The notes beneath the pieces were generated by a model. That model searched no databases. It was not told the DNA's origin and saw only the letters and a list, made by a program, of their open reading frames with translations. A DNA stretch of 33,642 nt from a virus: positions 1 to 33,642 of the IMG/VR virus record IMGVR_UViG_3300032235_000290. One strand, written 5' to 3'. Shown piece after piece: positions 1 to 33,642 of this stretch (its first letter is position 1; every line of letters begins with the position of its first letter). A program made the position numbers and the translations under genes.

Positions 1-810
1 CTCGGAAACAGCACCAGGGTAAACACTCTGCACTTCTTGGGCCATCAAACCGACTTGACGGCCACCACCCCAAATGTAATCAAACTCATAGACGTTCAAT
101 CCGTCGGATCGTGTGCCGATTTGCTTAATGTTTTTCTTGAGTCTGCGGTCACTGAATACGTTGCTCAATCCTGGCTGGCCCATTTTTCCGCCAGCGCCGT
201 ATTGAGCGCCAAGCACTTGAGCTGGCAGATTCAGCAGGCCGCTGTAGGCTTTGGCTTGGCCAAGTTCGCCACCAGCCAAAGCAGCGCCACGTTCGGCCTG
301 CAGGCGTGCGATGGCAGATCCTGTTTCCATGCCTGCTGTGCCAACACCGGCAGCAGACTGCTGGCCGAGTGACGTCATGCCACCCAGGCGGCTGTATTGT
401 TGGTCAATCGCCTCACGAAGCATCGCAGGCCGGAACTGCGCCAGGGCTGCTTGGATGTTGCCGCCACGCAGTCCGCCAGTGGCAGAGGCGCGTTGCAGTA
501 AGGCCTCTTCGCCTTGGCGCACGGACTCTTGGAAACCAACGCCGCCTTGAATGCGCTCGATGGCTGCACGTTCAGCCTCTGGGCCGCCCATGCCAAGTAA
601 TGCTTGCTGCTGAGCGAGTGCTGGCGTGCCTGCTTCAACATAGGGCTTGAGCAATTCACGCAGGGCATCAAACTGACGGCGCTGCTCTTCGATTCCAGCT
701 TGACTGGCTTGGGCTTGCATACCAGCAGCATCACCTGCTGCGTCGGCTTGCATCATTCCGCCGACGAGCTGTGTGCCGCCGACGATTAGGCCGGTGATTG
801 GATCAGGCAT
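1..810 (-). CDS. DNA-transfer/ejection-like protein with C-terminal Peptidase_S74 chaperone domain (3' end outside window)
   Basis: The frame is open from ATG at 810 to the left edge, giving 270 visible residues with no stop. Residues 1-215 are rich in Ala, Gly and Gln (start MPDPITGLIVGGTQLVGG, then LLKPYVEAG, ASATGGLRGGN, AALAQFRPAM). They resemble the phage proteins usually named DNA transfer protein p32, thought to be virion proteins ejected with the genome. From about residue 218 the sequence changes to SNVFSDRRLKKNIKQIG, then VYEFDYIW and VGLMAQEVQSVYPGAV. This is the start of the intramolecular chaperone/auto-protease domain (Peptidase_S74) of endosialidases and tail fibres, which is cleaved off after trimer folding; Ser220-Asp221 is the likely scissile region. 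About 50 residues of the domain are visible, so it is cut by the window edge. The start overlaps the stop of the preceding gene (ATGCCTGA). The position corresponds to P22 gene 7. Function in this phage is inferred. Confidence 0.85.
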   Translation of the reverse strand, partial: MPDPITGLIVGGTQLVGGMMQADAAGDAAGMQAQASQAGIEEQRRQFDALRELLKPYVEAGTPALAQQQALLGMGGPEAERAAIERIQGGVGFQESVRQGEEALLQRASATGGLRGGNIQAALAQFRPAMLREAIDQQYSRLGGMTSLGQQSAAGVGTAGMETGSAIARLQAERGAALAGGELGQAKAYSGLLNLPAQVLGAQYGAGGKMGQPGLSNVFSDRRLKKNIKQIGTRSDGLNVYEFDYIWGGGRQVGLMAQEVQSVYPGAVSE

Positions 811-1252
811 GGCCAAACTCCTTCATGTAATCTTCAAATGTCTCGCCATACAACTCCATGACAACGTGTGCATTATCGTTGGCAAACTTTGCGCCATGGT
901 AGGCCTGGACGGCCATCAGGATGACGTCGTAATAGCCTGCACGCCACATGTAGGAACGCGCATCGGGCTTGCCAGCACGTTCCACAAGGTCGGAGGCCTG
1001 CCACTTCATGACCATCAAAGCCACGCAAGGTGCAAGCAGTTCAGCATTTTTGAGGTAAAACGAATTCTGGTTCATCGCCACAAGTGTGTTCCAGATTGCT
1101 CCATCGAGCTCGGTTCGATCTACAGGATCACCATCGGCAACGTCATCAAAGACTTGGATGGCGTTCCAGAGCATCAAAAGCCACTCCACGGCTGGCGCAG
1201 GCAGCAGCAAAACCTGTGCAAGGTTCTGTCTGAGGCTTTCCGTACCAGTCAT
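803..1252 (-). CDS. Conserved virion-region protein of unknown function
   Basis: 149 residues. The ATG is preceded by a strong ribosome binding site (GGAGG, 7 bases upstream). The protein has several Trp and aromatic residues and alternating hydrophobic helices (AVEWLLMLWNAIQVFDDV near residues 21-38; ARSYMWRAGYYDVILMAVQ near 98-116), but no clear signal peptide or membrane anchor. It lies between the gp10-type gene and the ejection-protein genes, where P22 carries gene 14 (a head assembly/ejection accessory). No sequence similarity to gp14 is claimed. The stop overlaps the start of the next gene, so the two are probably translationally coupled. I recognise it only as a type of conserved hypothetical protein found in podophage structural clusters. 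Confidence 0.8.
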   Translation of the reverse strand: MTGTESLRQNLAQVLLLPAPAVEWLLMLWNAIQVFDDVADGDPVDRTELDGAIWNTLVAMNQNSFYLKNAELLAPCVALMVMKWQASDLVERAGKPDARSYMWRAGYYDVILMAVQAYHGAKFANDNAHVVMELYGETFEDYMKEFGHA

Positions 1253-1255
1253 GCT

Positions 1256-1327
1256 CTACCCTCCAAGTGGCGAATGAGCTGCTGGCGGCTCGATAAGCTC
1301 AGCACCTTTATTTTCCCACATTCGCAT
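1256..1327 (-). CDS. Possible 23-residue micro-ORF
   Basis: This short frame (MRMWENKGAELIEPPAAHSP, then LGG) fills the only gap in this part of the operon, between the cysteine-motif gene and the 149-residue gene. It begins 6 bases after the upstream stop. A second ATG at 1321 would give a 21-residue form. No good Shine-Dalgarno sequence is visible, so coupling to the upstream gene would be needed. Its TAG lies just upstream of the next start. There is no family assignment, and it may be chance. Confidence 0.3.
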   Translation of the reverse strand: MRMWENKGAELIEPPAAHSPLGG

Positions 1328-1333
1328 GCTTTG

Positions 1334-1732
1334 TCAATCAAGATCGAACTCTCGTTCTTCCCAGGCTTGACAGCTGCGCATGTCGTGGCAGATGAAGTCA
1401 AACTTGTGGCAGTAGCCACGAAATCCTGCGCCGGTGTCCCAGTCATTTTGTGGGATGCGCTCCATCTTGGCCTGCATCATGGTGCTGTTGTCGTAATACT
1501 CGCAGTTCGAGCAGCGACGACGACGGGCCTCTTTCTCGTCCACTTGCATGGCCTTGCCAAGTGCAACCCAGTAGACCTTGTTGGCCGTTGGCTCGTTGCT
1601 TGGGTTTTCAGGGCCGAGCATCCAGTCGTCGATCACCACCTGGGTGTTCTTCTTGTTCTCAGCCGCTGTGATGAACGGCATGGATTCTGGCAGGCCGGTG
1701 AAGCCAGCCACCATAATCTTTGGCATTTCCAT
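1334..1732 (-). CDS. Cysteine-motif protein of the tail/ejection gene cluster
   Basis: 132 residues from the ATG at 1732. That start was chosen over the frame's upstream start at 1756 because AAGGAG lies 6-7 bases before it, and the longer form would read through this site. The C-terminal third carries five cysteines in the pattern C-x2-C, then Y-C-x6-C-x5-C-x-A-W (CSNCEYY, GYCHKFDFIC, RSCQAW). This could bind zinc or an iron-sulphur cluster. Similar cysteine-containing C-termini occur in conserved hypothetical proteins of podophage structural regions. The N-terminal half has no motif I recognise. Its leader is nearly identical to that of the preceding gene (see the finding on shared leaders). 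Whether it enters the virion cannot be told from sequence. Confidence 0.8.
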   Translation of the reverse strand: MEMPKIMVAGFTGLPESMPFITAAENKKNTQVVIDDWMLGPENPSNEPTANKVYWVALGKAMQVDEKEARRRRCSNCEYYDNSTMMQAKMERIPQNDWDTGAGFRGYCHKFDFICHDMRSCQAWEEREFDLD

Positions 1733-1742
1733 TGTGGTCTCC

Positions 1743-2075
1743 TTAAGTGATTTCACGGCCAGAGGCGCGGATGGTCAGGGCAGTGGCCGTGCCGGTGGTC
1801 GAGATGAAGCCACCATTGGCCAACACTTGGCCAACCAGCTCGGGGAAGGTGTAGGTTTCGTCCGGTGCAATGGCGCGATTGTCCACAATCAAGTTGGTCG
1901 CTCCTGCGGTTCCTCCGTTGCTTACCAGGTTGACGCTGATCACCGCATTGCTGGCGCTGGTGTTGGTGGCCGTGAATTTGTCGATGATGGCCGTGCAGTT
2001 GGTCGCGGTGTATTGCGTGGTCTGCGCGGCCTCCATCTGCTTGGAGCCAATGAGGGGTTTTGCTGTGACTGCCAT
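1743..2075 (-). CDS. Small beta-rich virion protein, paralogue of its upstream neighbour
   Basis: 110 residues, preceded by a strong AAGGAG site. The sequence is rich in Thr, Ala, Val and Asn with alternating short beta strands and no long helices or charged tails, as in small jelly-roll or Ig-like decoration, tail or fibre proteins. It aligns end to end with the next upstream gene: TTQYTATNCTAIIDKFTATN versus TTLYTVPASTRTLLKEFSIA, and a shared ending of the type LTI(R/I)ASG(R/A)E. The pair are therefore very probably tandem duplicates. The position after the gp10-type gene suggests a minor virion component. This is inferred from context only. Confidence 0.8.
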   Translation of the reverse strand: MAVTAKPLIGSKQMEAAQTTQYTATNCTAIIDKFTATNTSASNAVISVNLVSNGGTAGATNLIVDNRAIAPDETYTFPELVGQVLANGGFISTTGTATALTIRASGREIT

Positions 2076-2085
2076 GTCGTTCTCC

Positions 2086-2421
2086 TTAAGTGGCTTCTGC
2101 GCCGCTAGCGATGATGGTCAGGCCTGCGGATGCGGCCTGGATTTGAATGGTATCGCCTGCGTTCAGCACCTCGATGCCGTTGTACTGCAGGGTGTTGTTT
2201 GCAGGAACTGCGACGTCGTACAGAAACGCATTGCCAGTGCCAGCCGATCCTGCCGATGGCACCAAGAACACGCGCACGTTGATGGCCGCGCCTGTGGTGT
2301 TGGCGATGCTGAATTCCTTGAGTAGCGTGCGCGTGCTAGCCGGGACGGTGTACAGCGTGGTGACGCCAGTCGTGATGGCCGATTGGCCAAGTTTGGTGGG
2401 TGTGATTACATCGAAAGCCAT
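2086..2421 (-). CDS. Small beta-rich virion protein, paralogue of its downstream neighbour
   Basis: 111 residues. The start overlaps the preceding gene's end by 16 bases and has only a weak ribosome binding site, so coupling is likely. The beta-strand pattern (TTLYTVPASTRTLLKEFSIA, INVRVFLVP, LYDVAVPANNTLQYNGIEVL, LTIIASGAEA) is that of a compact beta-sandwich. Proteins of this type are common in phage tail and fibre clusters and have no assigned biochemical function. Its stop codon lies inside a leader motif (CACTTAAGGAGA) that is repeated before the following two genes. A decoration, adaptor or fibre-accessory role is possible but unproven. Confidence 0.8.
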   Translation of the reverse strand: MAFDVITPTKLGQSAITTGVTTLYTVPASTRTLLKEFSIANTTGAAINVRVFLVPSAGSAGTGNAFLYDVAVPANNTLQYNGIEVLNAGDTIQIQAASAGLTIIASGAEAT

Positions 2422-2819
2422 GTGAGCACCTGATTAGATCGCACGGATGCGGGAAGGTTGGCCAAAGGCAAGATGCCGTTCACATCATGCGCCAGCTCGA
2501 CATTGTTGCGCACTGGAGCAAGCGCCAGCATTTCCAGAGCATTGGCCATGCGTCCAATGCTGTCCAATGCCTGCACAGCTTTCTGGTCTGCTGTGCCTGC
2601 GTTGATGGCGGCATCTTTCGCCAAGCTGACAATCTGCGATAGAGCCTCATTGGCTGCGGCTTGTCCTTGGCCAGCCTGAATCTCGATGCCAGGCGTGTCG
2701 CTGGATGGAGAGACCTGGTCAGCAACTTTGAACAATTGCTCAAACTGCCTGATCTGCTCCTGGTTTTTCAGGAACGTCGCAAGCTGGTCGCGTGTGAGGT
2801 TGAGCTTTTGCGTTGCCAT
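2406..2819 (-). CDS. Helical protein directly after the gp10-type gene
   Basis: 137 residues. It starts in a TGATG overlap with the stop of the stabilisation-protein gene. Residues 8-35 (TRDQLATFLKNQEQIRQFEQ and onward) and 50-105 (Ala-rich, with heptad-like hydrophobics) predict alpha-helix or coiled coil; the C-terminus is short and polar. In P22 this slot encodes the tail needle gp26, a 233-residue trimeric coiled coil. This protein is much shorter and lacks obvious needle repeats, so an equivalent role is only a positional guess. No enzyme motif or membrane segment is visible. Confidence 0.75.
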   Translation of the reverse strand: MATQKLNLTRDQLATFLKNQEQIRQFEQLFKVADQVSPSSDTPGIEIQAGQGQAAANEALSQIVSLAKDAAINAGTADQKAVQALDSIGRMANALEMLALAPVRNNVELAHDVNGILPLANLPASVRSNQVLTWLSM

Positions 2820-4228
2820 CAGAAGGCCAATGGCTCGATCTGAGCCTCAAGACGGATGAAGGACAGGTGCGCTTGACTGTCGCCACGGAAGCGCTGAATG
2901 CGCCAGTTCCTCATGTGGCCCTGCTGAAACCATGCCAAACGCTTTTGGCTGTTGCCTGTGGTGCCGACACGGATGCCACGGTCTTGGCTCCATGCTTTGC
3001 CGTCCAGGCTGTAGCTGGTGGTGATGATCGGGTCAACACCAAGCGCCACGCTGCCGGTCAGGCTGACAAGCTCTAGCTCGTTGAAGATCGCACCGTTGCT
3101 CTCGTTGTAGACGATCAGCGTGCCAAACTCCCAGCGAACGATCTGGCCCCAGTGGCTGCTGATGTTGTCCACCAGGTAGCCGATGGCGCTGGACTGTGGG
3201 TCACCGATCAGCCACTTGTCGTAGGCCCAGACCAAGTTTCGTGCGCGGTATTGGCTGAAGCCGACCTGGCTGGTACTCAGGGTGAACCAGACCTGTTGCT
3301 GAAGCGCTGTTGATGCGGCTGCGTCATAAACCAGTGTGCGGTCTGGCAGGTGCACATACAGGTGCTCGTGGGCTTTGTCGTTGCGTGCTTCCAGCTTTAC
3401 GGTGGCCAGTTGCGCTTCGGTGTAGTTCAGCAGCAGCTCGTCGATCTCTTGCGTGCTGATCTTTTGGGCTGTGGCATTCGCGCCCATGTAGATGCCTGGC
3501 GCTTCGTTGCGGCCAGAGCCAAGGAAGGCGATCATATCCATGAACACGCAACAGCCAAATGTGCCAATGACACCCTTTGTGACCTGTGCGCCATCGATGC
3601 GCTGAAATGGGAAAAACTCGCCGCCAACGTTGTCAAAAACCTCGATGGTGTTGCGGTTCAGTGCATAGACCTCATTGCGCAGTTTGAGCAGAGCCACCAC
3701 TGGGTCGGGGTCAACTTCGCTGGAGCCGTACTTCAGTGGGTTGACCTGGGTCGGGTCGGACAGCTCTGTCACGATCAGGCTGGTGCCGTCGGTGGTCATG
3801 AAGTAGCCATCTACCCAGACCACGTCCAGCACGACGCCAAGGTCGGGGTCGGTGACTTGCACCAGGCCAAGCGAGCTGCTCCAGTAGTACAAGCGGCCAC
3901 CAGACGCGATGGCCAGACGGTCGAAGCTGTAGTCGAGCGTCACCAGGGTATTGACGGGGCCACCAACGTCGCCTAGCACGGTCACAGCGCCATTGCTGGC
4001 CACGGTCACCAGCTTGGTTCCCATGACCCGATAGCAGACGCCGTTCCAGTTGATGCCGCCACGGTCGATGCCTGGGCCGGTGCCGTTGCCGACGATGCCG
4101 TCACCAGGACGCAGAAAACCAGCACTGATGCCGGACTGCTTTGGGACTGGCACCAGGTTGACCGGATACGACGTGCGCAGGTCTGGCCCGTTGTCAGCAA
4201 AGATGCCGTTGAGGATTGGAATCTGCAT
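2819..4228 (-). CDS. Packaged-DNA stabilisation protein, P22 gp10 type (tail hub)
   Basis: 469 residues, close to P22 gp10 (472). In P22, gp10 hexamers bind below gp4 and plug the portal after packaging, holding DNA in and providing the attachment point for needle and tailspikes. Supporting features are the N-terminus MQIPILNGIFADNGPDLRTS with YPVNLVPVPK. The central part has WD/propeller-like repeats (LVTLDYSFDRLAIASGGRLY, VVWVDGYFMTTDG, NRNTIEVFDNVGGEFFPFQR), matching the Phage_stabilise family. The order gp4-type then gp10-type matches P22, although three or four other genes lie between them here. The ribosome binding site (GGTGAG) is moderate. Confidence 0.92.
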   Translation of the reverse strand: MQIPILNGIFADNGPDLRTSYPVNLVPVPKQSGISAGFLRPGDGIVGNGTGPGIDRGGINWNGVCYRVMGTKLVTVASNGAVTVLGDVGGPVNTLVTLDYSFDRLAIASGGRLYYWSSSLGLVQVTDPDLGVVLDVVWVDGYFMTTDGTSLIVTELSDPTQVNPLKYGSSEVDPDPVVALLKLRNEVYALNRNTIEVFDNVGGEFFPFQRIDGAQVTKGVIGTFGCCVFMDMIAFLGSGRNEAPGIYMGANATAQKISTQEIDELLLNYTEAQLATVKLEARNDKAHEHLYVHLPDRTLVYDAAASTALQQQVWFTLSTSQVGFSQYRARNLVWAYDKWLIGDPQSSAIGYLVDNISSHWGQIVRWEFGTLIVYNESNGAIFNELELVSLTGSVALGVDPIITTSYSLDGKAWSQDRGIRVGTTGNSQKRLAWFQQGHMRNWRIQRFRGDSQAHLSFIRLEAQIEPLAF

Positions 4229-4233
4229 TCAAC

Positions 4234-4518
4234 TCACCATTTTTCTTTGGCAGCCCAAAACGCAGCAGACATCTTGCCTTTTGCGATGTTCTTTTCGTGC
4301 CTTGCCATGAATGATTCGCGCCTGGCCTTGTCCGCCTTGGACTCGCCTTCACGCTTCGGAGACCCAGACACGCCCTGTTGGCCAAAACGGATGGTTTTGA
4401 TTTTGTCGCCATCCTTGGCCACCACGACGTGGGACTTGGTTGGGTGCGAAGGCGTGCGCTTGGGCTTGTTGTAGCCATCGACGCCTGCGCATGCCAGTCT
4501 TGAGTCTTTGGTGGCCAT
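4234..4518 (-). CDS. Small basic conserved phage protein
   Basis: 94 residues from ATG 4518, two bases after the upstream stop. This start gives the conserved N-terminus, whereas the frame extended upstream overlaps the structural gene. It is very Lys/Arg-rich, with a core of NKPKRTPSHPTKSHVVVAKD, then KTIRFGQQGV and a C-terminal segment MARHEKNIAKGKMSAAFWA. This is a widespread small phage protein with no proven function, found in structural clusters of podo- and siphophages. The charge suggests DNA contact, perhaps inside the particle. That is inference. Confidence 0.85.
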   Translation of the reverse strand: MATKDSRLACAGVDGYNKPKRTPSHPTKSHVVVAKDGDKIKTIRFGQQGVSGSPKREGESKADKARRESFMARHEKNIAKGKMSAAFWAAKEKW

Positions 4519-4520
4519 GG

Positions 4521-5465
4521 TCAGAAGCTGATGTAGAGCTTGTAGGCTTCCAGCGTGACGACGTTGTTGGCCGTTGCTGGTTGCGCTGTGAAGGCAAAGG
4601 TCTGGTTCTGCGTTGCGTCCACTGTCAGCACCACGTTTGCGCCTGTGGACAAGCCATGGCCGACCTGGTTGGCCGAGTTGCTGATCACCTGAGAGCTGCC
4701 ACGGTTGCACATGAGCTTCTGAGCGCAAGCACTTTCGTTGTTTGCTGCGCTGACTGCCATGAGCACGCCGCCGCCGTAAGACATGCCGATGTTCTTTGCC
4801 GCTGCGCTGTTAGTCAGGCTGTAGAGCGCATCGATCTCCATGCCTCCACCAACGCCCATAGACCAGCCAGGGATAACGACAGACGCCAAGGTGACAGCGG
4901 TGTTGGCCACGGCCACAGATGCAGTTCCAAGGCCAGTGACGTAGGCCAAGTCGATGGTGACTTCCTTTGTGTCGGTGTCAGCATCCAGGACTTCATAAAA
5001 GCCGGTCACGCCAGTGCCGCCCGTCCAGGTGACGTACAGGCTCGCGCCTTGAGCCACTGCGTTGGTCAGGCCGTGCACGCCTGCGCTCACCAGTTTGACA
5101 TTTCCAGCGTCGTCGGCATAGGTCAGGGTGGTGAAAGTTGCAGCAGGTTGCACTAGGCTGACTGGTGTCAGGTTGCCGAGCACCAAGGCCGGGAAGCTGC
5201 GCAGCTTTGGCTGTGTGCCGACGTCATATTCGACGGTGGCATTGCGGTTCTGGATGCGGATGGTGCGGTCTTGGCCATAGGGGCCAAATGTTTGTGCGCT
5301 GTTCGACAGCGTGGCCAGCGTGGTGTAAATCCAGGGCTGACCTGGTTCGGCTGCTTGAATCTGCACGACGCTTGGCTCGTCGCCTGTGTTGCCGATGCTG
5401 ATGGATTGGCCATTGGGCACCAGGATGTCGAAATCACCGGAGATTTTGCTTGGTTGAATGAACAT
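4521..5465 (-). CDS. Beta-rich structural protein of the head-tail region
   Basis: 314 residues, with a strong AAAGGAG site before the ATG. The protein is almost entirely Gly/Ala/Thr/Val-rich beta sequence (SISIGNTGDEPSVVQIQA, TVEYDVGTQPKLRSFPALVL, WTGGTGVTGFYEVLDADTD) with no enzyme motif. The C-terminal 80 residues (QVGHGLSTGANVVLTVDATQ then TLEAYKLYISF) look like a fibre- or decoration-type domain. Its position between the gp4- and gp10-type genes, a spot where many P22-like environmental phages carry extra virion genes, suggests an extra tail or capsid component. I do not recognise a named family. Confidence 0.8.
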   Translation of the reverse strand: MFIQPSKISGDFDILVPNGQSISIGNTGDEPSVVQIQAAEPGQPWIYTTLATLSNSAQTFGPYGQDRTIRIQNRNATVEYDVGTQPKLRSFPALVLGNLTPVSLVQPAATFTTLTYADDAGNVKLVSAGVHGLTNAVAQGASLYVTWTGGTGVTGFYEVLDADTDTKEVTIDLAYVTGLGTASVAVANTAVTLASVVIPGWSMGVGGGMEIDALYSLTNSAAAKNIGMSYGGGVLMAVSAANNESACAQKLMCNRGSSQVISNSANQVGHGLSTGANVVLTVDATQNQTFAFTAQPATANNVVTLEAYKLYISF

Positions 5466-5480
5466 GATTGCTCCTTTGGG

Positions 5481-5936
5481 TTAGGCGATGCGATACCAGC
5501 TGTTGAGCGACTGCACAAAGCGCATGCGGAAGAAGTCCTGCGCGGCCAGGTTACCGGGCACGCCGTAGGCTGCAGCCGCGCCGTTCAGCGCCAGCGTGAA
5601 GCTGGTGATCTGCTGTGTGGTGGTAATGAGCACCTCAGTGCCATCAGGCGTCTGGGTGTTCAGCGGAAGGGTGATCGTGCCAGTGGCCAAGGTTCCGGCT
5701 GGCTGGAGCAGCATCCACTGCTGCTGGCTGACCGGGGTGGGCACGGTGATGTTGAAGCCGGTGCCAGGCGTTGCGATGCTGGTGGCCAACGACGGGGCTG
5801 CAAAAGTTTGCTGGAAATACTGAAGCAGCGCACCGATTGGCAGGCGTCGTGCGTCGCCGTTGTTCGGGGTGTAGACGGGAATCTGGTCGCCTGGTGACGG
5901 GAATGCAAGCAGCGGCAGTTGGTTGATGTAAGCCAT
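5481..5936 (-). CDS. Small virion-region protein, beta-rich
   Basis: 151 residues, ATG with AAGGA upstream. The start MAYINQLPLLAFPSPGDQIP, followed by a helix (LPIGALLQYFQQTF) and then Thr/Gly-rich beta sequence ending in FVQSLNSWYRIA, is of the kind seen in short virion proteins next to fibre or decoration genes. The C-terminal part reads like a small beta-sandwich in which a value (tqtpdGTEVLITTT) is displayed on a strand. It probably functions with the 314-residue neighbour. Exact role is unknown. Confidence 0.78.
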   Translation of the reverse strand: MAYINQLPLLAFPSPGDQIPVYTPNNGDARRLPIGALLQYFQQTFAAPSLATSIATPGTGFNITVPTPVSQQQWMLLQPAGTLATGTITLPLNTQTPDGTEVLITTTQQITSFTLALNGAAAAYGVPGNLAAQDFFRMRFVQSLNSWYRIA

Positions 5937-5945
5937 GGTGAATCC

Positions 5946-6428
5946 TTAGTTGAACTGGAGAGGGCCGTCTGGGCCAACGTCGACAGGGTTGACGGGTGGA
6001 CGGATGAACGGGTTGTCGTAGACGCGCCATGGCTTGTTGCCAGCGCCAGCAGGCATGGTGGCCGGGAGCTGTTGCTCTGGCGGCATGGCGGCACGCTGCA
6101 GCAGTGTGTTGTAGCTGTCCTTGGCCACGGCCTTGGTTTCAGGCATCACCACCTTGCCATAGCCAGGTGCAATGCGAACAGCGCCATTCGTGATGATCGC
6201 TTCATTCGCCCAGTCAGGCACCAGCGTCGGCTCGTCCAGATCGCTGTCTTGTGGGCTTCCTGGCAGTGGGTAGCCCAAGCGGATACCTTTGCCGTTCCAG
6301 TCGGCCATCATGGCGTCTATGCGACGCATGGCGGATTGCAGTTGCTCCGGCTGCAGGTCGAAGACATAGGACGCAAGGCCGATCTCTTCAAAGGCCGCCG
6401 CAACGAATTGGCGCTTGCTGTAACCCAT
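5946..6428 (-). CDS. Tail accessory factor, P22 gp4 type
   Basis: 160 residues compared with 166 in P22 gp4. In P22, twelve gp4 copies bind the portal ring after packaging and form the upper tail hub on which gp10 assembles; gp4 also has peptidoglycan-hydrolase activity. The N-terminal helical region (YSKRQFVAAAFEEIGLASYV, then LQPEQLQSAMRRIDAMMADW) matches the family's characteristic start. The C-terminus is Pro-rich. GGAGG lies 6 bases before the ATG. The gene follows coat and three small genes, consistent with P22 order. Confidence 0.9.
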   Translation of the reverse strand: MGYSKRQFVAAAFEEIGLASYVFDLQPEQLQSAMRRIDAMMADWNGKGIRLGYPLPGSPQDSDLDEPTLVPDWANEAIITNGAVRIAPGYGKVVMPETKAVAKDSYNTLLQRAAMPPEQQLPATMPAGAGNKPWRVYDNPFIRPPVNPVDVGPDGPLQFN

Positions 6429-6429
6429 A

Positions 6430-6732
6430 TCAGGCCTCCTGCTTGCTGAGTGCTTCGGTGATCATGGCCAGCAGCTTTTCATCGCTGGTGCGCTTGGTGA
6501 ATGTCAGGCCGAGTTCTTTGGCCTTCTCGACCAACTCGATGCGGGTTGGGGCTTCGCTGTCGTCAGGCACTGAAGTTTCTACGACTTCGGGCGCTTGAGG
6601 TGCGGCTGCAGCTGCGGCTGCCTGCTCGCGCAACAGACGGTGATTGATGCCGTCGATTGGCCGAGATGGCTTGCGAACCTTCACGGGCTTTTTGTTCTTT
6701 CGGTACTTGGGCATGAGGATGTTGTCTTGCAT
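6430..6732 (-). CDS. Small protein with basic N-terminus and SAP/HeH-like C-terminal helices
   Basis: 100 residues from ATG 6732, which overlaps the preceding stop as TGATG; an alternative start at 6714 would remove six residues. The N-terminal 35 residues are strongly basic (KYRKNKKPVKVRKPSRP). A poly-Ala/Pro linker follows. The C-terminal segment TRIELVEKAKELGLTFTKRT with DEKLLAMITEAL resembles the helix-extended-loop-helix (SAP/HeH) fold that binds nucleic acid in some phage proteins. Its place just after coat suggests a head-completion or DNA-associated minor protein. This is a weak assignment. Confidence 0.75.
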   Translation of the reverse strand: MQDNILMPKYRKNKKPVKVRKPSRPIDGINHRLLREQAAAAAAAPQAPEVVETSVPDDSEAPTRIELVEKAKELGLTFTKRTSDEKLLAMITEALSKQEA

Positions 6733-6908
6733 CACTTGGCCTTCCTTTTCATGGGCTTTGCTGTTTTCTCCGCGGCTTTGAATGCTGCAGAAGTCGGTGC
6801 GCCCTTAGTGCCAGGCTTGCGCATGCGCTCAGGTGTTTTGCCTGCAGCTTTCTGCTTTTCGATGCGCTCACGCTTGGCGTGGATGTTGGCGTACAGACCG
6901 GCCTTCAT
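6732..6908 (-). CDS. Very basic 58-residue protein
   Basis: The frame runs from ATG 6908 (overlapping the previous gene's TGA as ATGA) to TGA 6732 (overlapping the next ATG). The protein begins MKAGLYANIHAKRERIEKQK and is followed by KTPERMRKPGTKGAPTSAAF and a Lys-rich tail. About a third of its residues are Lys or Arg. Overlapping both neighbours exactly supports real translation. Similar Lys-rich peptides of the form 'K.GLYANIHAKR.RI' are common next to phage head genes and have no known function. Confidence 0.8.
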   Translation of the reverse strand: MKAGLYANIHAKRERIEKQKAAGKTPERMRKPGTKGAPTSAAFKAAEKTAKPMKRKAK

Positions 6909-7075
6909 TTCTTGGCCTTCTTGGGTGCTTTGCTTGGCTTGCCAGCAGCTTTGGCCGCTTTGCGAGCGACGTTGAGTGCAACGGCCACGGCTTGCTTTTG
7001 AGGCATGCCGGACTTCATCTCCTTGGAGATGTTCTTGCCGATGGACTTGCTTGAGTAACCTTTGGTCAGTGGCAT
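6905..7075 (-). CDS. Basic 56-residue protein next to coat
   Basis: ATG 7075 has AGGAG 6 bases upstream. The protein starts MPLTKGYSSKSIGKNISKEM, continues KSGMPQKQAVAVALNVARKA and ends in a Lys/Ala-rich tail. The core is recognisable as a widespread small phage family of the form 'K.S...I..NI..E..AGKPQKQAVAIAL', of unknown role. It is the first gene after the coat-distal hairpin, so its expression relative to coat may be lowered. Its extreme basicity suggests binding to packaged or host DNA (inference). Confidence 0.85.
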   Translation of the reverse strand: MPLTKGYSSKSIGKNISKEMKSGMPQKQAVAVALNVARKAAKAAGKPSKAPKKAKK

Positions 7076-7095
7076 TTGGGTCTCCTATGCAGAAA

Positions 7096-7113
7096 GGGGG
7101 GCCGAGGCCCCCC
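7096..7113 (-). terminator. GC hairpin after the coat gene (attenuator-like)
   Basis: GGGGGGCC-GA-GGCCCCCC is a perfect inverted repeat in the 52-base gap between coat and the next gene. On the minus strand it is followed by CTTTCTGC, a poor U-tract. It may act as a partial terminator that keeps coat transcripts abundant relative to downstream tail genes, or as a 3'-end stabiliser. Confidence 0.6.
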
Positions 7114-7127
7114 AGTCTTTTGCCAGA

Positions 7128-8408
7128 TTACTGGTTGAACAACAAGATGCCGGACATCTCGGGGTTCTTGTTCACCACACCGAACAGCGTGTCCATACGG
7201 TACTTGATGGTCATGCTGTCAATGTCGTAGAACTTCTGCATGACCAGCTCGATGCCTTGGTCGGTGGTGGCACGCATCACTGCGACGCCAGCATCCGAAG
7301 GCACGGCATAACGACCGGGCAAAATTTCCAGCGAATCACGCTGCCAGAACACGTTTACCGAAGCGGCATTCACGTTCAGGAAGGTGATGGCGGCTGTGTT
7401 GGATGGAGCCGATACTTCCACGTTCTTGTACTGCAGTTGGGCGTCGGTGGCAACGCTTTGTGCGCCAATGATCGGGGGAGTGATCACCATGGTGGTGCTA
7501 TTGGTCACGCTCACGACGCGGAATGTCTTGAGTTGGCCAGTGCTTTGCTTGGTGATGTGGTGCACAGCGAACACGCCAGCAATCGTGAAGGCATCGCCAG
7601 CAGCCACGTTGGTGGTTGAGGAAACGGTCACGGTCTGGAAGCGGTTGTCCACGTTGATCTGGCCGCCGACAGAAGTCGAAGTGGCCTGAGGCGTGTAGTT
7701 CGCTTGAGTGCCTGCACCGCTGGTGTCGATGGTGATGGAACCACCGCCTGCTGCAGCAGTTTGACGGTTGGCGTAGTCCATCTTGTAGGTGTCGAAGCCA
7801 GCGACCATGCCGACATAGCTGCGCTCGTAGGCTTTGTCAGACTTCTGATTGCCGAACGAACGGGCGGTGCCAACCAGGTTACCAGCCAAGCCGTTGTAAT
7901 CGCGGCTGGACAGGGCCATGAAGCGGTCGTAGTCAGGCACGCCTTGCTCGTTCATGATGGCGTCGCACAGGGCCACGTCGTCATAGTCACCAGCAGCGGC
8001 TGCAATCGGCACAACCAAAGAACCCAAGCTTGCGGCAGAGTTCATGATGGCGATGTTGATGTCGCTGGCCAGCTTTTGCTTGGCGGACTCGCCCAGGCGG
8101 CCTTCTTGCAAAGCGTCGCGCAGTTCGAGGGAGGTCATTTCCCAAGGCACGGTCTTGCTGAAGCCCAAAGTCGCAGGGACGGCCAACTGAGTCATGCCCT
8201 GGTAGCCGGGGATTGGCGTGCCAGGAGTGCTGTTGATCGACTGAGCGATGTAGGGCTGTGGACGCCAGATGGTGTTGTTGGCGCGTTCCATCATTGTCTG
8301 GTCTGTGTTGTAGACCGAGACGTTGCGGGACAGCACGAGAGCGTCTTGGAAGCCTTCGAGGAGGTCTTCAAACGCGACGCGTTCTTCTTTCGAGAAACTA
8401 TTGGACAT
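7128..8408 (-). CDS. Major coat protein, P22 gp5 type (HK97 fold)
   Basis: 426 residues compared with 430 in P22 gp5. It forms the icosahedral shell. The N-terminal region (SKEERVAFEDLLEGFQDALV, then YNTDQTMMERANNTIWRPQP and YIAQSI) and the segment GFSKTVPWEMTSLELRDALQ are typical of P22-like coat proteins. A Gly/Thr-rich insertion at about residues 225-345 fits the extra I-domain region of this family. The C-terminal part (ILPGRYAVPSDAGVAVMRAT, then TIKYRMDTLFGVV) also matches. The gene directly follows the scaffold gene and has an AAGGA site. A GC hairpin lies after its stop. Confidence 0.95.
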   Translation of the reverse strand: MSNSFSKEERVAFEDLLEGFQDALVLSRNVSVYNTDQTMMERANNTIWRPQPYIAQSINSTPGTPIPGYQGMTQLAVPATLGFSKTVPWEMTSLELRDALQEGRLGESAKQKLASDINIAIMNSAASLGSLVVPIAAAAGDYDDVALCDAIMNEQGVPDYDRFMALSSRDYNGLAGNLVGTARSFGNQKSDKAYERSYVGMVAGFDTYKMDYANRQTAAAGGGSITIDTSGAGTQANYTPQATSTSVGGQINVDNRFQTVTVSSTTNVAAGDAFTIAGVFAVHHITKQSTGQLKTFRVVSVTNSTTMVITPPIIGAQSVATDAQLQYKNVEVSAPSNTAAITFLNVNAASVNVFWQRDSLEILPGRYAVPSDAGVAVMRATTDQGIELVMQKFYDIDSMTIKYRMDTLFGVVNKNPEMSGILLFNQ

Positions 8409-8428
8409 GATTTTTCCTTAAAAAATGG

Positions 8429-9325
8429 TCATTTTGAAGCTGCACGCTTCTGCGCCTTGTACTGGATGACCTTGGTCATGTTGCCAGTACGGGCAGCTTC
8501 TTCGCGCAGCCGTTCGAGGGTTGAGTCCACCGCGCCAGACACTCGACCAGTTGAGCTGATCATGCGTTCGGGTGCGGGGGCTGCCTTCCGGTTCGTAACT
8601 CTCAATTCCTTCTCCAGTTTCGCTACCGCAAAGGCAAACTTTACGGGGTCTTCAATTTTGGCCAGCTCTGCCGCCTTCTTCGGGTTCTTGCCGAGTGCGT
8701 AAATCACCAGAGCAGGATTGTCTGCACCTTGCAGCACGACGCCTTGTTGCGTGATGTTGAAGAGTTCCTGGGCGACTGCCTCGGCATCCTCAAAATCTCG
8801 CACACGCAGCTCAGCTTTCGCTTTGCCGTAGCCGTCGAGCTTTTCCTGCCAGGCTTGCTTTTGCGCATGCTCGGCCTGCTGTGCCTTTTGGGCTTCAGCA
8901 TCGGCCACTCGCTTGCGGTCAAACCAGTCTGCCAGTGCAGCTTCGAACCTGTCAGCGTCATAGTCGTGATCTTCCAGCTTTGGCTTTGGCCCAAGGATGA
9001 CCGGCTTTTTCTCGGTCGTTTGGGTCAGCTTGGCTTCGAGTTCTCGAATGCGCTTTTCCTTTTCTCTGTTTGCCTTACGCAGCTCTTTCACCCAACCAGG
9101 CGCATGAGCTTGCTCTTCGGGAGGTGGCGCTTCCTCACCAATGGAGACGATCACTTCGTCGGCATCATCCTCGGCTTGATCGTTGCCGGAGTCTTGATCT
9201 TGCTGGTCGGCGTCGGAATTTTGCTCGTCGCCCACTTGCTCAGTTTCGATCTCTTCGTCCTGGTCTTCGATCACCACGGATTCGCCGTCGTTGCTCTCAT
9301 CTCCTGTAACTGCCTTTTTGTTCAT
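8429..9325 (-). CDS. Scaffolding protein
   Basis: 298 residues, near the 303 of P22 gp8. It directs coat assembly and leaves the prohead before maturation. The N-terminal 75 residues are extremely acidic (Asp/Glu/Gln runs). The middle is a charged coiled coil (ELRKANREKEKRIRELEAKL, then DAEAQKAQQAEHAQKQAWQE). The C-terminus is a basic helical segment (ERLREEAARTGNMTKVIQYK then AQKRAASK), the expected coat-binding helix. Lying between portal and coat is the standard P22 arrangement. There is no protease motif. Assignment rests on composition, length and position rather than a sharp motif. Confidence 0.88.
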   Translation of the reverse strand: MNKKAVTGDESNDGESVVIEDQDEEIETEQVGDEQNSDADQQDQDSGNDQAEDDADEVIVSIGEEAPPPEEQAHAPGWVKELRKANREKEKRIRELEAKLTQTTEKKPVILGPKPKLEDHDYDADRFEAALADWFDRKRVADAEAQKAQQAEHAQKQAWQEKLDGYGKAKAELRVRDFEDAEAVAQELFNITQQGVVLQGADNPALVIYALGKNPKKAAELAKIEDPVKFAFAVAKLEKELRVTNRKAAPAPERMISSTGRVSGAVDSTLERLREEAARTGNMTKVIQYKAQKRAASK

Positions 9326-9403
9326 TCAAATACCCCATTTGACTCACCCATTTAAAACGGCTGGGTGGGATTCCGTATAACCACATTCTCCACTAAAACG
9401 CTG

Positions 9404-11464
9404 TCATCTGACAACAGGTTGCACTTGTTCACCAAGCATTGCCTGCTGATTTGCCTCGATAGCGCTTAGGGCCATGTTCTGATCGATCTCGCCAGTCTTG
9501 GCCAAAGTCTCCGCCGTCTTGGCGCGAGACAGCTCTGCGTCGGCCACGGTCTTGATTGTGTCGGCACGAGCCTTGGCAGCTTTGGCCACAGCCTCTTCGG
9601 CTGCAGCCTGCAGGAAGATCGAGTTCGGGTCTTCCTTTTGGTTCTGTGCCTCGGCCATGAGCGCTTCCATCTCTTTGTCGGTCGGCTTAACCACGCCCAT
9701 CTTGATCAGGCGCTGGCGGAAGAAGTCGCGCACCTCGCCAATGCCCTCTCCTTCCATGTTCATCATGGACATGGCACCGAGCACCTGCAAGGTTTCTGGG
9801 TCTTGCGTGATCTGCATCATGCCGGTCAGGGCGCGAACGGTGGCTGCACGCTTGGAGCTAGACGACGGGCCGACCTCGACATTCACGTCGAACTTGGCAG
9901 CGCTCAGGTCGTTGGCCATGCGCACTTCGCCGGTTTCCTGGTCGATTGTGGGCGTCATAAGCTTGACTGTGTCGGTGGATTCGTCCTCGGTGATGACCTT
10001 CATGGTTCGGCCTTCTTCGATGTAAACGTCCTTGGCCATCGACAGCCAAACCTCACCGCAACGCTTCATGGCCTTGGCAAAGTTGCTCATGTAAATGAAG
10101 GTCTGCATGTCCAGGCGCTGCTGGATCATCTCCACGGCCTTGCCGCTGATGTTGCTGACCATCTTGTCAGCGCCAGACGGGTTGCCCAGAATGTCCTGCA
10201 TGTCCTGCTCGGTCACCTGCAGTAGGGCTGCCATGGCCGGTGGGATTTGTGGGCTGCGGGTGTAGGCCACGGGGCCGCTGATCGATTGGCTGCCGTCGGG
10301 GCCAGTGATCGGGTTGATCAGCAGGTAAGGGTAATCCTTGAGGTTGTCCTCTGCCCACATGACCTGGTGGCCAGCGACCTGCTCGGGCGTGAGGATTGGC
10401 TTTTCGACGCTGGACAGGGCGCTGATCTCGCCCAGCTTGGACAGCTGCATGTTCTTCAGACGCTGCGCGTCCTTGGCCAAGCGAACGTGGCCCATGCAGC
10501 GCTCGACGTTGTCCACGAACCAGCGCTTGCCGTAAACCGGGATGATCGGGATGCACTTGCCTGCGATGTAGCCAGCGTCCTCAAGGATGCGGCCACCGGA
10601 CATGATGTACTTGTGAACCTTGCGCGACTTGATCTTGCGCTGGCGCACCTCTTGGCTGCCAATGGCTGCCAGGGTGTTTTCCAACTCGGGGTCTTCCTCG
10701 AAGTCCTTGGAGCGATAGCGTTCCTCGGTGCCGTCGATGTTGCGGAAGATGCGGATGGTCTCGGTGACGTCCTCGACCTTGTAGTATTCCGCGATGTAGA
10801 CCACATCAGGCGTGGCCCAGTCGAACTCGTACTGGTGCACGATCTTTGGCCAGTTGGTCGGATCGTCGCCCCACTCTTCCTTGTAGGATTCATACGTCAT
10901 CGAGTAAACGACGTAACAGAAACGGGCGTCGGCCTTGTCCTGGCGCTTGGCGTTCAGGTCAAAGAACACCGAGCTGTCGGCATCAAAGATCGGCTCGATC
11001 TGAATGCGCTGGCGCTCGTTGTCCTCGTCCTCGTCGTCCTCGTAGGTGGTGCGCAGACGCCAGGCACCAAAGCCACCGCCCACAGCTTCCTCAAAGGCGT
11101 TGTCGTAGGCCTCGTCGGCCACGCTGTCCTGTTCGTCGGCACGGTACAGGCCGTCGCAGGTCTCGGCCAGCTTGTCGGACATGCTGCCATCCTTGGACAC
11201 GTAGTCCACGGTGATGCGGTTGTTGCGGTATTCGTTGATGATACGAATGACCGACAGCATGATTTTGTTGACTTCAAACTTCGGCTTGTTCTCGTAGATT
11301 TCCCACAGGGGGCCTTCCCACTGAGCTCCGGACAAACTGTAGAAGCGTCGGTCTTGAAGGCATTGCAGCCGTTCGTCGCGCAGCGCCGTCTGGACGTTGT
11401 CGAATTGAGCCAGCGCTTCTGCGTGAACATTTGCTAGTCGCTGATCTTTTGAAATGCGTGCCAT
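9404..11464 (-). CDS. Portal protein, P22 gp1 type
   Basis: 686 residues (P22 gp1 has 725). Twelve copies form the DNA entry and exit ring at one vertex, the docking site for terminase and later gp4. The sequence has the features of the P22 portal family: an N-terminal segment RRFYSLSGAQWEGPLWEIYE followed by NKIMLSVIRIINEYRNNRIT, an acidic loop (residues about 130-150), the QIEPIFDADSSVFFDLNAKR region, and a C-terminal Ala/Glu/Lys-rich helix (about 600-660) corresponding to the barrel segment, here short. GAGGG lies 7 bases before the ATG. The gene directly follows the large terminase gene. Confidence 0.95.
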   Translation of the reverse strand: MARISKDQRLANVHAEALAQFDNVQTALRDERLQCLQDRRFYSLSGAQWEGPLWEIYENKPKFEVNKIMLSVIRIINEYRNNRITVDYVSKDGSMSDKLAETCDGLYRADEQDSVADEAYDNAFEEAVGGGFGAWRLRTTYEDDEDEDNERQRIQIEPIFDADSSVFFDLNAKRQDKADARFCYVVYSMTYESYKEEWGDDPTNWPKIVHQYEFDWATPDVVYIAEYYKVEDVTETIRIFRNIDGTEERYRSKDFEEDPELENTLAAIGSQEVRQRKIKSRKVHKYIMSGGRILEDAGYIAGKCIPIIPVYGKRWFVDNVERCMGHVRLAKDAQRLKNMQLSKLGEISALSSVEKPILTPEQVAGHQVMWAEDNLKDYPYLLINPITGPDGSQSISGPVAYTRSPQIPPAMAALLQVTEQDMQDILGNPSGADKMVSNISGKAVEMIQQRLDMQTFIYMSNFAKAMKRCGEVWLSMAKDVYIEEGRTMKVITEDESTDTVKLMTPTIDQETGEVRMANDLSAAKFDVNVEVGPSSSSKRAATVRALTGMMQITQDPETLQVLGAMSMMNMEGEGIGEVRDFFRQRLIKMGVVKPTDKEMEALMAEAQNQKEDPNSIFLQAAAEEAVAKAAKARADTIKTVADAELSRAKTAETLAKTGEIDQNMALSAIEANQQAMLGEQVQPVVR

Positions 11465-11498
11465 ATTTTTGCCCTCGTTTCAAGTATTTTCGCACCGA

Positions 11499-12965
11499 TC
11501 ACCATCGATTGACAACCGGCAGCGGTTTGAAGCTGGCAGCCTTGTTGGCTGGAAGCCGCTGCACCAGGTTGATGGCGTCGAACATTGGGTCGAGCTGGTC
11601 GTCGTGTGCACCAGACGGGAAAGCGGCCACCTCGGCCAGGAAATCGGACAGCCAAGGCGCGTCGTGCGGCAGCAGGACGTTTCCAGACTCGATGAACGGG
11701 GCTGCGTCATACCCTCGGCTGATCTTGTCCTTGTTGCGCTGCACGGCCACCACCGGGATTCCCTCGCGCCGGAAAGTCTGAATCAGGCCGGTGCCCGACA
11801 CCTTGTCCTCGACGTACATGCCGCGCATGGCAGAGCCTTGGGCCACAGGCCGCTGGTCGTTCAGGTGCTTGAGCCAGAAGGCACGGGCCTGCACAAGCAG
11901 CTCGGGTGCCTCCCACTTGCCGCGCACCTGGTCGAGCTTGACCGCCTGGCCAATGCTTGAGCGTGCCCAACACTGCAGCACCGTCCAGTCGTTGTGGTCG
12001 GCAGTCTTTTGGGCTGTGTCCACGGTCAGGAAGCGGAACTCGAGCTGCGGGATGCTTGACCAGAACTTAAACCAGTCGGTGTTGATGATGCCGCCGCCTC
12101 GTGGTGCAGGCCGCTGCTGGAGCTGTCCGGCCGTGCCGTATGTGCCCAGGGTCTTTTCCAGTTCGGCCACCTGCGTCTCACCAAAGCGCTCGGGGAACAT
12201 CAGCTCGCCTTCCTGGGTGCGCGGGTCAGTCCAGCCGATGCTGGTGGTGCACCTGAACTCAGGCTCGAAGCGCATCGGGATGCACAGGTGCGTGTACGGC
12301 AGGCCCATTTCCTTGATGACGCCGGAAATGTCCTTCTCGTTCAGGCGTTGCATGATCACAACAATGGCCGACTTGTCGGAGTTGACGCGGGTCGGCAGGG
12401 TCTCGGTGAATGCAATGCGTGCCGCTTCCAGCTTGGCTGCGCTGTTGGCGTTGTCGGCGCTGATCGGGTCGTCCAGGATGACGCGGTCGCCTCGCACGCC
12501 GGTCATGCTGGTGAAAGCACGAGCCTGTCGGATGCCCTTGCGGGTATTCCCGAACTCGCGCTTTCCATCCAGGTCGGCCAGCAGGTCAAGCGGCCACAGC
12601 TTCTGGAACCACTCGGACTTGATCAGGTCGCGGCAGCGTCGGCTGTCTCGGATGGCCAGCTGCTCTTCGTGAGCCGTGCCAACAAAGCGCATCTCAGGCA
12701 GGCCAACTGGCCCCCACTCCCAGGCAGGCCAAATGACGCCGGTCAGCAGGGACTTCATGGAGCCGGGTGGCACGTTCATGAGCAGACGGGTGATTTCGCC
12801 CCTGGTCACGGCCTCCAGGTGCAGGCACATGGCGTCCAGCGCCCAGCCCCACTTCAGTTGGGCAGCCGGTTCGAGCACGCGCCAGGCACGCTTGGCAAAC
12901 TCGGCCAGGCTGCGCTTGCACAGTTCGCGCTCGATGGCCAGCAGGTCAGCCTCAGTCAGGAGCAT
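11499..12965 (-). CDS. Terminase large subunit
   Basis: 488 residues from ATG 12965, chosen because AAGGA sits 5-6 bases upstream; an in-frame ATG six bases earlier (12971) would overlap that site. It is the ATP-driven packaging motor and headful nuclease. The ATPase domain has a Walker A-like loop N-V-P-P-G-S-M-K-S (64-72) and Walker B V-I-L-D-D-P (162-167). The RNase H-like nuclease has Asp316 (FLTVDTAQK), Glu386/Asp387 (YVEDKVSG) and Asp455/Asp456 (GAHDDQLD). Length and position fit P22 gp2 (499), suggesting headful packaging and circularly permuted DNA. The start overlaps the small-subunit gene by 14 bases. Confidence 0.95.
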   Translation of the reverse strand: MLLTEADLLAIERELCKRSLAEFAKRAWRVLEPAAQLKWGWALDAMCLHLEAVTRGEITRLLMNVPPGSMKSLLTGVIWPAWEWGPVGLPEMRFVGTAHEEQLAIRDSRRCRDLIKSEWFQKLWPLDLLADLDGKREFGNTRKGIRQARAFTSMTGVRGDRVILDDPISADNANSAAKLEAARIAFTETLPTRVNSDKSAIVVIMQRLNEKDISGVIKEMGLPYTHLCIPMRFEPEFRCTTSIGWTDPRTQEGELMFPERFGETQVAELEKTLGTYGTAGQLQQRPAPRGGGIINTDWFKFWSSIPQLEFRFLTVDTAQKTADHNDWTVLQCWARSSIGQAVKLDQVRGKWEAPELLVQARAFWLKHLNDQRPVAQGSAMRGMYVEDKVSGTGLIQTFRREGIPVVAVQRNKDKISRGYDAAPFIESGNVLLPHDAPWLSDFLAEVAAFPSGAHDDQLDPMFDAINLVQRLPANKAASFKPLPVVNRW

Positions 12966-13431
12966 TGGCATCCTTGGCTGCGATGATCTGCGCCAGCACG
13001 TCGGTGCCCAGCTTGGAAACGTCCAGGGTGGCCACGGTGATCGGTGCACCGTCCTTGCCGGTGATCTCGTGGGCCTGCACCTCCTTCCAGCGCATCTGGG
13101 TCTTGCTCCACCAGATGGCTGCAGTGGTGTCGCCGCCCATGGCCTTCTGGAACAGGGTTTTCCCGACCTGGCCGTTGGCTTTTGCTTTGCCCTCGATCAG
13201 CTCCTTGGCAAAGTGCTTGCGCAGGGTGTCGGTGTCAATGCCGCCTCGAACCAGCACGGCAATCTGCTCAATTGGCAGGCCGTAGCCGGACATGGCTTCC
13301 ACCTGTTTGCGCTCGGCATCGGTGGGTTCAAAGGACTTGCGCCCAGAGTTTTCACGTGCGCCGCCGTGTTCTTTTTGCTTCAATTCCTTTTTTGGAACCG
13401 ATTTTTCAAGTTTTTGTTTCGTTGTTGCCAT
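12952..13431 (-). CDS. Terminase small subunit
   Basis: 159 residues, similar in length to P22 gp3 (162). The small subunit recognises the packaging start site and stimulates the motor. The protein has a basic N-terminal tail ending in HGGARENSGRKSFEPTDAER, a helix-turn-helix-like segment (QVEAMSGYGLPIEQIAVLVR then GGIDTDTLRKHFAKELIEGK), and the typical continuation of small terminase subunits with DTTAAIWWSKTQMRWKEV. It overlaps the methyltransferase gene by 26 bases and the large subunit by 14. The packaging (pac) site may lie within this gene, as in P22. I cannot locate it. Confidence 0.88.
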   Translation of the reverse strand: MATTKQKLEKSVPKKELKQKEHGGARENSGRKSFEPTDAERKQVEAMSGYGLPIEQIAVLVRGGIDTDTLRKHFAKELIEGKAKANGQVGKTLFQKAMGGDTTAAIWWSKTQMRWKEVQAHEITGKDGAPITVATLDVSKLGTDVLAQIIAAKDANAPD

Positions 13432-14649
13432 TTGTAACCTCCGCGAAAGGTTCGCCAGTTTCTGCGTGAGTTGCTATTTTGCCTGTGAAATCCTGCCATC
13501 GCTTCACAATCACATCGCAATACTTTGGGTCAAGTTCCATCAGCCTGGAATGGCGTCCGGTTTTCTCGCAAGCAATCATGGTGCTACCGCTGCCGCCAAA
13601 GCAGTCAATTACCGCATCGCCAGCCTTACTGCTGTTGGCAATTGCCTTTTCGACAAGCTCCACTGGTTTTTGTGTTGGGTGCACATAAGCGCCCGTGCTT
13701 CCTCGGCTCATGTACCAAACATCGGACTGAGATCGGTCGCCATAAAACTGGCCTCCTTTGCTGTAGAAAATAAATTCGTGCTGTGGCCTGTAGTCCTGAT
13801 GGCCAAGGCCAACGCTCTTTTTATCCCAAACAATGCAGGAATTGACTTCCATTCCGCATGACTGCATGGCATTTTCAAATTCCGAATAAGTTCGCCACGG
13901 AAAGCAGATGTAAGCCGACGCGCCCTCCTTGCAGCTTGCTTTAGCTGTGGCCAGTGCATCCCTCACAAGGGCAATCAGATCAGCGCCTTTGGCATCGTCG
14001 TTTTTGATCATGCCAAACTTCTTTTTGCCACGACCACCGTCATAGCTCATACCATAAGGCGGGTCGGTAAAAATCAGGTCGGCAAGCTGTCCAGCCATCA
14101 ACGCATCAAAGTCATCCATGCTGGTGCTGTCGCCACACAGGAGGCGGTGCTTTCCCATCACCCAAATGTCGCCGGGCACGGTGCGCGGGTGTTCGGGCAG
14201 CGGTGGGGCGTCGTCGGGGTCGGTCAGGCCTTCGGTGCCAACGGGTGCCAGCAGCTCCTTAATCTCGTCCAGGTCGAAGCCGGTCAGTTCGAGGTCGAAA
14301 CCGAGCTCCTGAAGGTCGGCAAACTCCACCTTCAGCATTTCAGTGTCCCAACCGGAGTTCAGCGCAAGTCGATTGTCGGCAATAACATAAGCGCGTTTTT
14401 GTGCATCGGTCAGGTGATCCAGTCGGATGCACGGAACTTCGCTCATGCCCAGCTTGCGTGCAGCAAGCACTCGGCCATGTCCGGCAATGATCCCCCCCCC
14501 CCATCAATCAGCACCGGATTGGTGAATCCGAATTCCTTGATGGATGAGGCGATCTGCGCGACCTGTCCGTCGCTGTGGGTGCGGCTATTGCGTGCGTAGG
14601 GTATGAGCGCATCGATCTGAATGGTCTCAAGGTGCTCAGGTATTTTCAT
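13406..14649 (-). CDS. ParB-domain / beta-class DNA methyltransferase fusion, frame broken at a G11 tract
   Basis: ATG 14649 overlaps the NinG stop (ATGA). The first 49 codons give a ParB/sulfiredoxin-type domain (IQIDALIPYARNSRTHSDGQ, then KEFGFTNPVLID). The minus strand then has 11 consecutive G. In the present frame translation ends at TGA 14443 after 68 residues. One extra base (G12) or two fewer (G9) restores IIAGHGRVLAARKLGM and a continuous protein; G12 gives 414 residues. The remaining frame (13406-14470, possible GTG start) carries DPPYG, then HPTQKPVEL and FGGSGSTM, i.e. motif IV before motif I, the order of beta-class adenine-N6 or cytosine-N4 methyltransferases. It probably protects phage DNA from restriction or alters regulation. 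Whether the break is an assembly error, a mutation or phase variation cannot be told here. Confidence 0.88.
14492..14502. repeat. 11-base homopolymer (C on plus, G on coding strand)
   Basis: The run lies inside the ParB part of the methyltransferase gene, at the exact point where the conserved frame shifts. It is the longest G/C homopolymer I see in the window. Confidence 0.97.
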
Positions 14650-15224
14650 GCTTTTGCTTTCTTGGTTGCGAGCGCTGCCGCCCGATAGTGTTTGGCCAGT
14701 TCGATCAGGCCTTCGTGAGAATATTTGCGCAGGGTGCTGTCGCGCTCGATGCTTTCAACAGCTTGCAGGCCGATTCGTTCGATCAGGCGCTGGCGGTATT
14801 CCACATGGTTTCCAGCCAAGTAGTTGTTGCAGTGCTTGCATTGGCCATGGCAGTTGTCCTCCACAAACCTCATGTGAGGTGCGCTGCCAACAGATCGGTA
14901 GTGTCCGGCATCGTAGGTGTTCGGCTCGTTGCTCAGTGGCGTGCCGCAGGAAATGCAGGGTTTACCCGCATCCCTTGCGCGGATGAAATTGTTGAAGGCT
15001 GTCTGCGCTTTTTTGGTCAGCTGCGGCTTGGTTTGCATGTCATCCAGTTTGCGCTTGGTTTCCTTGCGGTCGGCTGCGGCTGCTTTGGCCTGGGCTTTCT
15101 CGGTTGTTTTCCTGGCCATCGTCAAGGCGCAAGTTGGGCTGCACACGGTTTGCAGGGGTCTGGTCTTGGTGTAGGCGCAGGAGCAAACCTTGCACTTGTG
15201 CTGCCGTTCTGCGTTTGTGGTCAT
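14646..15224 (-). CDS. ninG: NinG-type recombination protein
   Basis: 192 residues, close to lambda NinG/Rap (204). NinG is a structure-specific endonuclease cutting Holliday-junction and D-loop intermediates during phage recombination. The N-terminal cysteine pair region (CKVCSCAY, then TVCSPTCAL) and the central zinc/HNH-like region (PCISCGTPL, then TYDAGHYRSVGSAPHMRFVE, DNCHGQCKHCNNYL) are the signature of the family, as is the Lys/Ala-rich helix between them. The gene begins in an ATGA overlap with the upstream gene and ends in one with the methyltransferase gene. Confidence 0.93.
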   Translation of the reverse strand: MTTNAERQHKCKVCSCAYTKTRPLQTVCSPTCALTMARKTTEKAQAKAAAADRKETKRKLDDMQTKPQLTKKAQTAFNNFIRARDAGKPCISCGTPLSNEPNTYDAGHYRSVGSAPHMRFVEDNCHGQCKHCNNYLAGNHVEYRQRLIERIGLQAVESIERDSTLRKYSHEGLIELAKHYRAAALATKKAKA

Positions 15225-15922
15225 TTCGCCTCTATTTTGTAATCATGGAACACGGTGCCAAGGCTGGCATCGCCAACCTTGCAAGCCTTGACCCAGACGT
15301 TTTTTCCGCTGGCCAGCCTGCGAATGTGTCCGCGACGGTCGTGCAGCCTGGGGGATGCGTGCGTGCCGCCTTTCGATTCTCCTCTGGCGGTCTTTGGGCT
15401 GATCTTGACGGTGCGCCAGTCGTAGGTCGGTGTTTTACCTGCAGCGATTTTGCGCCTGTTCGTGAATGTGTTGGTTATCACTGGCTGATAACACTCGCAG
15501 CCGGTGTCCATGCTTTCCAGCCACTTGGACATGGTGGCCAGCATGATCTCGGCCACATCTCTTGGCAGGTCTTGGCCTTCATCGACGGGGCCGTACTTGA
15601 TCTGGCCATCCACAATGGCGTAAACCATCGGCGGGAAGGTGGTGTATTTTCCAGGCTGTCCCTTGCTCAGATCGAGCACGATGCCTTCCTCTGGATCGTC
15701 TCCAGCGGCCAGCATAATCATCTCGTAACGCTCATGGCTTGAGGTTTTGCCAGCCCAGAGCACAAGGCTTTTCTCAAACGGTGGCCGGTGGGTGGTCAGG
15801 TTGTCGATCTTGATGCCTGTGGACAGGTCAGCGCCTGAAATGTCAAACCACTGCATTTCAGTCGGGTCAAAGCCGGATGCAATGACCGACTTCATGATGG
15901 AGCGAACGTGGGCAGTTGTCAT
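15221..15922 (-). CDS. Conserved phage protein with C-terminal HDRRGH-type basic domain
   Basis: 233 residues between ATGA overlaps on both sides. Residues 1-130 look like a mixed alpha/beta domain with no motif I can name (FEKSLVLWAGKTSSHERYEM, then IVLDLSKGQPGKYTTFPPMV). The C-terminal 60 residues contain the recognisable phage segment RLHDRRGHIRRLASGKNVWV followed by KACKVGDASLGTVFHDY, rich in His and Arg. Similar tails occur in many phage hypothetical proteins. Position between NinG and NinB suggests a DNA-metabolism role. No function is assigned. Confidence 0.82.
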   Translation of the reverse strand: MTTAHVRSIMKSVIASGFDPTEMQWFDISGADLSTGIKIDNLTTHRPPFEKSLVLWAGKTSSHERYEMIMLAAGDDPEEGIVLDLSKGQPGKYTTFPPMVYAIVDGQIKYGPVDEGQDLPRDVAEIMLATMSKWLESMDTGCECYQPVITNTFTNRRKIAAGKTPTYDWRTVKISPKTARGESKGGTHASPRLHDRRGHIRRLASGKNVWVKACKVGDASLGTVFHDYKIEAK

Positions 15923-16146
15923 GAGGCGTACCCGTCTGAAATGACTTTGGCCTTGGCTTCTTCCAGCATCCCGATCAAAGTGAGCCGGTCTGGTGTTGAA
16001 GAGGTTTTGATCTTGAACTGGCCTTTGTCGTACCAGAATGACAGCACGATCGTAGTATCTGGTTCTTCGTCAATGGCCTCATTCAAGACCGCCTTGGCGT
16101 TTACCTTGTGGTGGTTTGGAATTGTCAGGGTTTTGAGCTTGCTCAT
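15919..16146 (-). CDS. 75-residue protein of the nin-like region
   Basis: ATG 16146 overlaps the TGA of the 47-residue gene as ATGA, and the stop overlaps the next start in the same way, which fixes the start. The sequence MSKLKTLTIPNHHKVNAKAV, then IVLSFWYDKGQFKIKTSSTP predicts a small beta-rich fold with one C-terminal helix. I do not recognise the family. Confidence 0.75.
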   Translation of the reverse strand: MSKLKTLTIPNHHKVNAKAVLNEAIDEEPDTTIVLSFWYDKGQFKIKTSSTPDRLTLIGMLEEAKAKVISDGYAS

Positions 16147-16286
16147 TTTGTCTCCTTTGCTTTCTCGATGAACTTTGTAGGTGGCAGTTTGCCGTTGATA
16201 ACAGCGCACGTGCCGCACCTTGCCAGCACTTTTAGTGCCGGTGAATGAGGAGCATTGCAGCGTTTGCAGTAGGTGGAGGCGGTCAT
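16143..16286 (-). CDS. 47-residue zinc-ribbon-like protein
   Basis: The frame runs from ATG 16286 to TGA 16143, and both ends form ATGA overlaps with their neighbours. The protein has C-x2-C (YCKRCN, residues 7 and 10) and C-x2-C (RCGTCA, residues 24 and 27), a minimal four-cysteine zinc knuckle, followed by a Lys-rich tail. Partners are unknown. It is one of at least four such tiny Cys proteins in this genome. Confidence 0.78.
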   Translation of the reverse strand: MTASTYCKRCNAPHSPALKVLARCGTCAVINGKLPPTKFIEKAKETK

Positions 16287-16612
16287 GTGTTCCCTCTTGC
16301 TCGGATGGCGGATTCAACAAACCCACAAGTCATAACGGCAATCCGCGCTACCTCTGGGTTGATGTCTCGGTCTTTTTCGGGCCGTTGGGAGCGTTCCTCG
16401 TAGCCTTTAGCTATGTTCTCGCACACTTTCTCACACGCCTCGCGCTCTGCTGCGACGGCCTCCAGTATTTGCGCGGCTGTTGTTTGCTGCGCCCACACAT
16501 GGATGGCGACAAGGGCGGCGAAGCGTTCAAAATTTGGGTAAGCATCGGGCCACGCGTCGGCATTGCCAAAGCCAGCCTCCATCGCCATGCGGATGATGTC
16601 TTCTCGGTTCAT
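16283..16612 (-). CDS. Phage protein of the 'MNREDIIRMA...FERFAALV' type
   Basis: 109 residues. The N-terminus MNREDIIRMAMEAGFGNADA and the segment NFERFAALVAIHVWAQ are highly characteristic of a widespread small phage protein with no experimentally proven role. A Glu/Arg-rich helix (VAAEREACEKVCENIAKGYE) follows. It starts in the ATGA overlap with ninB and ends in another. It may be a helical accessory protein for the recombination genes around it (inference from position only). Confidence 0.85.
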   Translation of the reverse strand: MNREDIIRMAMEAGFGNADAWPDAYPNFERFAALVAIHVWAQQTTAAQILEAVAAEREACEKVCENIAKGYEERSQRPEKDRDINPEVARIAVMTCGFVESAIRARGNT

Positions 16613-17046
16613 GTGATCTCTCCAGTCTCTGGGTCAACGTACTCAGGCGCGGTGAAGCGCACACCCTGCTGCGCACCGAAGGCCTCGATCAAGTCCTGCA
16701 GATCGCTCATCTCGGATTTGGTCATCTTGCTGGTGGACTTGCCGAGCACCACAAAGCCGCCATCGATGCCAGGCACGACGTCCTGCTTGGCCAGGCTGGC
16801 GGTGAAAACGTGCTTCCATTCCTCCTCCGACAGCTTGCGGCCATACCAGTTCACCTGCTTGGACACATCGGTCAGCATGGCCCATAAACGTGCGTTCTGA
16901 GACAGCGTGCGGGTTTCTGGCTTGATCTCGACCACCATGCGGTGGCCATCCATCAGCAGGGACTTGAGCAGTGGCCAGATCTGTTGGGTCAGGACTTTGT
17001 GGGCCTGCACAGGCTCCCAAAGGGTGAATCGTTGGCGTTCGGTCAT
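16609..17046 (-). CDS. ninB: NinB (Orf-type) recombination mediator
   Basis: 145 residues, matching lambda NinB/Orf (146). In lambda, Orf binds single-stranded DNA and SSB and substitutes for RecFOR in the Red pathway. Supporting sequence: GHRMVVEIKPETRTLSQNAR with LWAMLTDVSKQVNWYGRKLS, then SEEEWKHVFTASL, and the C-terminal GKSTSKMTKSEMSDLQDLIE, all typical of the NinB family. The start at 17046 was chosen because it overlaps the upstream stop as ATGA and fits the family length. The upstream in-frame extension is a shadow of the neighbouring gene. Confidence 0.93.
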   Translation of the reverse strand: MTERQRFTLWEPVQAHKVLTQQIWPLLKSLLMDGHRMVVEIKPETRTLSQNARLWAMLTDVSKQVNWYGRKLSEEEWKHVFTASLAKQDVVPGIDGGFVVLGKSTSKMTKSEMSDLQDLIEAFGAQQGVRFTAPEYVDPETGEIT

Positions 17047-17264
17047 CGCTTGCACTCCATGACGACGTTGGGCTCGTAAAAGTCGGCGATGAACAGCACG
17101 CGTGCGCGATGATGATCGGCGGACATGAACTGAACCGCAGTGGCCATGGCCAGCTCTGCGCGCTGAGTTGGCATGGTGACCGTCTCCCACTTTTGGTGGC
17201 CGTATCGGCGCACCTGCCCGATGTAGTGGCCCTTGGGGGCGTGAATATGAACCAGCGTGCTCAT
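17043..17264 (-). CDS. 73-residue conserved phage protein
   Basis: ATG 17264 lies just after the preceding stop, and TGA 17043 overlaps the ninB start. The sequence MSTLVHIHAPKGHYIGQVRR, then WETVTMPTQRAELAMATAVQ and RARVLFIADFYEPNVVMECK predicts a small alpha/beta protein. Related short proteins occur beside ninB in other phages. No motif or function is visible. The alternative start 30 bases upstream would overlap the previous gene and lacks support. Confidence 0.75.
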   Translation of the reverse strand: MSTLVHIHAPKGHYIGQVRRYGHQKWETVTMPTQRAELAMATAVQFMSADHHRARVLFIADFYEPNVVMECKR

Positions 17265-17265
17265 G

Positions 17266-17520
17266 TCAGGCACTCCCGAACTGCGATCCAGCACTCGTCG
17301 AGGCTGAGGGGGGTTTCGTCAATGCCTGGGCGACGGATGCCAAGATGCGCTCCCGGCCAGGGTTCTGAGGGTATCTGGCAATCGCTGCCAGCATCCCTGC
17401 TGCTGCTTGTTTGTTCGGCCTGGTGCTGATCACCAGCCGGGTGCAACACGACAGGCACCCAAAGTGATACTGGCCGGACAGCGGGTTCATGGCGTGGGCT
17501 TGGCAGGATGTGCATGTCAT
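17266..17520 (-). CDS. 84-residue cysteine-motif protein
   Basis: ATG 17520 overlaps the helicase-loader stop (ATGA), which selects this start over longer forms. N-terminal MTCTSCQAHAMNPLSGQYHF then GCLSCCTRLV gives C-x2-C and C-x2-C-C, a small zinc-ribbon arrangement. The rest is helical (KQAAAGMLAAIARYPQNPGR, then ILASVAQALTK). It is a recognisable conserved phage hypothetical protein. It is likely a nucleic-acid or protein adaptor, without direct proof. Confidence 0.8.
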   Translation of the reverse strand: MTCTSCQAHAMNPLSGQYHFGCLSCCTRLVISTRPNKQAAAGMLAAIARYPQNPGRERILASVAQALTKPPSASTSAGSQFGSA

Positions 17521-18047
17521 TCGCCCTCCTGGATTCTGAGCGCCTTCTTTGCGCACTCAAGGCTGCCGATGTTCACTCGGTCGCCAGCGGCTTGCCTGGC
17601 CAGCAGCTTGCGTGCCCAGTCCTTGCCATCGTTCATGGCCTGGAACTCAATCGGGCCGATCGGCTTGGCTTCTGGCGGTGGAAGTCGTCGCGGCTGGTCG
17701 TCGCTGAAGGTTTGCCGCGGCATCACCGCCCGGCAGATCGCCTCGAACTGCGGCAGGTTTGGCGGAAAGTCTGGGCACTCGTCGGCCAGGCGCTTGGCTG
17801 CCGTCTCAATGGTGTCCGGTGAATACTTGGCCAAGCCTGCCTCCCAGACCAGCATGGCGGCACGGATGCCCTTGTCCTTGCCATTGCCGTCGCGCTCGCC
17901 TGTGGAAAACTTGGTGGTGAACAGGCTGCCGTAAGACCCGTGCAAGACTATGAACAGCTTGCGGATCGTTGGGTTGTCGCCACGGGGTGCAGGTTGCTGG
18001 CCAGCGTTCTGGATGGCCTGGCTTGCCATTTCAGCGAGGTTATTCAT
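17517..18047 (-). CDS. Replication protein P-like helicase loader
   Basis: 176 residues from ATG 18047, chosen because GGGGTA lies about 8 bases upstream and the start overlaps the upstream stop (ATGAATAA); the frame's earlier start is inside the DUF1376 gene. The core KLFIVLHGSYGSLFTTKFST, then VWEAGLAKYSPDTIETAAKR, LADECPDFPPNLPQFEAICR is the pattern of lambda-P-type proteins (a 'W...L..ltpeqi..g...c....fpPslpeF..lcr' block). In lambda, P recruits host DnaB helicase to the origin. Here the partner for origin recognition would be the upstream DUF1376 protein. It is not a DnaC/AAA ATPase, as no Walker motif is present. Confidence 0.85.
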   Translation of the reverse strand: MNNLAEMASQAIQNAGQQPAPRGDNPTIRKLFIVLHGSYGSLFTTKFSTGERDGNGKDKGIRAAMLVWEAGLAKYSPDTIETAAKRLADECPDFPPNLPQFEAICRAVMPRQTFSDDQPRRLPPPEAKPIGPIEFQAMNDGKDWARKLLARQAAGDRVNIGSLECAKKALRIQEGE

Positions 18048-18735
18048 TGTCGAATACCCCATCAAAAATGGCGCGGGAGGCTGCAGCGTGTTTGTGCTCG
18101 TTCCGCCCTTGTGCACCACGTGTCATCGTTTGCCTGCGCACCCAGTTGCGCCAAGTGGCTGGCCAGTCGGTTTTGACGCCCTTCTGGCCAGGCTGTGCAA
18201 TCCAGTAGTCCAGAAATTCAGCAAACACCGTCTGCGGGTCAAGGTCTGCGCGTTCTTGCCTGCAAAACCCAATCCACTCGTCTGGCAACTCAAAACCTGT
18301 TGGCAGGCGCGTGCCGCGCTGCGTCTTTGTTGTTCTTGGTTCTTGGTTTATGGTTCTTGGTTCTTGGTTAGGTGGCGCTTCGTTTACGTGCTGTGCACGG
18401 TTCGTGCCCTTCTCTTTACGCTTCGTCTCACGATCCAAGGCAATCCGTTTGTTTGTGTCTGCTTTGGCGTGGTAGTCCAGCAGTTCGGCAAGGATGCGAT
18501 CCTGCACATACTGTCCATCGTCGTCCAGCTTGAAAAACCTGGTCAGCACGAATTTGACAGCCTCGATCTCGGCCTCGGTGCTGGCCCAAGTCCACTCGAT
18601 GGCCTCTTCAAGCGTTGGGAACTTCTCACGGTCGTAGCACGAATCGATCAGAAGCGTGTACGCACCGTGCTGCAACATGGACAGCCGTCCGCATTTTTTG
18701 GCGTAGTCGCCTAGGTTTCTTTTGTAATAGTGCAT
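18040..18735 (-). CDS. DUF1376 replisome-organiser-like protein
   Basis: 231 residues from ATG 18735, which has AGGA 6 bases upstream; the longer TTG form adds only five residues. The N-terminal DUF1376 domain (MHYYKRNLGDYAKKCGRLSM, then LQHGAYTLLIDSCYDREKFP, EAIEWTWA) is a winged-helix-like fold typical of phage primosome/replication initiation proteins (YdaU type). A variable linker at about 110-145 holds a 7-residue tandem repeat. The C-terminal domain LPDEWIGFCRQERADLDPQT, then FLDYWIAQPGQKGVKTDWPA and TWRNWVRR resembles the helicase-loader-interacting ends of such proteins. It probably binds the phage origin and starts leftward-operon replication functions. The origin itself is not identified; it may lie within this gene, as in lambdoid phages. 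Confidence 0.88.
   Translation of the reverse strand: MHYYKRNLGDYAKKCGRLSMLQHGAYTLLIDSCYDREKFPTLEEAIEWTWASTEAEIEAVKFVLTRFFKLDDDGQYVQDRILAELLDYHAKADTNKRIALDRETKRKEKGTNRAQHVNEAPPNQEPRTINQEPRTTKTQRGTRLPTGFELPDEWIGFCRQERADLDPQTVFAEFLDYWIAQPGQKGVKTDWPATWRNWVRRQTMTRGAQGRNEHKHAAASRAIFDGVFDNE
18332..18369. repeat. 21-base tandem repeat in the DUF1376 linker
   Basis: GTTCTTGGTTCTTGGTT occurs at 18332-18348 and again at 18353-18369, each copy being itself two 7-base GTTCTTG units. On the coding strand this gives the 7-residue repeat NQEPRTI/NQEPRTT. In lambdoid phages, direct repeats inside the replication initiator gene form the origin. These copies are shorter and may only be a slippage-prone linker. 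Confidence 0.7.
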
Positions 18736-18797
18736 GGCACTTCCTCGCAAACCCTCCAGAAAAAAGACTTACGGCAGGCGGGAGGTTCGCTTTTCGA

Positions 18798-18815
18798 GTG
18801 GGTAGCTACTCCCAC
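18798..18815. promoter_or_regulatory. Palindrome in the gap before the replication operon
   Basis: GTAGCTAC (18802-18809) is a perfect 8-base palindrome flanked by GTGG and CCAC arms, with two extra bases on one side. It lies between the regulator stop and the DUF1376 start, so it could be an operator or an mRNA hairpin controlling the leftward operon. I see no convincing -35/-10 pair beside it. The rest of this 107-base gap has no gene. Confidence 0.4.
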
Positions 18816-18842
18816 CCTAGCCGGGTCTTGCATCACTTTACC

Positions 18843-19055
18843 TCAGACCACAACGTCGTTCAAGCTCTTGCGGTACATGGCACCAAACCTTTTATCAAGG
18901 GCTGGACGCCACCGGAAGGCCACGCCATTGATCAGCCAGGCTTGGACAGCCGGGCCACTTGGGGCACCGATGGCCTTGGCCACTGCCTTGTAGGAGCCGA
19001 GGCTCTTTCGGGCAAAGGCCAAGACCTGTGCATAGTATTGGTCGTCTTTGTTCAT
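18843..19055 (-). CDS. Small HTH regulator (Cro/YdaS-like)
   Basis: 70 residues from ATG 19055; an alternative ATG at 19076 adds seven residues, and neither has a Shine-Dalgarno sequence. A helix-turn-helix is visible at about residues 19-45 (LGSYKAVAKAIGAPSGPAVQ followed by AWLINGVAF), in the style of Cro/YdaS proteins that act opposite a repressor. It is divergent from the rightward early operon, with an AT-rich control region between them, so it probably binds that region and controls one or both directions. No CI-type repressor is present in the window. Confidence 0.75.
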   Translation of the reverse strand: MNKDDQYYAQVLAFARKSLGSYKAVAKAIGAPSGPAVQAWLINGVAFRWRPALDKRFGAMYRKSLNDVVV

Positions 19056-19088
19056 GACCGTGACTGTAGCACACATCGAACAAAAAAA

Positions 19089-19128
19089 TAAAAGATTTTT
19101 TATCGCAGTTGTATAAATTTATCTTTTA
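19089..19128. promoter_or_regulatory. Inverted repeat operator between divergent genes
   Basis: TAAAAGAT (19089-19096) and ATCTTTTA (19121-19128) are perfect inverted copies with equivalent bases 32 apart, about three helical turns. They sit in the AT-rich gap between the HTH regulator and the early operon. The right arm lies just before the rightward -10 box. Binding by the adjacent regulator is an inference. Confidence 0.5.
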
Positions 19129-19140
19129 CTGTGCTATGAT
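19109..19140 (+). promoter_or_regulatory. Candidate rightward early promoter
   Basis: An extended -10 element TGC-TATGAT is at 19132-19140 with a partial -35 (TTGTAT) at 19109-19114, spacing 20. The long spacing is tolerable because of the TGn extension. The transcript would start near 19147, about 30 bases before the ERF gene ATG. Confidence 0.55.
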
Positions 19141-19177
19141 TCGTTTCACCAACAACCACCCACGAAAGGTAAACACG

Positions 19178-19828
19178 ATGGAAAAGCAAAACGTATATCA
19201 GCTGATCTCTGCTGTAGCAGGCGAGCTTGCACAAGCAGGCATCGGAAAAAATCAGCGCAACTCACAGGGCATTGGATATAACTTCAGAGGCATCGACGAC
19301 GTTTACAACGCCATTGGCCCATTGTTGGCCAAGCATGGACTAAGCATCCTTCCTCGCACGCTTTCTCGTGAGTGCGTTGAACGGGTCAGCGGACAAGGCA
19401 AGGCGCTGTTTTACGTGACCGTTGACATGGAGTTTGACTTTGTGAGCGCACATGATGCCAGCAAGCACACAGTCAAAATGTACGGTGAAGCGATGGACTC
19501 TGGCGACAAAGCCACAAACAAAGCCATGAGCGCAGCCTACAAATACGCCATGTTTCAAGCCTTTTGCATCCCAACTGAAGGTGACAACGATGCGGATTCA
19601 CAAACCCACCAGGTGGCTGCACGAAACACCGTGCCGTCCGGTTACGACGATTTTGAGAAAGCCACCCTACCAGCCATGCGCGAGGCAGCCATGCAAGGCG
19701 AGAAGGCTTTGTCCGATGCGTTCATGGCCCTGCCCAAGTCAGCCCACAAGGCAGCCTTCTGGCAAGCCCAAGGCCCTGCCCTCAAGAAGGCAGCCAAGAC
19801 AGCAGACACACAAGGGGCAGCAGCATGA
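19178..19828 (+). CDS. ERF-family single-strand annealing protein
   Basis: 216 residues from ATG 19178, which has AAAGG 8 bases upstream; the in-frame ATG at 19109 lies in the promoter region. ERF proteins anneal complementary single strands and drive phage recombination and genome circularisation (P22 Erf). The family core is clear: GIGYNFRGIDDVYNAIGPLL (about 33-52), KHGLSILP, then GDKATNKAMSAAYKYAMFQA and FCIPTE (about 110-135). It heads the rightward operon and overlaps the exonuclease gene by four bases, so the two are made together as an exonuclease-annealase pair. Confidence 0.93.
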   Translation: MEKQNVYQLISAVAGELAQAGIGKNQRNSQGIGYNFRGIDDVYNAIGPLLAKHGLSILPRTLSRECVERVSGQGKALFYVTVDMEFDFVSAHDASKHTVKMYGEAMDSGDKATNKAMSAAYKYAMFQAFCIPTEGDNDADSQTHQVAARNTVPSGYDDFEKATLPAMREAAMQGEKALSDAFMALPKSAHKAAFWQAQGPALKKAAKTADTQGAAA

Positions 19829-20451
19829 GAGTCATCACAGCAGATCAAGGCACCGATGAGTGGAAGCAGGCGCGTGTTGGCGTGCCATCCGGCTCCAAGT
19901 TCAGTGACATCATGGCCAAGGGTGGCGGGGCAACCCGAGCCACTTACCTGACGGCCTTGGCTTTGGAGCGCATAACCGGGGTGCGCGAAGAGTTTAAGAC
20001 CACGTTTGCAATGGAGCAAGGCACAGAGCGCGAGCCTTTGGCCAGGCTGGCGTATGAAGCCAGCACAGGCCAGTTGGTCGAGGAAATCGGCTTCTGCATG
20101 CACGACACGTTGCAGGTCGGTGTCAGCCCTGACGGTTTGGTTGGCGATGTCGGAATGACCGAATACAAGTGCCCGATGCCAAAGACCCACCTGGAGTATT
20201 TGCGCCTGGAGGCAGGCAAATGCCCGACGGCTTATCGCTGGCAAGTACAGGGTCAGCTCTGGGTGGCCGAGCGCGAGTGGTGCGATTTTGTGTCCTACAA
20301 CCCAGACTTCCCAGAAAACGCTCAGATGGTCATTCGCCGGGTCGTGCGTGACGACAAGGCCATCAAGGAGCTTGAGACGGAGGTGGTCAAGTTTCTGGAG
20401 GACATCGAGCGCGAGGTCGAGTTCATTCAGTCTTACAAGGATGCAGCATGA
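19825..20451 (+). CDS. YqaJ/lambda-exonuclease-type recombinase nuclease
   Basis: 208 residues. The protein degrades double-stranded DNA ends to give single strands for the annealing protein. Sequence signatures of the PD-(D/E)XK YqaJ family are GTDEWKQARVGVPSGSKFSD (N-terminal), MEQGTEREPLARLAYEASTG (about 62-83), SPDGLVGDVGMTEYKCPMPK (catalytic Asp in SPDG and the E-x-K of TEYKCP, about 101-120), and YRWQVQGQLWVAER. It starts in an ATGA overlap with the ERF gene. The nuclease makes the most sense as a partner of that annealase and of the SSB two genes on. Confidence 0.93.
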   Translation: MRVITADQGTDEWKQARVGVPSGSKFSDIMAKGGGATRATYLTALALERITGVREEFKTTFAMEQGTEREPLARLAYEASTGQLVEEIGFCMHDTLQVGVSPDGLVGDVGMTEYKCPMPKTHLEYLRLEAGKCPTAYRWQVQGQLWVAEREWCDFVSYNPDFPENAQMVIRRVVRDDKAIKELETEVVKFLEDIEREVEFIQSYKDAA

Positions 20452-20735
20452 ACGGGCGCGACCTGCGCGACGCTGGCCTGGCGCTGGTTGCTCGGGGCCG
20501 CGAGGACTGGCTGGCTTATGCCAGGTCGGTGGCCATCGAGGTGGCTGAGGCCACTGGCCAGGTCACCATCAACGATGTCAGGGAGCGTGTGGAGCTTCCT
20601 GCCGACTACCATCCCAACACATGGGGTGCGGTTTTTAAGGGTGACGCCTTTGAGCCGATTGGATACTGTCAAGCAACCCACCCATCAGCCCACGCTCGGG
20701 TTGTTCGGGTTTACAAACTGAAGGAGCAAGCATGA
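20448..20735 (+). CDS. Conserved phage protein of the recombination module
   Basis: 95 residues, ATGA overlap at both ends. The sequence MNGRDLRDAGLALVARGRED, then ATGQVTINDVRERVELPADY and HPNTWGAVFKGDAFEPIGYC belongs to a recognisable small phage family of unknown biochemical role. The helix plus 'tvnDVR..v.LP....pn.wGavF' layout suggests a winged-helix-like nucleic-acid binder. Its fixed place between the exonuclease and SSB genes suggests an accessory role in replication or recombination. Confidence 0.82.
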   Translation: MNGRDLRDAGLALVARGREDWLAYARSVAIEVAEATGQVTINDVRERVELPADYHPNTWGAVFKGDAFEPIGYCQATHPSAHARVVRVYKLKEQA

Positions 20736-21142
20736 AAGCAAACGGACTGGCACGCATCGGCAAAGACGCCGAGGTGCGATACACACCAGGTGGGGCAGCG
20801 GTGGCTAACGTCTCGCTGGCGTTCAGCTATGGCAAAAAAGGCGACGACGGCAAGCGGCCAACGCAGTGGGTTGACGCATCGCTGTGGGGCCAACGCGCAG
20901 AGTCGTTGGCACCGTACATCAAGAAGGGTGGCCAGATCGTGGCATACCTTGAGGATGTGAGCATCCAGACCTTCACCAAAGGCGACGGCACGCAGGCCAC
21001 CAAGATGGTGGCACGCCTGGCCGACCTGGAGTTTGTGTCCGGTGGTGAGCAGGCGGAAAGCCAGCCAAAGCCTCAGCCGAAACCTGCACCAGCACAAGCT
21101 GATTCTGGTTTTGATGATTTCCCGGACGACGTGCCATTTTAA
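20732..21142 (+). CDS. ssb: Single-stranded DNA-binding protein
   Basis: 136 residues, starting in an ATGA overlap. The OB-fold domain is clear (IGKDAEVRYTPGGAAVANVS, then TQWVDASLWGQRAESLAPYI, KKGGQIVAYLEDVSIQTF). A Gln/Pro/Lys-rich linker follows, and the acidic tip DDFPDDVPF at the C-terminus is the conserved partner-binding tail of SSB. It coats single strands exposed by the exonuclease and recruits replication and repair proteins. It is shorter than E. coli SSB (178) because of its linker. Confidence 0.95.
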   Translation: MKANGLARIGKDAEVRYTPGGAAVANVSLAFSYGKKGDDGKRPTQWVDASLWGQRAESLAPYIKKGGQIVAYLEDVSIQTFTKGDGTQATKMVARLADLEFVSGGEQAESQPKPQPKPAPAQADSGFDDFPDDVPF

Positions 21143-21151
21143 GGAGCAACC

Positions 21152-21379
21152 ATGAGCACACGCATTTACCTGGTCACCGACGTGGAGACCAACAAGCACC
21201 GCCTGATTCGCGCAGGCAACCAAGCCCAGGCCATCCGGCACGCAGCGCAGACGCGCTTCGACATCGAGGTGGCTGGCCAGGATGATCTGGTGAGCCTGCT
21301 GACCAGTGGCATTCCGGTCGAGCTGGCTGGTGGGCCTGCAACAGCAGATATGTTTGAAGACGCAAAGGAGACAGCATGA
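21152..21379 (+). CDS. 75-residue early protein of unknown function
   Basis: The ATG has AAGGAG-like sequence upstream (TTAAGGAGCAACC). The fold reads as a small beta-alpha-beta domain (TRIYLVTDVETNKHRLIRAG, then AQAIRHAAQTRFDIEVA) with an acidic C-terminus. The stop overlaps the Tad2-like gene start (ATGA). Short proteins with the same 'yLVtd..t....LirA.n..qA..h' pattern occur in many phages. No function is known to me. Position before a counter-defence gene makes a defence-related role worth considering. Confidence 0.78.
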   Translation: MSTRIYLVTDVETNKHRLIRAGNQAQAIRHAAQTRFDIEVAGQDDLVSLLTSGIPVELAGGPATADMFEDAKETA

Positions 21380-21864
21380 AACGCTACATCGGAACCAAAC
21401 TGATCAACGCCAAGCCAATGACACGGCAGGCCTATAACGACTTCCGAGGATGGACTTTGCCAGCCGACGAGAACGGTGCCGACGAAGGCTACCTTGTCGA
21501 ATACGTGGATGGCGGAAAAGGCAACACCGACCATTACGCTGGTTACGTGAGCTGGTCGCCTGCTGACGTTTTTGATCGCGCATACCGTCCATGTGAAGGC
21601 ATGACATTTGGCCAAGCCATCGAGGCCATGAAGGTTGGCCAAAAGGTCGCTCGCGCTGGCTGGAATGGCAAAGGAATGTTCGCCTATTACGTCCCGGCAA
21701 ACAGCTACCCTGTGCAAACAGGCGCGGCAAAGAGCCACTTTGGCGAAGGCGCGATGGTTCCATACAACGCCTACATGGCCATCAAGAACGTCAATGAGAC
21801 CGTCAGCACATGGGTTCCAAGCGTGAATGATGTGCTGTCCGATGACTGGAGGATTGTCGAATGA
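21376..21864 (+). CDS. DUF2829 / Tad2-like protein, putative anti-Thoeris
   Basis: 162 residues in two parts. Residues 1-72 (start MKRYIGTKLINAKPMTRQAY, then DEGYLVEYVDGGKGN and GYVSWSPADVFDRAYR) form a small conserved phage domain. Residues 75-162 match the DUF2829/Tad2 family: GMTFGQAIEAMKVGQKVARA, GWNGKGMFAYYVP, NAYMAIKNVNETVSTWVPSV and a C-terminal DVLSDDWRIVE. Characterised Tad2 proteins sequester the cyclic ADP-ribose-type signal made by Thoeris ThsB and so stop ThsA activation. A similar role here is inferred from family membership; not every DUF2829 protein has been tested. It sits in the early operon, as expected for counter-defence. Confidence 0.85.
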   Translation: MKRYIGTKLINAKPMTRQAYNDFRGWTLPADENGADEGYLVEYVDGGKGNTDHYAGYVSWSPADVFDRAYRPCEGMTFGQAIEAMKVGQKVARAGWNGKGMFAYYVPANSYPVQTGAAKSHFGEGAMVPYNAYMAIKNVNETVSTWVPSVNDVLSDDWRIVE

Positions 21865-22013
21865 CCACCAAAAACAAGACCCAATATGTGACCGTTCGCC
21901 TGTCGGACGAAGTCATGGCCAAGCTCAAAGCCGAGGCCGAGCGCAACACGCGCAGCTTGAGCGCCCAGGTGCTGCACTACATCCGGCTGGAGTTGGACAA
22001 GGTGAAAGCATGA
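21861..22013 (+). CDS. 50-residue Arc-like ribbon-helix-helix protein
   Basis: The frame runs from ATG 21861 (overlapping the previous stop) to TGA 22013 (overlapping the next ATG). The sequence has a beta strand QYVTVRLSDEVMAKLKAEAE, then a helix NTRSLSAQVLHYIRLELDKV, which is the MetJ/Arc ribbon-helix-helix DNA-binding pattern. It may control the early operon or the Tad2-like gene. Its operator is unknown. Confidence 0.8.
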   Translation: MTTKNKTQYVTVRLSDEVMAKLKAEAERNTRSLSAQVLHYIRLELDKVKA

Positions 22014-22138
22014 AGCGCGGCTGGCAGTTTGATGTGGAGTGGTTCACGCACCGCTGGCCGCTGTTTGTGTTTGGCATTCACCAAGGACAGTTCTGCCTGT
22101 GCCTTTGGGTGGTCGATGTGACCATCTGGAGATACTGA
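22010..22138 (+). CDS. 42-residue Trp-rich protein
   Basis: The frame is fixed by ATGA overlap at its start and TGATG at its stop. The protein MKRGWQFDVEWFTHRWPLFV, then FGIHQGQFCLCLWVVDVTIW and RY has five Trp and a hydrophobic second half that could associate with membrane or a partner protein. No family name is known. It is one of a run of mini-genes in the early operon. Confidence 0.68.
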   Translation: MKRGWQFDVEWFTHRWPLFVFGIHQGQFCLCLWVVDVTIWRY

Positions 22139-22290
22139 TGGACAAACGGCACATGCTGATGGCATACCTCAAGCCATCAAAAATGCACCTGGCCGTCTGC
22201 AAGGCTGCTGGCTGCGGGTGTCGTCCCGCGCTGGCGGTCTTTTTTGACCGAGTGGAAAAAACATTCAGCATTTTGGAGTTCAAACCATGA
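22138..22290 (+). CDS. 50-residue protein, unknown
   Basis: ATG 22138 overlaps the previous TGA (TGATG), and the stop overlaps the next ATG (ATGA). The sequence MDKRHMLMAYLKPSKMHLAV, then CKAAGCGCRPALAVFFDRVE contains a C-x4-C-x-C cluster and a short hydrophobic strand. No family is recognised. The tight overlaps are the main evidence that it is translated. Confidence 0.68.
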   Translation: MDKRHMLMAYLKPSKMHLAVCKAAGCGCRPALAVFFDRVEKTFSILEFKP

Positions 22291-22835
22291 CCGAAGACGA
22301 GATGAAGCTGGACATGCTGGTGGCCGAGCTGGAATACGAGAACCGGCTTTTACGGGCCAGAAACGAGCGACTGGTATCCGAGGCCCAGACAAGCAACTTT
22401 GAGCGCACAGCGGCCTGGCTGAAGGCTTGCGGCAAAGTTCCTGGGCCTGCTGCATTGTCGGTGCAGATCGGATGCCACATCGAGGAGTTCGTCGAGTTCA
22501 TGATGTGCATCGATTTTGATTCGGCCAAAGACCTGGAAAACCTGGAGTCGTGCGTGGCCGACATGCTGCACGTGGCTTCTGGGCTGAAGAAGGGCCTGGT
22601 CATGGCCAGCATCAACCCAAGCGACCGCATCGAGGCGCTCGACGCTTTGTGCGACAGCGAGGTCACCGGCAACGGTGTGGCATACCTGGCAGGCTTCGAC
22701 AAGCGTGGAGCCGACCAGGCCGTGCTGGCCAGCAACGAAGCCAAGCTGGTGGACGGCAAGCCGGTGATTCTGCCTGGCGGAAAGATCGGCAAGCCAGATG
22801 GCTGGAAGGCTCCAGACCTCAAGGGTTTTGTGTGA
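22287..22835 (+). CDS. MazG/HisE-like nucleotide pyrophosphohydrolase
   Basis: 182 residues. After a helical N-terminus, residues about 60-165 show the all-alpha NTP pyrophosphatase pattern: an E-E-x-x-E motif (HIEEFVEF), a downstream acidic helix (NLESCVADMLHVASG), and the phage-type segment RIEALDALCDSEVTGNGVAY, then SNEAKLVDGKPVIL and the ending GWKAPDLKGFV. This ending is characteristic of phage MazG/HisE-type proteins. Such enzymes hydrolyse (d)NTPs or alarmone-related nucleotides to NMP plus pyrophosphate, and may adjust nucleotide pools or blunt the stringent response. The substrate here is unknown. Confidence 0.85.
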   Translation: MTEDEMKLDMLVAELEYENRLLRARNERLVSEAQTSNFERTAAWLKACGKVPGPAALSVQIGCHIEEFVEFMMCIDFDSAKDLENLESCVADMLHVASGLKKGLVMASINPSDRIEALDALCDSEVTGNGVAYLAGFDKRGADQAVLASNEAKLVDGKPVILPGGKIGKPDGWKAPDLKGFV

Positions 22836-23314
22836 AGAAAAAGCGCCAGCCACGCCCAAAGCGATACACCTTGCTTGACGAGATGACCGCGAGTCCGACC
22901 GAGCCTTTGCCACAGGCTTGGCGGACGCACCAGCTCACCAAGATGTACCAAGGCCTGCACCAACTCGAGCAAGGCGAAGACCCGCAGCCAAACGACTGGC
23001 GGCTGGTGTCCGACGCCATCAACCTGGTGGAAACACTGGTGCAGGAGATGAAGGTCTGCGAGGACGGCAGCGGCCTGCTTATGGACGCCATCACCGCCAT
23101 GGCCAAGGCAGGCAGGCGCAGCAAGGCAGGGCAAAGCCTGCGCCTGGACGGTGAAGGCATTGTGGCCGTGCGCTCCATCCTGAGCGACTATGCGGAGCTG
23201 ATCAATGTGCTGCCAGCCAGGGTGATGGTGCGCTGCCACCGGCTGACCGAAAAGCGGCTGCATGAAATCCTGGACGGCAAGCGTGGGCCGCACGACATTG
23301 AGTTGATGGATTAG
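22832..23314 (+). CDS. Conserved early phage protein with GTG start
   Basis: 160 residues. The GTG at 22832 overlaps the previous stop as GTGTGA, the only start that keeps the conserved N-terminus (VKKKRQPRPKRYTLLDEMTA, then PLPQAWRTHQLTKMYQGL). The rest is helical (DWRLVSDAINLVETLVQEMK, then RLDGEGIVAVRSILSDYAEL and the C-terminal RCHRLTEKRLHEILDGKRGP). It is a recognisable phage hypothetical family, perhaps an HTH or scaffold type. It ends the first tightly overlapping block; a promoter-like gap follows. Confidence 0.82.
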   Translation: MKKKRQPRPKRYTLLDEMTASPTEPLPQAWRTHQLTKMYQGLHQLEQGEDPQPNDWRLVSDAINLVETLVQEMKVCEDGSGLLMDAITAMAKAGRRSKAGQSLRLDGEGIVAVRSILSDYAELINVLPARVMVRCHRLTEKRLHEILDGKRGPHDIELMD

Positions 23315-23367
23315 TAGAAACCCCTATAAAATAATCTTGCATTAATTGTGGGTGTTCGTGGTAATAT
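23303..23367 (+). promoter_or_regulatory. Candidate internal early promoters
   Basis: The 80-base gap 23315-23394 is AT-richer than its surroundings and carries two candidates: TTGATG (23303) with TATAAA (23325), spacing 16; and TTGCAT (23337) with the extended -10 TGG-TAATAT (23359-23367), spacing 19. The second would give a short leader ending in AAAGGAG before ATG 23395. No other feature is visible in the gap. Confidence 0.5.
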
Positions 23368-23394
23368 GTGGTCATCGCAACAAAGGAGAACAGC

Positions 23395-23586
23395 ATGCAA
23401 CTGAAACGCTACCAAGTAATTCTGGCCATCATTGGCCTGATCGCCGCCATGGGCATTGTTGGCCAGTCAGACTTCGAGGACGAGCAGGCCCAGGCAGAGC
23501 AATACTGCGAGATGGTCAAGCTCTGGAAACAAACCAAGGGTCAGGCCGGTTGGCCAGCCTACAACGGTGAAGGGGTGTGCAAATGA
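23395..23586 (+). CDS. 63-residue membrane-anchored protein
   Basis: ATG 23395 is preceded by AAAGGAG. Residues 6-23 (YQVILAIIGLIAAMGIVG) form one transmembrane helix, followed by a soluble tail with two cysteines (QAEQYCEMVKLWKQTKGQAG, then NGEGVCK). Small phage proteins with a 'YC.MV.lw...gWP.y' tail are common. The anchor and early timing suggest a membrane-associated early function such as superinfection exclusion, but nothing in the sequence proves this. Confidence 0.8.
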   Translation: MQLKRYQVILAIIGLIAAMGIVGQSDFEDEQAQAEQYCEMVKLWKQTKGQAGWPAYNGEGVCK

Positions 23587-23780
23587 ACGAAGACATCGAC
23601 GGCCAGCAAATCTACATTCGCGGGTTTGAAAGTGGCCATGCCATGATCATCGATGCAGACGATGAAAACGTCTTTGTGTCGATTTTTAGAAGCGGTGGCC
23701 ACCTTCGTGCCACATTCACACAAGCGCAGGCCCAGGCCATGATCGAAGCCCTGCACAGGGCAATAAAGGTGACAGCATGA
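23583..23780 (+). CDS. 65-residue early protein, beta-rich
   Basis: ATG 23583 overlaps the previous stop. The sequence MNEDIDGQQIYIRGFESGHA, then VFVSIFRSGGHLRATFTQAQ and AQAMIEALHRA shows four beta strands and a C-terminal helix. The stop overlaps the next ATG (ATGA). I recognise no family. It is part of the accessory block of the early operon. Confidence 0.72.
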   Translation: MNEDIDGQQIYIRGFESGHAMIIDADDENVFVSIFRSGGHLRATFTQAQAQAMIEALHRAIKVTA

Positions 23781-24037
23781 CTTACTTGGCAGAAATCGAA
23801 AGCACCGTCGCAGGCATCCCTTGCCTGATTGGCGTGACGGAGTTCAGCAGCGTGAGTGGCTCGTACAACTACAACGCGCCCAGCGACATGGATTATTACG
23901 GGTACACCGAGAGCTGCTGGGAGGTGCTCGACCGACGTGGCCGACCTGCCGCCTGGCTTGATCGCAAACTGACGGGAGCCGACCGCTGCCGCATCGAGCG
24001 CGAGATCGAGGAAGCCATGACCGAGGACTCGTACTGA
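23777..24037 (+). CDS. 86-residue conserved early phage protein
   Basis: It begins and ends in overlaps (ATGA, TGATG). The N-terminal beta segments (TYLAEIESTVAGIPCLIGVT, then YNAPSDMDYYGYTESCWEVL) lead into a helix DRKLTGADRCRIEREIEEAM. The combination of a beta 'wevLDrrGrpa.WL' strand and an Arg/Glu helix is seen in many phage hypothetical proteins. Function is unknown. Confidence 0.76.
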   Translation: MTYLAEIESTVAGIPCLIGVTEFSSVSGSYNYNAPSDMDYYGYTESCWEVLDRRGRPAAWLDRKLTGADRCRIEREIEEAMTEDSY

Positions 24038-24261
24038 TGGACGCGCTCGAACATTACGACCAGCTTTATGGTGACCTAGGCCTGTCACCAAACGACGCAG
24101 CCAAGTGGGTGTTCATTTCCGGCTGGAACAGCGCCATGCAGGAGGCCATGAAGCGTGTGCAGGCCATGCCGTTCGGCAATGATACCAAGGCCAGTTTTTT
24201 AATTTATTTTCAGCAGATGATGAAGGTCGATGCTGACGAGATCAAGGCAGGCATGCAATGA
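24037..24261 (+). CDS. 74-residue helical early protein
   Basis: ATG 24037 overlaps the stop of the preceding gene (TGATG), and its own stop overlaps the next ATG. The sequence MDALEHYDQLYGDLGLSPND, then AKWVFISGWNSAMQEAMKRV is predicted to be mostly helical. No motif, transmembrane segment or family is recognised. Confidence 0.68.
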   Translation: MDALEHYDQLYGDLGLSPNDAAKWVFISGWNSAMQEAMKRVQAMPFGNDTKASFLIYFQQMMKVDADEIKAGMQ

Positions 24262-24752
24262 CTAAAGACGAAGCACTCGACTTGGCGCTGGAGGCGTTGG
24301 AGAAATTACGAACGCCATTGAGGGTAAACACGGCACTTGATGCTTACGATGTTAGTCGTGCCATCACCGCCATCAAGCAAGCCCGTTCAGCACCTGTGCA
24401 GGAGCCTTCTGGATTTTTCCGACACAAAGATGTGTGTGGAGATGAAGTCGGCCATCCTACTCCGTACTACCTTGCCCCACCCGCACAGCCAGCACCTGTG
24501 CAGAATTTGCCCTTTGGCGTTGGTGGCGGTTTGGTTGCCATTAAGACGCTGCTTAGTCGTGACCCTTGCGTGCATGCAAACACGGCAATTGAGATGATTG
24601 ACGCAATTTTGAACGCACCCGCAGCACAGCGGCAATGGGTTGGGCTGACGGATGATGAATGGCAAGACCTCTCTGACCGCTACGGCATGATTCTTTTTGG
24701 CCGATTCAAGAACGAAATCGAGACAAAACTGCGCGAGAAGAACACGCCATGA
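24258..24752 (+). CDS. Mosaic early protein with 'MTKDEALDLALEALEKL' N-terminus
   Basis: 164 residues. The first 45 residues (EALDLALEALEKLRTP, then AITAIKQAR) match the leading module of many variable phage proteins that carry different middle parts. A Pro-rich spacer follows (QEPSGFFRHK, then YYLAPPAQPAPV). The C-terminus has a WVGLTDDEWQDLSDRYG module, as in DUF551-type and related phage proteins. This modular layout is typical of recombination-prone early genes. Function is not assigned. Confidence 0.75.
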   Translation: MTKDEALDLALEALEKLRTPLRVNTALDAYDVSRAITAIKQARSAPVQEPSGFFRHKDVCGDEVGHPTPYYLAPPAQPAPVQNLPFGVGGGLVAIKTLLSRDPCVHANTAIEMIDAILNAPAAQRQWVGLTDDEWQDLSDRYGMILFGRFKNEIETKLREKNTP

Positions 24753-24925
24753 AAACTCAACACTGCGATCAGTGCAAGCACGCCACCATGAGAGCACTGC
24801 CTAAGCCAACGCTGATCTGCGCCATGCTGCACAAACCTCGCTTTTACGCGCCTGTGTACTGGCTAAAGGATTCGTGGGGCTGGAAGCGCAAGTGCGATGA
24901 CTTTGCAAAGAAGGAGCAGCCATGA
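24749..24925 (+). CDS. 58-residue four-cysteine protein
   Basis: Overlaps both neighbours (ATGA at each end). MKTQHCDQCKHATMRALPKP then TLICAMLHKPRFYAPVYWLK, with C-x2-C at 6/9 and Cys at 24 and 49, suggests a zinc-binding mini-protein. The 'WGWKRKCDDF' C-terminus is a recurrent phage ending. Role unknown. Confidence 0.75.
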   Translation: MKTQHCDQCKHATMRALPKPTLICAMLHKPRFYAPVYWLKDSWGWKRKCDDFAKKEQP

Positions 24926-25137
24926 CCAACGTCATCCCATTTAACGGCATCACCAAGCTCGATCTTGATCCGGATATGGTTCTCGAAAACACCAAGGGAA
25001 AGCTGGAAGGCGTCATCATCATCGGATACGACCACATGGGCATTGAGTACTTTGCCTCATCCTATGCCGACGGTGGCGATGTGCTTTGGCTGCTGGAGCG
25101 CATGAAGCTGCGCCTGCTGACGGTAGAGGTGGAATAG
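24922..25137 (+). CDS. 71-residue conserved early phage protein
   Basis: It starts in an ATGA overlap. The sequence LDPDMVLENTKGKLEGVIII followed by GYDHMGIEYFASSYADGGDV and LWLLERMKLRLL is a well-marked small phage family ('..vL..akg.l..vvvvG.d..g.eyFaSs.adGgdvlwlleraK..Ll'). It may be a small alpha/beta binding protein. Its function is unknown. Confidence 0.8.
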   Translation: MTNVIPFNGITKLDLDPDMVLENTKGKLEGVIIIGYDHMGIEYFASSYADGGDVLWLLERMKLRLLTVEVE

Positions 25138-25139
25138 CA

Positions 25140-25259
25140 ATGACCCACTGCGACGACTGCAAACGCGACAGGCTGCCAGATGGTGGCATTAGGCTGACAC
25201 CGACCAGGTGGGTGTGCGCAAGGTGCTGGACGCTGATCTTGCAAAGGCGTAGCAGGTAA
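25140..25259 (+). CDS. 39-residue zinc-knuckle protein
   Basis: ATG 25140 follows the previous stop closely. The protein MTHCDDCKRDRLPDGGIRLT, then PTRWVCARCWTLILQRRSR has C-x2-C (4/7) and C-x2-C (26/29), a minimal zinc ribbon, with a strongly basic tail. It is the last gene of the rightward operon. Its N-terminus resembles that of the 58-residue Cys protein two genes back, so the two may be related. Confidence 0.7.
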   Translation: MTHCDDCKRDRLPDGGIRLTPTRWVCARCWTLILQRRSR

Positions 25260-25300
25260 AAAAACCAGCCCGAAGGCTGGTTAAGGTGGCCGAAGCCACC
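25258..25300 (-). terminator. Rho-independent terminator with two UUCG hairpins
   Basis: On the minus strand, stem GGTGGC-TTCG-GCCACC (25285-25300) is followed by AACCAGCC-TTCG-GGCTGGTT (25263-25282) and then a run of T. The second is a textbook intrinsic terminator for the leftward lysis transcript. Both loops are the extra-stable C(UUCG)G type. On the plus strand the stems have no U-tract, so rightward termination would be weaker. Confidence 0.92.
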
Positions 25301-25311
25301 GGAGACAACTG

Positions 25312-25701
25312 CTATCGTTTCAAAGCTGCAGCAATGGATGGCGCAACCTTCTCAACACTTCGGCCAACGACATAACCGCCCAGGCCAAATTCGACGATGC
25401 TCCAGAGCTTGAGGTATTCGGCCTCTTGCAGCCCAGGAGCAGCCCAGCCAAACCACCTGGCCACGATCAGGCCAACGAACACCAACATGGTGAGTGGTCG
25501 CCAGTTGGCCGCCAGCCAGTGCGTGCTGGCCGCCTCGGTATTGATAATCTTGGCTGCAGCCGATTCAATTTCGGCCTGGTGGCTCAGCAGCTGACGCATG
25601 GCCTCAGCCTCGGCCTTGGCCTTTTCAGTCGGGTCAGGAAACAGGCTGCCAACGATCTGGCCGATGATCGGGGCCAGCGCCGGGACGAGTGCTTGGATCA
25701 T
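25312..25701 (-). CDS. Holin (3-TM / GTA-holin type)
   Basis: 129 residues from ATG 25701, which overlaps the endopeptidase stop as ATGA; the upstream in-frame extension is a shadow. Holins form the inner-membrane lesion that triggers lysis. The N-terminus (IQALVPALAPIIGQIVGSLF) is amphipathic. A charged helix follows (about 25-58). Then come a WRPLTMLVFVGLIVARWFGW transmembrane segment (about 67-86) and a second one (YLKLWSIVEFGLGGYVVGRS, about 96-115), matching the Phage_holin_3TM pattern. It is the last gene before the terminator and follows the endopeptidase gene. Confidence 0.88.
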   Translation of the reverse strand: MIQALVPALAPIIGQIVGSLFPDPTEKAKAEAEAMRQLLSHQAEIESAAAKIINTEAASTHWLAANWRPLTMLVFVGLIVARWFGWAAPGLQEAEYLKLWSIVEFGLGGYVVGRSVEKVAPSIAAALKR

Positions 25702-26069
25702 TGGTACTCCCAGATCACGTTGGGTGGCAGACCATGGCCACCCAGACCAATGTGCACGAAGTTCTTGGCAATGCCGATGCGGTGGAATCCGTGATTGAGC
25801 GCCAGGCGGATCAGGTCGAATCGGTCGCTGCCAGAGGTGCACGCAACGTCGCAGCACATGCCACGGGTATGCTCGCCATCAGATCGGCCTTTCCTGGCCT
25901 CCACGGGGTGCGTGGGGTGCCTGTAGCCGCTGGTGATGGTCATGGGCCGACCGTACTCGGTGCGCAGGGCCTGAAGGCGCTCCATGAAGTCAGGAAGCAT
26001 GCCATTCAGGCCTGAGTGCTTGCAGTCGAACTCGGCCTTGGTGAAGTTTGGGTAGTCCGACCAGTCCAT
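25698..26069 (-). CDS. M15-family peptidoglycan endopeptidase (endolysin)
   Basis: 123 residues. It cuts peptide bonds in the cell-wall cross-bridge at the end of infection. The M15 zinc site is visible: SGYRHP (about 47-52), His67 and Asp74 in EHTRGMCCD, and His106 in FVHIGL. The N-terminus (YPNFTKAEFDCKHSGLNGML) is typical of the phage M15_3 enzymes. There is no signal peptide or SAR transmembrane helix, so it should need the adjacent holin. The stop overlaps the holin start. Confidence 0.93.
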   Translation of the reverse strand: MDWSDYPNFTKAEFDCKHSGLNGMLPDFMERLQALRTEYGRPMTITSGYRHPTHPVEARKGRSDGEHTRGMCCDVACTSGSDRFDLIRLALNHGFHRIGIAKNFVHIGLGGHGLPPNVIWEYQ

Positions 26070-26070
26070 G

Positions 26071-26283
26071 TCATCCGCCCTTCATATGGCTGGCAAACCA
26101 AGCCACGGCAGCCCCAACAGACGATGCAATGGTCATGCCCATCCAGAAGCCGCCACGCCCTTTGTTGGCCAGTGCCAGCAGCTCCTCGACGTTGCGTTCC
26201 ATCTTTTCCATTTTTTTGTCCATGTCTTGGACTTTCTGCCAAAGCACGCCGTACTTGACCAGGTCGATCTCTCCATCCGCCAT
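26071..26283 (-). CDS. Small coiled-coil protein with C-terminal TM (lysis accessory)
   Basis: 70 residues from ATG 26283, where GGAGG lies 8 bases upstream; an ATG at 26301 would add six. Residues about 8-42 form a charged helix (LVKYGVLWQKVQDMDKKMEK, then MERNVEELLALANK), and residues 46-65 form one membrane helix (GFWMGMTIASSVGAAVAWFA). The layout is like XhlA-type or other one-TM lysis accessories. It lies directly upstream of the endopeptidase gene. It could aid holin function or act as an inner-membrane spanin-like part; no outer-membrane lipoprotein partner is visible. Confidence 0.7.
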   Translation of the reverse strand: MADGEIDLVKYGVLWQKVQDMDKKMEKMERNVEELLALANKGRGGFWMGMTIASSVGAAVAWFASHMKGG

Positions 26284-26301
26284 GACATCGGCCTCCAACA
26301 T

Positions 26302-26655
26302 TTAGATGCCCTGGCCGGGCGTGACGTAGACGGTAGTCGCGCCAGAAGCAAGACCGCTGAAGAAGGTGTCTTTGTTGAAGCGCAGGATTTCAACAGCTCC
26401 AGGAACCAGCACGATGGCAGGCGAAGGGTTGCCAGCCACAGGAGCCACTGCATTGGCTGTAGCCTCTGCTGCGCTTGCGCCAGTGCCTAAGAACACGGTG
26501 TTTGTGCCAGCGTTCACGAAGCGATACTGACCAGCATTTTGTGGATTGAACTTCTCGTAGACGGGAGCCTGGACGCCAGCAGGTGCCACGGCTGCAGCCG
26601 CCACGACGACGGTCTCGCCAATCGGGTTAAAAGCAATCTGTGAATTGGTAGACAT
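26302..26655 (-). CDS. Small beta-rich virion protein
   Basis: 117 residues from ATG 26655. The longer frame starts inside the neighbouring gene and is not supported. The beta-strand pattern (FNPIGETVVVAAAAVAPAGV, then GQYRFVNAGTNTVFLGTGAS, IVLVPGAVEILRFNKDTFFS, TTVYVTPGQG) is that of small phage beta-sandwich proteins found near tail fibre or lysis genes. Its composition recalls the 110/111-residue pair at the left side, though the alignment is too weak to call it a third copy. Function is unknown. Confidence 0.75.
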   Translation of the reverse strand: MSTNSQIAFNPIGETVVVAAAAVAPAGVQAPVYEKFNPQNAGQYRFVNAGTNTVFLGTGASAAEATANAVAPVAGNPSPAIVLVPGAVEILRFNKDTFFSGLASGATTVYVTPGQGI

Positions 26656-26656
26656 A

Positions 26657-26905
26657 TCAGACACCTCGCTCCGCATTTGCAGATTGATAAGCAGCCACAA
26701 CGTCAGAGGTATGAGCGGCAGCACAAATGGCCTGCACACGGGCATCCTCACCACTGTAATCGTCTCCAGGTCGAATCAAATGACGCTGGAAAGCACTGCT
26801 GATTTGAACTCCGTCTTCAAGAATTACAGTTTTTGTGCGAACCTGAACAACGCCAGATTCAACAACTTCAACACGGTCAACGATCACTTCTTTTTGCAAT
26901 GACAT
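26657..26905 (-). CDS. 82-residue conserved phage protein between tailspike and lysis genes
   Basis: ATG 26905 has GGAG 7 bases upstream. The sequence EVIVDRVEVVESGVVQVRTK, then TVILEDGVQISSAFQRHLIR is a beta-hairpin-like segment, followed by PGDDYSGEDARVQAICAAAH. This is a recognisable small family found near phage tail and lysis genes, without known function. Its stop is one base before the next start, suggesting coupling. Confidence 0.78.
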   Translation of the reverse strand: MSLQKEVIVDRVEVVESGVVQVRTKTVILEDGVQISSAFQRHLIRPGDDYSGEDARVQAICAAAHTSDVVAAYQSANAERGV

Positions 26906-26954
26906 TTTGATACTCCAATCAAAATCAAATTCTGGTCAATCGGGCCAGCACGAA

Positions 26955-28499
26955 TCAATAAGCATTGAGCGTTGCACGTTTCCACGTATTCGCGCCAATG
27001 CAGACATAAATGTAATTTGTGTCCCAAACAATCTGCCCAACCGTTCCAGTGGCATTGCTTGCAAGCGTTTCAGCTTCGGCAATTCGGAGTCGTGTTGAAA
27101 CACTTGGCTCACCAATGACTACTTCATCTTCACTCAATGTTAAGACGTTTTTTGGAACAGCGCCACCCTTGCGAATAACTAAATCTCCAGGGGAGCCAAC
27201 TGCACTGCTGGTTCCGCAAGAAATTCTCTCCCACAAGTTTCCGGCGTAACCTCGGCTGTCCACGGCTGTCTTGACATCAACTCCAGCCTGCGCAGTAACT
27301 GGTGTGATCAGATGGGCGTACTGATTCGGCTGTGTGACTTTGTCGTGCTGGAATGTTGCGTACTCTGGCTGTACGTTATTGACGTTTCCAAACTCACTTG
27401 CTTGCCAACCATGAAGCGCAGTAGGCGTCCCATTGTTGAGCGCAAGGCAACTCGAAACTCCGCTTGTGAAAACGCCATCGGAAGGAACAATTGATGCGCC
27501 TTGCCAGCAGAATCCCCAAGCATCGCCAGTGCTGACAATTCTTACAGGGTATTGAACCTCGATTGGGTTGTTGATCGTGTTTTGGTTGAGAACGATGGTC
27601 GTGTCATAAACAGGATAAGGCGGGCTTCCCTGGGGCGTTACAACAAGCAAAAATTTTGAGTTGTAAGAAATTCTGCCAGTCACTCCATATTGGTCTGCTT
27701 GGTTTTCCGACTCACACCCTTCGATCAAGATGTTAATGCCGGTAGAAACGCGACAGAACGCTGTTGCGCACTTATAACCAGAGGTTACGCGGCGGAGTTG
27801 AAGTTGGTTTGCAACAACGATGTCAACGGCAATTTCATCAACAACAATCCCGCCGTTTTCAATGACACTGTATTGGGCTGCATTGCCAGAGTTAAGTACA
27901 AAACCAACCGACCCAGCAACATCTCTGGCCCAAATAGTAAACTGTCTGAAAATTTCACCATCGGTCTGATTGTTTGGAGTAGCAAGACCCAAAGTCCCCC
28001 ACTGAACCGCAACTGCACAAAAATCAATGTTGAAAAATTCAAACGTGTTTCCGGCAGACGCGATTTGATTGACGTTTGACGTGGTCAGGAAGATACCAGT
28101 CATGCCAGTTGCACCATTGGCATCCAGCGTCATGCCGTTAAGCGTGAAGTGTCGGGTATTAAAAACACTCAAAATGGTTGAGTTGTTTGCACCGTCCCAT
28201 TTCAACTTTGTGCCAGTTTCGACTGTTTGAGAGACAATCTCTCGCTCTCCATAAACGCCTTGCATCTTGACGCCAGTTCTTGCCTCAATCGTGTCTGTGA
28301 TTCGATAGACGCCAGATGGGAACCAAACCACACCACCTTTTTGACTTTCGGCAAGGTCAATGGCTGATTGAATCTGGCTCGTGACATCAAGCGATCCAGT
28401 TCTGGTCAAGACATCGTTAATTTCCGCAGGAGTCAAGAAGTCCAATACGTTGATTGGCGCTCCTTGGATCATCGAGTAGCTTGCTTTTATAAGTGACAT
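26955..28499 (-). CDS. Tailspike with beta-helix (pectate-lyase-like) domain
   Basis: 514 residues. It likely binds and perhaps degrades host surface polysaccharide. After a short N-terminal part (SYSMIQGAPINVLDFLTPAE), the QSAIDLAESQKGGVVWFPSG then VYRITDTIEARTGVKMQGVY segment is the standard entrance of right-handed parallel beta-helix proteins (Pectate_lyase_3/GH55-like). Repeated beta rungs run to about residue 400. The C-terminus (LASNATGTVGQIVWDTNYIY, then VCIGANTWKRATL) is a common fibre-end cap. No P22-type head-binding domain is present. That domain is found as a separate gene two genes upstream, at 29004-29489. No catalytic residues can be assigned by eye. Confidence 0.88.
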   Translation of the reverse strand: MSLIKASYSMIQGAPINVLDFLTPAEINDVLTRTGSLDVTSQIQSAIDLAESQKGGVVWFPSGVYRITDTIEARTGVKMQGVYGEREIVSQTVETGTKLKWDGANNSTILSVFNTRHFTLNGMTLDANGATGMTGIFLTTSNVNQIASAGNTFEFFNIDFCAVAVQWGTLGLATPNNQTDGEIFRQFTIWARDVAGSVGFVLNSGNAAQYSVIENGGIVVDEIAVDIVVANQLQLRRVTSGYKCATAFCRVSTGINILIEGCESENQADQYGVTGRISYNSKFLLVVTPQGSPPYPVYDTTIVLNQNTINNPIEVQYPVRIVSTGDAWGFCWQGASIVPSDGVFTSGVSSCLALNNGTPTALHGWQASEFGNVNNVQPEYATFQHDKVTQPNQYAHLITPVTAQAGVDVKTAVDSRGYAGNLWERISCGTSSAVGSPGDLVIRKGGAVPKNVLTLSEDEVVIGEPSVSTRLRIAEAETLASNATGTVGQIVWDTNYIYVCIGANTWKRATLNAY

Positions 28500-28513
28500 G
28501 ATGAATCTCTTTC

Positions 28514-28993
28514 TTAAACAGAATATTGTGCGCTGAATCGCACAGAACGAGAGTTGGCAATTACAGATGACTGGTCGTAATAACGAATGAGCAACGATCC
28601 AGAATTTCCATTGATACCAACGCTGAAACCTGTTGCAACAGTTTCTCTACCGCCACCGCCCCAATTGTTATTTGATGCAGCGACTGGAAGAGTGAGCAAC
28701 AAATCTCCAGTTCCAGTCCCGGCATCAACAATTGTCACAACACCACGCACAAAAACAGTATTACCGACAATCGTGTAAGTTCCAGTAAAAGTAGAACTGG
28801 TGATTGTTCCAGATTGCGCAGTAACTGTTGGCGACCAATTTCCCTCCTCATAATCATCAAGCAACTCACTTGTGCCTGTGCCGGATGTGGCAGAAAAGTC
28901 GATGCCTTTGCCCGCCGTCCCAATGACGAGGTTGCCGTCAACGATAGTTTGATCGCCGGTGCGTGTTGATGGGAATCCAACTGTCTTGAGCAT
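28514..28993 (-). CDS. Short tail-fibre-like protein
   Basis: 159 residues with an AAGGAG site. The N-terminal motif TGDQTIVDGNLVIGTAGKGI and then DFSATSGTGTSELLDDYEEG belongs to a widespread fibre tip module ('n..ig..gkgIdFsa......LddYEeGtwtP'). The following GTYTIVGNTVFVRGVVTIVD is a typical beta-rich tail. It is probably a second receptor-binding or linker subunit mounted on the adaptor protein encoded just upstream. Its exact partner is unknown. Confidence 0.83.
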   Translation of the reverse strand: MLKTVGFPSTRTGDQTIVDGNLVIGTAGKGIDFSATSGTGTSELLDDYEEGNWSPTVTAQSGTITSSTFTGTYTIVGNTVFVRGVVTIVDAGTGTGDLLLTLPVAASNNNWGGGGRETVATGFSVGINGNSGSLLIRYYDQSSVIANSRSVRFSAQYSV

Positions 28994-29003
28994 TTCGGTC
29001 TCC

Positions 29004-29489
29004 TTAAATCAAGAATTCAATCACCGAGGTGACGGGTGGCGCTTCTGAGAATGTCACATTACCGCCAGCCACTGTATAGGTGTTTTGGTTCTGATACACG
29101 CCGTTGATATAGATTGCTTTTGGCGCAGATGAAACAGGAAAAATAGTTTGTGTTCCGTTTCCAGTTGCATTGATTGGAGCGAATCCATTGCCAGACAAGT
29201 TTTCGTTCAATGATGAATAAATCGTGCTGCCGTTCCTGTTCATCACTCTGATGCTGTAATCGCTGCTCACATAAAAACGAGCAGGCGTTCCATTGCGTGA
29301 TGGGTAGCCACCAAGCGTGCGGATAGGCTGAGGCGCTGCAATAGTCAGCGCCGCATCCCAATAAACGTTGATCGGATTTGTCTGTGGGTCTAGATTTGCA
29401 GATCCAATCCAGATATATCCAGCCTCAAGAGGTTGACCATCAATGTCTGCGAAGACTGGATATGGTGGATTGACTTCAATTGCGGACAT
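29004..29489 (-). CDS. Head-binding domain protein, P22 tailspike N-terminal type
   Basis: 161 residues. Residues 1-105 match the P22 tailspike head-binding domain: NPPYPVFADIDGQPLEAGYI, then WIGSANLDPQTNPINVYWDA, QPIRTLGGYPSRNGTPARFY, VMNRNGSTIYSS. In P22 this domain joins the spike to gp4/gp10. Here it is followed only by about 55 residues (QTIFPVSSAPKAIYINGVYQ, then GGNVTFSEAPPVTSVIEFL), a small beta module common in fibres. It has no receptor-binding or enzyme domain, so it is probably an adaptor to which the separate fibre and beta-helix proteins attach. It starts in a TAATG overlap with the ejection-protein stop. Confidence 0.87.
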   Translation of the reverse strand: MSAIEVNPPYPVFADIDGQPLEAGYIWIGSANLDPQTNPINVYWDAALTIAAPQPIRTLGGYPSRNGTPARFYVSSDYSIRVMNRNGSTIYSSLNENLSGNGFAPINATGNGTQTIFPVSSAPKAIYINGVYQNQNTYTVAGGNVTFSEAPPVTSVIEFLI

Positions 29490-32400
29490 TACTGGTTCTC
29501 CTGTTCAAATTGCTCCTGGGCCTGCAGCGATTGAACGATGAACTTCTCACGCGCACTCATTTCGCGTGGGAGTTTCACCGCATCGGCAAACTTTTGGAAA
29601 GATTGTGACATCAAGACGGCCTTTACGGTAGCCTTTGACGGGTTGCTGTTGGTGGAAACGGCCTCAACAGCAAGGCGCTGGAACTCAGGCGAAGCGATCA
29701 GATCGTCGGCAGCCTTGAGGGCGTTTGTCTTGCCCTTGGTCAGTGCTGCGGTCAAACCGGATGCAATACCAGCACCAGGCAGGCCGACAAGGCTTGTGGC
29801 TGCCTCGATGGGCACACCGACGGCTGCACGCTTGGCCAGGCCGTAGATGTTCGACAGCATGTTGTCAGCGCCCTGCAGCTCCTGCTGGACTGCTTGGATG
29901 CGGCCAGTAGTGATGCGCTCGCGGGTGGCCTTGCTGACGTTGCTGGACACACGGTATAGGTCGGACAGCTGCTTGCGTGCAGGCTGTGGGAGGTTGGCCA
30001 TCAGCGCAGCATAGGCTTGCTTGTTGGCCAGCAGGCCCTCGTACCACTTGGCGTAGGTGTTGAAGTTCAGCGTGCCATTTTGTGTGGCCTTGCCGAATGC
30101 GGTGTTCAACGATGAGGCTGTGACTGCCTGGCGCATGTCCTTCGGGATCGCGGTCAGAATTTTGGCCAGCTTGTCGGCGTCGCCTTTGGACAGGGACATG
30201 GTGGCCGACTCCAGCTTACTGACCAGGCTTTGATCGAGCTGACGGCCAAACAGGGAAGTCATGTCATCCTCAAAACCCTTGCGCATCTGCACGAGGCTTT
30301 TGGCCAAGCGGTAGCTTTCGCCTTGGCCAGCTGTCTGCGCCAACGCGAACTGGTCGTCGTCGATCAGTCGATAGAGCTGCTTTGCAAGACCGGTGTCAGC
30401 ATCAGCAAACGGGCCAGCCTGGCGTGCAGCAGCGCCAACGTCGCGCCGGACGTCGTCGATCAGGGCATAGGTCGGGGCACGGGTGCCAATGACGTTGCCT
30501 GCATCGTCCTTGATGGGCTTAGGCGTCAGCTTGCTGCGCACCATTTTTTCGAGTGAGGACAGGTTTTCTGGGCCATCCAGATCGTCGGCACGCTTCTGCA
30601 CAAAGTTCAGCACGTTGTCAGCCTGGCCACGGGTCTGCGATGGAATCTGCGTGCGCAGTGCCTTGTATGCGTCGTCGGCCTGGTTGGACAGGTTGGTCAC
30701 AGTCTGGTCGAGCTGCGTGCGCACGGACTGGTTGAGCCTGCTCAGGTCGGTTGTGCCGCCGATTTCGGTGATCAGGTTGTCGGCACGCTGGCCAACTTGC
30801 TCCAATCCTTTGATCTCGGATGCACGAGCCTGACTGCCAGGGATGGACTTCACCGCTTGGGCCAGCTCACGATAAGCCTGGTTTGAGGTCAGGTGGTCGG
30901 GCTGCAGGTATTCGTCAATGCCAAGGCGTCTGGCAGCCTCAAGAACTTTTGGATCGGGTGCGGCTTGGCCAGCCAGCACGGAAGTGGCGCGGGTTGCGCC
31001 CATGCCGCCCTCGGCAGCGGTGCGTGCGGTCGTGGCCAGCTCTTGCGGTGTCATCGCAGCAGCGGCAGGTGCAGCCGGTGGCGTGCCAGGCACGGCAGCA
31101 GGTTGAACTTCTGGCGCAGCAGCAGCAGCACGGACGGGTGCGCCGGGTGCCATCGCTGTGCCCATAGGAGCGCCAGCAGGGGCCGCAGGGCCAGCGGCAG
31201 GGGTAACGGGTGCACGTGCAGCACGGACGGCCTGGACGCCGCGCACAGCGGCAGGCAGGACGGGCGCGAGCACTGCGGTGGTAGCCACCTCGCCAGCGTC
31301 AAACTGACCGCCAGTTGCAGCCTGTGTGGCCTCGATGACGGCTTGGGTTGCACCAGCACCAACAGCCATGCCAGGGAGAGTTACTGCGCGGCCAGCAGGC
31401 GTGAAGGCAGCCAAAGCGCCAGCAGCACGTGGAATGTCGCTTACCTGGAAGCCAGGCTTGATGGCGTACATCTGGCCATCGATGGACGACTGCAGCACGA
31501 AGTTGCCCTTCTCGTCCTGGCTGACTTGCACGCCGGGAAAGTTGGACTGGATGACCTGCACAGTTTCCTGTGGGTTGGTCATCATGGTGCCTAAGGCCGA
31601 CTTGAAGCTGGACATGCTGAAGGTGTTGAGCTCCGGCATGCCTGCATAGTCCGGCAGCGCCTGGGTGGTGGGTGTTTCGCGCTCAGTGCCTGTGAAGGCC
31701 TCACGGATGCCACCCAAGACACCCAGGGACTCTGTGCCCTTGAGCTGCATGCCAGCCGGTGCACGCACCATGCCGTTCTTGACGTCGGCCTCCAAGTCCA
31801 TCATTTCCTGACGCGTCATGCGGCCTGTGTTGTAGGCATCCACAACGGTCGGTGGCAGCTCGGCAACCTGCGTACTGGCAGCCGTGCCTTGTGCTGGCGC
31901 AGGCTGTTGGCCACGCAAAGCAGCGCCACGAGGCAGCATAAGCACGCCAGATTTAACGTCGGCCTCAAAGTCTGCCGCCTCTTCAGGCGTCATCTGGCCG
32001 GAGCTGTAGGCGTTGAAGATGTTTTGGATCGAGCCAGGGGCCATAGCGCCACCAGCAGCAGCGCCAGCACCACCTCGGGCTGCCATAACGCGCTGAAAGG
32101 TACTGTCGCCACCTCCGGGGAGCGTGGCAGGCGTGGCGGCTTGCTCTTGGCCAACACCGGCAGTCACGCGCTCAATGTAGGACTTCGTGCGAGGCCCCCA
32201 GTTTTTGGGGTTGGTGCCGCCATGGTATTCGGCAGCGGCCAGCTTGATGTCGCCCTTGTTGCGCTGCAGCGATTCCTTGAGCAGCAGGCCAGCAGCCTCG
32301 GCTGCGTTTTGTGGGCTGAGGTAAGCATCGACACCGTACTTGTCCAGCACAGCCTTGCGTGTGGCAGGGATGATCTGGAACGGTGTCTTGGCGTTGGCCT

Positions 32401-32545
32401 CGGACACCTGGTCAGCATTGCTGCGCTCGCCATAAAGCAAGACAGACTTCAGCAGGCCAGAAGGCAGCCCGAGCTTTTGCTCAGTGCCAGCGGCCAGGTC
32501 AGACCAGAACGGGTCTTTGTAGCTGTTTGGGGCTTGTGTGGCCAT
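29489..32545 (-). CDS. Large DNA-ejection protein with N-terminal lytic transglycosylase domain (P22 gp16 position)
   Basis: 1018 residues. The N-terminal region has the lytic transglycosylase layout of phage internal virion proteins: catalytic Glu40 (LYGERSNADQVSEANA), FQIIPATRKAVL (56-67) and AEYHGGTNPKNWGPRTKSYI (105-124). Such enzymes open a path in peptidoglycan during genome entry. A long Ala/Gly/Pro-rich region (about 420-550) and two copies of a short motif (FNAYSSGQMTPEEAADFEAD and YNTGRMTRQEMMDLEADVKN) follow. The C-terminal 400 residues are helical. It lies in the gene position of P22 gp16, the last ejection protein before the tail fibre genes. AAGGA precedes the ATG. Confidence 0.88.
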   Translation of the reverse strand: MATQAPNSYKDPFWSDLAAGTEQKLGLPSGLLKSVLLYGERSNADQVSEANAKTPFQIIPATRKAVLDKYGVDAYLSPQNAAEAAGLLLKESLQRNKGDIKLAAAEYHGGTNPKNWGPRTKSYIERVTAGVGQEQAATPATLPGGGDSTFQRVMAARGGAGAAAGGAMAPGSIQNIFNAYSSGQMTPEEAADFEADVKSGVLMLPRGAALRGQQPAPAQGTAASTQVAELPPTVVDAYNTGRMTRQEMMDLEADVKNGMVRAPAGMQLKGTESLGVLGGIREAFTGTERETPTTQALPDYAGMPELNTFSMSSFKSALGTMMTNPQETVQVIQSNFPGVQVSQDEKGNFVLQSSIDGQMYAIKPGFQVSDIPRAAGALAAFTPAGRAVTLPGMAVGAGATQAVIEATQAATGGQFDAGEVATTAVLAPVLPAAVRGVQAVRAARAPVTPAAGPAAPAGAPMGTAMAPGAPVRAAAAAPEVQPAAVPGTPPAAPAAAAMTPQELATTARTAAEGGMGATRATSVLAGQAAPDPKVLEAARRLGIDEYLQPDHLTSNQAYRELAQAVKSIPGSQARASEIKGLEQVGQRADNLITEIGGTTDLSRLNQSVRTQLDQTVTNLSNQADDAYKALRTQIPSQTRGQADNVLNFVQKRADDLDGPENLSSLEKMVRSKLTPKPIKDDAGNVIGTRAPTYALIDDVRRDVGAAARQAGPFADADTGLAKQLYRLIDDDQFALAQTAGQGESYRLAKSLVQMRKGFEDDMTSLFGRQLDQSLVSKLESATMSLSKGDADKLAKILTAIPKDMRQAVTASSLNTAFGKATQNGTLNFNTYAKWYEGLLANKQAYAALMANLPQPARKQLSDLYRVSSNVSKATRERITTGRIQAVQQELQGADNMLSNIYGLAKRAAVGVPIEAATSLVGLPGAGIASGLTAALTKGKTNALKAADDLIASPEFQRLAVEAVSTNSNPSKATVKAVLMSQSFQKFADAVKLPREMSAREKFIVQSLQAQEQFEQENQ

Positions 32546-32554
32546 GGTTCGTCC

Positions 32555-33642
32555 TTAGCGGCCAGGCTGGAAAGTACCGCTGCCAAGCGTGCCAGGGGTG
32601 GGCACTTGGCCGGTTTGTGGGTTCATCCAGCGCATGTAGCTGCGCTGCTGTGTGGCCGTGTTGGCTTGCTGTGCTGCCAGGCCTTGTGCGCGTTGCTCGC
32701 CGTACTGGCGCATGAAATCCACGAAGGTCGTGCCAGCAGGAATCTGGATGCCGCCGATGTTGATGTCGGTCTTGGCACGGCCAAGGGAGCCGGTCGAGTT
32801 GACCCACTCAGCCTCGGCAGCTTTTGCCGCGCCTTCATACTGCAGCAGCTTGGCCATACCACGCAAGAACGAGCCAATGGTCTGCGCGTTGGCAGTTTCC
32901 TCGGGAAAACCCTTAAGGGCCATCTGAATGTCTTTGTCGGTCGCAGGGCCAGGTGGCAGGGACTTAATCGCCTGGGTGTTGCGCAGCCGAGTGTATTCCT
33001 GGCGCATCTGCGTCCATTCGTCCTGTCGGCCAGTAGCGCCTGCAAACCACTCTGTCGCCTTGGTGCCCAAGCCTTTGCCGCCCTGTGCGGATTCAATTCG
33101 GCCAGCCAGGTCAAGCATGCGGCCTGCGGACTGCTCTGCACCAACGGCTGCAATGGTCGCGTCGTTCACGATCTTGTTTGCGTCGGGCGTGAGCTTTGTG
33201 CCAGCTTGGCCAAGTTCAAACAGCTTCATCTCCACATCGGTCTGCAGCTTGTCGCGGTCAAGCGCCAAGCGGCCAGAACGGTCTGCGATCTGGCTGTCGA
33301 TGTTTTTGATTTGTGCAGCGGTGTTGGTGTTTTCCAAAGCCAAGCGGGTCGGGGTGTTGGCCGTGACCAGCTCTTTCTCGGTTGCGCCTGCTTCGCCGGT
33401 GCGAATCTCTGCCGGGGCTTTCAGAGCCTTGATCGATGATTCCAGCACCTTGTCGCCGCCAGGAACACCAGCGAGCATGATGCCGATGGTCTTCTGGGCT
33501 GCGGCTGGATTGGTTTCAGCCAGCTGCGCGTAAGTATCGTAAGCCTTGGCACGATCTGCGCGGCCAGAGTTGCGCTCTGCCTCAGCTTTTTGACGCAGAA
33601 GATCAACACCGATCTGCGGTGCTCCGGAGCTAAATGCCGACA
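32555..33642 (-). CDS. Helical DNA-ejection protein (5' end outside window)
   Basis: The minus-strand frame is open from the right edge to TAA at 32555. About 54 residues before the first internal ATG (33478) are in frame and look coding (LLRQKAEAERNSGRADRAKA, then YDTYAQLAETNPAAAQKTIG), so the true start lies beyond the window. The visible 361 residues are mostly helical and Ala/Gln-rich (NTNTAAQIKNIDSQIADRSG, then RMLDLAGRIESAQGGKGLGT, TRLRNTQAIKSLPPGPATDK, FLRGMAKLLQYEGAAKAAEA), ending in a flexible Gly/Thr tail. Position directly before the lytic transglycosylase ejection protein matches P22 gp20. Family identity is inferred from context and composition. Confidence 0.85.
   Translation of the reverse strand, partial: SAFSSGAPQIGVDLLRQKAEAERNSGRADRAKAYDTYAQLAETNPAAAQKTIGIMLAGVPGGDKVLESSIKALKAPAEIRTGEAGATEKELVTANTPTRLALENTNTAAQIKNIDSQIADRSGRLALDRDKLQTDVEMKLFELGQAGTKLTPDANKIVNDATIAAVGAEQSAGRMLDLAGRIESAQGGKGLGTKATEWFAGATGRQDEWTQMRQEYTRLRNTQAIKSLPPGPATDKDIQMALKGFPEETANAQTIGSFLRGMAKLLQYEGAAKAAEAEWVNSTGSLGRAKTDINIGGIQIPAGTTFVDFMRQYGEQRAQGLAAQQANTATQQRSYMRWMNPQTGQVPTPGTLGSGTFQPGR

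Follow-up and report, generated by a model that had tools for sequence, protein, structure and literature searches.

In the textbook example, phage P22, the tailspike combines anchor and receptor spike in a single chain. In group A of the KP34 phages, a short stand-alone T7-type anchor without an enzyme domain carries a C-terminal T4gp10-like domain, and a second, mostly beta-helical protein is encoded separately, with similarity restricted to a short N-terminal peptide, MALxxLV (Latka et al., 2019; PMC6872550, in the parts available). According to the same parts of that source, the adaptor gp37 of K1-5, SP6 and K1E carries two tailspikes by an N-terminal hepta- and undecapeptide (PMC6872550). 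XD2/XD3-type domains carry partner proteins in CBA120 and T4; for CBA120, the available sections describe a contractile tail, a long tailspike that bears three XD domains, and partners that bind via whole domains (PMC8825819). Shigella phage B2, a podophage of the Schitoviridae, has a two-protein tailspike, gp48/gp49, in which gp48 is an 83-kDa fibre and not a short adaptor in the accessible text (PMC11654681).

In the present study, the window, i.e. the whole stretch of DNA that was analysed, is the 33,642-base IMG/VR virus record IMGVR_UViG_3300032235_000290. Its putative receptor-binding genes are like those of KP34 group A in the short anchor, the T4gp10-like (XD) branch domain, recognised at moderate Z-scores, and the peptide-tagged, otherwise unrelated bodies. 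They differ from the KP34 lineage in that the anchor is P22-type with 161 aa, one fibre gene lies between, and all of the genes are adjacent. As far as group A is described in the parts cited, the window system would work in the same manner, outside that lineage. A separate adaptor and receptor proteins tagged with short N-terminal peptides are also found in K1-5, whereas gp37 belongs to a T7-like tail, both of its tailspikes are enzymes, and the peptides are others. The gp10-type jellyroll hub fold that carries partner tailspikes appears to be shared with the XD domains of CBA120 TSP4. With P22 gp9 and Sf6 gp14 the locus has in common the head-binding domain fold and the gp4/gp10 tail partners; in those phages, however, anchor and beta-helix are one chain, whereas here there are two genes, a hub domain and a fibre. 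A fixed socket with separately encoded, interchangeable spike parts, a design known in some phages, seems here to be present on a P22-type virus. The portions of the literature searched, from which subscription journals were largely absent, yielded no account of a P22-type head-binding adaptor that stands alone or of the MSLTKxSYSMI peptide reported below, and the available parts of the articles on PBR31 (PMC10975493) and Peru-2 (PMC13320782) describe no split adaptor.

Adaptor, fibre and beta-helix genes of the window

The window virus is a P22-type podovirus infecting bacteria. It encodes a portal (PF16510), a coat protein (PF11651), gp4-like (PF11650) and gp10-like (PF11134) proteins, and also scaffold and ejection-type proteins; homologues of both gp4 and gp10, the components of a P22-type tail machine, are thus present, and the gp10-like protein is the expected virion partner of the head-binding domain. 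Relatives of the adaptor were not found in 84,980 bacterial and archaeal genomes, which were scanned twice. Directly after the transglycosylase gene, there are three intact minus-strand ORFs, encoding adaptor, fibre and beta-helix. The features, with window coordinates, are:

2819..4228, minus strand: P22 gp10-like tail protein (PF11134 E 1.1e-36; Sf6 gp8 E 3.3e-32; P22 gp10 E 3.9e-31)
5946..6428, minus strand: P22 gp4-like tail accessory factor (PF11650 E 1.8e-14; P22 gp4 E 5.1e-11)
26955..28499, minus strand: beta-helix gene, ORF of 514 aa
26955..28454, minus strand: putative exchangeable receptor/enzyme body, beta-helix residues 16-514 and stop (PF12708; 68% identity to the L170/L171 tailspike)
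28455..28499, minus strand: conserved N-terminal peptide, proposed plug, beta-helix residues 1-15 (residue counts in 56 proteins)
28514..28993, minus strand: short fibre gene, ORF of 159 aa
29004..29489, minus strand: adaptor gene, stand-alone ORF of 161 aa
29007..29192, minus strand: XD / T4 gp10-like hub domain (DUF4183-like), adaptor residues 100-161, assigned by fold matches
29196..29471, minus strand: P22-type head-binding (anchor) domain, adaptor residues 7-98 (fold match to 1lkt; profile matches to Sf6 gp14 and P22 gp9)
29489..32545, minus strand: SLT transglycosylase / ejection protein, just upstream (PF01464 E 5.1e-5; phrog_6704, phrog_342)

Gaps of 10 nt (adaptor to fibre) and 14 nt (fibre to beta-helix) separate the three genes, each of which starts with an ATG of its own preceded by a purine-rich stretch. 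The fibre gene is in a different frame from the adaptor and beta-helix genes, therefore one stop or frameshift could not have split a single gene.

The adaptor has two domains, both accounted for within its 161 aa, and no receptor or enzyme domain. In the model, residues 7-98 match the head-binding domain of the P22 tailspike (1lkt) with a Z-score of 13.1 and an rmsd of 2.1 over 91 aligned residues, and the adaptor family profile finds Sf6 gp14 (E 3e-6) and P22 gp9 (E 1.3e-5). Profile and fold comparison were used because the match of PF09008 to the adaptor alone is weak (E 9e-4) and below the curated cut-off; a PDB search with the single adaptor sequence returned a chance match only. The T7-type anchor family PF03906 is not among the Pfam matches of the adaptor, the anchor being P22-type. 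The stand-alone 161-residue head-binding protein proposed in a first-pass annotation of this DNA is thus confirmed, with a second domain that had been overlooked. This second domain, residues 100-161, appears in the model to resemble XD/T4 gp10-type carrier domains. Its scores are moderate, with a Z-score of 8.2 to a chain of the B2 Gp48/Gp49 entry, 7.8 to residues 188-248 of CBA120 TSP4, 7.1 to the T7 proximal half fibre and 5.1 to T4 gp10, in a model of moderate confidence (mean pLDDT 75) and in a range (Z 5-8) that may reflect a mere common arrangement. PF13799 (DUF4183) matches the hub just under its cut-off (E 1.9e-5), and the adaptor sequence profile finds none of the XD-domain proteins matched by fold.

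The short fibre gene noted between adaptor and beta-helix genes in the first pass is confirmed as a separate ORF. Its product has a fairly conserved N-terminus, MLKTV, and stalk, and a variable head (residues 48-159); in a model with a pLDDT of 80, fold matches barely cover the first 40 residues. It may be a second receptor protein rather than part of one shaft.

The third gene product is, as judged from its sequence, a predicted pectate-lyase-like beta-helix, matching PF12708 just above the cut-off (E 2.8e-6, residues 34-91 only) and also tailspike PHROGs. As previously proposed, it has no head-binding domain. It does have a conserved N-terminal peptide of 11-15 residues, MSLTKxSYSMI, which had been missed. 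Among 56 distinct proteins, window included, M1 is conserved in 56, L3 in 56, T4 in 55, K5 in 55, S9 in 56, M10 in 56 and I11 in 53; the window protein itself has I at position 4. Similarity among the beta-helix proteins falls off after about residue 20. Among the matches listed, LTKxSYSMI is directly behind a start codon at 82 of 82 sites, the query having included the start codon, which favours such sites. To the question of whether the beta-helix has a virion-binding N-terminus of its own, the answer is therefore divided between a peptide that is present and a head-binding domain that is not. The peptide is best read as a plug docking on the adaptor, which refines the adaptor idea without refuting it.

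Two further parts of the window were observed. At 1-816, on the minus strand and running off the left end, there is a P22 gp7-type ejection protein (phrog_598 E 1.4e-33; PF25688 1.4e-5, below cut-off) with a C-terminal Peptidase_S74 intramolecular chaperone domain (PF13884 8.9e-11); Pseudomonas phage AH02 has a gene named 'intamolecular chaperon' in the corresponding neighbourhood. Immediately behind the beta-helix gene (window 26905-26657), and in many of the adaptor loci L001-L080, two kinds of small protein alternate. One has 82 aa, is phrog_6228 in the window and contains ...DRIEVVENG..., and the other has about 85-97 aa and ends in ...HLKTLPEFAGATDC. Possibly these are linked to the receptor cassette.

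Conserved attachment genes and exchanged receptor bodies

Relatives of the adaptor were collected by a scan of IMG/VR, from which the best 80 of at least 368 were kept; L081, which is the window itself in reverse, was left out. Genes in the loci were called by a simple ORF rule, with no gene finder. The single polypeptide of the P22 gp9 family was not found here: the ORFs are separate, and the adaptor is stand-alone in all 80 of these close relatives, its frame stopping within 6 nt of the match end. For gene order, the 72 loci with at least 1500 nt downstream were readable, and the 8 shorter ones were left out. The gene after the adaptor encodes a fibre, of the MLK type in 66 of the 72 and of the KISAL type in 6. 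Behind it, in 70 of 72, comes a long protein with an N-terminal SM[IV] motif, so that the three-gene order is kept, by a loose motif test (the strict residue counts come from the 56 distinct proteins above); L004 and L012 are without a peptide-tagged long protein. With this arrangement in 70 of 72 related loci, chance is not the explanation.

After removal of exact duplicate proteins, all 2016 adaptor pairs show similarity, as do 1454 of 1540 pairs for residues 1-60 of the beta-helix proteins, compared with 28 of 1540 for residues 101 to the end. The last 100 residues of the fibre are similar in 331 of 1653 pairs. The first-pass suggestion that relatives be searched for a conserved adaptor followed by variable fibre genes is thus borne out. 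Where adaptors are at least 95% identical, the beta-helix bodies have no detectable similarity in 12 of 15 pairs, nor the fibre tips in 9 of 12. At the DNA level, L020 and L032 are 91% identical over a stretch that begins shortly ahead of the adaptor and ends within the fibre, with no match in the fibre head; 41 nt are shared at the start of the beta-helix gene, the body is unmatched, and similarity resumes behind the gene. Between L054 and L074, 89% identity extends across the adaptor to about the fifth fibre codon. In these DNA and protein comparisons of loci with near-identical adaptors, the bodies are replaced and the sockets stay, demonstrating at the level of sequence an exchange of receptor bodies that does not touch the attachment gene. 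Exchangeable receptor modules had been predicted, and the prediction holds, with docking on the adaptor presumed.

The same body is also known in fused form. L170 and L171 encode identical single-chain tailspikes with a different anchor and neck before the body, and residues 137-631 of this tailspike align with residues 16-514 of the window beta-helix at 68% identity (340/499 columns). Residues 1-15 of the window protein occupy the place where the L170/L171 anchor ends, and the peptide is absent from the fused form. Judged by this alignment, modules have been swapped, in either direction, and the boundary is clean. In L102, L124, L160 and L167, head-binding domain, hub and beta-helix are in one chain, with a second, peptide-tagged beta-helix gene nearby. 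Single-chain relatives with a like head-binding domain are MW202475 (723 aa) and PfAn1 (580 aa), in which no hub was seen by eye and no peptide gene was found in the examined stretch. Fused relatives of the kind envisaged in the first pass therefore exist; the window copy, however, is not a broken version of them, because all 80 close relatives (best 80 of at least 368) are stand-alone and the junction at which the peptide takes the anchor's place is clean.

A KISAL-type fibre follows the hub-less fused tailspike in L170 (6246-7019) and L171 (3936-4709), so the presence of this fibre type does not depend on the hub. The idea that hub subtype dictates fibre type was rejected, since hubs that are almost identical accompany MLK fibres in some loci and KISAL fibres in others.

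Co-occurrence of hub and peptide

The peptide was also searched for independently, with at least 600 pattern matches, at least 270 of them confirmed, of which 80 were kept. The hub is encoded on the same strand in 71 of these 80 loci and on the other strand in none; among the 57 with at least 2.5 kb upstream, a count that leaves out the 23 of 80 with less, 56 have it. Most of the hub proteins (60 of 71) are short (<280 aa) and 11 are long. Most also fail the P22 head-binding profile and carry another anchor, therefore the link between hub and peptide holds across anchors. Between the hub and peptide genes, there is a KISAL fibre in 31 loci, KISAL with another ORF in 3, MLK in 9, other ORFs in 13 + 2 (many starting MLKV, by eye), and none in 5; the hub is behind the peptide gene in 8.

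As a control, 80 tailspike loci were selected by a neck of the single-chain kind, replacing an earlier control, selected by the MW202475 head-binding domain, that yielded 2 loci only. Hub and peptide were both present in 6, the hub only in 25, neither in 49, and the peptide without a hub in 0; the peptide is thus in 0 of 49 hub-less control loci. The Fisher p of 0.0025 overstates independence and is only a guide, since the loci are related and the control overlaps the other sets: four control loci are from contigs in the peptide set (L179, L180 and L185 among the 6 with both), and one overlaps the adaptor set. In addition, refinement of the hub profile made use of the peptide-selected loci, and a hub-bearing protein was the source of the control query. 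The 25 of 80 control loci with a hub only, some of them on short contigs, indicate that a hub does not always imply a MSLTKxSYSMI plug.

Several individual loci extend these observations. DSL-LC05 has a hub, a KISAL fibre and a peptide-tagged tailspike; the tailspike is not mentioned in the available parts of the Dishui Lake paper (PMC10611076). In L154 (sites 1634 and 3347) and L157 (sites 4007 and 5720), two tandem peptide-tagged beta-helix genes accompany a single hub gene, i.e. two plugs for one socket. The hub protein of L100 (237 aa) has two hub copies in tandem. Vibrio phage 1.253.O (L259; 1030-3414 and 5945-7327) appears, by eye, to encode a protein with two hub-like repeats, and its separate pectate-lyase gene starts MTTKVNNRMIDGATVNVLDFGA, a variant plug. 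In MW202640 (L260; 3750-6383 and 6564-8084), a hub-like domain lies in a long tail fibre with, by eye, a T7-type N-terminus, and a nearby gene starts MALTKVPLSLL, close to the KP34 MALxxLV pattern.

Proposed arrangement and alternative explanations

It is probable that the three genes encode an anchor-branch receptor-binding system of the KP34 group A kind in which the anchor is P22-type. An adaptor trimer would clamp the gp4/gp10 tail through the P22-type head-binding domain, and the C-terminal XD/gp10-like domain would form a small hub below it. A beta-helix trimer would plug into this hub by the conserved N-terminal peptide MSLTKxSYSMI and serve as an exchangeable spike, probably polysaccharide-binding or -cutting. 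The fibre would be a second exchangeable receptor protein, probably on the same hub, with an N-terminus that is mostly MLKTV and otherwise KISAL. Recombination would replace whole receptor bodies and leave the attachment point unchanged; conservation is limited to the adaptor, the fibre N-terminus and the plug peptide, so the bodies appear to be replaceable. Of the earlier view of three pieces of one spike, the three genes stand, and a single shaft is less certain.

The hub may instead serve the fibre and not the beta-helix. In such a serial arrangement, the hub would bind the fibre as a shaft and the beta-helix would dock on the fibre, giving one straight spike. The adaptor-fibre-beta-helix order in 70 of 72 loci and the fairly conserved fibre N-terminus and stalk are consistent with this, but five of the 71 hub-bearing peptide loci have no ORF of at least 90 aa between the hub and peptide genes. 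L120 and L123 being alike, these represent about four independent cases, in which the beta-helix seems able to manage without a fibre. In addition, the fibre head is highly variable, as a receptor tip would be but a docking surface would not, and a KISAL fibre is also found behind the hub-less fused tailspike of L170, making the serial spike unlikely. A little less likely again is that the peptide is a neck or trimer-starting element only, with the beta-helix unattached to the adaptor, either elsewhere or as a free enzyme. The NVLDYGA half of the conserved stretch does resemble VSVKDFGA, the start of single-chain beta-helices; however, LTKxSYSMI is right behind the start codon at all 82 sites among the matches listed (a position that the query favoured). 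The fused version of this body lacks it, L077 retains it ahead of a sequence other than the usual NVLDYGA start, and in the control it never occurs without a hub (0/49).

That an ancestral P22-like spike has broken, its parts being non-functional or reassembling by chance, is highly improbable. Single-chain relatives with a like head-binding domain (MW202475, PfAn1) and the fused form of the same body (L170/L171) would provide the ancestor, but the adaptor is stand-alone in 80 of 80 relatives (best 80 of at least 368), gene order is kept in 70 of 72, frames and starts are separate, and a peptide is in place of the anchor.

Beyond the anchor-branch system of the window, it is an even question whether the hub and MSLTKxSYSMI-type peptide form a portable socket-and-plug standard across unlike anchors, with the socket and plug DNA as islands targeted by recombination. 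The anchors concerned would be P22-type, a second type that is common among the loci selected by the peptide and, possibly, T7-type (MW202640). If this is so, receptor bodies would circulate as cassettes between phage groups with different tails.

The hub and the N-terminal peptide provide a two-part sequence signature by which anchors can be matched to receptor proteins in metagenomes, and because the proteins are small, docking can be tested directly. In place of the P22 single chain, a large group of environmental phages of the P22 type seems to rely on a fixed socket with plug-tagged spikes, a design that would explain fast receptor change with a constant tail.
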